From NCBI GenBank assembly GCA_027486895.1, contig JAIXOE010000010.1, forward strand, positions 1 to 64,000: a stretch of 64,000 nucleotides of DNA, written 5' to 3'. The DNA is from Sphingomonadales bacterium (GTDB taxonomy: Bacteria; Pseudomonadota; Alphaproteobacteria; Sphingomonadales; Sphingomonadaceae). The position numbers and the translations under genes are program-made. This document shows positions 1 to 64,000 of this stretch, in pieces. Under the pieces are notes generated by a model. It did not search any database. It saw only the letters and a list, made by a program, of their open reading frames with translations, and had not been told where the DNA came from. The stretch's first letter is position 1; every line of letters starts with the position of its first letter.

Positions 1-1983
<1,983 letters not shown>

Positions 1984-2032
1984 GGGTGCCGAATGACTTC
2001 GTTGTCTCTTTACCTTAAGTTTTGAGCGGATC

Positions 2033-2947
2033 ATGCAGCAAGTCATTGTTAGTAACACGACGCTCTCAACTGCTATGATTCTAGCGTTCTGTGATGACGT
2101 TGAGGTTTCTCGGTCGACGGGTTTCATCTGGTCGCACAGTGGCCAAGATTTTTTGATTACAAATTGGCACTGCGTCACTGGCGTGAACCCATTTTCTGGA
2201 AGGTCGTTGTCAAAAACTGGAGCACGCCCAAATCGTCTGAAAATGGCTCTGCCCACAACACAATTTGGAGTAAAATTTGCGCTCGATTTGCCCTTATATG
2301 ATGCTGAGGGATGCGCTTTATGGACCGTGCATCCAACGGCAGGAGAACAGGTGGATGTAATCGCTATCCAAATTAAGGAAGAATTTCGCACCACAGAGGA
2401 TATTAAGCGAAGTCTTGCAAAGCCTTTTAACGAGTTCGAATCTGTGAGGCATCAAGAATTTGTTGGGGACGAACTCATGATCGTTGGATTTCCGCGAAAC
2501 CTTCACATTCACGGATTACCACTATTCAAACGAGCAACCTTCGCTACCGAACCCAATCTTTACAAGGACGAGCCAAATTTTAGGCACGAATCATCACATC
2601 GACAAGTTTGGGTTGATTGTGCAACTCGGCAGGGAATGTCGGGGAGCCCTGTCATTCATGTCAAACGATCATTGATACTTCGACCTCATGGGGACGATGA
2701 CTACGATGACATGCTCGATAGCTACAGTTTTTACGGTATCTATTCCGGTAGAATCGTTGATCCAGACGAAGATCCTCGCATTGACGACCAGTTTGCGGCA
2801 CAAATTGGTATCGTTTGGCCGAAACCGTTAATCGAGCGGATTGTGAAAGAAGGGCAGACAGACAAGTTTCGTCGGGAAAATGCGTTCGAAATGACAGTTG
2901 AGCCAATTTCTATTGATCTCAATGCGGTTCAGGGGACGCGACTCTAA
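2033..2947 (+). CDS. Trypsin-like serine peptidase family protein, AT-rich
   Basis: A 304-residue protein with a trypsin-like (chymotrypsin-fold) catalytic triad in order: His46 in TNWHCVTG, Asp108 in QVDVIAIQI, and Ser203 in RQGMSGSPV, which matches the GxSGSP form of this family. No signal peptide is visible, so it probably acts in the cytoplasm; its substrate is unknown. Codon use and base composition are clearly more AT-rich than thiC upstream and the UPF0178 gene downstream, which suggests recent acquisition. It begins 50 bases after thiC and is followed by a GGGGACACAATACTAATTTG tag of the kind found near REP-associated elements. Stand-alone genes of this type occur in accessory islands, including around defence genes, but no partner is present here. 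Confidence 0.7.
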   Translation: MQQVIVSNTTLSTAMILAFCDDVEVSRSTGFIWSHSGQDFLITNWHCVTGVNPFSGRSLSKTGARPNRLKMALPTTQFGVKFALDLPLYDAEGCALWTVHPTAGEQVDVIAIQIKEEFRTTEDIKRSLAKPFNEFESVRHQEFVGDELMIVGFPRNLHIHGLPLFKRATFATEPNLYKDEPNFRHESSHRQVWVDCATRQGMSGSPVIHVKRSLILRPHGDDDYDDMLDSYSFYGIYSGRIVDPDEDPRIDDQFAAQIGIVWPKPLIERIVKEGQTDKFRRENAFEMTVEPISIDLNAVQGTRL

Positions 2948-2960
2948 AGTTGCTAACTAA

Positions 2961-2986
2961 TCCGGGGACACAATACTAATTTGCCC
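2961..2986 (+). repeat. GGGGACACAATACTAATTT intergenic tag
   Basis: The bases after the peptidase gene read TCCGGGGACACAATACTAAT followed by TTGCCC. Similar GGGGACACAATACT strings recur beside REP-associated tyrosine transposase genes in proteobacteria, but only one copy is visible here and no transposase is nearby. It may be a remnant marking the edge of the AT-rich insert. The assignment comes from memory of such elements, not from a search. Confidence 0.25.
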
Positions 2987-2989
2987 CAC

Positions 2990-3490
2990 TCACCCCAACC
3001 GCACCAACGCTTCATCCAGCGCCTGCAAAAACCGTGACCGGTCTGCTTTGGCGAAGGGGGCGGGGCCTCCGGTGATGCCGTCCATGCCGGCGCGCAGGTC
3101 GGCCATGATGGCTCGGGTGGCGATGGCGCCGCCGATGGAGGCACTGGTGAACGGCTTGCCACCATATCCGAGGACAACCGCGCCAGCCTTCAGGCACCGG
3201 TCCGCAAGCAATATGTCGGCGGTGATCACCACGCTGCGATTGCTGGCTTGCTCCGCGATCCAGTCATCCGCCGCGTCGAAACTGTCCGACACGACAACCC
3301 GTGTGATCAGCGGATGGTCGGGCATACGAAAGCGCGCATTGCTGACCAGCACGACGGGCACATTGCGGCGATAGGCGACCTTGTAAATCTCCTCCTTCAC
3401 CGGACACGCATCGGCATCGACCAATATGCGGATCGGCTGGGTGCTGGGTAGGGGGGTGCTGGGCAGGGGATCGCGGCTGTCAGAAGTCAT
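2990..3490 (-). CDS. UPF0178 (YaiI/YqxD, DUF188) family protein
   Basis: A 166-residue protein of the YaiI/YqxD family. The signature is clear: LVDADACPVKEEIYKVA near residue 25, then VVSDSFDAADDWI, then VVITADILLADRCLKAGA, then the GGPAPFAKADRSRFLQALDE tail. The acidic residues in DADACP and the ADI segment give the fold a PIN-like nuclease look, but the biochemical role of the family is not established. The first 17 or so residues are a low-complexity Pro/Ser/Thr stretch, so the real start may be slightly later. It is convergent with the peptidase gene upstream. Confidence 0.9.
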   Translation of the reverse strand: MTSDSRDPLPSTPLPSTQPIRILVDADACPVKEEIYKVAYRRNVPVVLVSNARFRMPDHPLITRVVVSDSFDAADDWIAEQASNRSVVITADILLADRCLKAGAVVLGYGGKPFTSASIGGAIATRAIMADLRAGMDGITGGPAPFAKADRSRFLQALDEALVRLG

Positions 3491-3525
3491 TTCGGTGCGG
3501 GCTTTATACCAATTTGGCCGCGCGG

Positions 3526-4494
3526 CTAACCGCCAATCGCTTCCTCAATCCACAAACGTGCATCGGGGAAGCTGCGCTCTACCTCTGGCAAGTCATTGAC
3601 GCACAGAAACTTGATTGCGTCGCGGTCTGCCCCGCCCAAATAGCCGCTAACGTCCTCTGCGGACCATTGGTCGAGCGCGCCGACGGCGACATGCAGATAA
3701 TCGCGCGTGTCCAATATCGCCGCGCTTCCATCGGCAAGGCAGGCATGGTTATGCAGGCTTTGCGGCAGGAATTGCGCGGTGTCGCGAAAGCGATAGCTGG
3801 CGTTGCGCGCAAATTCGGACGGGTAGCTTTCGAACAGTTCCGCCATCACCGAACGTTGCATCGGGTGCACCACATGCGCGCTTTCGAACACATGGTCGGC
3901 GGTATAGCCAATCATCTGCGCGGCGTTGATTTGATTATAATGGTTCAGCAGGCATGCCTCGTCCCGGCTGGCAACGCACGCGGCAAGGTCGCTGTGGTCG
4001 GTCCATTTGCCGCGCAGCACAGGGCCATCGCCGGCAAAGAAATCCGACGGTGTAACGGGCGCGGTCAGGAAGACGTCATCGTTGAAATACAGGAAATGTT
4101 CGGCAAGCCCGGGGATGCGCCACAACATCGTTTCAATCGATAGCGAATTGAACGTCGGCAACGCGTCGTCCACCCCGTCAAAGATGTCGCTATGGTCAAC
4201 GATGCTGATCTTCGCGGCGAATTCGGGCGGCAATTGCGCAATTTGCGGGACTTGATTGTCGGTGACGATCCATATCCGCCGCACCCAAGGCGCATTGTTG
4301 GCGATGGATCGCACGCAATAATTCAGCTCGTCACTGCAAACCCAGCGATGGGGGTTGGTGCCATTATCGTGGAGCGGCGCGCGCGCGAAAGCATCCGCCT
4401 CCGCCTTGGCCTGCGCCAGATAGAAATCACGTTTTGCCTTATGCGCGGGGTCTGCCCCATCCACCCATGTAATGACTGCGTCGACTTCTATCAT
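3526..4494 (-). CDS. Stealth-family sugar-phosphate transferase
   Basis: A Stealth-family protein; members transfer hexose-1-phosphate in building phosphodiester-linked capsular or exopolysaccharides. The conserved regions appear in order: DAVITWVDGADPAHK at the N-terminus (CR1), RWVCSDELNYCVRSI with WIVTDNQVP (CR2 region), LPTFNSLSIETMLWRIPGL with FLYFNDDVFL, and the HVVHPMQRSVMAELFESYP region. An in-frame TTG at 4542 would add 16 residues rich in Lys and Arg, but the ATG at 4494 starts directly before the CR1 strand, so I prefer it (322 residues). No other capsule or glycosyltransferase gene is adjacent, so it looks like an orphan with acceptor and export genes elsewhere. Confidence 0.85.
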   Translation of the reverse strand: MIEVDAVITWVDGADPAHKAKRDFYLAQAKAEADAFARAPLHDNGTNPHRWVCSDELNYCVRSIANNAPWVRRIWIVTDNQVPQIAQLPPEFAAKISIVDHSDIFDGVDDALPTFNSLSIETMLWRIPGLAEHFLYFNDDVFLTAPVTPSDFFAGDGPVLRGKWTDHSDLAACVASRDEACLLNHYNQINAAQMIGYTADHVFESAHVVHPMQRSVMAELFESYPSEFARNASYRFRDTAQFLPQSLHNHACLADGSAAILDTRDYLHVAVGALDQWSAEDVSGYLGGADRDAIKFLCVNDLPEVERSFPDARLWIEEAIGG

Positions 4495-4626
4495 TAACCC
4501 ACAATTTACGCCCCGTTTTTTGCCCCTTTTAGGTTTATGCAAACGTTTTGGGAAATGTAAAATGCGGGAGTGGGGGGCGAAAAAACAACTTTCCTACAAT
4601 GTCCGCTTTATGTTTCAGTCGTGGAC

Positions 4627-5106
4627 ATGACGCATGCATCGCTTCCCAACCCACACCCCGACGCTGGTTCTGATACGGACTATGACGACCTGTTGTCCTT
4701 TACCCCTGTGCCCATGCAGCGCCGCCGTGCCGACGGCTGGAGTGCGGAGCGGCAGCGGCGGTTTATCACCGCGCTGTCGGTCATGGGTGCAGTTGGTCCA
4801 GCGGCGCGCGCGGTGGGCATGGGGCGGGCGTCGGCCTATCGCTTGCGCGATCGCGCCGGGGCATCGGGCTTTGCCGAGGCGTGGGACATTGCGATTGCTT
4901 GTGGCGTGGACCTGCAATTTCACACTGCGCTCGATCAGGCGATTAACGGCGTCACCACGGTGCGCGTCATGCGCGGCGGGACGGTTGAGGTCGTGAATGC
5001 GCCCGACCGCAAAATATTGAACGCGGCGTTGTTGCCCAAGACGCGGCTGTCTGCGGCGCTTTCGGCGGCTTCGCGGGCTGCTAAAGCGACAAGGGAGACA
5101 CAATAA
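4627..5106 (+). CDS. Small helix-turn-helix protein, unknown role
   Basis: A 159-residue protein. The middle contains a plausible helix-turn-helix: WSAERQRRFITALSVMGAV followed by GPAARAVGMGRASAYRLRDR, which reads like the recognition part of a resolvase- or terminase-type HTH. Beyond that comes a helical segment (FAEAWDIAIACGVDLQFHTA) and the VRVMRGGTVEVV stretch. A GTG at 4570 is in frame, but the ATG at 4627 gives a cleaner N-terminus. Proteins of this shape are common in sphingomonads and are often given vague regulator names. It is divergent from the Stealth gene. Function is not known to me. Confidence 0.7.
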   Translation: MTHASLPNPHPDAGSDTDYDDLLSFTPVPMQRRRADGWSAERQRRFITALSVMGAVGPAARAVGMGRASAYRLRDRAGASGFAEAWDIAIACGVDLQFHTALDQAINGVTTVRVMRGGTVEVVNAPDRKILNAALLPKTRLSAALSAASRAAKATRETQ

Positions 5107-5182
5107 ATGCGCTACGCGGTCGCTTTTGTCGCCTTTGGCAGGGCAGATGTAATTTCGTGCATGGGCGATGTAGGAATGGCTG

Positions 5183-5207
5183 GCATAACGTCCGATCGGC
5201 GTTATGC
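5183..5207. promoter_or_regulatory. Perfect palindrome upstream of the phasin-like gene
   Basis: GCATAACG at 5183-5190 is exactly inverted at 5200-5207 (CGTTATGC), and the centre 5192-5199 is itself the palindrome CCGATCGG. It ends 39 bases before the ATG at 5247, a place where an operator or a leader hairpin would act. Symmetry is seen; the binding protein is unknown. Confidence 0.4.
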
Positions 5208-5246
5208 TGCACGGAACGCATCATTGCCCACAGAAGTTGAACCATC

Positions 5247-5537
5247 ATGACGAAGACGAAAAATCCCAACTGGTTCGACATTTCCATGGATGCATGGGCG
5301 CTTGCGGCGGAATCCAACATGGTGATTGCCGCGCGCTTGGGCAGTCTGGCGCTTGGCGGGCCGAATGCGGCGCGTGAGGCGGAACGGATGGTGAGCGAGA
5401 AGGTCGCGGCCAACATGGCACTTGGCGTGGACTTGATGACCGGCAAACACGGGCTAAGCCCCGAAAGCGTGATGAGCGGCAGCATCGCCCATTACTCCAA
5501 AAGCGTGACCGCGAACCGCAAGCGGCTTTTGGGCTAA
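5247..5537 (+). CDS. Small phasin-like helical protein
   Basis: A 96-residue, almost wholly alpha-helical protein (MTKTKNPNWFDISMDAWALA, then AREAERMVSEKVAANMALGV, ending in YSKSVTANRKRLLG). The layout of amphipathic helices with a basic end resembles small phasin-like proteins, which coat polyhydroxyalkanoate granules, but the match is one of style and not of a signature motif. No PHA synthase or depolymerase is in the window. It has its own upstream region with a palindrome, so it is probably transcribed alone. Confidence 0.65.
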   Translation: MTKTKNPNWFDISMDAWALAAESNMVIAARLGSLALGGPNAAREAERMVSEKVAANMALGVDLMTGKHGLSPESVMSGSIAHYSKSVTANRKRLLG

Positions 5538-5565
5538 AGTCGGCTGCGCGGGAAGGGGGCTGGCC

Positions 5566-5718
5566 TTAAAGGTCGGACCCATCGCGCATATGATCGCCTT
5601 TGCCAGCGTTGCGGCGGTCGGACTTGGCTTGCCGCTGCGATAGCTTGAACACCCCGAAAGCAGCGAGCGCCACCATGATGGCAATAAGCGAATAGGCGAT
5701 GATCAATCTGGTTTCCAT
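5566..5718 (-). CDS. Small single-span membrane protein (50 aa)
   Basis: Starting at the ATG at 5718 the product is METRLIIAYSLIAIMVALAA and then a short basic tail (FGVFKLSQRQAKSDRRNAGK and a few more), 50 residues. One N-terminal membrane helix is followed by a charged cytoplasmic tail. The longer frame that begins at 5829 has a Pro/Arg-rich unnatural N-terminus, so I reject it. It converges with the phasin-like gene, leaving 28 bases between the stops. The role is unknown. Confidence 0.5.
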   Translation of the reverse strand: METRLIIAYSLIAIMVALAAFGVFKLSQRQAKSDRRNAGKGDHMRDGSDL

Positions 5719-5803
5719 GGCAGGCTCCGGTGGCGGCGGCCCGAGCGTATTCCGGTGCGGCTGCCCTCGCATACACCCTTTGGCCAAAGCCGGTGCATCC
5801 ATA

Positions 5804-5984
5804 ATGGATGATATCCTCTGGCAGGGCATAAAGAACGCTGAAAAGAAGATGAAGGCTGTTTTCTGCTGCCAAGAAAGAACTCAACCAAGCTAAGGTCAAC
5901 GAATTGGGCGCTATATTTGACAAGTGCAAAGCTGTGGAAATCGAACAGGCAGAAGAAGCCGAAAATGGAACTGAAAAAGAGTAA
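5804..5984 (+). pseudogene. Small charged protein gene interrupted by a frameshift
   Basis: From the ATG at 5804 the first frame reads MDDILWQGIKNAEKKMKAV; at the TTTT run near 5860-5864 the coding character moves to another frame, which continues SAAKKELNQAKVNELGAIF and ends with an acidic, Lys/Glu-rich tail at the TAA at 5982-5984. Dropping one T joins the two into one coherent helical protein of about 60 residues. Either this is a decayed gene, a sequencing error in a homopolymer, or a +1 slip. No good Shine-Dalgarno is visible. The rest of 5719-6181 holds only the leader and promoter region of the cold-shock gene. Confidence 0.4.
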
Positions 5985-6181
5985 AAGCAGAAATCCACCT
6001 TGTTGTTTGCTAATTGTATAAAATACGGGTATAAGGCGAATACGCTATCGTCGACCGCGACGGAATTTGAGGCGCGTATCTGATGAAATAAGCGGAGCGT
6101 GCAACGTTTTTCCCAACACGACTTGGCTACCCACTTGGCGCTGTTGCCAGGTGGTCACCTGTTTCGTGAAAGGAACATATT

Positions 6182-6391
6182 ATGCCTACTGGCACCGTAA
6201 AATTCTTCAATGCCGACAAAGGCTATGGCTTTATTGCACCCGATGGTGGTGGCGATGACAGCTTTGTGCACATCTCGGCTGTCCAAGCTGCTGGCATGCA
6301 CTCGCTCGACAAAGAGCAGCGCGTAAATTTCGAAGTCGAAATTGGCCGCAATGGTAAAGCTTCGGCTGTAAATCTCTCAGCTGCTGATTAA
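6182..6391 (+). CDS. Cold-shock protein, CspA family
   Basis: A 69-residue single cold-shock domain that binds single-stranded RNA and DNA and melts RNA structure. RNP1 (KGYGFIAP) and RNP2 (SFVHIS) are intact, within MPTGTVKFFNADKGYGFIAP at the N-terminus. An AAGGA Shine-Dalgarno lies 7 bases before the ATG. The upstream stretch of almost 200 bases without another gene would allow the long leader usual for cold-inducible csp genes. A strong intrinsic terminator follows at 6414-6441, so it is a one-gene unit. Confidence 0.95.
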   Translation: MPTGTVKFFNADKGYGFIAPDGGGDDSFVHISAVQAAGMHSLDKEQRVNFEVEIGRNGKASAVNLSAAD

Positions 6392-6413
6392 TCAGCGCTA
6401 AGGTTTAAAAAAA

Positions 6414-6441
6414 AGGGCTGCCGAAAGGCGGCCCTTTTTTT
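6414..6441 (+). terminator. Intrinsic terminator, probably bidirectional
   Basis: A 9-bp stem (AGGGCTGCC with GGCGGCCCT, one G-T wobble) closes a GAAA tetraloop and is followed by seven T. A run of A before the stem gives a U tract on the other strand as well, so it can end both the cold-shock transcript and the convergent zinc-ribbon gene. Confidence 0.9.
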
Positions 6442-6464
6442 GTGTCCGGCGTCCGATCGGTGGA

Positions 6465-6776
6465 TTAGTCGAACAACTCTTCCAGAAATGATTTCTTCCG
6501 CTTTTTATACGGATAGCCATGGCCGAAGCCCTGTTGCTGGTGGCCATAACCCTGCGGTGCAAAACCGGGCGGAGCTTGAGGCGGTGCGGGTTGCGGGGCA
6601 GCTTGGGGTGCGGGTATCTCGGCAGCGGCGCTGCGTTCGATAATCTTGTCCAATTCGCCACGATCAAGCCAAACGCCGCGGCATTGTGGGCAATAGTCGA
6701 TTTCGACGCCTTGCCGGTCACTCATGACAAGCGCCACTTTGCAAACGGGGCACGGCATTCCAACGGCTGGGTTCAT
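6465..6776 (-). CDS. TFIIB-type zinc-ribbon protein
   Basis: A 103-residue protein with a CPxC...CPxC zinc ribbon: MPCPVCKVALVMSDRQGVEI then DYCPQCRGVWLDRGELDKII, the standard zf-TFIIB form found in many small bacterial proteins. The second half is a Pro/Ala/Gln/Gly-rich linker ending in a basic then acidic tail (YKKRKKSFLEELFD). The start at 6776 has an AGGAGA Shine-Dalgarno 7 bases before the ATG; the frame could open 13 codons earlier without such support. Role unknown; likely a metal-binding cytoplasmic protein. Confidence 0.85.
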   Translation of the reverse strand: MNPAVGMPCPVCKVALVMSDRQGVEIDYCPQCRGVWLDRGELDKIIERSAAAEIPAPQAAPQPAPPQAPPGFAPQGYGHQQQGFGHGYPYKKRKKSFLEELFD

Positions 6777-6897
6777 ATCGGGTCTCCTCTTTAATGGTTT
6801 AAAGCGGTCCGACATCGCCGTCAGTTGACGACCAGAGGGGCCCGGCCCGCAGGACCGAGTTGGGCACGCGTTGGCACTATTTCAATAACCTAGACTG

Positions 6898-7050
6898 TTA
6901 ATTCATCACCGCGCCGGTCATCCACATCGCGGACAAAGCGATGATGGCCAGGAATAGGGAAATCGCCAGCACGTATCGCACGCCCTGGTTTTTGACACCG
7001 CCGCTGGCTTCCTCTTCAGTTACATCGATTTTATCGCCATCTTTGTGCAT
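6898..7050 (-). CDS. Small C-terminally anchored membrane protein (50 aa)
   Basis: A 50-residue protein with an acidic, charged N-terminus (MHKDGDKIDVTEEEASGG) and one membrane helix near the end (YVLAISLFLAIIALSAMWM). The ATG at 7050 has GAGGAG upstream, which decides the start over the longer open frame from 7164. Similar short proteins are common and uncharacterised. It lies between the DoxX and zinc-ribbon genes on the same strand, with about 120 bases after it that show no gene. Confidence 0.7.
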   Translation of the reverse strand: MHKDGDKIDVTEEEASGGVKNQGVRYVLAISLFLAIIALSAMWMTGAVMN

Positions 7051-7118
7051 GCTCTCACTCCTCTTCGAACGAAATAGGAAAGATCGAATTGGAGTGTAAC
7101 AGATGAAACGCCGAGTTG

Positions 7119-7511
7119 TTACCGCGTTCTTGGAAATGGCCAATCGGTTACATGCCCAACCCAAAGGGCAAGCCAGATGAGCACGGGCTGAAAGGCAAGC
7201 CTAGGCCCATGATACCACCAGCCCAATGCTTCACCGCCCAGTGAAATGCCGTTGATCGCGTGGTTAAGATTTGCCGGCCAAACGCACAGGGCGTAAAGCG
7301 CAAGGCCAATCCCGGCCCATTTCCGCAATTGTGGGATGAGTAGGCCAACTGAACCCGCGATTTCGGCAACACCAGTGAAGGCGACGATAAAATGCGGGAA
7401 GGGCACCCAGTCGGGTGTAATCGCCAGAAACCCGCGCGGCGAGACAAGGTGCAATATGCCCGCGCCTAGATAGAAAATTACAAGCAGTAGGCGAAAACCA
7501 ACGCGCGCCAT
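7119..7511 (-). CDS. DoxX-like membrane protein
   Basis: A 130-residue integral membrane protein with four hydrophobic helices (FRLLLVIFYLGAGILHL, FIVAFTGVAEIAGSVGLLI, WAGIGLALYALCVWPANL, FQPVLIWLALWVGH). The GILHL segment and the AEIAGSVGLLIP segment are typical of the DoxX/DoxD-like family. The exact role of these small members is not established. Its ATG shares one base with the stop of the PhnA-like gene (TGATG), so the two are translationally coupled. Confidence 0.85.
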   Translation of the reverse strand: MARVGFRLLLVIFYLGAGILHLVSPRGFLAITPDWVPFPHFIVAFTGVAEIAGSVGLLIPQLRKWAGIGLALYALCVWPANLNHAINGISLGGEALGWWYHGPRLAFQPVLIWLALWVGHVTDWPFPRTR

Positions 7512-7822
7512 CAGCGTTTCCGAACAAACTCCGCGCGCAACACCAGGCCCTTGATGCCGTCAAAACGGCAGTCAATTTCCTGCGCGTCGCCAGTTAAGCG
7601 AATGGATTTGATCAGCGTTCCGCGCTTCAACGTCTGGCCAGCGCCTTTAACGGTCAGGTCCTTGATCAACGTGACCTGGTCTCCGTCCGCAAGAATATTT
7701 CCGACCGCGTCACGAACCTCTACTGCGCCGTCCTGTTCGGATTTGGCATTGGCTTCAGCAGCGCTGATCCATTCGCCAGACGCCTCGTCGTAAACATATT
7801 CGTCGCCAGTTCCGTCCGTCAT
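7511..7822 (-). CDS. PhnA-domain protein
   Basis: A 103-residue protein whose C-terminal two thirds match the PhnA domain: ILADGDQVTLIKDLTVKG, then GTLIKSIRLTGDAQEIDCRF, then GLVLRAEFVRKR. Despite the name, the family is not shown to degrade phosphonates. The N-terminal part (YVYDEASGEWISAAEANA) is acidic and takes the place of the zinc ribbon seen in longer PhnA proteins. The start at 7822 excludes an implausible upstream extension of 70 codons that runs into the monooxygenase promoter region. It is coupled to the DoxX-like gene. Confidence 0.85.
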   Translation of the reverse strand: MTDGTGDEYVYDEASGEWISAAEANAKSEQDGAVEVRDAVGNILADGDQVTLIKDLTVKGAGQTLKRGTLIKSIRLTGDAQEIDCRFDGIKGLVLRAEFVRKR

Positions 7823-7937
7823 CACGCAATTCCCATTTCGATTTCTCCACGCTCTAGCGCTATTTGCCTGCGCGCGAAAGCCAGTTGCAATTTGCAACGA
7901 TGTCAGTAAGATTTTTGCTGATAGAGTGGAGAGGCAT

Positions 7938-9455
7938 ATGGCGCAGGCTGAGACGGTTGTAGATGTATTGATTGTGGGCGCGGGTTTATCCGGCATTGGT
8001 GCGGCGGCGCATCTGACCATGCAGTGCCCCAATAAAAGCTATGCCATTGTTGAGCAGCGCGCTGACATGGGAGGCACTTGGGATCTGTTTCGGTATCCTG
8101 GCATCCGGTCTGATTCGGACATGCACACTTTGGGCTATCGCTTCAAACCATGGCTCCACGAAAAAACAATCGCTGATGGCCCATCCATCCATCAATATGT
8201 GCACGAAACCGCCGATGAATATGGCATCGCGCCGCACATCCATTTCGGACACAAGGTCGTCTCTGCAAACTGGTCAAGCCCGGACGCTCGCTGGCATGTA
8301 ACGGCAAAGGCTGTTGACGGTGGCGAGGAACGGCATTTTGCCGCGCGCTTCCTTTTCATGTGCGCAGGATATTATGATTATGATCAGGGCTATAAGCCCG
8401 ATTTCCCGGGCGAAGCCGATTTTGGCGGCCAAATCGTTCACCCGCAGCATTGGCCCGAGGGACTGGACTATAGCGGTAAGAAGGTAACGGTGATCGGTTC
8501 GGGTGCCACCGCAGTCACGATTGTCCCTGTTATGGCCGAGCAAGGTGCTCAGGTGACGATGCTTCAGCGTTCGCCGACTTACATGGTGTCGCGTCCAGCG
8601 ATTGACCCGTTTTCCAAATTTGTCCGCAAAATCATGCCGGAAAAGCTGGCTTATGCGCTAACTCGGTGGCGCAACATCAACATGCAGCGGTTCACTTATT
8701 GGTATGCCCGCCGCAATCCAGCGAAGTTGGGCGAAAAGCTGGTGAACATGGCGCGTGAAGCGCTGCCAGCATCTGTTGATGTTGATACCCATTTCGTGCC
8801 CAAATATGGTCCATGGGAACAGCGCCTTTGCCTCATTCCAGACAGCAACATGTTCACTGCCATTACCGAGGGTAAGGCCGAGGTGGTGACTGACCATATC
8901 GACCATTTCACCAAGACAGGTATTCAGTTGAAGTCCGGCAAGCATATTGAGGCCGATATCGTCATTACCGCGACGGGTCTGAACCTTGTCACGATGGGTA
9001 AGACAGCCATCAGCGTTGACGGTGAAGCGGTCAATTTTGGCGAGCATTTCAATTACAAGGGCGTGATGTTCAACGACATCCCGAACTTCGCAAGCGTCTT
9101 TGGTTACATCAACGCGTCTTGGACGTTGAAGACCGATATCGTTGCCGATTATGTTTGCCGTTTGCTTTGGAAAATGGATGACAAAAACGCGCTTGTCGCA
9201 ACGCCGCATCTCGATGATCCGGATATGCCAAAGCTGCCCTTTGTGACGGACTTTAGCTCAGGCTATTTCGCACGCAGTTTTGACAAGTTGCCCAAAAACG
9301 GGGATCGTCATCCATGGCGCGTGCTGCAAGATTACACGGCTGAAAAGAAAATCCTGACTCAAGACCCTGTTGATGACGGCGTCATGGTCTTTTCGGCACC
9401 GCATTTTGCAGCCTCGCAAAACGAGAATGCGAAAACGCTCATAGCCGCTGAATAA
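7938..9455 (+). CDS. Flavin-containing Baeyer-Villiger-type monooxygenase
   Basis: A 505-residue FAD- and NADPH-dependent monooxygenase that probably inserts oxygen next to a ketone carbonyl. Visible motifs: the FAD Rossmann fold VLIVGAGLSGIGAA near residue 10, GGTWDLFRYPGIRSDSDM near 44, the Baeyer-Villiger fingerprint FxGxxxHxxxW as FGGQIVHPQHW near 163, and the NADPH Rossmann fold VTVIGSGATAV near 187. The start at 7938 follows GGAGAGG; the in-frame GTG at 7926 overlaps that Shine-Dalgarno. Substrate is unknown. No alcohol dehydrogenase or esterase lies next to it, so it does not form a visible ketone catabolic operon. Confidence 0.9.
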   Translation: MAQAETVVDVLIVGAGLSGIGAAAHLTMQCPNKSYAIVEQRADMGGTWDLFRYPGIRSDSDMHTLGYRFKPWLHEKTIADGPSIHQYVHETADEYGIAPHIHFGHKVVSANWSSPDARWHVTAKAVDGGEERHFAARFLFMCAGYYDYDQGYKPDFPGEADFGGQIVHPQHWPEGLDYSGKKVTVIGSGATAVTIVPVMAEQGAQVTMLQRSPTYMVSRPAIDPFSKFVRKIMPEKLAYALTRWRNINMQRFTYWYARRNPAKLGEKLVNMAREALPASVDVDTHFVPKYGPWEQRLCLIPDSNMFTAITEGKAEVVTDHIDHFTKTGIQLKSGKHIEADIVITATGLNLVTMGKTAISVDGEAVNFGEHFNYKGVMFNDIPNFASVFGYINASWTLKTDIVADYVCRLLWKMDDKNALVATPHLDDPDMPKLPFVTDFSSGYFARSFDKLPKNGDRHPWRVLQDYTAEKKILTQDPVDDGVMVFSAPHFAASQNENAKTLIAAE

Positions 9456-9478
9456 TTACACGGGTGGCGGGGCCCGTG

Positions 9479-10069
9479 TCAGGCCTCCGTATTGCGAACC
9501 GTCGCGGCAACGCTGCGGGTCTCAACCGTGGCCTCTGGCGCAATGATATGTGTGCGGTTGCGGACCAACCAAATGAGTAAGGCAAGCCCGGCCAGTGCCG
9601 CGACCGCGAGCGCCATCAGAGCATAATTGGTGTAGCGTTTCATGTCCTGTGCGTGCGCAACCAATTGGGGTGCCTTGTCGGCGGCAGTCACATCCCAATA
9701 TTCAATCATGGGCTTATTGCCGGAACGCACCACGCGTACTTCGGACGTAATCCACATTTTGCCATGCTGTCCCGCGAATGTCAGATAGGCTCCGGACCCT
9801 TGACGCTGTTGAATGGCTGGAGCCAGTAGTGGCGCATCCTTCAAAATTCCCGACATTTCGGCAAACTGGACGCGGCTATCGTCAATGAAATCTGGGGCGA
9901 CATATTTCTCTGCCGCCTTTTGGTCTCCGCGACGGACAGCCTCAAAAAAAGGTTTAATAACCGCGCTTATTTCCTCAGGCAGCGGTGGGCGAGTGTCGGC
10001 CGAGCGGTTACAGGCGGATAGGCCGAATGCTGCAATGGACATCAAGATCAAAAGAAAAATACGTGGCAT
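9479..10069 (-). CDS. Putative lipoprotein with a C-terminal membrane helix
   Basis: A 196-residue unknown. The N-terminus is a lipoprotein signal (MPRIFLLILMSIAAFGLSAC, Cys20 as lipidation site). The middle segment AVIKPFFEAVRRGDQKAAEK followed by YVAPDFIDD and later MWITSEVRVVRSGNKP resembles an NTF2-like or SnoaL-like fold. A second membrane helix lies at about 148-168 (YALMALAVAALAGLALLIWL). Lipid anchor plus C-terminal helix is an unusual pairing. Divergent from pepA with only 48 bases between, so promoters overlap. Confidence 0.65.
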   Translation of the reverse strand: MPRIFLLILMSIAAFGLSACNRSADTRPPLPEEISAVIKPFFEAVRRGDQKAAEKYVAPDFIDDSRVQFAEMSGILKDAPLLAPAIQQRQGSGAYLTFAGQHGKMWITSEVRVVRSGNKPMIEYWDVTAADKAPQLVAHAQDMKRYTNYALMALAVAALAGLALLIWLVRNRTHIIAPEATVETRSVAATVRNTEA

Positions 10070-10117
10070 TTCTGAATTATCTCCCGTTCAGCGCCCATTG
10101 CCGCTATCGCAACCGCT

Positions 10118-11506
10118 ATGCGTTATGACGATCTGATCCAACCTGACAACGGCCAACCGGCAACACCCATCCACATAGTCGACAAAAATGGCTTTGCTTC
10201 ATGGTTTGCTGCTCAACCCGACCCTGTCCGCACTGCGGTGAAAGCGCAGAAGTTTGAAGGCGGCGTCAACGATAGCGCGATCCTTCCCGGTGACAAACCC
10301 GGGGAATGGGCTGTAGTTGCGGGTGTCGCCGACGCCTCCGCGCTTGGCGTTTGGAACCTTGCCAAGGCATCTGACATTCTGCCCGAGGGAAGCTATCGAT
10401 TATTGGACGCTGAAGCCGGCGATGCGATGCTTGGGTGGGTGCTTGGTCAGTATCGATATCATGAATATCTCAGCGAACCGAAAGTGATCGGCGCGCGCGT
10501 GCTGCTGGTGCGTGAACCCGGCAAGATCCACAATATCGTGCTTCAGGCGCGTGCAACGGCGCTGGTACGCGATCTGGTCAACCGTCCGGCTGGTGACCTT
10601 GGTCCGGGCGCGCTTGAGACTGAGGCGAAGCGCATCGCCAAGGCGCATAAGGCAGAAGTGACCGTCACGGCAGGGGAAGCGCTTGAGGTCGGCTATCCGT
10701 TGATTCACGCTGTCGGAAAAGCCGCCGCGCGTGAACATGCGCCGCGTCTGATTGAGCTCGAATGGGGCGATCCGCGCCACCCGCGCATCGCGATTGTGGG
10801 CAAAGGGATAACGTTCGACAGCGGTGGTCTTGATATCAAACCTGCGAGTGGCATGCGGTTGATGAAGAAGGATATGGGCGGAGCTGCCCATGCGCTTGCA
10901 CTGGCTGAGCTTATCATGGCGGCGCATTTGCCGGTGCGGTTGCATATGCTCGTGGCTGCGGCCGAAAACAGCATATCGGGCAATGCTATGCGGCCCGGCG
11001 ACATCATCAAAAGCCGCAAGGGCATCACGGTTGAAATCGATAATACCGATGCAGAAGGTCGCCTTGTACTTGCTGACGCGTTGACCAAAGCGGTCGACGA
11101 TGCGCCTGAACTGATCATCGATTTTGCGACGCTGACCGGTGCCGCACGCGTGGCGTTGGGTCCCGATTTGCCAGCGATGTTCAGCAATGATGATGAAGCA
11201 GCAAACGCGTTAATCGCAGCATCAAAGGCGCAGGCTGACCCGCTGTGGCGAATGCCATTATGGGCACCTTATATGGAACTGCTGGATAGCGATATCGCTG
11301 ACATGACAAACAGCGGCGGGGCCTTTGCCGGCGCAGTGACAGCAGCTTTGTTTATGCAGAAATTTGTTCCTGATGATGTGCCTTGGGTGCATCTGGATAC
11401 CTTTGCTTGGCGACCGACCAATAAGCCGGGAAGGCCAAAGGGCGGTGAGGCGCTTGGATTACGCGCTGTCTTCGGCTATCTGGCAGACAAATATCCGGCG
11501 CGTTAG
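10118..11506 (+). CDS. Leucyl aminopeptidase family protein (M17)
   Basis: A 462-residue M17 metallo-aminopeptidase that removes N-terminal residues from peptides in the cytoplasm. The two-zinc site is intact: GKGITFDSGGLDIKPASGM and MKKDMGGAAHALALAELI in the middle, then the signature NTDAEGRLVLADAL near residue 309. Length is in the range of the shorter alphaproteobacterial PepA-like members. It is followed by an NlpC/P60 hydrolase on the same strand after 53 bases, a pairing that fits peptide turnover and may be an operon. Confidence 0.93.
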   Translation: MRYDDLIQPDNGQPATPIHIVDKNGFASWFAAQPDPVRTAVKAQKFEGGVNDSAILPGDKPGEWAVVAGVADASALGVWNLAKASDILPEGSYRLLDAEAGDAMLGWVLGQYRYHEYLSEPKVIGARVLLVREPGKIHNIVLQARATALVRDLVNRPAGDLGPGALETEAKRIAKAHKAEVTVTAGEALEVGYPLIHAVGKAAAREHAPRLIELEWGDPRHPRIAIVGKGITFDSGGLDIKPASGMRLMKKDMGGAAHALALAELIMAAHLPVRLHMLVAAAENSISGNAMRPGDIIKSRKGITVEIDNTDAEGRLVLADALTKAVDDAPELIIDFATLTGAARVALGPDLPAMFSNDDEAANALIAASKAQADPLWRMPLWAPYMELLDSDIADMTNSGGAFAGAVTAALFMQKFVPDDVPWVHLDTFAWRPTNKPGRPKGGEALGLRAVFGYLADKYPAR

Positions 11507-11513
11507 GGTGCCA

Positions 11514-11523
11514 TAACATGTTA
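11514..11523. promoter_or_regulatory. TAACATGTTA palindrome
   Basis: A perfect 10-base palindrome sits between pepA and the NlpC/P60 gene, 36 bases before the ATG. It could be an operator half-site pair or chance. No other copy was noticed nearby. Confidence 0.2.
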
Positions 11524-11559
11524 CAAAGTCGGGGGCTTAAGTAGTTGGCAAGCGAACAA

Positions 11560-12447
11560 ATGGGGGCAGGGAAGCGGCCCATATATACATTGAGTGGGCA
11601 CAGCCTTGTCGGAGACAAGCGCACAACCCCCATTCGCGGTGATCTTGCGGACATCAGTCTGGCCGGAAAGCTGTTCGCACCACATTATGCCGTACCGATG
11701 CTGCGCACCGGAATTGCGCCCGTGACCGAAATTCATGCCGAGGCACATGCCACATCCATGCCCGTCAGCGCGTTGATGCACGGTGAGGAGTTCGCTGTGC
11801 TTGATGTCGCAGGTGAATGGGCTTGGGGCTATTGCCTGCACGACAATTATCTGGGCTATGTGCGTTTTGCCGAATTGGGCGATGACTTTGACGCCACGCA
11901 TATCGTCAGTGCGCCTGCAACATTGCTGGTGGCGGCACCCACGACCAAAGCCCCTGTGCTGGCGCGCTACCCGATGGGCGCGCAATTGCTTTGCGGCAGT
12001 CCAAGCGAATGCGGCAAATATCTCGCCTGCGAAAACGGATTTGTGCCATTGGCGCATTTGTCTGAAATGGGACGCGTTACTGCGTCACCGGCAGATTTGG
12101 CAGAGCAGCTGATCGGCACGCCCTACAGCTGGGGCGGGCGCAGCGGAAACGCCATTGACTGTTCCGGCCTTGTGCAGTTGGTATTCGGGCTGAAGGGTTA
12201 TATGGCCCCACGCGATGCCGATATGCAGCAAGCGGAATTTGGCGATGATATAGCCGAAGGTGAAGCGCTGCAGCGCGGCGATCTGGTGTTCTTCCCCGGT
12301 CATGTCGGCATCATGGCGGATGCCGAAAATATCATTCATGCCAATGGCACAGCAATGGCAGTCAGCGTTGAGCCGCTGGCAGATGCGGCGGCGCGCTTTG
12401 TCGAGCATGATGAAGCGATCGTGGCGCGTAAGCGGGTAGGGTTGTGA
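11560..12447 (+). CDS. NlpC/P60 peptidase with SH3-like domains
   Basis: A 295-residue cysteine peptidase of the NlpC/P60 group, which cuts peptide bonds in peptidoglycan stems. The catalytic set is visible: Cys201 in IDCSGLVQLVF, His248 in FFPGHVGIM and His260 in IIHANG. The N-terminal half (residues 30-180) has two SH3-like segments with the typical LMHGEEFAVLDVAGEWAW string. No signal peptide is seen, as in other alphaproteobacterial homologues, which may work on recycled muropeptides. A TTG at 11545 is an alternative start; I chose the ATG. Confidence 0.9.
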   Translation: MGAGKRPIYTLSGHSLVGDKRTTPIRGDLADISLAGKLFAPHYAVPMLRTGIAPVTEIHAEAHATSMPVSALMHGEEFAVLDVAGEWAWGYCLHDNYLGYVRFAELGDDFDATHIVSAPATLLVAAPTTKAPVLARYPMGAQLLCGSPSECGKYLACENGFVPLAHLSEMGRVTASPADLAEQLIGTPYSWGGRSGNAIDCSGLVQLVFGLKGYMAPRDADMQQAEFGDDIAEGEALQRGDLVFFPGHVGIMADAENIIHANGTAMAVSVEPLADAAARFVEHDEAIVARKRVGL

Positions 12448-12470
12448 CTAGAAATGCGGCCTTAATAAAC

Positions 12471-12598
12471 ACCGTAGCCCTGAGCAGCGGTCGCACCGCG
12501 ACCGCGGCCGTCGAAGGGTGCCTATCAGCGGTAGCGAACACCTTGAAACGCCCTTCGACGGACGCAATTGCTTCGCAACTGCTGCTCAGGGCTACGGT
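12471..12598. repeat. Large imperfect inverted repeat before argC
   Basis: The arms at 12471-12520 and 12549-12598 are inverted copies. The outer 18 bases (ACCGTAGCCCTGAGCAGC) match exactly, as does GTCGAAGGG near the inner ends. Between them the arms differ in sequence, yet each makes its own small hairpin (GGTCGC/GCGACC on the left, TTGC/GCAA on the right). This is what a selected folded RNA or a mobile palindromic unit looks like. The right arm ends 9 bases before the argC start, so it may shape argC translation. Confidence 0.75.
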
Positions 12599-12607
12599 AT
12601 TTTCATC

Positions 12608-13546
12608 ATGACCAAATCCATCTTCATCGACGGCGCAGCGGGCACCACCGGCCTCGAAATCGCGGATCGGCTGGCTGGCCGCGCTGAATTCACGCTCATC
12701 ACGCTCGACGATGACAAACGCAAAGACCCCGCTGCGAAACGCGAGGCATTGAACGACGCCGACTTCGTTATTCTTTGCTTGCCGGACGATGCCGCAAAAG
12801 AGGCGGTGGCGATGACGACTTCAAGCCACACGCGCATCATCGACGCATCCACCGCGCATCGTGTGAACCCGAACTGGGCTTATGGCTTCCCCGAATATCG
12901 CAAGGGCCAGCATGAACGGATTGCCAACGCACGGCTGGTCAGCAACCCCGGTTGCTACCCCACCGGCTTTTTGGGACTGGTTGCACCCTTGGTTGCTGCC
13001 GGATTAATCCCCGCAGACTGGCCCTATAGCGTCAACGCAGTCTCGGGCTATTCGGGCGGCGGAAAAGCATTAATTGAACGCTTCGAAGGCGGCGACGGCG
13101 CGGACATCGGCTTTCGCACTTATGGCCTTGATCTGAACCACAAGCATGTCGCCGAAATGCAGACGCACGCAGGTTTGGGCCTCGCGCCGATATTCTCGCC
13201 CGCAGTTGTACGCGCGTTCCGTGGCATGGTGGTCGAAGTACCGCTGCCCATCTCGGTCATGCCCGGCAGCGACGATCCAGACGAAATGCGCGCGGCCTTG
13301 TCGCTGCATTATGCCAAATCGCCAGTCGTCAAAGTGCACCAGGACGCACCACCCGCTGAACTGCTGATCCGTGCCGACCAAGCGCCGTCTGACCGACTTG
13401 ACCTTTACGTGCTCGGTTCACCTGACGGCGCACAAGTCCGATTGCTGGCGATGCTGGATAATCTCGGCAAAGGCGCCAGCGGCGCAGCGGTGCAGAACCT
13501 GAACATCATGGCGGGGTTGGACGAGACGGCTGGGTTGCTGCTTTAG
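12608..13546 (+). CDS. argC: N-acetyl-gamma-glutamyl-phosphate reductase ArgC (type 2)
   Basis: Reduces N-acetylglutamyl phosphate to the semialdehyde with NADPH in arginine synthesis. The 312-residue product is of the short type 2 form. Visible: IFIDGAAGTTGLEIADRLAG as nucleotide fold, the active Cys116 in SNPGCYPTGFLGL, VSGYSGGGKALIERFEGG, and the conserved LNHKHVAEMQTHAGL segment. The start follows the homologues; the open frame extends upstream through the palindrome but that sequence is repeat. There is no clear Shine-Dalgarno. Its stop TAG overlaps the stop of the convergent unknown gene by four bases. Confidence 0.95.
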   Translation: MTKSIFIDGAAGTTGLEIADRLAGRAEFTLITLDDDKRKDPAAKREALNDADFVILCLPDDAAKEAVAMTTSSHTRIIDASTAHRVNPNWAYGFPEYRKGQHERIANARLVSNPGCYPTGFLGLVAPLVAAGLIPADWPYSVNAVSGYSGGGKALIERFEGGDGADIGFRTYGLDLNHKHVAEMQTHAGLGLAPIFSPAVVRAFRGMVVEVPLPISVMPGSDDPDEMRAALSLHYAKSPVVKVHQDAPPAELLIRADQAPSDRLDLYVLGSPDGAQVRLLAMLDNLGKGASGAAVQNLNIMAGLDETAGLLL

Positions 13547-14127
13547 CGAGGGATGTGGAATTTTATACCGGCGGTCGAACGTCGGGTAAAATCGCCCCAT
13601 AGTGCCCATTCTGATTGATCTGGAGCAATCGCTCCATAAACCCAAAGTGCTCCGATTGAGAATTCCGCCGGCAGACACAAGTCGGTCGGTTCAAAACAAA
13701 AATTACGCCCTAGTTTGATCGCGACTGTAATGTCGGCTGAATCCGCGTATTTTGACAGACTGTCAATCACAGCTTGTATCGTTGCTTTTGGATTTAACTC
13801 GCTTGATACGAACTCTTTTAGCTGGATAGGGCAGAAGTGCTGAATATCGTCTACCTCCCAAGTAGCCACAAAATCATAATCCTGCGCTTCTGTCGGTGAA
13901 AACCTCACCTCTGTGTTGAGAACTTGTGACATCCCCAAGCAAAAAATCGCGGCATCGCGGCTTTCCCTGTCAGCTTTTAGCAGGCTGGTTCTGAGGTGCT
14001 TGGCGGTTGGGGGCAGGTCCGACACGGAAACGGCAGCGTCCAGCGGGGCCAACGCTTCAAGAAAACGCCTTGGGTCCCCGTATTCAAGCTTTGAGTAGCC
14101 TCTCAAACGAACGCTACTGTTCGCCAT
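13543..14127 (-). CDS. Unknown protein, possible PD-(D/E)xK nuclease, coupled to map
   Basis: A 194-residue protein I do not recognise by family. Base composition is lower in G+C than its neighbours. Residues around 83-105 read DYDFVATWEVDDIQHFCPIQ followed by LKEF, so Asp85 then Gln102-x-Lys104 could be the D...QxK core of a restriction-like nuclease fold; this is inference from spacing only. The ATG at 14127 shares one base with the map stop (TGATG on the minus strand), so it is translated by coupling with methionine aminopeptidase. Its stop overlaps that of argC. It sits tightly between two core genes. Confidence 0.65.
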   Translation of the reverse strand: MANSSVRLRGYSKLEYGDPRRFLEALAPLDAAVSVSDLPPTAKHLRTSLLKADRESRDAAIFCLGMSQVLNTEVRFSPTEAQDYDFVATWEVDDIQHFCPIQLKEFVSSELNPKATIQAVIDSLSKYADSADITVAIKLGRNFCFEPTDLCLPAEFSIGALWVYGAIAPDQSEWALWGDFTRRSTAGIKFHIPR

Positions 14128-14954
14128 CAATAGGGCGGCTTGTCAAAACCCTTCGGGCTACTCGTAAATATCTCGCAGCCGTCTTCGGTAATGCCGATGC
14201 TATGTTCGAATTGCGCGCTCAACGAACGGTCGCGCGTTACGGCCGTCCAGCCATCGTCCAATATCTTGCCCGCTGCCTTGCCAATGTTGATCATGGGCTC
14301 GATGGTGAAGATCATGCCGGGACGAAGCTCTGGACCCGTGCCGGGGCGGCCGACATGGACGATTTCGGGGGCATCGTGGAATAATTGGCCAAGGCCATGG
14401 CCGCAGAAATCGCGGACGACGCCATAGCGGTGCTTTTCGGCGTGCATTTGGATCGCGTGGCCAATGTCGCCGACATAGTTGCCGGGCTTGGCGGCTTCGA
14501 TACCGAGCATCAGGCATTCATAGGTCACATCGACCAAGCGCTTGGCCTTCACCGGCACATCGCCGACGAGGAACATGCGGCTGGTGTCGCCGTGCCAGCC
14601 ATTCAGTTGCGGCGTGACGTCGATGTTGACGATGTCGCCGTCTTTCAATTTCTTGTCCGACGGGATGCCGTGGCAAATGACATGGTTGATCGAAATGCAG
14701 CAGCTGTGCGTGTAACCACGATAGCCCAAGGTTGCGGGCACTGCGCCGCCGCGCATTGTCATTTCGCGGACGATGTCGTCCAGTTCCTCGGTGCTAACAC
14801 CGGGCACGACATGCGGCACCAATGCGTCGAGTATTTCGGCGGCAAGGCGACCGGCCTTGCGCATGCCGTCAAAGCCCTCAGGCCCGTGTAATTTGATGAC
14901 CCCATCGCGGGCCTGCATCGCCTCTTCGGGCGTAACGCTTACATATTGTTCCAT
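14127..14954 (-). CDS. map: Type I methionine aminopeptidase
   Basis: Removes the initiator methionine from nascent proteins using two metal ions. All ligands of the pita-bread fold are present: the two Asp in NIDVTPQLNGWHGDTSRMF, His in DFCGHGLGQLFHDAPEI, Glu in FTIEPMINIG and Glu in AQFEHSIGIT. From the ATG at 14954 the product has 275 residues. A TTG at 14972 in the same frame would add six residues and has a better upstream purine run, so the start is uncertain by that amount. The downstream nuclease-like gene is coupled to it. Confidence 0.96.
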   Translation of the reverse strand: MEQYVSVTPEEAMQARDGVIKLHGPEGFDGMRKAGRLAAEILDALVPHVVPGVSTEELDDIVREMTMRGGAVPATLGYRGYTHSCCISINHVICHGIPSDKKLKDGDIVNIDVTPQLNGWHGDTSRMFLVGDVPVKAKRLVDVTYECLMLGIEAAKPGNYVGDIGHAIQMHAEKHRYGVVRDFCGHGLGQLFHDAPEIVHVGRPGTGPELRPGMIFTIEPMINIGKAAGKILDDGWTAVTRDRSLSAQFEHSIGITEDGCEIFTSSPKGFDKPPY

Positions 14955-15016
14955 GCGGGCGATATAAGGCAATAATCCCCACTTTGCGAGGGGGTGAATT
15001 ATGCTATCGCGTCCCG

Positions 15017-15775
15017 ATGACAGATTCCCGCATATATACCGCAGCGCTTGTAATCATTGGCGACGAAATCCTCTCTGGCCGGACACAGGACAAAAATATC
15101 AGCCAGATTGCCTTGTGGCTGAATATCCAGGGCATTCGCTTGCGTGAGGTGCGCGTAGTCGCCGATGATCAGGATGCGATTATCGAGGCGGTGAACCTCT
15201 TGCGCGCGCGCAACGATTATCTGTTCACCACCGGCGGCATTGGCCCAACGCATGATGACATCACGGTCGATGCGATCGCAGCAGCGCTTGGTGTGGAAGT
15301 CGTTATCCATCCAGAGGCAAGTGCTGTCCTGCACGCATATTATGAAACGCGTGGCGGCATTAACCCCGGGCGTTTGCGCATGGCGCGCGTGCCCGATGGC
15401 GCTGACCTTATTCCCAACAAGATGTCCGGCGCGCCCGGTATTCGCCATGGCAATATCTTCATCATGGCTGGCGTGCCGCATATCACCGCCGGCATGTTGG
15501 ATGCGCTGACCGGTACATTGGAGGGCGGTGCGCCCTTGTTGTCTCAGCAAATCGGCTGCTGGGTCGCCGAAAGCGAAGTTGCCAAGTTGCTGGGTGACAC
15601 TGAAAAGCATCATGAAGGTTGCCAGATTGGCAGCTATCCATTTTTCCGCGAAGGCAAGGTCGGTGCGAATTTCGTTGTTCGTACGACGGACGCCCATATG
15701 CTCGCCGAATGCCTCGAAGCGCTGAAACTTGGTTTGCGCGGTTTAGGCTATGACACCGTCGATGGTGGAATTTAA
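15017..15775 (+). CDS. CinA-like molybdopterin-binding protein
   Basis: A 252-residue protein of the MoCF-biosynthesis/CinA N-terminal family. Visible: TAALVIIGDEILSGRTQDKN at the start, then VRVVADDQDAIIEAVN, and the loop FTTGGIGPTHDDITVDAIAA that binds the pterin or nucleotide substrate in the family. CinA proteins act as nucleotide pyrophosphatases in NAD recycling, but short forms like this lack the C-terminal deamidase and their task is not settled. The ATG at 15017 removes an unlikely 11-residue leader. It is divergent from map. Confidence 0.88.
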   Translation: MTDSRIYTAALVIIGDEILSGRTQDKNISQIALWLNIQGIRLREVRVVADDQDAIIEAVNLLRARNDYLFTTGGIGPTHDDITVDAIAAALGVEVVIHPEASAVLHAYYETRGGINPGRLRMARVPDGADLIPNKMSGAPGIRHGNIFIMAGVPHITAGMLDALTGTLEGGAPLLSQQIGCWVAESEVAKLLGDTEKHHEGCQIGSYPFFREGKVGANFVVRTTDAHMLAECLEALKLGLRGLGYDTVDGGI

Positions 15776-15835
15776 ACGCAGGTTGGTCAGCTCGTTCATG
15801 TGCAGTCAAGCCTTCGTTCCGTTATGAGGATTGTA

Positions 15836-18712
15836 ATGCGCAAATTTACTCAATCGCTCGCTCTGGCAGCACTGCTGCTCTCCACCTCTGCTTACGCACA
15901 AAATGTTGCGCCCGCCGCAACGGTCGCCGCAAAGGCGGCCCCAGTTCCGTGGCTGTACGAAGGCAGCGACGTACCTGTTGATGACACTTGGACGTTTGGT
16001 GTGCTGCCCAATGGGCTGCGCTATGCGGTGAAGAAAAATGATGTGCCTGCGGGGCAAGTGTCGATCCGCGTGCGAATCGATGCAGGCGCGTTGCATGAAA
16101 ATAATGACGAGCAAGGCTTTGCCCATCTGATCGAGCATTTGTCCTTCCGTGGATCAACCTTTGTGCCCGATGGCGAAGCCAAGCGCATCTGGCAAAGGTT
16201 CGGCGTCACCTTTGGCAGCGACAGCAACGCACAAACGACCCCCACGCAGACGGTCTACAAGCTCGACTTGCCCAACGCGACGCCCGAAAAGCTCGACGAA
16301 TCCGTCAAAATCATCTCGGGCATGATCCGCAATCCGCGTATCTCACCCACCGCATTGAATGCCGAACGCGCAATCGTGCTCGCCGAGCTACGCGAAAATA
16401 GCGGCGCGCAGATGGTCTATAGCGACGCCCTGCGTCAGCATGCTTTTCAGGGGCAACGGCTTGCAAACCGTTCGACAATTGGCACGCCTGAAACATTGCA
16501 GGCCTCTGACGCCTTGCGTTTAAGTGCCTTCCACGATCGCTGGTATCGCCCGGAAAATGCAGTGGTTGTGATGGCGGGTGATATGGAGCCAGCGCAGCTC
16601 GCCAATCTGGTGCAGAAATATTTCACCGACTGGAAAGGTACAGGTGCGCGTGCGCCCGAGCCTCCCTTTGGTGACCCCACACCGCAAGGCACCCCGACAC
16701 GCGTTTTGATTGAGCCCACGCTGCCGACGACCGTCAGTATTGCGTATCTGCGCCCTTGGCGGAAGGTGGACGATACGATTGCGTATAACGAGCAACTGCT
16801 GATTGACGCACTGGCGCTTCAAATCATCAACCGCCGTCTTGAGGTACAGGCCCGCAGTGGCGGCAATTATCTGTTCGCGGAGATCGCTCAGGAAGATATT
16901 TCGCGCACGGCGGATGCGACGTTGGTGTCCGTCACGCCGGTTGGTGACAAATGGGAAGCCGCCACACGCGATGTGCGCGCAGTCATCGCTGATGCTGTCG
17001 CTACAGCGCCATCGGTTGCGGATATCAATCGCGAGAAAACACTTTTCGGCAATGCTCTGCGGACAATGCTTGATAGCTATCCGTTTGAAGCCGCCGCCAA
17101 GCAGGCGGATGACATCGTCAACGCCGTCGATATACGTGAAACGGTAGCCGCGCCAAAAACGGTCGTTCAGGTTTATGAGGGCATGAAAGACAAATTCACA
17201 CCGCAACGGCTGCTGGCGTCGACACAGAAGCTATTTATGGCGGACGCAACACGGTTGATGCTGTCTTCACCGGCGCCAATCGCTGATGCAGATAATCGTG
17301 CGCTTGCCGCATTGAATGCTGCGGTATCGGCAAATACGACTGCGCGTTTATCTGAAAATACCCTTGGTTTTGCAGCGCTGCCGAAGCTGGGTACGCCGGG
17401 CAAGCTGGTAACAGAAGAGACCGTCTCGCGTTTGGAGATGACTCGGCTTGAACTGTCGAATGGCGTGCGGGCATTGTTATACCCGAACAAGGCGGAAAGC
17501 GGGCAGATTCGGGTGCTGGTCCGTTTTGGTCGCGGGTACCAAGCTGTGACGCCGGACAATGGCAGCTTGCTATGGGCAGGGCCACTTGTCCTGCCAGAAA
17601 ATGGCATCGGCAAAATCAAGCGAACGGAAATTGACCAGATGGTCAACGGCCGGCGAATTGAACTCAACTTCTCCATCGACGATGATGCGTTCCAGTTTGG
17701 TGCGAACACACGGCCTGATGACCTTGCCGATCAATTGACCCTGATTGCAACGAAGCTCGAGCATCCCGGCTGGGATCCCGCGCCCGTTGAACGGGCAAAG
17801 GCGCTGGCGACGTCAGGCTATGCGAGTTTTGAAATGTCGGCGACTTCCGTGTTGCAGCGCGATCTGGAATATTTACTGCGCAACAACGACCCGCGCTGGA
17901 AAGCCGCTACGCCAGCTGAGGTCGCGAAAGTCGATGCAGCGAAGTTTGAGTCTTTTTGGAAGCCACTGATGGCGCAGGGACCAGTTGAGGTTCTTCTCTT
18001 TGGGGATTTCGACAAGGCGGCGGCTGTTGGCGCGCTTGAAAAGAGCTTTGGGGCGCTGTCTCCGCGTGCGCCTTTGCCCGTAGCCGCAACAGCGCGCGAT
18101 GTCCGGTTTCCAGCCCCTACAGTGACGCCCATAAGGCTGACGCATCGCGGTGCGAGCGATCAGGCAGCAGCGGTGATGGCATGGCCCACCGGTGGCGGGA
18201 TGTCCGGCATCAGCGAAGGGCGGCAGCTGGAAACCTTAGCCGCGATTTTTCGTGATCGGTTGTTCGAAAAATTTCGTGCTGAACAGGCCGCAAGCTACAG
18301 TCCCGATATGGCCGCCAATTGGCCCGTCGATTTCACCAGCGGTGGATATTTGATGGCCTATACGCAGGTCAAACCAACTGACGTTGACCGCTTTTTTGCA
18401 TTCGCTGATTCAGTGGCTGCGGATTTGATTGCCAACCCGGTAAGTGCAGATGAACTGCAGCGCGCGGTTGAACCGACGAAGCAAGCCATTGAGCGCGCGG
18501 CGTCAGGCAACACATTCTGGCTAAACCAGCTCAAGGGCGCAACCTACGAGCCTGAGCGGTTCGCGGCACTGGGTAAGCTTTACAGCGACTATAACAGCGT
18601 GACGCCAGAAATATTGCAATCACTGGCGAAGCGCTATTTCGTCAAGGACAAGGCGTGGAAGCTCGTGGTTGCTCCGCAAGCGACAAGTGCGGACTCCCCA
18701 ATGTCGCGCTAA
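15836..18712 (+). CDS. M16-family zinc metallopeptidase, exported
   Basis: A 958-residue insulinase/pitrilysin-type protein with a signal peptide (MRKFTQSLALAALLLSTSAY with AQ cleavage site). The N-terminal M16 domain has the inverted zinc motif H97-L-I-E100-H101 and the distal Glu177 in NAERAIVLAEL. Four repeated M16-type domains are expected; the second half carries the inactive partner (SFGALSPRAPL region, then the final GNTFWLNQLKGATY segment). It probably degrades peptides in the periplasm. GAGGA upstream decides the ATG at 15836 over two earlier in-frame starts. It stands alone. Confidence 0.92.
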   Translation: MRKFTQSLALAALLLSTSAYAQNVAPAATVAAKAAPVPWLYEGSDVPVDDTWTFGVLPNGLRYAVKKNDVPAGQVSIRVRIDAGALHENNDEQGFAHLIEHLSFRGSTFVPDGEAKRIWQRFGVTFGSDSNAQTTPTQTVYKLDLPNATPEKLDESVKIISGMIRNPRISPTALNAERAIVLAELRENSGAQMVYSDALRQHAFQGQRLANRSTIGTPETLQASDALRLSAFHDRWYRPENAVVVMAGDMEPAQLANLVQKYFTDWKGTGARAPEPPFGDPTPQGTPTRVLIEPTLPTTVSIAYLRPWRKVDDTIAYNEQLLIDALALQIINRRLEVQARSGGNYLFAEIAQEDISRTADATLVSVTPVGDKWEAATRDVRAVIADAVATAPSVADINREKTLFGNALRTMLDSYPFEAAAKQADDIVNAVDIRETVAAPKTVVQVYEGMKDKFTPQRLLASTQKLFMADATRLMLSSPAPIADADNRALAALNAAVSANTTARLSENTLGFAALPKLGTPGKLVTEETVSRLEMTRLELSNGVRALLYPNKAESGQIRVLVRFGRGYQAVTPDNGSLLWAGPLVLPENGIGKIKRTEIDQMVNGRRIELNFSIDDDAFQFGANTRPDDLADQLTLIATKLEHPGWDPAPVERAKALATSGYASFEMSATSVLQRDLEYLLRNNDPRWKAATPAEVAKVDAAKFESFWKPLMAQGPVEVLLFGDFDKAAAVGALEKSFGALSPRAPLPVAATARDVRFPAPTVTPIRLTHRGASDQAAAVMAWPTGGGMSGISEGRQLETLAAIFRDRLFEKFRAEQAASYSPDMAANWPVDFTSGGYLMAYTQVKPTDVDRFFAFADSVAADLIANPVSADELQRAVEPTKQAIERAASGNTFWLNQLKGATYEPERFAALGKLYSDYNSVTPEILQSLAKRYFVKDKAWKLVVAPQATSADSPMSR

Positions 18713-18753
18713 TTATCGCGAATGTGCCTACAACCCGTTTTAAGCAGTGGGTG

Positions 18754-20055
18754 TCAAAGGACATATTTGGACAGGTCGGTGTCTTTTGCGATGCCCGAGA
18801 GCTGCTTGCTGACATAGTCCGCATCGATCACGATTACGTCGCCTTTGCGGTCTTCCGCATGGAAGCTGATATCTTCGAGCAGCTTTTCCATAACCGTTTG
18901 TAGGCGCCGGGCGCCGATATTTTCCACCGTTGAATTTACGTCCACCGCAATGCGCGCGATGGCATCAATCGCATCGTCACTAAATTCGAGCGACACCTCT
19001 TCCGTAGCCAGCAACGCTGTATATTGTTGTGGCAAATTGGCGCGGGTTTCGGAGAGAATACGGACAAAATCGGCGTGCTCCAATGCGCGCAACTCAACGC
19101 GGATGGGCAGACGACCCTGCAATTCAGGTAGCATATCGCTTGGCTTGGAAATGTGGAACGCACCCGATGCGATGAACAGTACATGGTCCGTTTTCATTGG
19201 GCCATATTTCGTGGCGACGGTGGTGCCTTCGATGAGCGGCAGCAGGTCACGCTGGACGCCCTCACGACTGACTGAACCGCCGCGCACATCGGAAACGGCA
19301 ATCTTGTCGATTTCGTCCAGAAAGACGATGCCATTGGCTTCCGCGTCCGCCAAAGCTACGCGGTTGACGTCGTCCTGGTCGAGGCGCTTCTCGGATTCTT
19401 CCTCCACCAGCTTGATCCAAGCGTCGGGGACTTTCATTTTACGGCGTTTCAGATTGTCTTTGCCAAAGGCTTTGCCCATCATCTCGCCAAGGTTGATCAT
19501 GCCAACATTGCCGCCCATGCCGGGAATTTCCATCGGCGTAGTTGGGCTGTCAGATACTTCAATCTCGATTTCGACATCGTCCATGTGCCGGTCACGTATG
19601 CGTTGCCGGAATGCCTCGCGTGTGGCTTCGCTTGCGGTGTCGCCAGCAAGTGGCTTCAGGATTCGTTCCATCGCAGCGGCCTCAGCGGCCTCGCGTACAT
19701 GTTCGCGGCGGCGTTCTTTCTCAAGGCGCACAGCCTCTTCAGCTAGGTCACGGGCAATCTGCTCAACATCGCGGCCGACATAGCCAACTTCAGTGAACTT
19801 GGTGGCTTCCACCTTGATAAATGGGGCATCCGCAAGCTTGGCAAGACGGCGGGATATTTCGGTCTTGCCGCAACCCGTGGGGCCAATCATCAAAATGTTT
19901 TTTGGCGTCACTTCGTCGCGCAAATCCGCACCAAGGCGTTGGCGGCGCCAGCGATTGCGCAGTGCGACCGCAACGGCACGTTTTGCGTCGGCTTGGCCAA
20001 TAATATGTTCGTCGAGAGCAGCCACAATGGCTTTAGGGGTGAGAGCGTTTTTCAT
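18754..20055 (-). CDS. hslU: HslU, ATPase subunit of the HslUV protease
   Basis: AAA+ unfoldase that feeds proteins into HslV. The 433-residue product has Walker [10 protein letters not shown] near residue 58, the pore loop GYVGRD, Walker [11 protein letters not shown], sensor [11 protein letters not shown] region and the C-terminal tail ending DLSKYVL, which docks into HslV. The intermediate (I) domain spans roughly residues 105-235. It follows hslV on the minus strand after 47 bases, so the pair forms an operon; the family is a heat-shock regulon member. Confidence 0.98.
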
Positions 20056-20102
20056 TGCTGCCTAGATGGGAAGTTGCTGGAGCCGTTCAAGTGACTGACG
20101 AT

Positions 20103-20669
20103 TTACTCTGCGCTGTCCAAAGTCTCGACGGTCAGCTGGTCATTGGTATACACACAGATTTCCGCAGCGATTTTCATGGCATGGCGCGCCATTTTTTCGG
20201 CGTCTGCCTCATATTCTGCAAGTGCACGTGCCGCCGATAAAGCATAATTCCCACCAGACCCAATGGCTGCGATGCCATCATTTGGCTCAAGCACATCGCC
20301 ATTGCCGGTGAGGATTAACGTCACGTCCTTGTCCGCGACAATCATCATGGCTTCCAAATTGCGCAGATATTTATCGGTGCGCCAGTCTTTCGCCAGTTCG
20401 ACTGCTGCGCGCATCAATTGACCGCGATGCTGCTCAAGCTTGCGCTCAAGTCGTTCGAACAGTGTGAATGCATCGGCAGTGGCCCCGGCGAAGCCACCAA
20501 TGACGGAACCATCATGTAACTGGCGGACCTTCTTGGCATTGGGCTTCATGACCGTTTGCCCCATCGAGACCTGGCCATCGCCAGCAATGACGACTTTACC
20601 GTTTTTGCGAACGGACAATATGGTAGTGCCGTACCAAGTGGACGGATTTCCGTGAGAGTGATTTTCCAT
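20103..20669 (-). CDS. hslV: HslV, peptidase subunit of the HslUV protease
   Basis: Threonine peptidase that forms two hexameric rings. From the ATG at 20669 the product is 188 residues, with a short propeptide-like stretch ([14 protein letters not shown]) before the active Thr of [20 protein letters not shown]. The [18 protein letters not shown] and [16 protein letters not shown] motifs are conserved. No Shine-Dalgarno precedes the ATG. A sigma-32-like promoter ends only a few bases before it, which suggests a leaderless message. A longer N-terminus from 20705 would start inside that promoter. Confidence 0.97.
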
Positions 20670-20677
20670 GCCCGTGG

Positions 20678-20708
20678 ATATGGGTGGACTGACGCCAAAG
20701 CGCAAGAG
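20678..20708 (-). promoter_or_regulatory. Candidate sigma-32 heat-shock promoter of hslVU
   Basis: On the minus strand CTCTTGCG (20708-20701) is followed after about 15 bases by ACCCATAT (20685-20678). This resembles the CTTGAA / CCCCATNT pattern of heat-shock promoters with suitable spacing. The expected start of transcription, about 20671, nearly coincides with the hslV ATG at 20669. The -35 part is imperfect and no experiment supports it. Confidence 0.4.
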
Positions 20709-20713
20709 TGGGC

Positions 20714-21718
20714 TCAGGCGGTTTGGATATCCGTCAGGCGGCGTTCCCAGGCGAGCGCATGTTGAACAATCTGGTCGAGGTCGTCATAGCGCGGCTGCCA
20801 ACCAAAGCGATCCTTGATGGCTGCGTTGTCAGAAATCAGCGAGTCAGGATCGCCTGCGCGCCGGCCCTCCATCTTGCGGTCTAATCTGTTGTTGGTCACG
20901 CGGTCGACGGCATCCAAGACCTGCATGACCGAATAACCGTGGCCGTATCCGCAATTGAGCGTGTGGCTTCGTGTTGGGTCAGCCACCAATGCTTCAAGTG
21001 CAATTACATGCGCCGCAGCAAGGTCGCTGACATGGATGTAGTCGCGGACACCGGTCCCGTCTTCGGTGGCATAGTCAGTGCCGAAAACGCTCACGCTTTC
21101 ACGTTTGCCGAGGGCAGCTTCCACAGCGATTTTTAGCAGGTGCGTTGCGCCAACCGTTGACTGTCCCGTGCGCGCAAGCGGATCGGCACCTGCGACATTA
21201 AAGTAACGCAGTGCGCAATAGTTGAAGTCATGTGCTGCCGCGACATCGCGCAACATCATTTCCGTCATCAATTTCGATGTTCCATACGGATTGATGGGCT
21301 GTGTTGCCATATCTTCCCGCACTGGGCTGGTTTCGGGAATGCCATAGGTCGCAGCGGTCGACGAAAAAATCATATGTTTGACGCCGGTCGAGATGGCGGT
21401 TTCAATTAAACTACGGCTTTTTACAGTATTATTATTGTAATATTTAAGCGGGTTCTCAACAGATTCGGGTACAACCACTGATCCAGCGAAGTGCATGATC
21501 GCGTCGATACGTTCATCGCGGATTATACGTTCAACCAAATCAGAATCGCTGATGTCACCATCATAAAATTTGGCTGCGTCGGCCACGGCCCAGCGGAAAC
21601 CCGTTACCAGATTATCGATAACAACGGGGTGGTGGCCGGCATCAATCAAAGCGAGCACGGCATGGCTGCCAATATATCCAGCGCCACCGGTTACCAAGAC
21701 ATTCAGCTTTTGTGCCAT
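20714..21718 (-). CDS. galE: UDP-glucose 4-epimerase
   Basis: Interconverts UDP-glucose and UDP-galactose with bound NAD, supplying galactose for surface polysaccharides. The 334-residue product has the Rossmann loop [13 protein letters not shown] near residue 9, the SSTAATYG serine motif, the catalytic YGTSK pair (YxxxK), and the typical RYFNVAGAD and [14 protein letters not shown] segments. Length is normal for GalE. It lies upstream of hslV on the same strand with 44 bases between, but the two functions are unrelated and hslV seems to have its own promoter. Confidence 0.96.
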
Positions 21719-21785
21719 GATCGCATTTCCCGTTATTGTTCTTGCCTAAACCGGCAGATTCAGTGTCAGTTAACGTTCGGAATCA

Positions 21786-21814
21786 AAAAAAAGGCGACCC
21801 TAAGGCCGCCTTTT
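21786..21814 (-). terminator. Intrinsic terminator after the 85-aa membrane protein gene
   Basis: AAAAGGCG pairs with CGCCTTTT, and after one mismatch two more pairs close a CTAA loop. On the minus strand the stem is followed by a run of eight U, as needed to end the gene whose stop is at 21837. A shorter U run exists on the plus strand too. Confidence 0.8.
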
Positions 21815-21836
21815 CGGAAATTATTTCCTGAAGAAA

Positions 21837-22094
21837 TCAGGGGCTGGTTGGCGCGTTGTCGTCGTTGCCAGCTGCGATAACGATACCGCCGATGACAGCA
21901 ACAGCAGCCAGAACAGCAACGATAACGCCGCTTCCGCCACCGAGCTTGTTTTCTTCCTTAGTGTTCGCGCCAACGCGCTTTACCTTGGAAGCGCCAACTG
22001 CCTTTGCAGCAGGCGAAAGGGATTGTGCCATTACAGGGGCGCTTACAAGCGAAGCGGCCGCGATAGCAGCGAGAGATAACTTACCGAAACGCAT
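21837..22094 (-). CDS. Exported or membrane protein with signal peptide (85 aa)
   Basis: An 85-residue unknown starting MRFGKLSLAAIAAASLVSAP with a cleavable signal (VMAQ), a basic middle (AVGASKVKRVGANTKEENKL), a hydrophobic glycine/alanine/valine helix (GVIVAVLAAVAVIGGIVIAA) and a short acidic end. AAGGAG lies 7 bases before the ATG at 22094, which decides against an earlier start. The layout, signal plus a single C-terminal helix, is common in sphingomonads with no assigned role. The upstream 208 bases up to the nitrilase gene contain no other gene but do contain the palindrome CTTGAATTTTCAAG at 22153-22166. Confidence 0.7.
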   Translation of the reverse strand: MRFGKLSLAAIAAASLVSAPVMAQSLSPAAKAVGASKVKRVGANTKEENKLGGGSGVIVAVLAAVAVIGGIVIAAGNDDNAPTSP

Positions 22095-22302
22095 TATTGT
22101 GCTCCTTTTTTGCGAAGTGCGTTGCACTCCGAATGGACATCTACACAGTCTACTTGAATTTTCAAGCTTTGAATCGCTCCAATCTTTAAATTGTCTCTAT
22201 TTTTCGGACTGTTGCATTTTTCATACAATACTGCGAACCACTCTGGATGGATAGGCTTCTTCCACACCACGTTACATTTGTTTACGGTAATGGCGGTATC
22301 GC

Positions 22303-23130
22303 GTGCGTATAGCAGTGCACCAGATGACGAGCCGTGTTTTACCAGCGACGAACGTTGCCGACATGATTGGCGCTATTGAAGCTGCGGCCGCTGGTGGCGC
22401 GGTCATGTATTTCGCCCCAGAGATGTCGATTATGGTCAATCGTAAGCGTGAAGAGGCCAGATTGCACATCTCTAGCGAGGCGCAGACCGAATCGATTGAA
22501 CGAATCGCTCAAGTCGCATCTCGGAATAAGATATGGGTCCACCTGGGATCTGTTCCCGTGGTGCATGATGATGGACAACAACTTGCAAATCGTAGCATCA
22601 TTATTTCAGCTGATGGGAAGATCGTTGCACGCTACGACAAAATCCACTTGTTTGATGTTGACTTGAAAACAGGTGAAAGCTGGCGCGAATCTTCCTCCTA
22701 TGTCGGCGGGAAAAGCCCCGTAATCGTGCACACGCCATTGGGAAAAATGGGGTTGGCGGTGTGTTACGATATGCGTTTCCCCGACCTTTTCAGCACATAC
22801 GTAAAAGCTGGCGTGGATATTATAACGCTTCCATCGGCTTTTACGGTGCCCACCGGGACCGCGCATTGGCATACGCTTCTGCGTGCTCGGGCGATTGAGA
22901 GCGAATGTTTCGTTATCGCAGCAGCACAATGTGGTTTGCACGAAGATGGCCGCGAGACTTACGGGCATTCACTTGTGGTCGATCCTTGGGGCGCGGTCAT
23001 CCTTGACATGGAAAGCACATCTGGGCTCGCTTTCGTTGATCTAAATCTAGATAAAATTGCGGACGTACGGCAGCAAATTCCCGTGCATCAAAACCGCCGC
23101 GCCATCGCCGAGCCCCGTATTTATGAATAA
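22303..23130 (+). CDS. Carbon-nitrogen hydrolase (nitrilase superfamily, Nit-like)
   Basis: A 275-residue hydrolase with the Glu-Lys-Cys triad: Glu in MYFAPEMSIM, Lys in ARYDKIHLFDVDL and Cys in GLAVCYDMRFPDLF. These segments are those of Nit1/Nit2-type amidases, which repair deaminated glutathione or hydrolyse omega-amides; I infer this role from similarity. It starts at a GTG (22303). A second, shorter start is not obvious. In related genomes this gene often sits near glutaredoxin genes, but none is seen here. A small membrane protein gene follows at once. Confidence 0.9.
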   Translation: MRIAVHQMTSRVLPATNVADMIGAIEAAAAGGAVMYFAPEMSIMVNRKREEARLHISSEAQTESIERIAQVASRNKIWVHLGSVPVVHDDGQQLANRSIIISADGKIVARYDKIHLFDVDLKTGESWRESSSYVGGKSPVIVHTPLGKMGLAVCYDMRFPDLFSTYVKAGVDIITLPSAFTVPTGTAHWHTLLRARAIESECFVIAAAQCGLHEDGRETYGHSLVVDPWGAVILDMESTSGLAFVDLNLDKIADVRQQIPVHQNRRAIAEPRIYE

Positions 23131-23151
23131 AACGACCGCAAGCATTTCACG

Positions 23152-23367
23152 GTGAGCAGCTTTACCGTGATGAATTGGCAAGACCATTTTTGGGCAGGAT
23201 TGTCCGTGGCATCGGCATTACTCGTGTTGATTAGCAGTATTGCTGATCGACGGCGTCATAGACGCACAAAACTCGACCAGGTTGGTATAATGCCGTGGAC
23301 GGCGATTACAGTCTTTTCTGTGCTTATTACTGTATTGGCAGCAGCATTGGCGATTAAGGGGTTTTAG
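23152..23367 (+). CDS. Small two-span membrane protein
   Basis: A 71-residue protein with two membrane helices (WAGLSVASALLVLISSIA and AITVFSVLITVLAAALAI) joined by a basic loop (DRRRHRRTKLDQVG). By the positive-inside rule the loop is cytoplasmic. Start is GTG at 23152, or the ATG at 23170, neither with a clear Shine-Dalgarno. It lies 21 bases after the hydrolase and its TAG overlaps the stop of convergent cpaF by four bases. Role unknown. Confidence 0.55.
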   Translation: MSSFTVMNWQDHFWAGLSVASALLVLISSIADRRRHRRTKLDQVGIMPWTAITVFSVLITVLAAALAIKGF

Positions 23368-24920
23368 CCGAGACAAGCCTCAAGGAACGGCTGGTCAAAT
23401 CCGAACTGGCGTGCCTTTTCCAGCGTATATGGACGAACACCACCTGCGACCCATTCACCATTGATTTTGCCGTCTGCATCTTCGTCGCGATATTCAAATT
23501 TGAACAGATCCTGCGTGACAATGACGTCGCCTTCCATCCCGATTACTTCAGTAATCTGGGTGGTACGACGCGAACCATCGCGCAGACGCTTCACCTGAAC
23601 GATGAGGTCGACGGATTCCGCGATTTGCCGCGAAATGGCCTCCTTGGGTATTTTGACGTCGCCCATGAGGATCATGTTTTCCATACGACCCAAACATTCA
23701 CGCGGATTGTTGGCGTGTAATGTACACATGGAGCCATCATGGCCGGTGTTCATTGCGGCGAGGAGGTCGAAACACTCAGCGCCACGAATTTCGCCCAGGA
23801 TAATCCGGTCGGGGCGCATACGAAGTGCGTTCTTCACAAGGTCGCCGATGGTAATCGCGCCTTCGCCCTCCAAATTTGGCGGCCGTGTTTCAAGCGGAAG
23901 CCAGTGCGGCTGTTGAAGCCGAAGTTCGGCGGCATCTTCAATCGTCAAAACGCGCTCGCCGGGGTCAATCATTTTGGACAAGGCGTTCAGCATGGTGGTT
24001 TTACCCGAACCTGTGCCGCCCGAAATGACAATGTTCATCCGGCTTGCGCCAGCGATCTTCAATGCGGTTGCCATCGGTTCGCTCATCGAACCAAAGCCCT
24101 TCAACATGTCGATCGTGATCGGCTTTTCGGAAAATTTACGAATTGAGATGGCTGTGCCGCGCAAAGAGAGCGGGGGCACAATGACGTTCACACGGCTGCC
24201 ATCTTTCAGTCGAGCATCGGCCAAAGGCGTCGTTTGATCGACGCGACGACCGACTTGGTTCACGATGCGCTGCGCGATCTGGAACAAATGCTCCTCGTCA
24301 CGAAACTGGATCGGCGCAATCTGGAGCTTGCCCTTCTTTTCAATGTAGGTCTGCAACGGGCCGTTGACCATGATATCGGAAATGTCGGGATCACTCAGCA
24401 ACTCTTCCAACGGGCCAAAGCCAAGCAATTCGTCGACCAGCACTTTTTCCAAAGCAAACTGTTCACGGCGGTTCAGCGTCAACTTGAGTTCGGCCAACAC
24501 TTCGAGGATGATTGGGCGAAACTCTTCGGTCAGTTCTTCTTTGTTGAGCGATGCGGCCGCTTCAGGGTCAACACGTTCCAAAAGACGCGGCAACACCTGT
24601 TCTTTGATTTTATGTACCGAAGCTTCAAAGCCTTGGGGACCTTCATCGACTGGTGCTGCGTTGTTTGCACGGTCTGACAAGCGCGACATGGCTTCTTGCA
24701 TTACGGTCTGGGGACCGCCGCTAATGCCGCCGCCAGGTAACTCGACGGACTCAATCGGCGGAAATTGTTCACCTCCGCCCGTCGGTTGCGTGTAATCGGG
24801 CTGCGGTGGCGGAGCGGCTGGCTGCTGTGACAGCGACGCGCCACCGCCCGTCATAGGACGCGCTACGCCAAATGATGGACGCCCCGCAGACAAGCCTGGT
24901 TTTTTCCCAAATGCGCTCAC
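23364..24920 (-). CDS. cpaF: CpaF/TadA-type secretion ATPase
   Basis: Hexameric ATPase that drives Tad (Flp) pilus assembly at the inner membrane. The 518-residue product has a Pro/Gln-rich N-terminus, the N-terminal domain (LLERVDPEAAASLNKEELTE), then Walker A ISGGTGSGKTTMLNALSKMI, the Asp box, ILGEIRGAECFDLLAAMNTG (Walker B) and the His box TGHDGSMCTLHAN. I placed the start at the GTG at 24920 because GGAGCGGGA precedes it and SAFGKKPGL is the usual N-terminus; the open frame runs to 25091 without support. No other tad/cpa gene is in the window, so it is detached from its locus or the locus is split. Confidence 0.93.
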   Translation of the reverse strand: MSAFGKKPGLSAGRPSFGVARPMTGGGASLSQQPAAPPPQPDYTQPTGGGEQFPPIESVELPGGGISGGPQTVMQEAMSRLSDRANNAAPVDEGPQGFEASVHKIKEQVLPRLLERVDPEAAASLNKEELTEEFRPIILEVLAELKLTLNRREQFALEKVLVDELLGFGPLEELLSDPDISDIMVNGPLQTYIEKKGKLQIAPIQFRDEEHLFQIAQRIVNQVGRRVDQTTPLADARLKDGSRVNVIVPPLSLRGTAISIRKFSEKPITIDMLKGFGSMSEPMATALKIAGASRMNIVISGGTGSGKTTMLNALSKMIDPGERVLTIEDAAELRLQQPHWLPLETRPPNLEGEGAITIGDLVKNALRMRPDRIILGEIRGAECFDLLAAMNTGHDGSMCTLHANNPRECLGRMENMILMGDVKIPKEAISRQIAESVDLIVQVKRLRDGSRRTTQITEVIGMEGDVIVTQDLFKFEYRDEDADGKINGEWVAGGVRPYTLEKARQFGFDQPFLEACLG

Positions 24921-25085
24921 GCTATCCCGCTCCGATGATCCATGGTTTAAGGATTTTGGTGCTACCGACAAATGGTGAATAAATTGGTAACGCTCGGCAT
25001 CGGGTGCGTTGCGACACAGAGATTCCTGCGGCTTTCCATTGCCGGCAAACACTTTTAAGGGGGCGCGGTAATCGAAGGAAATCCA

Positions 25086-25967
25086 GTGCATAAATCGTCG
25101 GCCCGATCGGGTCTTTTATACGCCGTTTGCGGCTTCGCTCTGTTGTCACTGGGCGATGCGGTCATTAAGTCGATTGCTGGTGCATGGCCGGGTACTGCCG
25201 TGGCAGCATTGCGCTATTCGATTGGTGCGGTGGGACTGGGTACATTGTTGTACCTTAAAGAGGGCAGACAGGGCTTTGTTGTGCCCATGCCCAAAGTCCA
25301 GATCCTTCGCGGATTTGCGGTCGCTATGGCGACCATCTGCTTTTTCTCATCGATCTTTGTCATGCCATTGGCTGAAGCCACCGCAATTGGTTTCACCAGC
25401 CCCATGATCACGGCAGTTTTAAGTGCCATTTTTCTACATGAACGCACCAATATGGCCAAATGGGCGGCCACGCTTATCGCGTTCGGCGGGGTCCTTCTCA
25501 TCATGCGGCCCAATGTTGCGGAACTGGGTTGGGTCGCTTTGTTGCCCCTCGGTGCGGCCATGTCCATGGCGCTTTTGATGATTGGCAACCGGGCCGTGGC
25601 CGGAGCAGGTTCCCCGATTTTGATGCAATTTCTGGTCGCGTCGCTCGCTGTGCCATTCATATTCACCGCAGCGGTTTTGGGCCATTTTTCGGGCGTTCAG
25701 GCGTTACATATCGGAATACCGGATTGGACCATCGTGGCGCGATGTGCCGTCGTGGCGGTCACCGCAAGCTTTGCACACTGGTTGATCTTTATGGCGACCA
25801 CCCGCGCGTCGGCCGCCGACATCGCGCCAATGACGTATGTCCAATTGTTGACGGCGCTCGTGCTGGGCATATTCATTTTCGGTGATTGGCCAGACATGAC
25901 ATCGCTTGCCGGGTCCGCGATTATCATCGCCAGCGGACTGCTTCTGTGGCGCAAGTCGAGATCGTAA
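25086..25967 (+). CDS. EamA-family (DMT) transporter
   Basis: A 293-residue membrane protein with ten hydrophobic helices in two EamA repeats, e.g. LLYAVCGFALLSLGDAVIKS first and ADIAPMTYVQLLTALVLGIF near the end. Members of this drug/metabolite superfamily usually export small metabolites or amino acids; the substrate cannot be read from sequence. GTG at 25086 has an AAGGA Shine-Dalgarno. The neighbouring cpaF is divergent and has no clear link. Confidence 0.9.
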   Translation: MHKSSARSGLLYAVCGFALLSLGDAVIKSIAGAWPGTAVAALRYSIGAVGLGTLLYLKEGRQGFVVPMPKVQILRGFAVAMATICFFSSIFVMPLAEATAIGFTSPMITAVLSAIFLHERTNMAKWAATLIAFGGVLLIMRPNVAELGWVALLPLGAAMSMALLMIGNRAVAGAGSPILMQFLVASLAVPFIFTAAVLGHFSGVQALHIGIPDWTIVARCAVVAVTASFAHWLIFMATTRASAADIAPMTYVQLLTALVLGIFIFGDWPDMTSLAGSAIIIASGLLLWRKSRS

Positions 25968-26062
25968 AAGTTTACCAGATGTTCATGGTGCATTTCGGAA
26001 GAAAATGGTGTAATCTGAGATCCACAGGGCAGTTGTTTTCTTTGGTGTTGAGGAGAGTCTCG

Positions 26063-26362
26063 ATGCGGATCAAATTTTTTGTCTTAGTCACTGGTTTGTT
26101 GCTTTCGTCGCCAACAAATGCCCAAACATATAATGGCTTCGTCGCTGAACCTTCATATGATTTCAGCAATACAACCATGTCTTGGGCCTATGGGATGGAC
26201 AAAAGCTACAGCGCAGCCAAGGTATTGGCGCGGTTGCGTGAACTTTGCAGCAGCAGTCGCAATCATGACCAATATTACTGTGCCCGCGGGATGAAGGTTC
26301 TTAAAAAAGCGCATGCGGAGTATCAACTGCGCCTGGCAGCAAGGGCGGCGGCCGCTCAATAG
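26063..26362 (+). CDS. Small secreted protein of unknown function
   Basis: A 99-residue product with a clear signal peptide (MRIKFFVLVTGLLLSSPTNA, cleavage before QTYN). The mature part has two cysteines (LRELCSSSRN and DQYYCARGM) that may form a disulfide and ends in a helical, Ala-rich tail. GGAGAG sits before the ATG at 26063, which decides the start. I do not recognise the family. The following 202 bases up to 26564 show no gene. Confidence 0.65.
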   Translation: MRIKFFVLVTGLLLSSPTNAQTYNGFVAEPSYDFSNTTMSWAYGMDKSYSAAKVLARLRELCSSSRNHDQYYCARGMKVLKKAHAEYQLRLAARAAAAQ

Positions 26363-26564
26363 CCAGAACCCAAGACGTGGCGTCCAGCTTGTGCGCACGC
26401 GGTTGACGCAGCTATTCCCTAGGTACGTCTGGTTACGATCATCTCCGACACGGTGAAGGCTCCGTTTTTCCAGTGGGTAGCCATCGCCCTGCATTAGGGA
26501 GGTCAACGTTCAGAAATTGTTGAAACTTCAGTCGTATACGCGGGCGTAACGACAGGAGTGTGCA

Positions 26565-27227
26565 TTGCCCGATATCGTAAGTCTGAAGTTGTTGGGCGTC
26601 GCAGGTGCGTTGTCTTACGCGGCTGCCCGGTTTGCCACAAAAGCGGGCATTATCGGTTACCGCCGCTATATTCTGGTTTCAGTGCCGGTTTCCGGAATGC
26701 CCGACATGCCACGTGGCTTTTCAACACGGCCGCTGGCTGCCAATGAACTGCGCGCGCATGTCATCGACGTACCCGAGGCCACGCAGAACGATCGCTTTGC
26801 GCAAGGGCTAACCTGCTTGGGCGCATTTAACCCAAAGGGTGCGCTGGTCGGCGTTACATGGGTCGGAGCATCTGACTTTACAGACAGCGAAATCCATGTC
26901 CGTTTTGCTTTGCCCCGTAATGCGGGTTGGGATTGCGGACTTTGGATTGCACCGCGCTATCGCTTGGGTCGCGCTTTTGCGGCATTATGGTCCGGCACCG
27001 CTGACTGGATGCATGAAAACAGATGCGATCGCTCGATCAGTTGGATCGCAGATTATAACTTACCGTCTTTGCTGTCGCACCGCAGAATGGGTGCCGATAC
27101 TATTGCATATCTCACGGCTTTCCGATTTTTGAGGTGGCAATATGTCGCACAGGGAAAGCCAAGATTGCTGCGCGTGGATGCACGCTATCCCGCAAAGCTC
27201 GACCTCAATAGCATCGCTGCAAATTAG
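26565..27227 (+). CDS. GNAT-like acyltransferase
   Basis: A 220-residue protein that looks like a GNAT-fold enzyme. The CoA-binding loop is suggested by GLWIAPRYRLGRAFAALWSG, and the end of the fold by NLPSLLSHRRMGADTIAYL. The N-terminal 30 residues (VSLKLLGVAGALSYAAARFA) are hydrophobic and could lie on the membrane. The start is a TTG, chosen because AGGAG lies 6 bases upstream and no ATG is placed as well. It ends 38 bases before polA on the same strand. Acceptor unknown. Confidence 0.6.
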   Translation: MPDIVSLKLLGVAGALSYAAARFATKAGIIGYRRYILVSVPVSGMPDMPRGFSTRPLAANELRAHVIDVPEATQNDRFAQGLTCLGAFNPKGALVGVTWVGASDFTDSEIHVRFALPRNAGWDCGLWIAPRYRLGRAFAALWSGTADWMHENRCDRSISWIADYNLPSLLSHRRMGADTIAYLTAFRFLRWQYVAQGKPRLLRVDARYPAKLDLNSIAAN

Positions 27228-27265
27228 GAAAAGACTTGGTCAAAACGGGCTGCTATCGCACCGCC

Positions 27266-30082
27266 ATGTCAGACCAAAAGCATCTCTATCTCATTGACGG
27301 TTCCGCTTACATATTTCGGGCTTATCACCGGCTGCCGCCGCTGACCAATAAGCATGGCGAGCCTGTCGGTGCAGTTTATGGATATACCACTATGCTGTGG
27401 AAGCTGGCTGACGACCTTCATCAGGCCGATGGTCCAACGCATATGGCGGTGGTGCTCGATAAATCTAGCCAGTCATTCCGCAATCGGATCTATGACCAAT
27501 ATAAAGCGCATAGGCCCGATCCACCGGAGGATTTAAGACCGCAATTTCCCATGATCAGGGATGCGACTCGCGCCTTCTCTTTGCCGCTTGTCGAAGAGGA
27601 TGATGTCGAGGCCGACGACATGATCGCAAGTTATGCACGGGCGGCGTGTGCGGCTGGCTGGCATGTGACCATCGTCAGCAGCGACAAGGATCTGATGCAG
27701 CTTGTGGAACCATGCATCGACATGTTCGACACGATGAAAAACGAACGCATCCGTGCTGAGGAAGTTTTTGAAAAATTCGGCGTTGAACCCGAAAAGGTGG
27801 GCGATGTGCTGGCGCTGATGGGCGACAGCGTCGACAATGTGCCCGGTGTGCCCGGCGTCGGTCCAAAGACCGCAACGAAGCTGATCCAGGAGTTCGGGGA
27901 CCTCGAAAGCGTTCTAGCGGCCGCGCCTTCCATGAAACCCTCCAAAATGCGCGATAACTTGATTGAGCATGCGGAAAAAGCGCGTCTGTCGAAAGTGCTG
28001 GTGACTTTGAAAGAAGATTGCCCGCTGCCCATCGCGATTGAAGACATGACTTTGGGGACCATTCCCGAAGAACCACTCGCCGCGTTTCTGGAGCACCACG
28101 GTTTCAACTCGCTTTTGAAGCGTATTGGACATGTCGGCAATACCGCTGCCGCGAATAAGGCGATTGCAGGCAACCCGAAAGCTGCGCCCAAGGGCGACGG
28201 CTTGGCCCAAGCACCCACAGCAGGTGGCGCAGCATCGCCGCCCGCCATGCCCAAAATAGATGTGTCAGCCTATGAGTGTGTCACTGACGTTGCGCGGCTG
28301 GACCATTGGATAGCGCGCGCGCACGAAACGGGAACTTTGGGTTTCGACACCGAGACCGATAGCCTGCAAGCGGCGAGCGCCAATCTTGTGGGCCTCAGTC
28401 TAGCGGTCGCACCCGGGGAAGCCTGCTACGTCCCACTGGCACATGGCGGCACGGATATGTTTGCTGAAAAGCCTGTTCAAATAGAGATGAACGTCGTTTT
28501 GGATCGTTTGCGTCCACTGCTCAGCGATGCAAGCGTGCTGAAAATTGGCCAGAATCTGAAATATGATATGTCGGTATTGGCACGGCATGATATCCCCATA
28601 ACGCCCTACGACGATACAATGGTCATGAGCTTTGCCTTGGACGCAGGTCGTCAACTGCACGGCATGGATGAACTCGCCAAGACGCATTTGGGGCATGAGT
28701 GCATATCCTACAAAAGCGTCACCGGGACGGGCAAAAGCCAGATTGGTTTTGCGGCGGTCCCGCTGTCCGACGCGACATGCTATGCAGCCGAAGATGCCGA
28801 TGTGACCTTGCGGTTATGGCACCACCTGAAGTTACGGCTCAGCCCCGAAAAGGCGACGAGCGTCTACGAACTGGTCGATCGCCCGCTCGTGCCCGTCCTG
28901 TCGCAGATGGAGTGCATGGGGATCAAAGTTGACCGCACGGTTCTCGCACGATTGTCTTCTGAATTCGCCACCCAAATGGAGCTTCTCGAGAAGGAAATTC
29001 ATGGCCTCGCCGGGCAGCCCTTCACCATCGGTAGCCCGCAGCAGCTTGGCGAAATCCTGTTTGGAAAAATGGGCTATAAGGGCGGCAAAAAAGGCAAGTC
29101 GGGGCAATATTCGACCGACGTGACCGTGCTGGAAGATCTGGCAGGGCAGGGTATCGACATTGCCCGCAAGGTGCTGGATTGGCGGCAACTTGCAAAGCTT
29201 AAATCGACCTACACCGACAGCCTTCAGCAGCAGATCGATCCCAAAACGGGCCGCGTGCACACAAGCTATAGCCTCGTTGGCGCGCAAACCGGGCGGCTGT
29301 CGTCGACCGACCCTAACTTGCAGAATATTCCCATTCGCACTGAAACCGGTCGCCAAATCCGGGACGCTTTTGTAGCCGAACCCGGCAATGTGATCCTGTC
29401 TGCCGACTATAGCCAGATCGAGCTTCGGCTTGCAGCGCATTTCGCCGATGTCGAGCCGTTGCGCGATGCCTTTGAAAAGGGTGAAGACATCCATGCGCGC
29501 ACTGCGTTGGAACTGTTCGGCGAAGTAAATCGCGACACGCGCGGCCGGGCCAAGACAATCAACTTTTCTATCCTCTACGGCATTTCGCGCTGGGGTCTTT
29601 CGAAGCGTTTGGAATCCACCGCTGAAGAAGCGCAGGCGCTCATCGATGCCTATTTCAAACGCTTTCCCGGCATTTCAAATTATATTCAGGAAACGATGTC
29701 GACCGTGCGTGAATGCGGGCACTCAACGACCCTTTTCGGACGGAAAACATGGTTCCCCCGCATAGCATCCCCCAATCAGGCAGAGCGGCAGGGAAGTGAA
29801 CGCGCTGCGATTAATGCCCCTATTCAGGGGACAAGCGCCGACATTATCAAGCGTGCGATGGTGCAAATGGGGCCGGCGTTAAAAGCGGCCGGACTAGGCC
29901 ATGTGAAGATGCTGCTTCAGGTGCACGACGAACTGGTGTTCGAACTGCCCGAGGCGGATGTCGCCGCAGCAAGCGACGTCATCCGCGCGATTATGGCAGG
30001 AGCAGCCGAACCTTTGGTGCAGCTGACCGTCCCGCTCGGCATCGAAATCGGGACAGGGCCAAGCTGGGGCGCAGCGCACTGA
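27266..30082 (+). CDS. polA: DNA polymerase I
   Basis: A 938-residue enzyme for repair and Okazaki fragment processing. All three domains are present: the 5'-3' exonuclease (YLIDGSAYIFRAYH near 10, VEADDMIASYARAA and GDSVDNVPGVPGVGPKTA), the 3'-5' exonuclease with the acidic pair in FDTETDSLQ near 360, and the polymerase with motif A ADYSQIELRLAAHF near 712, motif B region INFSILYGIS and motif C QVHDELVFE near 885. A TTG at 27236 lies in frame upstream; the ATG gives the usual N-terminus. Confidence 0.97.
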   Translation: MSDQKHLYLIDGSAYIFRAYHRLPPLTNKHGEPVGAVYGYTTMLWKLADDLHQADGPTHMAVVLDKSSQSFRNRIYDQYKAHRPDPPEDLRPQFPMIRDATRAFSLPLVEEDDVEADDMIASYARAACAAGWHVTIVSSDKDLMQLVEPCIDMFDTMKNERIRAEEVFEKFGVEPEKVGDVLALMGDSVDNVPGVPGVGPKTATKLIQEFGDLESVLAAAPSMKPSKMRDNLIEHAEKARLSKVLVTLKEDCPLPIAIEDMTLGTIPEEPLAAFLEHHGFNSLLKRIGHVGNTAAANKAIAGNPKAAPKGDGLAQAPTAGGAASPPAMPKIDVSAYECVTDVARLDHWIARAHETGTLGFDTETDSLQAASANLVGLSLAVAPGEACYVPLAHGGTDMFAEKPVQIEMNVVLDRLRPLLSDASVLKIGQNLKYDMSVLARHDIPITPYDDTMVMSFALDAGRQLHGMDELAKTHLGHECISYKSVTGTGKSQIGFAAVPLSDATCYAAEDADVTLRLWHHLKLRLSPEKATSVYELVDRPLVPVLSQMECMGIKVDRTVLARLSSEFATQMELLEKEIHGLAGQPFTIGSPQQLGEILFGKMGYKGGKKGKSGQYSTDVTVLEDLAGQGIDIARKVLDWRQLAKLKSTYTDSLQQQIDPKTGRVHTSYSLVGAQTGRLSSTDPNLQNIPIRTETGRQIRDAFVAEPGNVILSADYSQIELRLAAHFADVEPLRDAFEKGEDIHARTALELFGEVNRDTRGRAKTINFSILYGISRWGLSKRLESTAEEAQALIDAYFKRFPGISNYIQETMSTVRECGHSTTLFGRKTWFPRIASPNQAERQGSERAAINAPIQGTSADIIKRAMVQMGPALKAAGLGHVKMLLQVHDELVFELPEADVAAASDVIRAIMAGAAEPLVQLTVPLGIEIGTGPSWGAAH

Positions 30083-30102
30083 TCTGATATGAAAACTAAG
30101 AC

Positions 30103-30354
30103 CTAGCCTTCGTCTTGCTCTTGTTCGAACATGAGCGCGACGTCTGCATTCGCCGAAAGACGAACGGTGCCATTTTCAACCGTCGCGACCAGTCCGCCGT
30201 CGATATAATGGTGGTGCCCTTCGTGGCTGCCTTGGCCGGAGTCCTTCTTGGTCAATTTGATGCGGTTGCCATCAATGCCGTCGACGGTTCCGACATGGAC
30301 GCCGTCGGCGCCGATGACTTCTGCATGTTCTTTGATCTGCGATAGGTCAGCCAT
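30103..30354 (-). CDS. DUF2171 family protein
   Basis: An 83-residue protein. MADLSQIKEHAEVIGADGVH, then VGTVDGIDGNRIKLTKKDSG, then HHHYIDGGLVATVENG match the DUF2171 pattern (a PRC-barrel-like fold). The end is acidic. The start at 30354 has an AAGGAG-type Shine-Dalgarno; the longer frame from 30441 begins in a Phe/Pro-rich stretch. The family is often linked to stress response, but function is not established. It converges with polA across about 20 bases. Confidence 0.85.
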   Translation of the reverse strand: MADLSQIKEHAEVIGADGVHVGTVDGIDGNRIKLTKKDSGQGSHEGHHHYIDGGLVATVENGTVRLSANADVALMFEQEQDEG

Positions 30355-30565
30355 GAATAACTCCTTTGGAATGAACCAAGCTAACGCGCGAAACGGCTTT
30401 CGGGTTCCGATTGCAACTGACGGTGGGTCATTGAAAACCAAAGTAACGATGAACGGTGTCGCAAATCTTTCTTATATCTATATTCAATTTGTCTCGCTGG
30501 CTTCGCAGTAATGACACCGGCCACCCGCATAGCGCCAACATCCTTTCCCACTGGAGTGTTTTGTT

Positions 30566-32839
30566 ATGCGTCGTCGTTATTTTGCCGTTGCTACGTCCCT
30601 TTTATTGGTCACTACAGCTATGCCAGCCTACGCCCAAACAGCGGAGAGTGAGGACCAAGGTTTTGAAGGTGAAATCATCGTTACTGCGCAGAAACGCGAA
30701 GAACGGTTGGTGGACGTTCCTGTAACGCTAAGCGCGGTAAGCGGTGCGCGTATGCAGGAATTGGGCGTGAGCGACCTCGACGAGCTCGCCAACTACATCC
30801 CTGGTCTGAACATTCAGGAGCAGAGCGCCAACAACCCGGGCGTCGTTATTCGCGGTATTACCTCGGATTCGGGTTCGGCGCAGCAGGCTGCTCGCGTCAC
30901 ACTTTATTACAATGGTGTAGACATCTCGCGTTCACGCGGTTCGTATCAGGATATTTATGACATTGAACGTATTGAGGTCATCAAAGGACCGCAAGCGACG
31001 CTGTTCGGAACGGCGTCAGCCGTTGGCGCCATCAGCATCATTTCGGCACGACCAGAGGCTGGTTTTTCCGGTGCTCTGACCGGCGGTGTGGGTAATTTCA
31101 ATCAGCGTCAGCTTGGCGGCTTTATCAACGCAGGCTCGGACACGGTCGCCGCGCGGCTTGCGTTCGCCTTCAAAAAGCGTGACGGTTATGTCAACAACCT
31201 TGCGCCTAACCAAGATGATTTGAACGGCCAGAACCAGTTCGGTGTTCGCGGTTCGCTCCGGTTCACGCCGAATGACGCACTGACGGCTGATCTCATTGTA
31301 ACCTACGACCGCCAGCGTAACCCAGGCACGGCATTTGTGTCGCGCGCGCTGCCAACGGCCTCCGGCCCAGGCAACCCGTTTGGCGATGCATATCTCGGTG
31401 GATCGGCACGTTCGTTGCAGGATTTGTATCAAGAGAAACTCGGTCTCACCCGCGATGTGTATGATGCAAACTTTACTGTGAACTATGACTTTGCCGATAA
31501 CTGGGCGCTGACGATGGTTAATGGCTATCGTAAATTTGACTCGCTTGAAGTATTCGACGCCGATGGCTCAGCCGCGCCATATCTGGAGTTTACCGAATTC
31601 GCCAAGGGCGATCAGTTCAACCATGAAACCCGCTTTGCGTATACCGACGACAAATTTCGCGGGTCGTTCGGGTTCAACTTCTTCCATGAAAAAAGCATTC
31701 AGAACGTTCCATTTTCTGGCAATGAGCGGGTCTTTCTGGCTTGTTTGACCAGCACAGCCGCAACCCGTGCAAATTGCGTTGCGCCCAACGGGACTGTCCC
31801 GGCGCTCGCGTTGACGCCAGTTCCATACAGCTCCGTTTTTGAAAATCAGGGCCGTAACGACAGCTATTCGATGTTCGCAGATGGTACCTGGATCCCAACA
31901 CCGAGCCTCGAACTGACCGCTGGCGCGCGTGTGCTGATCGAAAAGCGGCGGTCCGGCTTTTTTGCCCGCGTACCGCGCTCGGTACTGACGGGCGGCGCTT
32001 CTTTGGTCCCGGGACAAGTTGACACCGCAGGTCAGACATTCCGCACCGAGGATAGTTTTCAGGCCGTACTGCCGCGGTTTAACTTGCTTTATCGTTTCTC
32101 GGATAACTTCAACGGCTATGCAACCGTGTCGAAGGGCCGTCGCTCTGCTACGGTTCAACTTGGTGCGCGCGCAACCACGGGTGGACCCGTTGCAAACTTC
32201 ACCCCTGTTCTGGCAGAAAATATCTGGAACTATGAAGTCGGCCTTAAAGGCGCCCTCGGCATTTTTTCGGGATCAATCGGTGCCTATTATCTGACCTATG
32301 ACAATTTTCAGGTCAGCATTGTTCTGCCGAACGGCACCACCCAGACACAGAGCGCCGGCACAGCAACTAACAAGGGTGTCGAAGCCGAGTTGACTATGAA
32401 GCCAACAAGCTGGCTCAGCGTCTTTGGTAATGTCGGCTACATCGACGGCGGCATTGACGACAAACCGACGATCGCCGCCAACTTCCGTGGTGCAAAGTTC
32501 CGCCTTCAACCAGAAGTACAGGCATCGGGTGGATTTACGATCGACGCACCGCTTGGTGGCGTGACATTCTTTGCAACGCCTTCGGTCACATATCGCAGCA
32601 AGATGTTCTTCGAAATTCCGAACAACCCGCTCATTGCCCAAGAGGGCGTAACGCTGGTCAATGTGAATGCAGGGTTCCGCTTTGGCGGCGACCGGTTCGA
32701 GATTTCGGCATTTGCCCGCAATCTGCTGGACGAGGATTATTTGCTGGACGCTGGTAACACAGGCGGTGCCTTTGGCATACCAAGCTACATTCCTGCCGAA
32801 CCGCGCCTTTATGGCGTCCGGTTTGGAGCGAAGTTCTAA
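30566..32839 (+). CDS. TonB-dependent receptor
   Basis: A 757-residue outer-membrane receptor for an unknown ligand. The N-terminus is a signal peptide (FAVATSLLLVTTAMPAYA), followed by the plug with EIIVTAQKREERLVDVPVTL (TonB box and start of plug), VVIRGITSDSGSAQQAARVT and IEVIKGPQATLFGTASAVGA. The rest is a beta-barrel, ending in RLYGVRFGAKF with the terminal Phe needed for BAM recognition. The plug sequence is like those of sphingomonad receptors for plant or aromatic ligands. No siderophore or degradation gene is adjacent. Confidence 0.93.
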   Translation: MRRRYFAVATSLLLVTTAMPAYAQTAESEDQGFEGEIIVTAQKREERLVDVPVTLSAVSGARMQELGVSDLDELANYIPGLNIQEQSANNPGVVIRGITSDSGSAQQAARVTLYYNGVDISRSRGSYQDIYDIERIEVIKGPQATLFGTASAVGAISIISARPEAGFSGALTGGVGNFNQRQLGGFINAGSDTVAARLAFAFKKRDGYVNNLAPNQDDLNGQNQFGVRGSLRFTPNDALTADLIVTYDRQRNPGTAFVSRALPTASGPGNPFGDAYLGGSARSLQDLYQEKLGLTRDVYDANFTVNYDFADNWALTMVNGYRKFDSLEVFDADGSAAPYLEFTEFAKGDQFNHETRFAYTDDKFRGSFGFNFFHEKSIQNVPFSGNERVFLACLTSTAATRANCVAPNGTVPALALTPVPYSSVFENQGRNDSYSMFADGTWIPTPSLELTAGARVLIEKRRSGFFARVPRSVLTGGASLVPGQVDTAGQTFRTEDSFQAVLPRFNLLYRFSDNFNGYATVSKGRRSATVQLGARATTGGPVANFTPVLAENIWNYEVGLKGALGIFSGSIGAYYLTYDNFQVSIVLPNGTTQTQSAGTATNKGVEAELTMKPTSWLSVFGNVGYIDGGIDDKPTIAANFRGAKFRLQPEVQASGGFTIDAPLGGVTFFATPSVTYRSKMFFEIPNNPLIAQEGVTLVNVNAGFRFGGDRFEISAFARNLLDEDYLLDAGNTGGAFGIPSYIPAEPRLYGVRFGAKF

Positions 32840-32865
32840 AAAGGAATTGCAATACCTGCAACGGC

Positions 32866-32894
32866 GGGCTGGGCGATCATCTCTCGCTCAGCCC
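32866..32894. other. Strong hairpin between the receptor gene and pheA
   Basis: GGGCTGGGCGA (32866-32876) pairs with TCGCTCAGCCC (32884-32894) with one wobble around a 7-base loop. There is no U tract on either strand, so it is not a standard terminator, but it lies where two convergent transcripts end and overlaps the last codons of pheA. Confidence 0.5.
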
Positions 32895-33781
32895 CTGTTG
32901 CGGGTTTGCACATATGTACCAAGCAAGCGGACGGAGTTGCAATGAAAGCGCAGCTCATCCAGCGCCCGGTCGACAGCTGGGTCACCCGGCGCCCCTTCGA
33001 TATCGGCAAAGAATTCGGTCGCGGAAAAACTTGCGCCATTTTGATAGCTTTCCAGCTTCGTCATATTGACGCCATTGGTCGCGAAGCCACCCATAGCCTT
33101 ATATAACGCGGCAGGGATGTTCTTCACTTCAAAAATGAATGTGGTCATCAACGTGCCAGTCACATCGGTGTTGCGAATGGGCTCACGCGACAACACGACA
33201 AATCGCGTCATATTACTCGCGTCGTCCTGAACACCGTCGTTAATTGGAACAAGGCCGTAAAGTTCGGCGGCAATTGGCGGCGCTATGGCTGCCGCTGAAG
33301 CGTCATCGTTGGCAGCAACGAACGCAGCAGCCGCGGCGGTGTCGGCATAAGCGACTGGAATAATGCCATGCGAGCGCAGATAATGGCGGCACTGGCCAAG
33401 CGCCTGCGGGTGGCTCATGGCCGTTTTTAACTCTGCATCGGCGGATTTCGCCATCAGGCAATGGCGGATTGGCATGAAATGCTCTGCGACGATGCTGAGG
33501 CCAGATTCCGGCAGAAGGAAATGGATATCCGCCACGCGACCGTGCAGCGAATTTTCGATTGGAATGATGGCCCGCGCTGCAGTCCCGTCCTTCACCGCAT
33601 CAATGGCGTCTTCAAACGAGAAACAGGGCAGGGGCAAGCAATCTGGGTCATATTCCAACGCCGCAAGATGTGAATTCGCGCCTGGCGCACCTTGAAAGGC
33701 AATCGCATTTGCAGGATGTTCATTGGCAGCAAAGGTCATGTTTTTGACAAGTGCGAGTGCCGGTGCGGGATAGCTGTCCAT
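32888..33781 (-). CDS. pheA: Prephenate dehydratase
   Basis: Converts prephenate to phenylpyruvate in phenylalanine synthesis. The 297-residue monofunctional enzyme starts with AIAFQGAPGANSHLAALEYD after a short extension, has FEDAIDAVKDGTAARAIIPI and ENSLHGRV, and the conserved NMTRFVVLSREP. The C-terminal ACT domain is seen in TTFIFEVKNIPAALYKAMGG and KLESYQNGASFSATEFFADI; in this family it binds phenylalanine for feedback inhibition. There is no fused chorismate mutase. It is divergent from the cytochrome gene with a 146-base shared promoter region. Confidence 0.95.
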   Translation of the reverse strand: MDSYPAPALALVKNMTFAANEHPANAIAFQGAPGANSHLAALEYDPDCLPLPCFSFEDAIDAVKDGTAARAIIPIENSLHGRVADIHFLLPESGLSIVAEHFMPIRHCLMAKSADAELKTAMSHPQALGQCRHYLRSHGIIPVAYADTAAAAAFVAANDDASAAAIAPPIAAELYGLVPINDGVQDDASNMTRFVVLSREPIRNTDVTGTLMTTFIFEVKNIPAALYKAMGGFATNGVNMTKLESYQNGASFSATEFFADIEGAPGDPAVDRALDELRFHCNSVRLLGTYVQTRNRG

Positions 33782-33927
33782 ATGGCCCTCGCGATAGGGT
33801 AGCGAAACTTATCCGACAAGTCTGGATTTGGGCACTTGCACGGCCCTACTGACACTATTAGAGGGACGTGAGAATCCGGCTGTCAGACCGACGCCGGCAT
33901 AAAACCGTAGTTCGAGGCTGATAACCA

Positions 33928-34563
33928 ATGGATGATCGTAGTAACACAATTGCAGGCTGGGTTTTGGCAGGCGGCATCGTCGCGCTAGGACTAAGCATCG
34001 TCTCTGGCATGTACTTCCACGGCGAAGCTCCAGAAAAAGAAGGTTTTGCGGTTGTGGCTGAAGCCGGCGGCGAAGCTGGCGGTGCTGCTGCGGTGCCGAT
34101 TGCAACATTGCTTGCCACTGCCGATGTCGCAAAGGGCGAGGCCGTTTTCAAAAAATGCACGGCTTGCCATACCATTGCGCAAGGTGGAGCCAATGGAATT
34201 GGTCCAAATCTTTGGGCGGCGTTGGGCAAGCCCCACGGCCATGTTGCAGGCTTTTCCTATTCCGACGCGTTGAAGAGCGTCCCCGGCAACTGGGACTTCG
34301 AAGGCATGGATAAATGGCTTGCCAATCCTAAGAAATATGCGCCCGGCACGAAGATGACGTTCGCTGGCTTGGGTAACCCTGAAGAGCGCGCAAACTTGAT
34401 CTTGTATCTCAACGCACAAGGTTCAAACTTGCCGTTGCCAGCGCCACCAGCAGCCGATGCTGCCGCTGCGGCACCTGCTGCTGATGCAGCAACGGGCGAA
34501 GCAACTGCTACCCCAACGACAGAAGCTCCAGCGCAAGCGCCCGTAGCGCCTGCTGCAAAGTAA
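33928..34563 (+). CDS. Membrane-anchored cytochrome c (CycM-like)
   Basis: A 211-residue protein with an uncleaved N-terminal anchor (TIAGWVLAGGIVALGLSIVS), a short acidic linker and one class I cytochrome c domain. Heme attaches at C77-T-A-C80-H81 and Met143 in PGTKMTFAG is the likely axial ligand. After residue 165 comes a low-complexity Ala/Pro/Thr tail of some 45 residues, unusual for this type. It resembles cytochrome c552/CycM, which carries electrons from the bc1 complex to cytochrome oxidase at the periplasmic face. Confidence 0.92.
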   Translation: MDDRSNTIAGWVLAGGIVALGLSIVSGMYFHGEAPEKEGFAVVAEAGGEAGGAAAVPIATLLATADVAKGEAVFKKCTACHTIAQGGANGIGPNLWAALGKPHGHVAGFSYSDALKSVPGNWDFEGMDKWLANPKKYAPGTKMTFAGLGNPEERANLILYLNAQGSNLPLPAPPAADAAAAAPAADAATGEATATPTTEAPAQAPVAPAAK

Positions 34564-34573
34564 TCTTATTAAA

Positions 34574-35440
34574 TTAGTGTGAGACTTCGTAGAAATCGCA
34601 GATAGCATCCCATGCTTCCTCTGCGGTTTCTACAAACTGGAAAAGTTCCAGATCACGCGGGCTGATCACGCCCTCGAGCATAAGCTCCTCAAAGTTCACC
34701 ACCCGGTTCCAGAATTCGCGACCAAATAGCAGGATTGGCATCTTCTTGATCTTGCCAGTCTGGACAAGCGTCAGCAGTTCGAAGAATTCGTCAAACGTTC
34801 CAAAGCCACCGGGGAACACCGCTACTGCACGTGCGCGTAGTAAGAAGTGCATTTTGCGCAGTGCGAAATAGTGGAACTGGAAGCTCAATCGCGGCGTCAC
34901 GAACAGGTTCGGGGCCTGCTCATGCGGCAGCACGATATTCAGACCAATCGATTCCGCGCCAACGTCGTGCGCGCCGCGGTTGGCCGCTTCCATAATTGAC
35001 GGACCACCGCCCGAGCAAACGACGAAATGGCGCCGGCCTTCTTCGTCAGTCACATTAGCCTGTCCTGCCAGCTGCGCGAGATGACGGGCTTCTTCATAGA
35101 AACGCGACTTTTCTTTCATGCGTTCAGCGATGGTCTTGGATCGCTCGTCAGTTGCGGCGGCAATCAAGGCATCCGCAGCATCGGGTTCCGGAATGCGCGC
35201 AGAACCATAGATAACCAGCATCGAGCCGATATGCGCTTCGTCCAGCAGCATTTCGGTCTTGAGCAGTTCCAACTGGAAACGGACGGGGCGCAAATCCTCA
35301 CGCAACAAAAAGTCGGTGTCCTGAAACGCAAGCCGGTAAGACTTGCTTTGCGTTTGGGGGGTGGAGAGTTGCTTTTCAGCAAAGTCCGCTTCTTGTTGTG
35401 CTTTGTAGAAACGGCGATCGTTAATTTTTGTGTCTGTCAT
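34574..35440 (-). CDS. LOG-family (TIGR00730-like) Rossmann protein
   Basis: A 288-residue protein with the PGGxGTxxE motif as VAVFPGGFGTFDEFFELLTL, and GGGPSIMEAANRGAHDVGAE before it. Proteins with this motif hydrolyse nucleotide monophosphates such as AMP to ribose 5-phosphate and base (cytokinin-activating LOG in plants). This longer form, with about 100 N-terminal residues (YKAQQEADFAEKQLSTPQTQ and after), is a separate bacterial subgroup with unclear substrate. The ATG at 35440 is chosen over a longer frame. It converges with the cytochrome gene. Confidence 0.88.
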   Translation of the reverse strand: MTDTKINDRRFYKAQQEADFAEKQLSTPQTQSKSYRLAFQDTDFLLREDLRPVRFQLELLKTEMLLDEAHIGSMLVIYGSARIPEPDAADALIAAATDERSKTIAERMKEKSRFYEEARHLAQLAGQANVTDEEGRRHFVVCSGGGPSIMEAANRGAHDVGAESIGLNIVLPHEQAPNLFVTPRLSFQFHYFALRKMHFLLRARAVAVFPGGFGTFDEFFELLTLVQTGKIKKMPILLFGREFWNRVVNFEELMLEGVISPRDLELFQFVETAEEAWDAICDFYEVSH

Positions 35441-35480
35441 TACCCTGCATGTAAGATGAAAGGGAGTATTTTGCCACCCC

Positions 35481-36140
35481 TTATCGGCAAAAGGATGTGC
35501 CGTTGCGCATCGATCGCGCCATGTCGAAATGGAAATGGTTTGCATGGGCGCCGTTATAATCAGGGCCTAGGACGGTGCCGAACCGCTTGCAGGCGGACTG
35601 GTGCAAACGGCGAAGGAAGGCGCGCTCTTCGCTTGATCCGTTCCAGCCCGAGAGCACGGACACGCGCCGGCCATCGCGCAAAACAAATGCCGAAACATCG
35701 ACAGCGTTCGCAAAGGCGTGCTCGGATAACTTACCCGAACGTCCGCCATATATGTTGCGGCAGTTGAAGGTGCCCATTGTTTCGATACGAACAACCTCTG
35801 CGCCGAGATATTGTTTGGCTGCGGGGCGAACGGCGTAACGCGCCCAATCGGTAAAGTTGGCAGCCAGCGGGCAAGTCATTGCCCCCAAATTGGTGGTAGG
35901 CGTTCCAAAATCCATGAGCTTTATGGTGTCAATAGTACGGCAGCCGCCGTCAAAACTTTTGTTAGGTAAACCGGCAAAGCGGACGGATTTTTCTTTTAAA
36001 TCGGCCATGCACTGCCGCGTACTTTCGGCTGTTGCGTTCTCACCCGTGCGTGCCGTTTTTGGGTCTTCGCGACCCCCGCACGACGCCAAAAGCATAAAGC
36101 TTGCGACAAGCAGATATCTCGGAGCAGTGGCGACGACCAT
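35481..36140 (-). CDS. Extensin-like family lipoprotein
   Basis: A 219-residue lipoprotein: signal with lipobox LLASC (Cys after MVVATAPRYLLVASFMLLAS), then the extensin-like C-terminal domain. Visible family strings are DGGCRTIDTIKLMDFGTP, MTCPLAANFTDWARYAVRPA, FNCRNIYGGRSGKLSEHAFA and NAVDVSAFVL, then DYNGAHANHFHFDMA with the likely metal-binding His residues of a D-Ala-D-Ala carboxypeptidase-like fold. It may act on peptidoglycan in the periplasm, as inferred from fold. The longer frame up to 36230 does not encode a usable signal. Confidence 0.85.
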   Translation of the reverse strand: MVVATAPRYLLVASFMLLASCGGREDPKTARTGENATAESTRQCMADLKEKSVRFAGLPNKSFDGGCRTIDTIKLMDFGTPTTNLGAMTCPLAANFTDWARYAVRPAAKQYLGAEVVRIETMGTFNCRNIYGGRSGKLSEHAFANAVDVSAFVLRDGRRVSVLSGWNGSSEERAFLRRLHQSACKRFGTVLGPDYNGAHANHFHFDMARSMRNGTSFCR

Positions 36141-36273
36141 GTAAATACCATTAGCGAGATCTAACGTTCGTGCAGCCCTAAATCGTTCAGTACATGCGGT
36201 GTCGCGGTAAATCCGTTGATATTGATACAATTTCCGCGTTGCGCGCCGCCGCTCGCGCGATTATCGCGAATGC

Positions 36274-36861
36274 ATGTTGCGAATCATTCTTAATAAGAAG
36301 CCAGCGTTTTGGGCACTGCTGTCTTTGCCGGGCATATTGATGATGCGCAGTTTCTATTCGGGCGACCTCATTGCCATGGATATGCTACATCCAACAGGTG
36401 AATGGTCTGCGCGTTTCATGATTGCCGCGATGATTTTAAGTCCGTTGTTATCGTTGTTGGGGCCGCGTCCGTGGCTCAGCTGGTTGATCCAGCGCCGACG
36501 TGCTTTGGGCGTGGCTGCATTTGCCTACGCGGCGATCCATCTCGCTTTCTATCTCATCGACATGGGCAATCTGGATGATATTTTGGCCGAATTTTGGGCG
36601 CTGGGTATCTGGACAGGATGGGCGGCAATGCTGCTGTTTATCCCGCTCGCGCTGACCAGCAATGATGCATCGATGCGCGCGCTGAAAGCCGGATGGAAGC
36701 GGCTGCAACGTCTTGTATATCCTGCGGCAGTGCTTGTTCTGGTGCACTGGATCTTCATCCACAACAATTTGGGCCCTGCGCTCGTTCATTTCGCGCCATT
36801 GGCATTGCTGCTGGCTGCCCGCTTTTTTCTCCCCCGTAAACCTGCATTTAAAGGAGCATGA
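36274..36861 (+). CDS. MsrQ-like ferric-reductase-type membrane protein
   Basis: A 195-residue protein with six membrane helices of the ferric-reductase-like transmembrane family. Candidate heme-ligand histidines lie in AYAAIHLAFYLIDM and VLVLVHWIFIHNNLGP. MsrQ passes electrons from quinone to MsrP for repair of oxidised methionines in the periplasm. No msrP gene is next to it, so the partner is elsewhere or this is a different branch. It overlaps the next gene by four bases (ATGA), so the two are translated together. Confidence 0.8.
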   Translation: MLRIILNKKPAFWALLSLPGILMMRSFYSGDLIAMDMLHPTGEWSARFMIAAMILSPLLSLLGPRPWLSWLIQRRRALGVAAFAYAAIHLAFYLIDMGNLDDILAEFWALGIWTGWAAMLLFIPLALTSNDASMRALKAGWKRLQRLVYPAAVLVLVHWIFIHNNLGPALVHFAPLALLLAARFFLPRKPAFKGA

Positions 36862-37178
36862 ATATGCGTTTATTGACTTCACTTTCACTGGCCGCAGCGA
36901 CAGCTATTGCTTTCGCATCCGTACCGGCATCGGCAACCGGCGTTATCACCTGCAAGGCTGGACCGGTTTCAGGTTGGAAGAGCGAAAAGGCACTTACCGA
37001 TAAACTCACCAAGGAAGGCTGGACTGTGCGCAAGTCAAAGGTCGATGGCGGTTGCTATGAAGTGTACGGCACAACGCCAGAAGGCGACCGTGTCGAAGCC
37101 TATTTCCACCCGGTAACGCTCGAGAAATTATACGTCGGTCGCCGCGGTGAAGTTTTGTTTCGCAAGAAGGGTTACTGA
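36858..37178 (+). CDS. Small secreted PepSY-like protein
   Basis: A 106-residue exported protein: signal MRLLTSLSLAAATAIAFASV with ASA cleavage, then one PepSY-like domain (KLTKEGWTVRKSKVDGGCYE, VYGTTPEGDRVEAYFHPVT, LEKLYVGRRG). PepSY modules usually inhibit or bind partner proteins and are often found beside membrane oxidoreductases. Coupling to the MsrQ-like gene by an ATGA overlap suggests the two work together at the membrane. Two cysteines in the mature part could form a disulfide. Confidence 0.8.
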   Translation: MNMRLLTSLSLAAATAIAFASVPASATGVITCKAGPVSGWKSEKALTDKLTKEGWTVRKSKVDGGCYEVYGTTPEGDRVEAYFHPVTLEKLYVGRRGEVLFRKKGY

Positions 37179-37206
37179 TAACATTTTACGATAGTCGTTG
37201 ACAAAG

Positions 37207-37274
37207 CCGGGGCTGCGCGTAAACGCGGCTCCGGGCCACGCGGTCCCAACGCCGCGCTGCTCTCTGCAAGGAGA
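37207..37274 (+). ncRNA. serC leader RNA candidate
   Basis: The leader has an 11-bp hairpin (37207-37217 with 37224-37234, loop CGTAAA), a weaker 5-bp stem (37239-37243 with 37252-37256), then TCTCT (37261-37265) pairing with GGAGA (37270-37274) around a GCAA loop. The last stem holds the serC Shine-Dalgarno. A serC RNA motif has been described before serC-serA operons in alphaproteobacteria, and the gene order here fits. I have not compared it with the model. A TTGACA box lies just upstream (37197-37202). Confidence 0.5.
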
Positions 37275-37281
37275 AGCTTAC

Positions 37282-38406
37282 ATGACTATAGTACCCCCCG
37301 CCATTAAACCGGCGCGTCCATATTTTTCCTCCGGTCCCTGTGCGAAACCGCCAGGCTGGAGCCCCGAAAAACTTCAAACCGAATCGCTTGGCCGTTCGCA
37401 TCGTGCGAAAATCGGCAAGTCACGCCTGCAGCTCGCCATCGACCTGATGCGCGAAGTGCTTCAGGTGCCCGACACGCACCGTATCGGCATTGTCCCGGCA
37501 TCTGACACCGGCGCTTATGAAATGGCGATGTGGACCATGCTCGGCGCGCGTCCAGTGACCGCGACGGCATGGGAAAGTTTTGGCGAGGGCTGGGTGACTG
37601 ACGCAGTCAAGCAACTTAAAATCGATCCCACTGTAATCCGTGCCGATTACGGGCAATTGCCCGACATGGCGTCGATTGACCAAAGCCACGATGTTCTATT
37701 CACCTGGAACGGGACCACCTCGGGTGTTCGCGTTCCCAATGGCGACTGGATCAGCGATGCCCGCGAAGGTCTGACCTTCAACGACGCGACCAGCGCGGTG
37801 TTTGCTTATGACATGCCTTGGAACAAGCTCGATGTAACGACCTTTTCTTGGCAGAAAGTCTTAGGTGGGGAGGGTGCGCACGGCGTAATCATCCTGGGAC
37901 CACGCGCCGTCGAGCGGCTCGAAACATATACGCCATCATGGCCGTTGCCGAAGATTTTCCGGCTGATGGCCAAAGGCGCCTTGGCTGAAGGCATCTTCAA
38001 GGGCGAAACAATCAACACACCGTCGATGCTCGCAGTCGAAGATGTCATCTTCGCACTTGAGTGGGCGAAAACCGTTGGTGGTTTGCAGGGGCTTATGGCG
38101 CGCAGCAACGCCAATGCAGCTGCGCTCGCGAAAATCGTTGAGACACGTGACTATCTGGGCTTTCTTGCGGCTGACCCTGCTATCCGTTCTACAACATCTG
38201 TGTGCCTTACCGTTGACGGTGCAGACGAAGCGATGATCAAGAAAATGGCGTCGCTGCTTGAGGCTGAAGATGCTGCTTACGACATCGCCGGATACCGAGA
38301 CGCCCCTCCCGGTCTCAGGATTTGGTGCGGTGCCACTGTCGACACGGCAGATATCGAAGCGCTCGGGCCATGGCTCGATTGGGCCTACGAAACCGCTAAA
38401 GCTTAA
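37282..38406 (+). CDS. serC: Phosphoserine aminotransferase
   Basis: PLP enzyme for the second step of serine synthesis, also used in pyridoxal synthesis. The 374-residue product is the alphaproteobacterial (class V) form: KPARPYFSSGPCAKPPGWSP at the start, SRAGADTGAYE-type loop as VPASDTGAYEMAMWTMLGAR, and the PLP lysine in TFSWQKVLGGEGAHG. AAGGAG gives the ATG at 37282; the open frame reaches back through the leader RNA and is not real there. It heads the serC-serA-hisZ run. Confidence 0.96.
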   Translation: MTIVPPAIKPARPYFSSGPCAKPPGWSPEKLQTESLGRSHRAKIGKSRLQLAIDLMREVLQVPDTHRIGIVPASDTGAYEMAMWTMLGARPVTATAWESFGEGWVTDAVKQLKIDPTVIRADYGQLPDMASIDQSHDVLFTWNGTTSGVRVPNGDWISDAREGLTFNDATSAVFAYDMPWNKLDVTTFSWQKVLGGEGAHGVIILGPRAVERLETYTPSWPLPKIFRLMAKGALAEGIFKGETINTPSMLAVEDVIFALEWAKTVGGLQGLMARSNANAAALAKIVETRDYLGFLAADPAIRSTTSVCLTVDGADEAMIKKMASLLEAEDAAYDIAGYRDAPPGLRIWCGATVDTADIEALGPWLDWAYETAKA

Positions 38407-38415
38407 CCCTTAACC

Positions 38416-38502
38416 GTCACCCTGAACTTGTTTCAGGGTCCATCCATCCTTTGAAGGTCTGCCCTTTCTGCTCGATGGATGCTGAAACGAGTTCAGCATG
38501 AC
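38416..38502. repeat. REP-like paired palindrome between serC and serA
   Basis: Two hairpins in inverted order: CCCTGAA/TTCAGGG at 38420-38438 and ATGCTGAA/TTCAGCAT at 38479-38499. Each arm begins with GTCA(C/T), so the whole is a BIME-like pair. The sequence GTCACCCTGAACTTGTTTCA is of a type that recurs many times in sphingomonad genomes. It lies within the serC-serA operon and may stabilise serC mRNA. Confidence 0.8.
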
Positions 38503-38538
38503 AGGTTAATTTCGATCTTTCCCTTAAAGGACAATCCC

Positions 38539-40122
38539 ATGACTAAACCACGCGTATTAATTTCCGACAAAATGGATCCCAACGCAGCGAAGATTTTTGC
38601 TGAGCGCGGCTGTGACGTCGATGTCATCACCGACAAAACACCCGAAGAACTGGCCGCCATGATTGGCGACTATGATGGTCTTGCTATCCGTTCCTCGACG
38701 AAGGTTACCAAAGCTATTCTCGATGCAGCGACGAACCTGAAGGTCATTGGTCGTGCGGGTATTGGTGTCGACAATGTAGATATCCCGAATGCGTCTGCAA
38801 AGGGTGTTGTCGTCATGAACACGCCTTTTGGCAACTCGATCACGACCGCGGAACATGCCATCGCATTGATGTTTGCACTGGCGCGCCAATTGCCAGAAGC
38901 GAACGCACAGACGCAAGCTGGACTCTGGCCGAAAAACGGCTTCATGGGAATTGAAGTCACCGGCAAGACGCTTGGTCTGATCGGTGCAGGGAATATCGGT
39001 TCCATCGTCGCAAGCCGCGCGCTTGGGCTTCGGATGAAGGTCGTGGCTTTCGACCCATTCCTGACCGCCGAACGGGCCATTGAAATGGGCGTTGAAAAGG
39101 CAGACTTGGACACATTGCTTGCCAAGGCTGACTTCATCACCCTGCACACGCCGCTAACCGACCAGACGCGCAACATCCTTTCTAAAGAGAATCTCGCGAA
39201 AACCAAAAAGGGCGTGCGCATCATCAACTGCGCGCGCGGTGGCTTGATTGATGAAGCTGCATTGAAGGAAGCGTTGGACAGCGGCCAAGTTGGCGGCGCG
39301 GCGCTTGACGTGTTTGCAACCGAGCCTGCCAAGGAATCGCCGTTATTTGGCACGCCAAACTTCATCTGCACACCGCATTTGGGTGCGTCGACGAACGAAG
39401 CGCAGGTCAATGTTGCCCTTCAAGTCGCGGAACAAATGGCGGATTATCTCGTCAATGGCGGCGTGACCAATGCGCTCAACATGCCAAGCCTGTCTGCCGA
39501 AGAAGCACCCAAGTTGAAGCCATATATGAACTTGGCGCAAAAGCTGGGTTCATTGGTTGGCCAACTTGCGCACGACAATCTTGATAACATCGCAATTGAA
39601 GTTGAGGGCGCTGCCGCCGAATTGAATATCAAGCCGATTACCGCCGCCGTTCTCTCCGGCTTCATGAGCCGTTTTTCAGACGCAGTGAATATGGTCAATG
39701 CACCATTTTTGGCGAAAGAGCGCGGCTTTGATATTCGCGAAGTCCGGCATGACAAGGCGGGCGCCTATCACACATTGGTGCGCGTTACCGTCAATACGGC
39801 CCAAGGCCCACGCTCCGTTGCCGGCACATTGTTTGCCAACAGCGAAGCGCGGCTTGTCGAGATTTTTGGCATCAGCCTTGAAGCTGAGCTGGAAGGCAAC
39901 ATGCTGTACATCGTCAACGAAGATGCGCCCGGTTTCATCGGCCGTGTCGGTACGACATTGGGCGAAGCTGGCTTGAACATCGGCACCTTCCATTTGGGTC
40001 GCCGCAGTGCAGGAGGCGAGGCGGTTCTGCTGCTGTCGATGGATGCATCGATTCCCGAAACGGTTCTTCAGCAGCTTGGAACACTTCCCGGCGTGAAGAC
40101 CGTAAAGGCGCTTAAGTTCTAA
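38539..40122 (+). CDS. serA: D-3-phosphoglycerate dehydrogenase
   Basis: Oxidises 3-phosphoglycerate with NAD as first step of serine synthesis. The 527-residue long form has: substrate domain (RVLISDKMDPNAAKIFAERG), NAD fold TLGLIGAGNIGSIVASRALG, catalytic NCARGGLIDEAAL and CTPHLGAST, the allosteric substrate-binding domain (SGFMSRFSDAVNMVNAPFLA) and the C-terminal ACT domain (LYIVNEDAPGFIGRVGTTLG) for serine feedback. The open frame starts inside the REP element and would give the artificial N-terminus MLKRVQHD; the ATG at 38539, after AAAGGA, is correct. Confidence 0.97.
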   Translation: MTKPRVLISDKMDPNAAKIFAERGCDVDVITDKTPEELAAMIGDYDGLAIRSSTKVTKAILDAATNLKVIGRAGIGVDNVDIPNASAKGVVVMNTPFGNSITTAEHAIALMFALARQLPEANAQTQAGLWPKNGFMGIEVTGKTLGLIGAGNIGSIVASRALGLRMKVVAFDPFLTAERAIEMGVEKADLDTLLAKADFITLHTPLTDQTRNILSKENLAKTKKGVRIINCARGGLIDEAALKEALDSGQVGGAALDVFATEPAKESPLFGTPNFICTPHLGASTNEAQVNVALQVAEQMADYLVNGGVTNALNMPSLSAEEAPKLKPYMNLAQKLGSLVGQLAHDNLDNIAIEVEGAAAELNIKPITAAVLSGFMSRFSDAVNMVNAPFLAKERGFDIREVRHDKAGAYHTLVRVTVNTAQGPRSVAGTLFANSEARLVEIFGISLEAELEGNMLYIVNEDAPGFIGRVGTTLGEAGLNIGTFHLGRRSAGGEAVLLLSMDASIPETVLQQLGTLPGVKTVKALKF

Positions 40123-40147
40123 GCGGGGCTTCCCCGCCAGAACTTTT
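40123..40147 (+). terminator. Weak terminator or attenuator between serA and hisZ
   Basis: GCGGGG-CTT-CCCCGC forms a perfect 6-bp hairpin directly after the serA stop, followed six bases later by only TTTT. It probably lowers read-through into hisZ rather than ending it fully. Confidence 0.4.
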
Positions 40148-40163
40148 CGCGTAAAGAGCGCGC

Positions 40164-41276
40164 ATGAAGATTCCGCCTGATTTGCTGCCTGAAGGCTTCC
40201 GCGACCGACTTCCTCCCCAGGCGGAGGTTGCGGCGCGCGTGTCGCGTGCGATGATCGATGTGATGGCAAGCTATGGTTATGCCAGAGTTGCACCTGCCAT
40301 CGCTGAATTTGAAAGTGCACTTGCCGAACGAACTGGCGGCGCGGCGCGTAATCAGCATATGCGTTTTACGGATCCGGTATCAGGACACACGCTCGCGCTA
40401 CGGGGCGACATAACCGTTCAGGTCGGGCGCATTGCAACGACACGGATGCAGGAATCACCCCGGCCGCTTCGCTTGTGCTATAATGGTCAGGTTCTGCGTT
40501 TAAAGGCAAAGCAGTTGCGGCCGGAGCGTGAATTGACGCAGCTTGGCGCTGAATTGATTGGCAGCGACAGCGTTGCTGCCGCGTGCGAAATTGTTGGCGT
40601 TGCCATCGATGCACTTGAGGCCGCTGGCGTCAAAGACATCACTATCGATTTCACGCTTCCTGACTTGGTCGAAAGGCTTGCTGAAAAGGCACTGCCTTTG
40701 GCTCCAGATAAAATTGATGCCGTGCGGTCCGAGCTGGATATGAAGGATGCCGGTGGCCTGAGCGTGTTGGGCGCCGATGCGTATCTGCCGTTGCTCGCTG
40801 CTACCGGTCCGTTTGAAACAGCGGTCGAAAAATTACGTGCGATTGACGCAGGCGGCGCACTTGCGTCGCGGATACATGCGCTTGAAAGCATCGCCAAGAC
40901 AGTCGCGGACCGCGCCAACATTACGCTCGATCCTACTGAACGTCATGGTTTTGAGTATCAAAGCTGGTTCGGCTTTACGATATTCGCGAAGGGGTACAGC
41001 GCCGCAATTGGTCGCGGCGGAACCTATTTCATTGATCGGGCGGATGGACCACCCGAAGCAGCAACGGGTTTCTCATTATATCCCGACCCGTTGGTTGATA
41101 TGGCCGAAGAAACCGCGACACGTCGTCTGTTTATTCCGCTCGGCACGCCAGCGGCGGACGCGGCGAAGATGCGTGCAGATGGCTGGATTACGGTCTCTGC
41201 GCTCGATAACAATGACAGCGCCGCGCACCTGGGCTGCACACATATTTGGGCTGACGGCAAAGCGGTTACTGTCTAA
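40164..41276 (+). CDS. hisZ: ATP phosphoribosyltransferase regulatory subunit
   Basis: A 370-residue paralogue of histidyl-tRNA synthetase that activates and regulates the short HisG in histidine synthesis. It has the class II synthetase core (PDLLPEGFRDRLPPQAEVAA, MRFTDPVSGHTLALRGDITV, LRLCYNGQVLRLKAKQLRPE, ELTQLGAELIGSDSVAAACE) and FAKGYSAAIGRGGTYF, but lacks the anticodon-binding domain and is short. No hisG is present here. In sphingomonads hisZ commonly precedes purA, and purA follows with one inverted gene between. Confidence 0.93.
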   Translation: MKIPPDLLPEGFRDRLPPQAEVAARVSRAMIDVMASYGYARVAPAIAEFESALAERTGGAARNQHMRFTDPVSGHTLALRGDITVQVGRIATTRMQESPRPLRLCYNGQVLRLKAKQLRPERELTQLGAELIGSDSVAAACEIVGVAIDALEAAGVKDITIDFTLPDLVERLAEKALPLAPDKIDAVRSELDMKDAGGLSVLGADAYLPLLAATGPFETAVEKLRAIDAGGALASRIHALESIAKTVADRANITLDPTERHGFEYQSWFGFTIFAKGYSAAIGRGGTYFIDRADGPPEAATGFSLYPDPLVDMAEETATRRLFIPLGTPAADAAKMRADGWITVSALDNNDSAAHLGCTHIWADGKAVTV

Positions 41277-41295
41277 CTTTTACCGCCAGTAAATC

Positions 41296-42324
41296 TTAGC
41301 GATGTTGGCCCAAAAACTTGGCGATTGCGTTACCGGTAAATGTGTCCGCCGTCCCGGCATCCCTGTTAACTGAGCTATGGCTGCTGTTTGGGACCGGCAG
41401 CACGGAAACGCTCGCACCATTGGCAGTAAGTGCATTGCCAAGTGCCTCTGATTGCTTGCGCGCATCCGGGCGGCTGTCGACATGCAGGATGAGCCAGTTT
41501 GCGGCGTTCGGCGTGGCAACATGCGTAACTGGCGAAAGTGCCGCCTGTGTTGCCGGGTCTTTGCCAAAGGCGGCATCATACATGCCCTGCACCAGATTGC
41601 CTTTATACGCCATTTGCGCAACGACATCATAGCCAGCGCCATCGAGTAAAATTGTGCCTTTAAGCGCGGAAACGGGCACACCGGCCGCAGCCAAATACTG
41701 CGTATCTGTTGAAACCAAGGCAGCAAGATGTGCGCCAGCGCTGTGGCCCATCACATAAATTTCGTCCGGATCAAAACCGAGGCCAGTCGCGCGGCTACGC
41801 AAATATGCGATAGCTTTGGCAATGTCTGCCGCCTGCGCATCGGGCTTCACTTCAGGGACGAGGCGGTAATTTAACGACGCAAAGTTGAAACCCATATCGT
41901 TGTAAAAACTGGCTTTGGTACCCGTCCCAGTTTTCTTGTCGCCAATCGACCAGCCACCGCCGTGGATGAAGATGACCAGCGGCGCTGCTTTGCCCGTGCT
42001 GACCTTTGCCGGATAATAATCCAGATTCTGTTTGCGATGATCGCCATAGGAAATTTCTTGGCCCCCTAGGGGGGCGCTGCGAAGGTTGGCTTCGCGTCCA
42101 CCGCGTCCGTCCGCGCCAGCTATACGGGCGCGTAATTCGGAACTGCATGAGGTAGTTAAAGACGCCTGCTTTTCCATCAGGCAGGCCGCGATGGCGCTTC
42201 GATCGCGCGAAACGGCGCACAGCTTAATGACTTCGGCGCGGCAGGGTTTGCTGAGCCGCTCCTGCGCTGCCACGCCGCATGCAGCGAGCGAAACAGCTGC
42301 GCCCAAGAAAATCCATTTTTGCAT
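41296..42324 (-). CDS. Exported alpha/beta hydrolase (BD-FAE-like esterase)
   Basis: A 342-residue esterase with a signal peptide (MQKWIFLGAAVSLAACGVAA), possibly a lipoprotein (LAAC). A Cys-rich segment (PCRAEVIKLCAVSRDRSAIA, then TTSCSSELRAR) precedes the catalytic domain. Oxyanion motif FIHGGGWSIGDK, nucleophile Ser in VMGHSAGAHLAAL, and the Asp (HVDSRPD) and His (NSSHSSVNRD) near the end complete the triad. The Cys-rich module resembles a cysteine-rich GLG1-type repeat and is unusual in front of this hydrolase. It is inserted in reverse orientation between hisZ and purA. Confidence 0.85.
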   Translation of the reverse strand: MQKWIFLGAAVSLAACGVAAQERLSKPCRAEVIKLCAVSRDRSAIAACLMEKQASLTTSCSSELRARIAGADGRGGREANLRSAPLGGQEISYGDHRKQNLDYYPAKVSTGKAAPLVIFIHGGGWSIGDKKTGTGTKASFYNDMGFNFASLNYRLVPEVKPDAQAADIAKAIAYLRSRATGLGFDPDEIYVMGHSAGAHLAALVSTDTQYLAAAGVPVSALKGTILLDGAGYDVVAQMAYKGNLVQGMYDAAFGKDPATQAALSPVTHVATPNAANWLILHVDSRPDARKQSEALGNALTANGASVSVLPVPNSSHSSVNRDAGTADTFTGNAIAKFLGQHR

Positions 42325-42463
42325 GTTTGAACTCCAACGTAGCTTTAGGGTGGACGCAGCGCGTTCATAATCATAACGGAGCACATGGCGAATCCCTTCG
42401 CAGGAAAAAGCTCCTGCGCAGAAAAAGGCCCCAGAGCTATCTGGCTTTGACAGGGAATATCTG

Positions 42464-43753
42464 ATGGCAAATGTAACCGTAATTGGCGCTCAATGGGGCG
42501 ACGAGGGAAAAGGTAAGATTGTCGACTGGTTGGCGGAACGCGCCGACGCGGTGGTCCGTTTTCAGGGTGGACATAATGCAGGCCACACATTGGTGGTTGG
42601 CGAGAATGTATATAAATTATCGCTGCTGCCGTCGGGTATCGTCACTGGCACGCTGTCGATTATCGGCAATGGCGTTGTTTTGGACCCATGGGCGCTGCGC
42701 GACGAAATGACGAAGCTGCGTGGGCAGGGCGTTTCGATTACGACAGAGAATTTCGCACTTGCCGACAATTGCGCACTGATTTTGCCAATCCATCGGGACT
42801 TGGATGGCTTGCGTGAAGCCGCTGCCGGTTCGGGTAAGATTGGCACGACGGGTCGCGGTATTGGACCTGCATATGAAGACAAGGTTGGCCGCCGCGCCAT
42901 TCGCGTTTGCGATCTGGCGCATCTGGATGCGCTTGATGCCCAATTGGATCGTCTGTGCGCGCATCATGATGCGCTGCGTGCCGGCTTTGGCGAGCCGCCC
43001 GTAGACCGGGCGCGCCTGATTGCCGACCTGAAAGAAATTGCGCCATTCGTTCTCGAATATGCGCAGCCCGTGTGGAAGCGGTTGAACAAAGTACGCAAGG
43101 CCGGCGCGCGGATCTTGTTCGAAGGTGCGCAGGGCGTTCTGCTCGATGTCGACCATGGGACCTATCCTTTTGTGACATCGTCCAACACAGTTTCGGGCAC
43201 AGCCGCGGCTGGATCGGGTCTTGGCCCAAGCGCTGCTGGATTTGTCCTTGGTATCGTCAAGGCCTACACAACGCGGGTTGGCTCCGGTCCTTTTCCCACT
43301 GAGTTGGAAGATGAAACAGGCCAGCGGCTTGGTGAACGCGGCCATGAATTTGGAACCGTCACGGGCAGAAAGCGCCGCTGCGGTTGGTTTGATGCCGTGA
43401 TTGTGCGTCAAAGCTGCGCCGTGTCGGGCGTCACCGGAATTGCACTGACCAAACTTGATGTCCTTGACGGTTTCGACACCATTAAAATCTGCACTGGCTA
43501 TCGCTTGAATGGCAAAGTGTATGATTATCTGCCTGCGCACGCCGCCGAGCAGGCAGCCGTCGAACCCATTTACGAAGAAATGCCTGGCTGGCAGGAAACG
43601 ACCGCCGGCGCACGCAGCTGGGCCGATCTTCCCGCGCAGGCGATTAAATACATCACACGCGTGCAGGAACTGATCGAAACGCCGGTCGCTTTGGTGTCGA
43701 CTTCGCCGCAACGCGAAGACACGATTTTGGTGCGCGATCCGTTTGCTGATTAA
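42464..43753 (+). CDS. purA: Adenylosuccinate synthetase
   Basis: GTP-dependent enzyme that joins IMP and aspartate in AMP synthesis. The 429-residue product shows [20 protein letters not shown] (P-loop and catalytic Asp), [46 protein letters not shown] and the GTP motif TKLDVLDGF. Start with an AGGGA Shine-Dalgarno is certain. Its TAA overlaps the stop of the convergent MFS gene by four bases. Confidence 0.97.
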
Positions 43754-45054
43754 CCGCTTTTAAGCTCGGCATTTAGCCGCAAGCTTGCCCGCCAGAAGAA
43801 AAAGGCGGGGATGAGGCCAAGCCATGCTGCGCCGTAAAGCACCCAGCGGACGCTCTCGTCACCGGCCATCGGTTGCAGCCAGTCTGATAGCACGCCGAAC
43901 AAAAGCGGGCCCATTCCAAGCCCGATAAGGTTTTGCCCAAAGACCACAAGTGATGCTGCAATCGCGCGCGCTTCTGGGCGCACGAGGCCTTGGACACATC
44001 CATATGCAGGGCCGTAATAAGCTGAATTCAAGATGGTCGGCAAGATGAGTAGGGCCACAGCAATTCGCCAATCTTCGGCCCAATAGCCAGCGAACAAAAT
44101 CGGTGCGGCGATGGCCATGCCGATGGCAGGCAGGGTCAAGATATGGCGCTTGTCACGCTTGCCAAAAACATCAGCCATCTTTCCGCCAAGCCATGTTCCG
44201 ATGATACCGGAAATGCCGAGTGCAACCGCCATGGCAAGCCCGGCCTCAGTCGTTGACAGCCCATGTGACCGGATAAAGAAACTGATCGTCCACAGGCCTT
44301 TGCCATAGCTGAGGAAGGCGGTGAACGATGCAGCGATGAAAACATACAGATACGCCTTGGAGGCAAAGACCTCGCCCACGGCATCTTTAATCGACAGTTT
44401 TGCCTTCACAGGCGAGTCCGCCGTGTTGAAATGCGCGCTATCTGCACAGCGGCGCGGATCGCGGATGAGCAACGGGAGCAAAAACGCCAGCAATATTCCC
44501 GGTGCGCCGACCAGCATCAGTGCGATGCGCCAGCCATATTGATCGTTGACGACCCCGCCAATGATGAGCCCCAACAGGCCACCAATAGGTATACCAAGCC
44601 CGAAAAAGGCAATGGCTGAAGACCGTTTTTCGGGGGGGACGCTGTCCGCGATAAGCGAGTGAGCGGCTGGCGTGCATCCAGCTTCGCCGACCCCTACGCC
44701 AATCCGTGCAAGCGCAAGCTGCAGGAAGTTTTGCGCAAAACCGCAAATCGCGGTCATCGCGGACCACACCGCAAGACAAATAGAGATGAGCCAAACACGG
44801 TTGGTTTTTGCGTTATCTGCATAGCGTGCGATCGGTATGCCCAGCACTGCGTAAAAGACGGCAAACGCGGGGCCGGCGAGCAAGCCCAACTGGGTGTCAC
44901 TGAGACCAAGCTCGCCCTTAATAGGTTCGGCCAGAATGTTGATAATCTGGCGATCCAGAAAGTTCAGAATGTAAACCAGGAGGAGCGCGAAAAGCATTAT
45001 CTTGGGGTTAGTTATCGCTGAACCCCTACTGCGCACCGCTGCCCGATCATTCAT
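43750..45054 (-). CDS. MFS transporter, spinster-like
   Basis: A 434-residue permease with twelve membrane helices. The N-terminal part ([40 protein letters not shown]) and the MFS loop motif ([20 protein letters not shown], then [20 protein letters not shown]) are those of the spinster-like group, widespread in sphingomonads, with unknown substrates. The C-terminus has the second-half motif [17 protein letters not shown] Shine-Dalgarno (GGAGAA) precedes the start. It converges with purA. Confidence 0.9.
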
Positions 45055-45229
45055 TCATTTTCTCCTTCTCCCATTTGTAGTTATTCAAGTATTTTCGAGA
45101 TTGTAAAGCGTCCGCAAAACATCGCATTTAGAAATCGATTGTTGGAACATCGCCAATGGTGCGGAAAATCAGGCAGTCTGAAAAATGCGTCATTGACTGT
45201 TAGGCGGACGACGTCATTGGAGAGCGGCT

Positions 45230-45967
45230 ATGACCACGCGTGAAACAACGGCTTTCTTGCCGCTCGACGATCTTGATCTCACATTGTCGTTGAACGACCG
45301 GTTCATGGTGATGGCTTATGGGGCTATCCAATGGCCCTGGTTGCTGCGCAGCCTCGATGGCGGCCGCAAGAAGGATAAGGCAGACCTGCTCGCCTATCTT
45401 GATCTTCCATTGGATGCATTGCCCAATTTGGGTAGCTGGAAAGCCGACACGCATTTTCTGTGGCATATCGTTTCTGCAATCGAAGAGATGCGCCCCGAGC
45501 AGGTGGTTGAACTGGGATGTGGGGCATCGACCTTTGTCGCTGCGCGGGCGCTGCAACTTTTTGGGGGCGGCAAGATTGTCAGCTTCGACCAGCACGGCGA
45601 TTTTGCGTCTACAACGCAGCAATGGATTCGCGAAAACAAGATGGATGTCGAAATCCGCCATGCGCCATTAGGACCCCCACCGGCTGGCTGGCCGGGCCAT
45701 TGGTACCAACTGAGCGACGTTCCAGCTGAAATCGATCTGCTGATCGTCGACGGCCCGCCATGGGCGATACATCCGCATGTAAGGGGCGCTGCGGCAAGCC
45801 TATTCCCGCATTTGCGTCCCGGTGGCCGCGTGCTGCTTGATGATGCCGCGCGTCCCGGCGAGCGTGTCGTAGCCCGCCGGTGGCGCAAAGAGCATCACAA
45901 CATGGAATTCAAGCTCGACAGCAAAGGTGCCAAGGGTACCTTGCTGGGGCACAAGCACCCCGCTTAA
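45230..45967 (+). CDS. Class I SAM-dependent methyltransferase-like protein
   Basis: A 245-residue protein with a Rossmann-like core. Motif I is visible as VVELGCGASTFVAARALQLF, the second acidic residue as IVSFDQHGDF, and the later IDLLIVDGPPWAIHPHVRGA segment has the DGPP motif typical of methyltransferases acting on small or sugar-linked substrates. The first 60 residues (QWPWLLRSLDGGRKKDKADL) are unique. The substrate is unknown. The gene has its own upstream region (175 bases, no gene seen) and converges with the symporter gene through a shared TTAA. Confidence 0.8.
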   Translation: MTTRETTAFLPLDDLDLTLSLNDRFMVMAYGAIQWPWLLRSLDGGRKKDKADLLAYLDLPLDALPNLGSWKADTHFLWHIVSAIEEMRPEQVVELGCGASTFVAARALQLFGGGKIVSFDQHGDFASTTQQWIRENKMDVEIRHAPLGPPPAGWPGHWYQLSDVPAEIDLLIVDGPPWAIHPHVRGAAASLFPHLRPGGRVLLDDAARPGERVVARRWRKEHHNMEFKLDSKGAKGTLLGHKHPA

Positions 45968-47307
45968 AGTTTCGTCGTTCGCTCGTCAGTGACCATGTCG
46001 CTGGCGAGGTCTAGCCCTGCCTTGCCGTGCGCAGCGGTATGCGCTGGCGCATGCGGGGATTCGATATACTCAGGCTCCTCCACCTCAAGCATGCCTTCCC
46101 ATTTCGTAATGACTGACGTTGCCACGGCGTTACCGACAACATTGGTTGCCGTCCGGCCCATGTCGAGGAACTGGTCAATGGCGAGAATCAGCGCGACACC
46201 TTCAACAGGCAGGTCAAACATCGCCAGCGTGCCGGTAATGACAACCAACGAAGCGCGGGGAACTGCGGCGACACCTTTCGAAGAAATCATCAGCGTCAGC
46301 AGGATAAGGATCTGCGTTCCGATGGGCAAATCGATGCCATAAGCTTGTGCGATGAAGATGGTGGCGAAGCTCATATACATCATCGAACCATCAAGGTTGA
46401 AGCTGTACCCCAACGGAAGCATGAAGCCCGAAATCCGGCGCGGGACGCCAAAACGGTCAAGCTGTTCAAACAATTTTGGCAACGCCGCTTCGCTTGAGGC
46501 AGTCGAGAAAGCGATGAGCATTGGTTCGCGGATGTAACGGATGAGCGTCCAAATCCGTCGGCCGAGGAAGATGGCGCCGAGCGACAAAAGGATGGTCCAC
46601 AACAAGGCGAGCGACAGATAAAACTCACCCACAAGCTCAAGATAGGTCAACAAAATGGCTAGGCCGCTCTTGGAGACCACGGCAGCAAGTGCGCCAAACA
46701 CCGCAATAGGTGCATAACGCATGACATAATGCGTGATTTGCAGCATCATTTCGGCAAGTGCCTCGGCACCCCGAACAAGCGGCGCACCTTTTTCGCCCAG
46801 AGCGGACAATGCGATGCCCGCGAACAATGCGAACACCAAAATCTGCAAAATGTTATTGGTGGCCATCGCTTCAAAGGCATTTTTGGGGAAAATCGACAGG
46901 ATGAAATCCCAGAAGTCGAGCTTCTTCACCTCGCCAATCGTGGCTGCGGCATTTGTAATGGTATCAACTGGCGCACCGATGCCCGGCTGGAGCAGGTTGA
47001 CCATCAACAGGCCAAGCCCAATCGAGATGAAGCTTGCGACAACGAACCATGAGATAGCGCGGAAGCCAATTCTGCCGAGCGCACTGCTGTCGCCCATATG
47101 TGCAATGCCGACGACTATCGTCGACAGGATGAGCGGCGCGACCAAAAGCTTGATGAGATTAAGGAAAATATCGGAAAGCAGTTTAAAGGTCTTTGTGAGA
47201 TATTCGAACTGCGTACTGTCCTGCGCGAAACTGACATGGACTGCATAACCCACGGCCACGCCGAGTATCATCCCCGCCAAAATCCATAACGTAAGCCGTT
47301 TATCCAC
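45964..47307 (-). CDS. Dicarboxylate/amino acid:cation symporter (DAACS)
   Basis: A 447-residue inner-membrane transporter of the GltP/DctA type, taking up glutamate, aspartate or C4-dicarboxylates with H+ or Na+. Conserved parts: LKLLSDIFLNLIKLLVAPLI, AFSTASSEAALPKLFEQLDR (serine-rich re-entrant loop 1), GYSFNLDGSMMYMSFATIFI, and DQFLDMGRTATNVVGNAVAT (substrate-binding helix). It is divergent from NAD-glutamate dehydrogenase with 186 bases between, a layout that suggests joint regulation of glutamate uptake and breakdown. Confidence 0.93.
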   Translation of the reverse strand: MDKRLTLWILAGMILGVAVGYAVHVSFAQDSTQFEYLTKTFKLLSDIFLNLIKLLVAPLILSTIVVGIAHMGDSSALGRIGFRAISWFVVASFISIGLGLLMVNLLQPGIGAPVDTITNAAATIGEVKKLDFWDFILSIFPKNAFEAMATNNILQILVFALFAGIALSALGEKGAPLVRGAEALAEMMLQITHYVMRYAPIAVFGALAAVVSKSGLAILLTYLELVGEFYLSLALLWTILLSLGAIFLGRRIWTLIRYIREPMLIAFSTASSEAALPKLFEQLDRFGVPRRISGFMLPLGYSFNLDGSMMYMSFATIFIAQAYGIDLPIGTQILILLTLMISSKGVAAVPRASLVVITGTLAMFDLPVEGVALILAIDQFLDMGRTATNVVGNAVATSVITKWEGMLEVEEPEYIESPHAPAHTAAHGKAGLDLASDMVTDERTTKL

Positions 47308-47493
47308 CCAAAATCTCCAATGCCTCTGAACTTTCGGCGACGCTACACAGGAGCAATAATCCTCGCAACAAGTTACGGACGTGACTTGTTTAAGCTTTAG
47401 AAGGGCGTCATAAGCCTTGTAATAAAATTACAACGTATTTTGTCGTTGAACATGGCACTTAACCAAATGCTTGCGGGCTCAGGAGATGATTTC

Positions 47494-50400
47494 ATGGCGG
47501 CCGCCAAAATTGCTAAGACTACCGAAAAATTGGACAAGAGCCTGCTGAAGGCAATGATTTCGGCCTTTACCGAAACCGCATTGCCCGGCGAGAATGAAGA
47601 TTTTGATGCCAAGGCGACTGAAGATGCTGCCCGCTTTACCATTCAAACCGGTCTTCATCGCAAACCTGGCGTAGCAGCGATTGCGCTTGATAGTTTTACC
47701 GACGCCCAAGGCCGTTTGATGATGCGGATCGCATTGAATAACGACGACATGCCGTTTCTGGTGGATTCGGTATCAGCAGCCGTTGCCGCAAATGGCATAT
47801 CCGTCAAACGCATCATTCACCCTGTGTTGAGCGTTGTCCGCGATGACGCGCTCGCGCTGACCGACATCAGCCGGAAGCGTGTGGACGGGCAGGCCCGCGA
47901 ATCTTTCATCTACCTCGAGACAGAGCGTGTCGACGCAAAGGAACGCCGCCAGCTTGAAACGCATCTGGCCGCTGTTCTCGCCGATGTGCGCGGTGCGGTG
48001 ACCGACTGGCGCGATATGCTCGCGGCCTTGTCCGCTGACGCTGATAGCTTGCCTGAAAGCGAGGGCACTGCGCTCATTCGCTGGTTCCTCGACAATAATA
48101 TGACCATATTGGCGCACGAACGGATCGGCAGCGATGGCAAGCGGTCCGACCGCCTTGGTCTATCCCGCGTGACCGATGCAGCGATTCTGGCCGAAGACAG
48201 CGTTGCTCTTGCGATGAAGTGGTTTGAAGACGGCGGCGTCGCGCCGTTGGTGCTTAAATCAAACCGGGTCTCGACCGTCCATCGTAATGTCCAGCTAGAT
48301 CTCATCGTTGTGCCAGTGACCACTGGCGACCGCGTTACCGGCTTAGCGGTTACTGCAGGCCTTTGGACGAGCGCGGCGCTTGCGACGGCACCAGAGGCGA
48401 TACCCGTGCTGAGAACCCATCTGGCGACGCTTATGGACCGCTTTGGTTTTGACGCGTCGGGCCATGCTGGCAAAGCGATGGCACATGCGCTGACAGCATT
48501 GCCCCACGACCTTTTGGTTGCGCTGAAACTGGATGATTTGGAGCGTGTCACGTTGACGGCGATGTCGCTGACCGATCGCCCGCGTCCAAAGCTGATTGCA
48601 CTGCGGTCGCCGCTTGGCCGCCATTTGTACATATTTGTCTGGTTGCCGCGCGATGATGTCTCCACAGGTATCCGCAAGCAAATCCAGAATATGCTTATGG
48701 ATGCTACGGGTGGTGGCCTTCTGGGCTGGACTATCGGCCTGGAGGATGGCGGCGTTGCGCTGCTGCGGTACACGCTCGACCTGCCGGACCGGGAGCAAAG
48801 GGTCGACGAGGCCGCGCTTGATGACAAAATCGAGCTCATGGTGCGCGGATGGGAGCCTGCCGTTGAAGCTGCTCTTGCGTCGATGACCGACGAGAAGCGC
48901 GCGGCAGCGATGCTCGTGCGTTACGGCGCCGGGTTTCCTGCAAACTATCGCAGCACTTACTCTACCGAAGAAGCCGCGCGTGATATGGTGGGCTTGCTGA
49001 CAATGGAGCGCGACCACAGTAAAGTCACCCGGCTGTTCGTGGACGGCGATAATCTGCGCCTCAAAATCTACAGCGGCGGCGGCGCGCTTCCACTCAGCGA
49101 TGTTGTCCCCGCGCTTGAGAATTTCGGCTTCGATGTGTTGGAAGAATCTCCAACTGCGTTAGGCGACGGCAATTATATCCACGATTTCCGTTTATCGCTG
49201 CGTGGTGGTGAAATTGCGACGGTGATGAAACGTCCGCACGTTATCGAGGGCGCGCTCAGCCAGGTTCTCGACGGTAGCTTTGAAAATGACGTCTTTAACC
49301 AGCTGGTGACGGTCGGTGGCCTTGATCCGCAATCAGCCATTTGGCTGCGGGCATGGTATCGCTATTTGCGTCAAACCGGCGTGACGTACGGTATGCCGAC
49401 GGTCGTATCGGCATTGGCCAAAAACGCCAATGTCACGCGGTCGATCATTGCGCTTTTTGATGCGCGGCATAATCCGGCCCTGTCCGGCGACCGCGAAAAA
49501 GAAGTCGCGAAATATGTGAAGTCGATCAACGCTGACTTGGCAGGGGTGTCAGCCATCGATGAAGATCGCATATTGCGCCGTTTTTTGGCGATTGTTTTGG
49601 CCACAGTTCGCACCAACGCCTTTTCGGCTGCTGCAGCAGAGGCACTGGCGTTTAAGCTTGATTGCGCGAAAGTGCCGGGTCTGCCTGCGCCGCTCCCTTG
49701 GCGCGAAGTGTTTGTCTATTCGCCGCGTGTCGAGGGAATCCATCTGCGCGCTGGTCCCGTGGCGCGTGGCGGTCTGCGCTGGTCCGACCGGCGTGACGAT
49801 TTCCGCACTGAAGTTCTTGGTCTGATGAAAGCGCAGCGCGTTAAAAATGCTGTGATCGTGCCAACGGGCGCCAAGGGTGGCTTTTATCCGAAACGGCTAC
49901 CCGACATGCGCGTCGACCGTGACGCATGGTTCGCAGAGGGCACCGAAGCCTACAAAATATTCATCCGGACCTTGCTGTCGATCACCGACAACATCGTCAA
50001 CGACCGCATCGTGCATCCCGACAATGTCGTCATTCACGATGGGGATGATCCGTATTTCGTCGTTGCCGCCGACAAGGGTACAGCGACATTTTCCGACACC
50101 GCAAACGCCATCGCGCTTGAACGTAATTTCTGGCTGGGCGATGCTTTTGCCAGTGGCGGCTCGGTTGGATACGACCATAAGGCCATGGGTATCACCGCCA
50201 AGGGTGGTTGGCTGTCGGTGCAGCGACACTTCGCCGAAATGGGTATCGACGTCCAAAAGGAACCTATAACCGTTGCTGGCGTCGGTGACATGTCCGGCGA
50301 TGTTTTTGGCAACGGCATGCTGCTGTCGAAAACACTCAAAGTTGTCGCCGCATTCGACCATCGCCATATCTTTATTGATCCCGACCCCGACCCGGCGATT

Positions 50401-52143
50401 AGCTGGAAGGAACGCCAGCGATTGTTCAATTTGCCGCGTTCAAGCTGGCTCGATTATGACAGCAAGCTGATTTCAAAGGGTGGCGGGGTGTTTGCCCGCA
50501 CGGAAAAATCCATAAAAACTTCACCTGAAATCAGGGAATTATTGGGTATTGATGCCAAAGACATTGAACCATCTGCATTGATGACAGCGATATTGAAGGC
50601 GCCTGTCCAACTGATGTGGTTTGGCGGGATTGGCACCTATATTAAGGACCGGGCCGAAAGCCATCTTGATGTCGGCGATCCGGGCAATGATGCCATCCGC
50701 GTTAATGGCGCGGACGTGCAGGCGAAGGTTATTGGCGAAGGTGCCAACCTTGGCGTGACTCAGGCTGGGCGCATTGGCTACGCATTGCGCGGTGGCCGGA
50801 TCAACACCGACTTCATCGACAACAGCGCTGGCGTTGATTGCTCCGATAATGAGGTGAACATCAAGATCGCGCTGAATGCACAGATGCGTGCAGGTAAGTT
50901 GAAGGAGCAGGCGCGCAACGTTTTACTCGCGGATATGACCGATGCCGTTGCGCATTTGGTGCTTGAGGACAATCGGCTGCAAACCCTCGCGCTGTCGATT
51001 GCCGAAACCGGTGGTGCGGGCGATTTGCCGGCTTATGTGCGGCTCATCGAAATCTTTGAAGGCTCTGGAAAGCTTGATCGTGCGGTTGAGGGGCTAGCTC
51101 CGAACGAGGAACTGTTCCGTCGTGCAAGTGAAGGACGCGGTCTGACACGACCTGAACTGGCAGTTCTGCTTTCGACGGCCAAGCTGGCCGCGCAGGACGG
51201 CGTTGAGGAAGCGCCTTTGGCACAAGATGCCTCGATGGACAGCGAAGTGTTGGCTGCTTTCCCAGACGCGATGGTCAAGGTGCACAAGGGCGCTATCCTG
51301 TCGCACCGTTTGCGCAAAGAAATCATCGCCACCAAATTGGCAAACCGCATGATCAACAGGCTCGGTATGCTGCATCCGTTTGAACTTGCTGAGGAAGAAG
51401 GCTGCGGCCTTGGTGATGTTGCCGCGGCATTCGCCATTGCCGAGCGTATTTATGATCTGCCATCGCTGTGGCAGGCGATCGACACCACGCCCATGCCGGA
51501 AGCAACACGATTGATGCTATTCAATCAAGCGGCTGTGGAAATCCGGGCTCAGATGGCGGACATCATCCGGAACGCACATGAAGGGCGCGATGTCAGTGCC
51601 ACCACGGCTGTATATGCCCCCGTTGTGCAGAAATTGTCTGCCGCGCTGGACGGGTTGCTGCCTAATGATGTCCGTCTCCAGACGGAACGCTTTGGCACAC
51701 GGCTCACGGAAAATGGCGCGCCACGCAAAATTGCCGATCGGCTTGTAGAATTAGCGCAGTTGGACGGTGCTATTGGATTGGCGGCACTTTCCTCGACCCA
51801 AAAGGGTGACGTTACCGCACTTACGCGGGCGTTCACGGCAATTGGTGATGCGCTAGGGCTAAGCTGGGCGCAGGGGGCCGCTATGCAAATTGATCCACAC
51901 GACCCGTGGGAGCGACTGCTCGTGGCAGGCCTTGCGCGCGATTTCCAAACGATGCGTCTGGATTTCCTGCGTCGCCGTGCAGCCAAGAAGCCACTCGATG
52001 ATGCACAGGATTGGCTGCACAGCAACGCCGTCCGCGTGCGGGCGTTCAAGGCGATGGTGGATCGTGCCCGCATGGCAGGCATACCAACGCCCGCGATGCT
52101 GGCACAGGTTGCAGGTCAGGCCAGAGTGCTACTGGGGCGTTAA
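47494..52143 (+). CDS. NAD-specific glutamate dehydrogenase, large (180-kDa class)
   Basis: Oxidises glutamate to 2-oxoglutarate and ammonia with NAD. The 1549-residue product belongs to the GDH180 class, with long N-terminal ACT-like regulatory domains (residues 1-700), the catalytic domain (PVARGGLRWSDRRDDFRTEV, LMKAQRVKNAVIVPTGAKGG, SGGSVGYDHKAMGITAKGGW), NAD-binding part (VAGVGDMSGDVFGNGMLLSK, VIGEGANLGVTQAGRIGYAL) and a helical C-terminus. Length is near the usual 1600. AGGAG decides the ATG at 47494; three earlier in-frame starts lack it. It fits PutA in this window, which produces glutamate. Confidence 0.96.
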   Translation: MAAAKIAKTTEKLDKSLLKAMISAFTETALPGENEDFDAKATEDAARFTIQTGLHRKPGVAAIALDSFTDAQGRLMMRIALNNDDMPFLVDSVSAAVAANGISVKRIIHPVLSVVRDDALALTDISRKRVDGQARESFIYLETERVDAKERRQLETHLAAVLADVRGAVTDWRDMLAALSADADSLPESEGTALIRWFLDNNMTILAHERIGSDGKRSDRLGLSRVTDAAILAEDSVALAMKWFEDGGVAPLVLKSNRVSTVHRNVQLDLIVVPVTTGDRVTGLAVTAGLWTSAALATAPEAIPVLRTHLATLMDRFGFDASGHAGKAMAHALTALPHDLLVALKLDDLERVTLTAMSLTDRPRPKLIALRSPLGRHLYIFVWLPRDDVSTGIRKQIQNMLMDATGGGLLGWTIGLEDGGVALLRYTLDLPDREQRVDEAALDDKIELMVRGWEPAVEAALASMTDEKRAAAMLVRYGAGFPANYRSTYSTEEAARDMVGLLTMERDHSKVTRLFVDGDNLRLKIYSGGGALPLSDVVPALENFGFDVLEESPTALGDGNYIHDFRLSLRGGEIATVMKRPHVIEGALSQVLDGSFENDVFNQLVTVGGLDPQSAIWLRAWYRYLRQTGVTYGMPTVVSALAKNANVTRSIIALFDARHNPALSGDREKEVAKYVKSINADLAGVSAIDEDRILRRFLAIVLATVRTNAFSAAAAEALAFKLDCAKVPGLPAPLPWREVFVYSPRVEGIHLRAGPVARGGLRWSDRRDDFRTEVLGLMKAQRVKNAVIVPTGAKGGFYPKRLPDMRVDRDAWFAEGTEAYKIFIRTLLSITDNIVNDRIVHPDNVVIHDGDDPYFVVAADKGTATFSDTANAIALERNFWLGDAFASGGSVGYDHKAMGITAKGGWLSVQRHFAEMGIDVQKEPITVAGVGDMSGDVFGNGMLLSKTLKVVAAFDHRHIFIDPDPDPAISWKERQRLFNLPRSSWLDYDSKLISKGGGVFARTEKSIKTSPEIRELLGIDAKDIEPSALMTAILKAPVQLMWFGGIGTYIKDRAESHLDVGDPGNDAIRVNGADVQAKVIGEGANLGVTQAGRIGYALRGGRINTDFIDNSAGVDCSDNEVNIKIALNAQMRAGKLKEQARNVLLADMTDAVAHLVLEDNRLQTLALSIAETGGAGDLPAYVRLIEIFEGSGKLDRAVEGLAPNEELFRRASEGRGLTRPELAVLLSTAKLAAQDGVEEAPLAQDASMDSEVLAAFPDAMVKVHKGAILSHRLRKEIIATKLANRMINRLGMLHPFELAEEEGCGLGDVAAAFAIAERIYDLPSLWQAIDTTPMPEATRLMLFNQAAVEIRAQMADIIRNAHEGRDVSATTAVYAPVVQKLSAALDGLLPNDVRLQTERFGTRLTENGAPRKIADRLVELAQLDGAIGLAALSSTQKGDVTALTRAFTAIGDALGLSWAQGAAMQIDPHDPWERLLVAGLARDFQTMRLDFLRRRAAKKPLDDAQDWLHSNAVRVRAFKAMVDRARMAGIPTPAMLAQVAGQARVLLGR

Positions 52144-52147
52144 GCCC

Positions 52148-52276
52148 TTAGCTCTTGGATGGCGCCAACCCAGCAGGGTTGCCTTTGGTTGAGGGGTTCG
52201 AAGCATTTTGCTTTTTGGGTCCCTCGGCCTTTGGTTTACGGACTTCGCGGCTCGATTTCTTTTGGCTCTTTGCCAT
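52148..52276 (-). CDS. Small basic protein, 42 aa, previously easy to miss
   Basis: An ATG at 52276 with an AAGGA Shine-Dalgarno opens a 42-codon frame: MAKSQKKSSREVRKPKAEGP, then KKQNASNPSTKGNPAGLAPS and KS before TAA. It is very basic (Lys/Arg-rich, Pro and Ser present, few hydrophobics), likely disordered and nucleic-acid binding. Short proteins with a MAKSQK-like beginning and a KPKA core are, as I recall, frequent in alphaproteobacteria. It ends 4 bases from the convergent glutamate dehydrogenase stop. Confidence 0.75.
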   Translation of the reverse strand: MAKSQKKSSREVRKPKAEGPKKQNASNPSTKGNPAGLAPSKS

Positions 52277-52404
52277 GATATTTTCCTTTTGGGGGTGGAG
52301 GACACAACGCGCGAAGCTCCGGAACGTTCATGTGAACATCAGGGGTTCCTTATTTATATGCACGAATGGAACCCGTTGTAAGGGCACCCGCCGAAACCGA
52401 TGGA

Positions 52405-52998
52405 TTAGGCTACAGCTTCGGTCTCACGCTTATAGATGCTGTTCAGCGGACTACGGAAAAGCTTCATCACCATAGGTTCGAAAAATTCTAACGGTAGCGT
52501 GTCATATTCGGGATCGAATGATGGGCAGTCATATTTGTCGATGAATTCTTCGGTATCAGCAAACCATTCATGACCGCGGAACTTTTCGCGCATGTCACGA
52601 TCCAGCCCAAGATGGTGGAAGAAATTACGCCCTTGGAAAATGCCGTGGTTCTGAACAATCCAGTGTAATTTTTCGGAGACGAACGGCTTTAAAATGGCTG
52701 CGGCAATGTCTGGGTGATTTGCCGCGCCAAGGGTGTCCCCAATGTCGTGCAACAGCGCCATGACGACATAATCTTCATCCCGTCCATCACGATGCGCGCG
52801 TGTTGCTGTTTGCAGCGAATGGGTCAAACGGTCGACCGCGAATCCACCAAAATCACCATCCAGCAGACGCAGATGGTCCAATATCCGTTGTCCGCCATTT
52901 TGCGAGAACGGGATATTGTGCCGCATGATGATTTGCCAATCTTCCTGCGTGCTCTGTGCCATATCGTGGAAATTTGCGCGGTCTTCGTGATTGTCCAT
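52405..52998 (-). CDS. HD-domain protein
   Basis: A 197-residue HD-superfamily protein. Metal ligands visible: His60 (RLTHSLQTATRAHRDGRD), His84-Asp85 (ALLHDIGDTLG), His95 (NHPDIA) and His118 (WIVQNHGIFQG). The DHLRLLDGDFGGFAVDRLTH start is like that of HD proteins related to phosphonate oxygenase PhnZ and inositol oxygenase, which hold two irons, but a phosphohydrolase is equally possible. No phosphonate gene is near. It is divergent from the histidine kinase gene. Start at the ATG at 52998 after a GGAGAGG-type Shine-Dalgarno. Confidence 0.8.
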   Translation of the reverse strand: MDNHEDRANFHDMAQSTQEDWQIIMRHNIPFSQNGGQRILDHLRLLDGDFGGFAVDRLTHSLQTATRAHRDGRDEDYVVMALLHDIGDTLGAANHPDIAAAILKPFVSEKLHWIVQNHGIFQGRNFFHHLGLDRDMREKFRGHEWFADTEEFIDKYDCPSFDPEYDTLPLEFFEPMVMKLFRSPLNSIYKRETEAVA

Positions 52999-53086
52999 GG
53001 TCGTAATCCTCTCCCCAAAAGCCTATCATGTCCACGTAATGAAACAAGTGCTTCATGCGCGCGTAAAATGCGGCTAGACCGAATTT

Positions 53087-54223
53087 ATGGCGGTACTAGA
53101 GCTTACAGACAAACCCTTCTTTGCCGATAAAAATCGCGCGTTTTGGAATCTACATTCAGCCGGTTGGGCCGGAGCAGTCATTTTGCGCGCGGCGTCGGGT
53201 ATTGCTCAGGGGCAGCCAGTCAGCTTTCTTGTACCCATCCTGATTTCAGCCGTCACCGGCTATTCAATCACGCTTCTGCTATCGGTTATTTACCGGTTTT
53301 TGATTGATCAACGGCCATTTATCACATGGAGCCTGACGTTTGTTGCGGTGTCCCTTGCCACGATTGGTTATGCCTATATCGATGTGTGGGTGCTCCAGAC
53401 AATTCGTGACGGGGTGGATGAAACGCCCTTTGCGCAATTGTGGCTTGCTGCGATCTATATCAACTCGGTGCTATTGGCCGCTTGGTCAGCGCTCTATTAT
53501 GCGATCAATTATTTCGTGCGTGCTGAAGAACAAGCGGACCAGATGATGCGGCTTGAGGCGCAGGCCACCAGTGCGCAGCTGACTATGTTGCGCTATCAGT
53601 TGAACCCGCATTTCCTGTTCAACACGTTGAACAGTATTTCGACGCTTGTGTTGCTGAAACAGACCGAGCAGGCCAACGCGATGCTGTCGCGGCTATCGTC
53701 CTTTTTGCGCTTCACGCTGATTAATGAGGCTGCGGCCAAGGTGCCCCTGACTCAAGAGGTCGAGACGTTGAAGCTCTATCTCGATATTGAAAAGATGCGT
53801 TTTGAAGAACGGCTGCGGACATATTTCACGATTGAACCTGCTGTCGAGAACGCTCTCGTGCCCTCACTTCTTCTGCAGCCATTGGTGGAAAACGCCATCA
53901 AATATGCTGTGACGCCGAAGGAAGAGGGCGCTGACATTTCGGTGACCGCTCAACTCGTCGGTCAAAGAGTGCGGATTACCGTATCGGACACTGGACCGGG
54001 CTTGCAGCCCGGACAGCAAGATCACAGCCTCTCTACCGGTGTTGGTATGGCCAACACCCGCGAGCGACTTTCACAAGCTTATGGCGAAGATCAACGCTTT
54101 GAACATTATGTAAAAGCGGGCGGAGGATTTGAGGTTTTGTTGGAACTACCATATCAAAGCCGGATTATAGCAGGGGAAGACAATCAGGCGGGGGCTAAAC
54201 AGCAAGGAAGAATATCCGCATGA
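53087..54223 (+). CDS. LytS-type sensor histidine kinase
   Basis: A 378-residue membrane kinase. Four or so helices occupy residues 20-145 (VPILISAVTGYSITLLLSVI, WSLTFVAVSLATIGYAYIDV), with no periplasmic sensor domain of size. The His_kinase module has the phosphoacceptor His175 in RYQLNPHFLFNTLNSIST, then the N box LLLQPLVENAIKYAV and G box VSDTGPGLQPG. This is the class that pairs with LytTR regulators. Its last four bases overlap the start of that regulator gene (ATGA). Confidence 0.92.
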   Translation: MAVLELTDKPFFADKNRAFWNLHSAGWAGAVILRAASGIAQGQPVSFLVPILISAVTGYSITLLLSVIYRFLIDQRPFITWSLTFVAVSLATIGYAYIDVWVLQTIRDGVDETPFAQLWLAAIYINSVLLAAWSALYYAINYFVRAEEQADQMMRLEAQATSAQLTMLRYQLNPHFLFNTLNSISTLVLLKQTEQANAMLSRLSSFLRFTLINEAAAKVPLTQEVETLKLYLDIEKMRFEERLRTYFTIEPAVENALVPSLLLQPLVENAIKYAVTPKEEGADISVTAQLVGQRVRITVSDTGPGLQPGQQDHSLSTGVGMANTRERLSQAYGEDQRFEHYVKAGGGFEVLLELPYQSRIIAGEDNQAGAKQQGRISA

Positions 54224-55020
54224 GTATTCGTACAATATTGGTCGACGATGAAAAGCTAGCGATTCAAGGCCTTGAATTAAGGTTACAGCCATTTGACGAC
54301 ATCGAAATCGTCGCCACCTGCCACAACGGCCGTGAAGCCATTCGCAAGATTAAAACGTTGAAGCCCGATCTGGTGTTTCTGGACATTCAGATGCCCGGAT
54401 TTGATGGTTTTTCGGTCGTGCAGGGCGTGATGGACATCGATCCGCCGCTGTTTGTGTTTGTCACTGCCTATTCAGAGCATGCCATCAAAGCCTTTGAAGC
54501 GCAGGCTATCGATTATCTCATGAAGCCGGTCGAGCCAGAGCGTCTTGCAGACACAATGGACCGTGTACGCAGCAGGCTTGCCGACAAGCGCACATCCGAT
54601 GAATTGGATCGGCTTCGCAATGTCATCAATGAAGTCGCGCCGAATGCAGCTGACAATCTGAGTTCGCTTGATGACGACATGGCGTCGACCCGTTTCGAAA
54701 AGCTGATTAACATCAAAGATCGCGGCCAGATTTTCCGCGTGGATGTTGAAAGCATTGAACGCATCGATGCCGCCGGTGACTATATGTGCATTTACACGGC
54801 GGACAATTCACTCATCCTACGTGAGACCATGAAGGATCTGGAAAAGCGCCTTGACCCGAGGACGTTCCAGCGCGTTCACCGTTCGACAATCGTTAATTTG
54901 GATCAGGTGCGGCAGGTTAAGCCGCATACAAACGGCGAATGCTTTCTTGTGCTTGAGTCCGGCGCGCAGGTTAAAGTCAGCCGTTCCTATCGTGACGTTG
55001 TGGCCAGATTTGTACATTAA
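54220..55020 (+). CDS. LytTR-family response regulator
   Basis: A 266-residue regulator. The receiver has Asp9/Asp10, phosphorylation site Asp55 in DLVFLDIQMPG, Thr in FVTAYSEHAIKAF and Lys in DYLMKPVEPERL. The C-terminal LytTR DNA-binding domain covers about 165-265 (FRVDVESIERIDAAGDYMCI, then RTFQRVHRSTIVNLDQVRQV). It should act on imperfect direct repeats; I did not find a clear target in the window. Partner of the kinase before it; the dienelactone hydrolase gene follows after 11 bases. Confidence 0.94.
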   Translation: MSIRTILVDDEKLAIQGLELRLQPFDDIEIVATCHNGREAIRKIKTLKPDLVFLDIQMPGFDGFSVVQGVMDIDPPLFVFVTAYSEHAIKAFEAQAIDYLMKPVEPERLADTMDRVRSRLADKRTSDELDRLRNVINEVAPNAADNLSSLDDDMASTRFEKLINIKDRGQIFRVDVESIERIDAAGDYMCIYTADNSLILRETMKDLEKRLDPRTFQRVHRSTIVNLDQVRQVKPHTNGECFLVLESGAQVKVSRSYRDVVARFVH

Positions 55021-55031
55021 GGAGAATAAGG

Positions 55032-55937
55032 ATGGCGGAAGCCGACACTTCAACACGCATGAAGGCACGTGACTTCCATCCCTACATTCTTGAAATCTTC
55101 GATGGCTATGTCCACGGCAAGCTAACCAAGCGCGAGTTCATCCGCGAAGCTGGCAAATTCGCGGCTGCGGGCGTTACTGGCCTTATGATACTTAACCAGT
55201 TGCAGCCGGATTATGCTTTGGCGCAGCAAGTGAAAGCCGACGATCCGTCAATCGTTACCTCGCGGGCGACGGTACCAAGCCCTGAAGGGCATGGCAGCAT
55301 CAGCGGGCTGCTGGCTCGGCCAGCCAAGGCGGCAGGCATGTTACCAGCCGTTCTGGTCATTCACGAAAATCGCGGATTGAACCCATATATCGAGGATGTT
55401 GTGCGCCGTCTCGCAAAGGCTGGATATATGGCGTTTGGCCCCGATGGACTGTCGTCGGTCGGCGGCTACCCGGGCAATGATGAAAAAGGCCGTGAGCTGC
55501 AGGCAAAGCTGAACCCGGGCAAATTGCTGGAAGATTTTTTCGCCAGCTTTGAATTCCTCCGCGATCATGCCGATAGCACGGGCAAGGTTGGCGCGGTTGG
55601 TTTCTGTTACGGCGGCGGTGTTTGCAATGCGCTGGCTGTTGCTTATCCCGATATGGCCGCGTCAGTGCCTTATTATGGGAGGCAGCCGACAGCAGCTGAA
55701 GTTCCCGCTATTAAGGCGCCTCTGCTCGTCCATTACGCGGAGGTGGACGAGCGTATCAACGCAGGCTGGTTGCCCTATCAGGCTGCGCTTATTTCGAACC
55801 AGAAGCGGTTTCAGGTGCATTTCTATCCCGGAACGCAACATGGCTTCCACAATGACAGTACGCCCCGCTTCGACAAGCCGGCGGCAGACTTGTCCTGGGC
55901 ACGCACGCTGGAGTTTTTCGGCGAGAACCTGCGTTAA
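55032..55937 (+). CDS. Dienelactone hydrolase family protein, possible Tat-like N-terminus
   Basis: A 301-residue alpha/beta hydrolase. The nucleophile is Cys192 in GAVGFCYGGGVCNA, with an acidic residue in YAEVDERIN and His in TQHGFHND completing the triad. The N-terminus (GKLTKREFIREAGKFAAAGV, then TGLMILNQLQPDYALAQ) looks like a Tat signal with only one Arg of the pair, as seen in other members. Start follows AAGGAG. It is the third gene of the two-component operon, 11 bases after the regulator. Substrate is unknown. Confidence 0.88.
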   Translation: MAEADTSTRMKARDFHPYILEIFDGYVHGKLTKREFIREAGKFAAAGVTGLMILNQLQPDYALAQQVKADDPSIVTSRATVPSPEGHGSISGLLARPAKAAGMLPAVLVIHENRGLNPYIEDVVRRLAKAGYMAFGPDGLSSVGGYPGNDEKGRELQAKLNPGKLLEDFFASFEFLRDHADSTGKVGAVGFCYGGGVCNALAVAYPDMAASVPYYGRQPTAAEVPAIKAPLLVHYAEVDERINAGWLPYQAALISNQKRFQVHFYPGTQHGFHNDSTPRFDKPAADLSWARTLEFFGENLR

Positions 55938-56389
55938 CGTCGGTCTTTAAAAAACAACCGAAGCAGTTCGGCTGATTCGTCTGCAGCGATGCCTGAATAT
56001 ATTTCAGGGCGATGGTGCACTGTGGATTGTTCAAAAAGGCGCGGGCCATGCGCTACAGCGCCGCCTTTGGGGTCCTCAGCGCCATAATAGAGCCGGGCAA
56101 TGCGCGAATGGGCAATCGCGCCTGCGCACATGGCACAAGGCTCTAGCGTGACCCACAGGTCGCATCCGGTCAGCCGTTCATTGCCAAGATACGCAGCAGC
56201 CGCACGAATGGCGAGGATTTCGGCGTGGGCGGTAGGGTCATGGTGCTCAAGCGGTTGGTTGGAACCACGTCCGATGATAACGCCATCCTTGACCACGATC
56301 GCGCCTACAGGCACTTCACCCTGCGCCGCCGCTGCCCGGGCTAAGTTGAGCGCTTCGGTCATCATTTCGCGGGCTTTGGACAATGGCAT
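55934..56389 (-). CDS. tadA: tRNA adenosine(34) deaminase
   Basis: Converts adenosine-34 of arginine tRNA (ACG) to inosine; essential in most bacteria. The 151-residue enzyme has the zinc site His55-Ala-Glu57 (DPTAHAEILAIRAA) and Cys85/Cys88 (TLEPCAMCAGAIAHSRI), with the usual VGAIVVKDGVIIGRGSNQPL before. The tail ends LLRLFFKDRR. Its stop overlaps the stop of the dienelactone hydrolase gene by TTAA. Confidence 0.96.
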   Translation of the reverse strand: MPLSKAREMMTEALNLARAAAAQGEVPVGAIVVKDGVIIGRGSNQPLEHHDPTAHAEILAIRAAAAYLGNERLTGCDLWVTLEPCAMCAGAIAHSRIARLYYGAEDPKGGAVAHGPRLFEQSTVHHRPEIYSGIAADESAELLRLFFKDRR

Positions 56390-56520
56390 GCTATTTCGCT
56401 AGCGCAGATTACTGCTTTTGACCACACATCGGCTTGACCTTTTCCGTGTGGAGGGTTAGGGGCAGCGACTTTCGCGGGTCAGTGATTCCGCATACACTCA
56501 TTTTATACAGGACATACATC

Positions 56521-56811
56521 ATGGCGCGCATCTGCGAACTCACCGGTAAAGGCCGTCTGGTCGGCAACAATGTGAGCCACGCCAACAACAAAACCAAGCG
56601 TACATTCTTGCCTAACCTGCAGAATGTCACTTTGTTGTCGGATGCCCTTGAGCAGGGCTACAAGTTCCGCGTTTCGACCCACGGTCTGCGTTCGGTTGAG
56701 CATGTCGGCGGTCTCGACAACTGGTTGTTGAAGACTTCGGACGAGAAGCTCTCGACCAATGCGCGCAAAGTGAAAAAAGAAATCGCCAAAAAGCAAAAAG
56801 CTGCGGCGTAA
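56521..56811 (+). CDS. rpmB: 50S ribosomal protein L28
   Basis: A 96-residue ribosomal protein of the alphaproteobacterial long form: [20 protein letters not shown] then [20 protein letters not shown], and [20 protein letters not shown]. The basic C-terminus ([14 protein letters not shown]) completes it. The longer frame upstream from 56434 is not used. A strong terminator at 56856-56884 follows. Confidence 0.97.
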
Positions 56812-56839
56812 GCCTGAAGGCTGCTTCTGCGGCCTTTAG

Positions 56840-57865
56840 CTATAAAGAATCAAAGCCGGGGGCAGCTACTGCCTCCGGTTTTTTCTTGTTCGGTGCAGAT
56901 GGCAGCTGGAACTTCATCAATATCGTGCGTTGAAAAATGCTGAAATTGTCATCGGAGATCAGCCAGAGGTAAACCTTCGGCCCCTCGGTGGTGACAGCAA
57001 TGCCTTCCAAATTGTCAACCAACAGTGGCGATGCCAGCGAAGCGATCACCGTTCCCGATGCGACGGCGCCTTTACGGACATTATTAGGATTGAGCAGCGA
57101 TACTTTCGCGGAAAAGCCCTGCGGAAAACCGACAGAGCGATTGACCAAAGCGATTCGGCCGTCCGGCAGTTGAACACCATCGGTAACGCGATAGCCCGCC
57201 GGCGGGCGAAACCGGAACTGGGTGATATTGCTTCCTGGCTCAACTGGATCGCCGGAAAACAGGAGGGCAGGGTGCGTGCCTTCCTCGACGCTTTCGGCGA
57301 TAATAATGAACTGGCCATTCTTTAGCCGGATGATGCTTTCTGCGCCCTTGTTCTTTGGCCAATTCTGCATGGCGGCGGGGCGCACAACGCCAGTGGAACG
57401 CGCAAAGGACCCTGAATATCGCCGAATGGCGTGATGCGCCTCAAAGCTAACCCAGAATTGACCACTGTCGGCGTCATAGGCAATGCCCTCGCTATCCCGG
57501 TCCTTATAACTGGTGTCAGGTCCATCCAAATTGGGCAGCGGCGCGATAAAGGGCCGATCTGTGCGGATATTGTCCGTAAGCCCAAAGCCAATAAGCGTGC
57601 CTGCATCGCCGATGCCCACAAAGCGGCCATCCTTTAACGCCGTTAGCGCCGAAATTCCGCCAAAGTCGTCATTCCGGCTGCGCAGTTCCCATGCCGCTAT
57701 AAATTCCAGGCCCCCCAGTTGTCGCATGGCAGGTTCATCAGGATTAAGCGGCAGCGGCTTAAGTGAGATATCCTGGCTGTCACTTGGGTAAATCGTACGG
57801 ACGCCGCCGACCGCTAATATGGCGAGCCCAGCAACCAGCGCGAGACGCTTAATCTTCGGTGACAT
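56840..57865 (-). CDS. Esterase-like phytase-family protein
   Basis: A 341-residue exported or membrane-anchored protein. The start at 57865 has GGGAG before the ATG and begins MSPKIKRLALVAGLAILAVG, a signal anchor; two earlier ATG codons exist. The body matches the 'esterase-like activity of phytase' beta-propeller family: AWELRSRNDDFGGISALTAL, DGRFVGIGDAGTLIGFGLTD, DRDSEGIAYDADSGQFWVSF, and VDNLEGIAVTTEGPKVYLWL. Function is not well tested in bacteria. The last codons contain the rpmB terminator on the opposite strand. Confidence 0.85.
   Translation of the reverse strand: MSPKIKRLALVAGLAILAVGGVRTIYPSDSQDISLKPLPLNPDEPAMRQLGGLEFIAAWELRSRNDDFGGISALTALKDGRFVGIGDAGTLIGFGLTDNIRTDRPFIAPLPNLDGPDTSYKDRDSEGIAYDADSGQFWVSFEAHHAIRRYSGSFARSTGVVRPAAMQNWPKNKGAESIIRLKNGQFIIIAESVEEGTHPALLFSGDPVEPGSNITQFRFRPPAGYRVTDGVQLPDGRIALVNRSVGFPQGFSAKVSLLNPNNVRKGAVASGTVIASLASPLLVDNLEGIAVTTEGPKVYLWLISDDNFSIFQRTILMKFQLPSAPNKKKPEAVAAPGFDSL
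56856..56884 (+). terminator. rpmB terminator inside a convergent gene
   Basis: CCGGGGGCAG and CTGCCTCCGG form a 10-bp stem (one wobble) with a 3-base CTA loop, followed by six T. It lies within the last coding codons of the phytase-like gene on the other strand. Confidence 0.9.
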
Positions 57866-58029
57866 AAAACTCCCAAGCGCGTTCATCATTTGCCGGCTGA
57901 ATATGAACGAACGATAACAGACACATTCAGCATTCGGTCAATCACGCATGTTCATAAGGCAATTATTGGCAAAGCAAATCGCCGAATTGCCCAACTCGGG
58001 CCGAACCTGAAAACAAAGGAGTATCGAAC

Positions 58030-58416
58030 ATGAGAAATTTGAAAAAAAGCATCGGTGCACTGGTACTTGCAGCGACGGCCGTCACTGGATTTTCTGCCAC
58101 GCCGGCATTGGCCCGTAACGGCGACGACGATGGCTACTACAGCCGTGGCGATCGCTATGACCGTTATGACCGAAGTGATCGTCGTGAATATCGTCGTGGT
58201 GACCGCTATTATCGCAACAATGCTTACCGCAACGACTCGCGTTGCGACAAGGGCACAGGCGGCACAATTATTGGTGCCGTTGCAGGCGGCCTGCTTGGTA
58301 ACGAAGTCGCGCGCCGTGGCAATAAGACAGAAGGCAGCATCATTGGTGCAGCCGTTGGCGCTTTGGCCGGTCGTGCCATTGACAAGTCTGACAGCAACTG
58401 CCGCCGCTATCGCTAG
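58030..58416 (+). CDS. Glycine-zipper 2TM protein, exported
   Basis: A 128-residue envelope protein: signal peptide (SIGALVLAATAVTGFSATPA, then LARN), a long Tyr/Asp/Arg-rich segment (DGYYSRGDRYDRYDRSDRRE), and the glycine-zipper domain (GGTIIGAVAGGLLGNEVARR, then GSIIGAAVGALAGRAIDKSD) of the 17-kDa surface antigen type. It probably packs into membranes as a hairpin. Start preceded by AAAGGAG. A terminator follows at 58504. Confidence 0.9.
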   Translation: MRNLKKSIGALVLAATAVTGFSATPALARNGDDDGYYSRGDRYDRYDRSDRREYRRGDRYYRNNAYRNDSRCDKGTGGTIIGAVAGGLLGNEVARRGNKTEGSIIGAAVGALAGRAIDKSDSNCRRYR

Positions 58417-58503
58417 AAAATATGCATTTCGTCCGGGTGTGATCCCTGAACCTTATTCGCATCCGGACGGAACCGAATATTGGACTATTGCCTGATATTC
58501 ATG

Positions 58504-58534
58504 AGCCAGCCTTCAACTGAGGGCTGGCTTTTTC
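58504..58534 (+). terminator. Intrinsic terminator before putA
   Basis: AGCCAGCC (58504-58511) pairs with GGCTGGCT (58522-58529) and is followed by five T. It ends the glycine-zipper transcript about 50 bases before putA. Confidence 0.85.
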
Positions 58535-58583
58535 GTTTCAACTGAAACTTGTCTGGCTGCGCTTTATCCGGCAAAGCGCCGCA

Positions 58584-61553
58584 ATGACTTCATCACTCGA
58601 ATCCGTACGATCTGCCATCCGGCCCTTCCATCGTAAATCTGAACCCGAAGTGCTGGCACCACTCGTGGTTGCTGCTGCTCTCGATGGCACAGCGCGCGGG
58701 GAAGTTGTGCATACGGCGCGCAGCCTGCTGGCCGATTTGCGTCAGGTGCAAGCGGATGGCTGGGTGAACCAGTTTCTGCAGGAATATCGTTTGGGTACCG
58801 AGGAAGGAACAGCGCTTCTCTCGCTTGCTGAAGCATTTTTGCGTGTGCCAGATCCCCAGACGGCAGACCTGTTGATCGCCGACAAGCTGACCGAAGCGGA
58901 ATGGGGCAACCATAAGGGCCAGTCATCGAGTTTACTGGTGAACAGCGCGACGTGGGGACTTGTCCTCGGCAAAGCTGTTCTGGGCGACAGCACCAGCACG
59001 CTAAAGCGCTTGATTGCAAAAGCCGGCGAGCCGTTCGTGCGTCAGGCCGTTGGCGCAGCCATGCGGCTCATGGGCCAAGTTTTCGTGATGGGCCGCGATA
59101 TTGATGAAGCCATCAAGCGCATGGAATCAAAAGATAACCGTGGTTTCACGGCGAGCTTCGATATGCTTGGTGAAGCCGCACGCACCAAAAATGATGCAGA
59201 AAGATATTTCGAATCCTACGTCGCTGCTATAGCTGCGGTCGGACGCAACGCCGCGCGCGGTCACAGTGTTTCAGTAAAACTGTCTGCGCTGCACCCGCGA
59301 TACGAAACTGCGCAAAGTGCAACATGCGTTCCGGAACTGGCCGATATGGTCACGCAATTGGCCCGGTCCGCTGCGTCGCTTGGTGTGCAACTCACCATTG
59401 ATGCCGAAGAAGCCGCGCGACTGGAAATGAGCCTCGACATCATTGAACGAGTCGCACTTGATCGTGAATTGCGGGGCTGGGATGGTCTGGGCATGGCGGT
59501 GCAAGCTTATTCCAAGCGCGCCCGTCCGGTCATCGCGTGGGCCAATGCATTGGGAAGTGAAACGTCACGCATCATGCAAGTGCGCCTTGTCAAAGGTGCC
59601 TATTGGGACAGCGAGATCAAGCATGCGCAGGAGCAGGGGCTAAGCGACTTCCCGTTGTTTACGCGAAAGCCGGCGACCGACGTATCCTACCTCGCGTGTG
59701 CGAAAGATATGTTTGAAGCTCCCAAAATCCGCCCGGCTTTTGCAACGCACAACGCGCTTACCGTCGCGACAATTTTGCAATGGGCGGGGGACAATCGCAA
59801 CTTCGAGTTTCAACGCCTGCACGGAATGGGCGAGGGCCTATTTGAACGCCTTGTGCGCGAAGAAGGCTACCAGTGCCGCACTTATGCTCCCGTCGGCGGA
59901 CATCGCGACTTGTTAGCTTATCTTGTGCGCCGACTATTGGAAAATGGGGCCAACAGCAGCTTCGTACACCAACTTGCGGACCAATCCATCAGTGAGGACG
60001 AACTGCTCGCAGATCCAGTGGAAAAAATCATGGCCGTGGGCGGTACGGGGCACCCAGCCATTGCTGCGCCTGCTGATCTTTTCCAGCCCGAGCGGACAAA
60101 TAGCGTTGGTATCGACCTTGATGATGCGCTGATCTTGAAAGAAACGGCTGCCGAGATCGCGCTGCCGCTTCAACTGGGCAATCAGGCAAGCGTGTCGCCG
60201 GAACAAGCTGTGACGACTGCGCTTGCAGCCTATCCTGCCTGGTCGAATAACTTAGTGGATGACAGAGCAGACTGCCTTGAACGACTGGCCGACCTGTTGG
60301 AGGCCAACCGCAGCCGGTTGATGGCTATTGCGGTGCAAGAGGCCCGCAAAACGATCCCTGACGCGCTGTCGGAAGTACGCGAAGCGATTGATTTCTGCCG
60401 TTATTATGCTGCCCGTGCACGTACCGATTTAATGCCTGTTGAATTGCCTGGCCCGACGGGCGAACGAAATGTTCTGCGGCATGAAGGCCGAGGTGTTTGG
60501 GTCGCCATTGCACCGTGGAATTTCCCGCTCGCGATATTCTTGGGTCAGGTGGCGGCCGCATTGGTCGCAGGGAACACCGTTGTTGCTAAGCCCGCGCCTC
60601 AGACGCCAGCCATCGGCCAACTGGCAGTGGCACTGGCACATGAAGCAGGTGTTCCCGAAGATGTGCTCCAGATCGTTATTGGTGGGGGCGAGATTGGCGC
60701 TGCTTTGACTGCCGATGTGCGTATTTCGGGTGTGGTGTTTACAGGGTCCGTCCCCACCGCAAAGGCCATTGCGCGCAATTTGCTCGCTGACGACGCGCGG
60801 CCATTGGTGCCGCTTATTGCAGAAACTGGTGGCCTCAACGCCATGATCGTCGACTCCACGGCTTTGTCCGAACAAGTCGTCCGCGACATCATCGCTTCTG
60901 GATTTCAATCAGCGGGCCAGCGTTGCTCCGCATTGAGGGTATTGCTTCTGCAGGAGGATATCGCAGAACATACGCTTGAGATGCTTCATGGCGCCATGGA
61001 CACTTTGAAAGTCGGCGACCCCGCTGACCCTGCGACAGACATTGGACCGGTCATTGATCGGGATTCCTATGACAGGCTGATGGCCTATCGGACGGAGGTG
61101 AAGGACAGAATAATTCACGAGATAGACGTTCCGTCACAAGGCCTATTTGTGCCGCCAACGGTTATCCGTCTGGATAATCTGGACGACCTGAACCGCGAAT
61201 ATTTCGGCCCATTGGTGCATGTCGCAACATGGAAGGCTGGTGAGCTTGAAGAAACAGTCGCGCGCGTGAATGCCAAGGGTTTTGGCCTCACCATGGGGCT
61301 TCACAGTCGGATTGCGGGCAGCAGTGCCTTGGTTGAAAACCTTGCCCGCGTTGGCAATCTGTACATCAACCGGTCAATGATTGGTGCTGTGGTGGGTAGC
61401 CAGCCTTTTGGTGGTGAAGGCTTGTCAGGCACTGGTCCGAAAGCTGGCGGCCCGCATTATCTGTACCGTTTCTGCGCCGAGCGCACAACGTCGACTGACA
61501 CGACCAGCGCGGGCGGCAACGCATCATTGCTATCGCTTGAGGACGATAGCTGA
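58584..61553 (+). CDS. putA: PutA: proline dehydrogenase / glutamate-semialdehyde dehydrogenase
   Basis: Bifunctional enzyme taking proline to glutamate in two steps. The 989-residue form is the short type, with no N-terminal ribbon-helix-helix DNA-binding domain. PRODH (FAD) part: GYCVRAALRLMGQ-type start as AVGAAMRLMGQVFVMGRDID, DAEEAARLEMSLDIIE, VKGAYWDSEIKHAQEQG, and FQRLHGMGEGLFERLV near 405. ALDH part: WVAIAPWNFPLAIFLGQVAA, GSVPTAKAI, ETGGLNAMIVDS (Glu) and GQRCSALRVLLLQ (Cys). Glutamate made here can feed the NAD-glutamate dehydrogenase 10 kb upstream. Confidence 0.95.
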   Translation: MTSSLESVRSAIRPFHRKSEPEVLAPLVVAAALDGTARGEVVHTARSLLADLRQVQADGWVNQFLQEYRLGTEEGTALLSLAEAFLRVPDPQTADLLIADKLTEAEWGNHKGQSSSLLVNSATWGLVLGKAVLGDSTSTLKRLIAKAGEPFVRQAVGAAMRLMGQVFVMGRDIDEAIKRMESKDNRGFTASFDMLGEAARTKNDAERYFESYVAAIAAVGRNAARGHSVSVKLSALHPRYETAQSATCVPELADMVTQLARSAASLGVQLTIDAEEAARLEMSLDIIERVALDRELRGWDGLGMAVQAYSKRARPVIAWANALGSETSRIMQVRLVKGAYWDSEIKHAQEQGLSDFPLFTRKPATDVSYLACAKDMFEAPKIRPAFATHNALTVATILQWAGDNRNFEFQRLHGMGEGLFERLVREEGYQCRTYAPVGGHRDLLAYLVRRLLENGANSSFVHQLADQSISEDELLADPVEKIMAVGGTGHPAIAAPADLFQPERTNSVGIDLDDALILKETAAEIALPLQLGNQASVSPEQAVTTALAAYPAWSNNLVDDRADCLERLADLLEANRSRLMAIAVQEARKTIPDALSEVREAIDFCRYYAARARTDLMPVELPGPTGERNVLRHEGRGVWVAIAPWNFPLAIFLGQVAAALVAGNTVVAKPAPQTPAIGQLAVALAHEAGVPEDVLQIVIGGGEIGAALTADVRISGVVFTGSVPTAKAIARNLLADDARPLVPLIAETGGLNAMIVDSTALSEQVVRDIIASGFQSAGQRCSALRVLLLQEDIAEHTLEMLHGAMDTLKVGDPADPATDIGPVIDRDSYDRLMAYRTEVKDRIIHEIDVPSQGLFVPPTVIRLDNLDDLNREYFGPLVHVATWKAGELEETVARVNAKGFGLTMGLHSRIAGSSALVENLARVGNLYINRSMIGAVVGSQPFGGEGLSGTGPKAGGPHYLYRFCAERTTSTDTTSAGGNASLLSLEDDS

Positions 61554-61561
61554 CTTAAACC

Positions 61562-61771
61562 TCAGTGGATGGTTCCCAAAGTCGTGTGCACGCTCAGCAT
61601 GATGATGAGCCGTTCGATCTGGCGCCAGCGGCAATAATGCAGATGGTTGCCGACGTTACGGCTCTTTATCGCCCGTTCCGCAGCTTCGATGCCGGCTTCG
61701 GCACCAAATCTTGTCATCAATGTCTCAGCTTCAACAACATCTCGCGGTTCGACATAGAGCGGCAGATACAT
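61562..61771 (-). CDS. Small conserved protein (69 aa)
   Basis: A 69-residue protein: MYLPLYVEPRDVVEAETLMT, then RFGAEAGIEAAERAIKSRNV, then GNHLHYCRWRQIERLIIMLS. The C-terminal GNHLHYCRWRQIERL segment looks like a conserved core that I believe occurs in other sphingomonad small proteins. One Cys and several His could bind metal. No clear Shine-Dalgarno. It converges with putA, 8 bases between stops. Function unknown. Confidence 0.7.
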   Translation of the reverse strand: MYLPLYVEPRDVVEAETLMTRFGAEAGIEAAERAIKSRNVGNHLHYCRWRQIERLIIMLSVHTTLGTIH

Positions 61772-61804
61772 ACAGGCAGAGGCTTTCCGTTTTTGTTTTC
61801 GGTG

Positions 61805-61836
61805 GCAGACAGGCCCGGGTGGATTGGCCTGTCTGC
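61805..61836. other. Perfect 11-bp hairpin upstream of the 69-aa gene
   Basis: GCAGACAGGCC (61805-61815) and GGCCTGTCTGC (61826-61836) are exact inverse copies with a 10-base loop. No U tract follows on either strand, so it is not a normal terminator; it may be an operator or a leader structure of the minus-strand 69-residue gene, whose start is 34 bases away. Confidence 0.45.
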
Positions 61837-61948
61837 AAGGCCGTGTTACAATTTACATGTCGCATTTCCGTCAAAGCAATTGGTTAGCGCAAATTAAGCA
61901 TAAACATCGGGCTTGCTAGGCTGCGGCACTTGGTGGCAAAGGGGCCGT

Positions 61949-62134
61949 ATGTCTGAAACACAAAACAATCAGCCCCGCCTTGCTGGCGGCATTTTTGTCG
62001 CTCTCGGTTTATTAATCGGTGCTATTCTTGGCGTAGCACTGGATCAACCTTCCGCTGGATTGGTTATCGGTATGGCTATCGGTATCATGATCGCGGTAGC
62101 GATATGGTTGTTTGATCGTAAACGAAGCCAATAA
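61949..62134 (+). CDS. Small two-span membrane protein (61 aa)
   Basis: A 61-residue membrane protein (GIFVALGLLIGAILGVAL, then GLVIGMAIGIMIAVAIWLF, ending DRKRSQ). Many small-residue GxxxG-type spacings suggest helix packing. Starts at the ATG at 61949 (MSETQNNQPRL). It precedes the sugar dehydrogenase by 11 bases and is probably co-transcribed. Confidence 0.65.
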   Translation: MSETQNNQPRLAGGIFVALGLLIGAILGVALDQPSAGLVIGMAIGIMIAVAIWLFDRKRSQ

Positions 62135-62145
62135 GGGTCAGAATA

Positions 62146-63468
62146 ATGTGGAAGCACGTTCGCAACATTACGTTGATATTCATCGCGTTGGCCCTCGCTG
62201 GCGTCTGGTACATTACACGCCCTGACGTCGCCCAATTGCCGCTGGAAGCTGTTACTGGACCTACACCCCAAATTACCGAAGGGCGCGAACAGATTTTCCC
62301 GACGATTAAGGTTGCCGAGGTTGACCGCTGGAAAGCGGGCGAAGCACCAACCGCTGCGCCGGGCCTAATTGTCGAGCGCTTTGCGGAAAGTCTCGACCAT
62401 CCTCGCAACTTGTATGTCCTGCCCAACGGCGACGTTCTGGTAGCCGAAACCAACTCTCCGCCTCGCCAGTCCGGCGGTATCGAGGGGCTGGTCATGAAGT
62501 GGCTAATGGGCAAAGCCGGAGCGGGCGTTCCGTCTGCAAACCGCATTACATTGCTGCGCGACGCAAATAATGATGGCAAAGCCGAATTGAAAACACCGTT
62601 TTTGACTGGCCTAAATTCGCCGTTCGGCATGGTGCTGATTGACGACACGCTTTATGTCGCCAACACCAATGGATTGATGGCTTTCCCCTACAAGGCGGGG
62701 GACACCCAGATTACGGCGAAAGGCAAAGAGCTTACAAAGTTTAATGCAAAGGCGCCAAACAACCATTGGACCCGCAACCTTGCGGCATCGCCCGATGGTA
62801 AAAAGATTTACATATCGGTCGGGTCAAACAGCAACATCGCCGAAAATGGCATAGAATCCGAAAATGGCCGCGCGATGGTGTTTGAATATGACATCGCTAA
62901 GGACAAGAAAATCCCATACGCCATCGGCCTGCGCAACCCTGTAGGTTTGGGTTGGGATAGAAGTGGACGTTTATGGACGGTCGTCAATGAACGCGACATG
63001 CTTGGTTCGGACCTGGTGCCGGATTATCTCGCCCTTGTTGAATTTGGCGCCGATTACGGTTGGCCGCAGCATTATTGGGGTGGCTTTACCGATCACCGCG
63101 TTTCACCACCAAAGCCAGAAAAACGGGAATATGAACGCCGCCCTGATTACGCCTTGGGTGCGCATACTGCCCCCTTGGGGCTTGCCTTTGGCTATGCGGG
63201 CAAATTGGGTGCTGGATTAACAGATGGCGCGTTTATTGCGCGCCATGGCTCATGGAACCGCAAGCCTGCGTCTGGTTATGACGTAATCTTCGTGCCGTTT
63301 CCAAAAGGAGAGCCTGTAGGAAAGCCCGTAAATGTTTTGACCGGTTTCTTGGATAAAGACGGCAAAGCGCAGGGCCGGCCGACGATGCTCGTCATCGCAA
63401 AGGACGGTTCGCTTTTAGTCAGCGACGATGTGGGCAATATTGTTTGGCGGGTACGGACGAAAGGCTAA
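62146..63468 (+). CDS. PQQ-type sugar dehydrogenase (sorbosone dehydrogenase family)
   Basis: A 440-residue beta-propeller enzyme, anchored by an N-terminal helix (HVRNITLIFIALALAGVWYI), with its body in the periplasm. Family strings: VERFAESLDHPRNLYVLPNG, DVLVAETNSP, RITLLRDANNDGKAELKTPF, NNHWTRNLAASPDGKKIYIS, IPYAIGLRNPVGLGWDRSGR and FIARHGSWNRKPASGYDVIF. These match L-sorbosone/glucose dehydrogenase-like proteins that use PQQ. Whether PQQ is made by this organism cannot be seen. It converges with the DUF815 gene, stops overlapping by CTAA. Confidence 0.9.
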   Translation: MWKHVRNITLIFIALALAGVWYITRPDVAQLPLEAVTGPTPQITEGREQIFPTIKVAEVDRWKAGEAPTAAPGLIVERFAESLDHPRNLYVLPNGDVLVAETNSPPRQSGGIEGLVMKWLMGKAGAGVPSANRITLLRDANNDGKAELKTPFLTGLNSPFGMVLIDDTLYVANTNGLMAFPYKAGDTQITAKGKELTKFNAKAPNNHWTRNLAASPDGKKIYISVGSNSNIAENGIESENGRAMVFEYDIAKDKKIPYAIGLRNPVGLGWDRSGRLWTVVNERDMLGSDLVPDYLALVEFGADYGWPQHYWGGFTDHRVSPPKPEKREYERRPDYALGAHTAPLGLAFGYAGKLGAGLTDGAFIARHGSWNRKPASGYDVIFVPFPKGEPVGKPVNVLTGFLDKDGKAQGRPTMLVIAKDGSLLVSDDVGNIVWRVRTKG

Positions 63469-64000
63469 ATGCGTCGGCCCGCACGGCCGGCAAGTTCCAC
63501 TGTGTAATGCCACGCTATGCGGCCTGACCGGCCGCCACGGCCTTGTGCAAAGCTCAACGCATCAGATTCGTCCCAGTCGAGGTCGAAGTGCGCGGCATAG
63601 CTGCCTACCATTTTTAGATAAGCATCTTGGTCGGGATATTGAAAACCAAGCTTAAGGCCAAACCGGTCAGCCAACGCCAGGCTGTCGTCAACCGCATCGC
63701 GGCCGCCCGCGTCCGGATCAGCGCCATTTTCTCTTTCGACGATGTTCCTGCGATTGGATGTGACGCATAGCCTGACATTATTCGGTCGGGCTTCAACGCC
63801 GCCTTCAAGCAGCGACCGCAAAAGCCGCGCGCTTTGGTCATTTGGCTCGAATGAAATGTCGTCTACAAACAACAGATATCTGCGGCCTGAGGCAGCGAGC
63901 TCGTCAAATAACGCGGGCAGGCTGGTCACTTGGTTCGCAGCCGCCTCGACAAGCGCAATGAAGAAACCTTCTTCTTGCAACGCGGCGACCACCGATTTGA
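63465..64000 (-). CDS. DUF815 AAA-type ATPase, 5' end outside the window
   Basis: C-terminal part (about 178 residues) of a DUF815 P-loop ATPase. The frame runs through the window edge, beginning KSVVAALQEEGFFIALVEAA, so Lys-Ser of the Walker A motif is the first visible part and the start lies beyond. Walker B is YLLFVDDISFE, then LRSLLEGGVEARPNNVRLCV and TSNRRNIVERE, ending in a basic C-terminus (VELAGRAGRRI). Role of the family is unknown; the AAA core suggests remodelling of a partner. Confidence 0.88.
   Translation of the reverse strand, partial: KSVVAALQEEGFFIALVEAAANQVTSLPALFDELAASGRRYLLFVDDISFEPNDQSARLLRSLLEGGVEARPNNVRLCVTSNRRNIVERENGADPDAGGRDAVDDSLALADRFGLKLGFQYPDQDAYLKMVGSYAAHFDLDWDESDALSFAQGRGGRSGRIAWHYTVELAGRAGRRI

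Follow-up and report, generated by a model that had tools for sequence, protein, structure and literature searches.

In parts of the PD-(D/E)xK superfamily, for example in TnsA and Mrr, QxK is an active variant. The genes of integron cassettes generally lack a promoter of their own, and Darracq 2025, Getz 2025 and Kieffer 2025 are said to describe anti-phage genes carried on such cassettes. For the integron of Vibrio cholerae, the available text of one report states that 20% of the function-less cassettes encode anti-phage systems (PMC12444791).

Here, we describe a gene of 194 codons from a 64,000-nucleotide stretch of DNA of a Sphingomonadales bacterium (the window). The family to which it belongs is rare, uncatalogued and horizontally moving, and with it a family of predicted nucleases joins the cargo of integrons, which are now gaining recognition as stores of anti-phage genes. 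Like the known anti-phage cassette genes, one relative from Gemmatimonadetes is carried on an integron cassette, and integron core sites adjoin two other copies; unlike them, the window copy lies outside any integron, and its defence role is a prediction. We see about an even chance that the window copy is a mobile, single-gene defence nuclease gene directed against phage or other foreign DNA, which has settled behind map and whose function is predicted. The gene and its two neighbours are arranged as follows.

14127..14954, minus strand: map, type I methionine aminopeptidase, upstream on the same strand (TIGR00500, E 7.6e-90)
14125..14129, minus strand: TGATG, stop codon of map overlapping the start codon of the 194-aa gene
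13543..14127, minus strand: gene for a 194-aa PD-(D/E)xK-like predicted nuclease of an uncatalogued family (open reading frame, relatives, alignments and model)
13543..13546, no strand assigned: TAA of the gene (minus) overlapping TAG of argC (plus)
12608..13546, plus strand: argC, N-acetyl-gamma-glutamyl-phosphate reductase, convergent (TIGR01851, E 1.4e-110)

The boundaries of the gene can be read directly. Counted from the ATG at 14125-14127, the open reading frame 13543-14127 (minus) comprises 194 codons, and this ATG forms TGATG with the TGA of map at 14127-14129; at the other end, the TAA of the gene (13543-13545) and the TAG of argC (13544-13546) have two bases in common, and the genes overlap by 4 nt. 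An earlier reading (the sequence-only reading) had pointed out both of these joins as well as a G+C content below that of both core neighbours, and all three are present as described, with the TGATG suggesting translational coupling to map. The G+C content is 0.507 in the gene vs 0.603 in argC and 0.588 in map, and the third-position values are 0.51, 0.69 and 0.73, respectively. Since 8% of 1269 same-length windows of the whole stretch have a G+C content as low or lower, the drop is real but modest and does not make the gene an outlier for the window. The reading frame is a genuine gene rather than a chance one, as the alignment of six relatives (35-49% identity, 32 invariant columns) shows. 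No defence gene was found beside the window copy.

The sequence-only reading also took the gene for a recent arrival, and the related genomes agree with this. The window copy is the sole one in 61 genomes, 37 of which belong to its genus (its own genome counted), and no copy was found in the 36 other genomes of the genus. Of 45 genomes of the genus, 42 yielded a map gene, and 29 map loci from the 41 others were examined; argC was seen in 25 of these loci, always in the convergent orientation, and the other four loci do not reach argC. Adjacency of argC and map without the gene, which the earlier reading had proposed to look for, occurs in 22 of the 25 relatives, where the two stops are 4-318 bp apart and no open frame exceeds 59 aa. 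In L027, L028 and L032, the stops are only 4-5 bp apart, with nothing inserted. The same reading had considered a recent arrival perfectly joined to both neighbours to be unusual: the join is indeed exact on both sides, but these three relatives show that the genus has tight junctions even without the gene, which makes the fit less strange. The junction that received the gene is otherwise short, and therefore the tight fit need not imply a special joining mechanism.

Other features of this junction were also recorded. In three of the 25 relatives (L038-L040), exactly 1037 bp of other sequence lies between the map and argC stops. The short map-argC spacers of L015, L017, L021, L023, L024, L029 and L034 contain palindrome-like pieces, CCTGAAC...GTTCAGGGTGACG and GTCATGCTGAAC..., which resemble dispersed repeats; of three patterns of this kind, two are present in the window, in one copy each, and the third is absent from it. 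An insertion that replaced the last argC codons was considered (GLLL in the window vs GLRL or GLWL in relatives) and rejected, since some relatives end in CGG CTT and two plain substitutions suffice.

The family comprises eight members including the window copy (genome G000), and the seven distant relatives are 35-50% identical to it. They come from another genus of the same bacterial family (G062), a plasmid of Spartinivicinus ruber (L006), Henriciella (L008), a gammaproteobacterium (L009), Gemmatimonadetes (L010), Desulfurivibrio (L011) and a viral contig (L044); the sequences of L008, L009, L010 and L011 are all metagenome-assembled. In the order, four of 396 genomes gave a match at E 0.01 or better, and two of these matches (the window genome and G062) are full-length, the others being short with internal stops. 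With the window protein as the query, three of 398 genomes of the phylum matched, namely, the window genome, G062 and one genome with a short weak match. Profile scans gave two hits in 397 genomes of the family, two in 299 of the phylum, two in 270 of the class and one in 81 of the genus of G062, always from G000 and G062, and the samples for family, genus, phylum and class overlap. G167, G068 and G778 gave short weak matches (E 0.005-0.01), two of which contain internal stops, and these were left out of the family. Among 72,556 plasmid records, one contains a relative (the Spartinivicinus ruber plasmid), and none of 50,697 phage records does. Pattern-seeded scans of species genomes and viral contigs, which were not exhaustive, yielded at least four relatives in the former (L008, L009, L010 and L011) and at least one in the latter (L044); the window protein alone retrieved no relative from either collection, nor did a three-sequence scan of the viral contigs.

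Is the family already described under another name? The window protein gave no match up to E 1 in Pfam, NCBIfam or PHROGs and a single match in PADLOC, at E 0.056. In the scans of these four libraries with the seven members of alignment A2 (that is, without L044), no match was better than E 0.0047 and each match occurred in one member only; the best from PADLOC was Cas11a (E 0.0047, one of the seven members), which is at chance level. Thus, neither the 194-aa protein nor its A2 relatives convincingly match the anti-phage defence models of PADLOC, and the same holds for Pfam, NCBIfam and PHROGs, which sets the family apart from the catalogued part of the PD-(D/E)xK superfamily. In the literature on integron cassettes with anti-phage defence or a nuclease fold, covered through titles and opening abstracts and mostly outside subscription papers, no description of the family was found among the papers listed.

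The sequence-only reading had suggested a PD-(D/E)xK core from D85 and QxK at 102-104. These residues were found at those positions, and together with E55 they correspond to the following codons.

13963..13965, minus strand: E55, candidate motif I in helix 48-70 (invariant; helix in the model)
13873..13875, minus strand: D85, candidate motif II just before strand 86-92 (invariant; strand in the model)
13816..13824, minus strand: Q102-L103-K104, candidate motif III in strand 95-106 (invariant; strand in the model)

Two alignments were used, A2 with seven members and A3 with six (five of those in A2 plus L044), which together contain eight distinct members from several phyla. E55, D85, Q102 and K104 are invariant in both (7/7 in A2 and 6/6 in A3), so that the conservation of D85 and K104, which the earlier reading had made a test of its suggestion, extends to all eight members. 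The 32 invariant columns of A2 include E55, D83, D85, Q102, K104, E105, Y127, W162, D170, W174 and G178, and all eleven of these residues are also kept in A3. An AF2 model built with six sequences (pLDDT 82.7, pTM 0.83) shows a helical N-terminal part followed by a helix, three strands, a helix and a strand, and this predicted order is that of the PD-(D/E)xK core as defined in the available text of PMC1913061; a single-sequence AF2 model (pLDDT 36) was discarded. In the model, D85 lies just ahead of the second strand (86-92), and Q102 and K104 lie inside the third (95-106), giving a conserved motif II D and a conserved motif III (D/E/Q)xK at strands 2 and 3, with E55 as the acidic residue of motif I in the first core helix (48-70). 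The structure prediction called for by the earlier reading thus leaves its nuclease suggestion standing, and the conserved motif residues and predicted topology support that suggestion. We infer that the protein is a single-domain, metal-dependent nuclease of the PD-(D/E)xK superfamily, with E55, D85, Q102 and K104 as the candidate active site; these four residues are clear targets for mutation, which makes the prediction directly testable. Compared with the superfamily, the family has extra N-terminal helices with an invariant LRT..LK stretch, a C-terminal part with the invariant W162, D170, W174 and G178, and Q in motif III instead of the commoner D/E.

Structural comparison gave weak matches, mixed with non-nucleases. 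The best Foldseek matches are weak (E 0.013 in PDB and E 0.0073 among viral models), and Mrr-like, PD(D/E)XK and VRR-NUC names appear further down the viral-model list; a sequence search against solved structures gave chance matches only. In the VIA-align listing, which re-examines Foldseek's own matches and in which absence proves nothing, the best match is PA4535 (1y0k; Z 7.0, rmsd 3.9 over 126 residues), followed by the N-terminal region of PaqCI (8epx; Z 5.7, rmsd 3.7 over 123 residues). Both are individually weak, with Z below the tool's safe level and only 10-12% identity to the window protein; moreover, the PaqCI chain has 492 residues vs 194 here, and the title of PA4535 is that of a protein of unknown function. 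Judged by their titles, approximately 30 of the 50 entries are nucleases, including PaqCI, HinP1I, MspJI, EcoO109I, HindIII, BsmI, Hachiman HamA, NucC, SPARDA, EndoMS and a Holliday junction resolvase. Acetyl-CoA carboxylases, which are non-nucleases, take up 12 of the top 16 places. Given the weak individual matches and these carboxylases, the structural search is not decisive by itself.

Another important question is how the gene travels, and the clearest evidence comes from L010. In this Gemmatimonadetes locus, the gene is preceded by an integron integrase in two reading-frame pieces (TIGR02249, E 8.6e-15 and 1.9e-64), neither of which reaches the family cut-off, and the genes of the array are separated by sites of approximately 90 nt bounded by GCCTAAC...GTTAGGC or one-base variants. 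An attC site starts 9 bases after the stop of the gene, and its bottom strand folds at -34.9 kcal/mol (z -5.96; none of 200 shuffled sequences is as stable); the site ahead of the gene folds with z -3.92. With complementary core sites, a hairpin and the integrase pieces nearby, the L010 copy is an integron gene cassette. The integrase itself is split over two overlapping reading frames (L010 6461-7272), and it may be inactive or the split may be a sequencing error.

In the 14.7-kb locus of L011, the strand of the gene contains a single GTTAGGC, 9 bases ahead of the ATG, and a single GCCTAAC, which overlaps the stop; the downstream stretch shows no attC hairpin (z 0.46), and therefore the cassette reading of L011 is drawn from the core 7-mers. 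In L044, GTTAGGC lies 5 bases before the ATG, which fits the statement in the available text of PMC9892861 that phages carry attC sites and cassettes. Counting motifs within 25 bp before the start, or overlapping the stop or up to 18 bp after it, core 7-mers occur at five of 16 gene ends vs 0.03 expected from the motif density per locus (without L010, three of 14 vs 0.007); this count is descriptive and not an independent test, since the motif had already been noticed in L010 and L011. Signs of a cassette are absent from five of the eight members, and among the other three the complete attC is confined to L010. No core 7-mer was found at the ends of the window, G062, L006, L008 and L009 copies, so the window copy, with none at either end, is not identified as an integron cassette. 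No integron integrase over the family cut-off was found in the window genome or G062, the matches in the window genome being below it, and of the two tRNAs found with Rfam, neither lies at a gene end.

The four members with a readable same-strand upstream gene and no integron sign (the window copy, G062, L006 and L008) all lie directly behind that gene. In G062, the gene directly follows the stop of dxs, with a gap of 0 nt if GTG is the start; in L006, another gene ends 3 nt upstream, and in L008, a SIR2-like gene ends 9 nt upstream. Across the members, the upstream genes are map, dxs, a 215-aa orphan, a SIR2-like gene, a TfoX-like cassette gene and an ABC-transporter-like gene (the last named by eye), and in the L010 array an Mrr-like gene lies approximately 500 bp downstream of the cassette gene. 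A conserved partner gene was looked for across the members and not found, and profile comparisons gave nothing, either with the L010 Mrr-like protein or with the 215-aa upstream gene of L006.

Since no partner gene is common to the members, the protein probably acts alone, and since some relatives travel as integron cassettes, the window copy probably represents a mobile defence gene that has settled at this site. The missing partner, together with the SIR2-like and Mrr-like genes near the L008 and L010 copies, makes a single-gene defence nuclease our first choice, with the chances roughly balanced. In this lineage, an integron-borne nuclease gene would have arrived and landed outside an integron, settling in the convergent map-argC junction downstream of map. 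As cassette genes generally lack promoters, such a copy would depend for its expression on read-through from an upstream gene; here, it may be translated with map through the TGATG, and the encoded nuclease would then cut phage or other foreign DNA as a single-gene defence. This suggests a cassette-type gene that lives on outside the integron, stitched behind a core gene. More tentatively, the members as a whole could be an undescribed family of single-gene anti-phage nucleases that spreads between phyla on cassettes and also settles, promoterless, behind the stops of other genes, core genes included, driven by translational coupling; we regard this wider picture as possible, and well short of likely.

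Other roles have to be weighed against this. The weak fold matches include EndoMS and a Holliday junction resolvase (Z 2.7-2.9), which would suit a repair or recombination nuclease of the resolvase or mismatch type, gained as an accessory function, but the very patchy distribution (full-length copies in two of the 396 genomes from the order) and the cassette context fit accessory defence better, and we consider a repair role unlikely, if the foremost of the lesser readings. Next in probability, and also improbable, is that the PD-(D/E)xK fold is kept in a protein that is not a nuclease, such as a binding protein, or that the fold is wrongly predicted. The Q in motif III in place of the commoner D/E and the weak fold matches mixed with non-nucleases speak for it; the invariance of the four candidate catalytic residues across eight members, which represent several phyla, and the activity of QxK in some members of the superfamily such as TnsA and Mrr, speak for a working nuclease.

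The nuclease could instead act as the toxic component of a growth-arrest module, such as a toxin-antitoxin pair. Modules of this kind are common in cassette arrays, and another gene does end 3 nt (L006) or 9 nt (L008) upstream, but these upstream genes differ among the members and no partner is conserved, which makes a toxin less probable again. Least probable of all is a free-standing selfish nuclease of the homing type, which would promote its own insertion at gene ends and leave the neighbours intact. Such an element would account for the sporadic occurrence at differing places per genome and exactly at the stops of core genes (map here and dxs in G062), and the bacterial homing endonuclease I-Ssp6803I, which has a PD-(D/E)xK fold, is among the weak fold matches (Z 3.4). 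However, the two insertion sites have no obvious sequence in common by eye, the copies found are few and unlike one another, which is ill-suited to efficient homing, and in L010 the integron accounts for the mobility.

Two of the relatives lie in loci with features of their own. In 29 loci from other genomes of the genus of G062 (L047-L075), the enoyl-CoA hydratase-like gene that comes next in G062 is in reach in 16, from 3 to 1300 bp from dxs, and this spread indicates that the stretch downstream of dxs is itself variable, a slot for changing genes. On the Spartinivicinus ruber plasmid, direct repeats of at most 73 nt recur between small hypothetical genes near an RHS/DUF6531 gene (L006 6745-16494), and this array is possibly another kind of cassette array.
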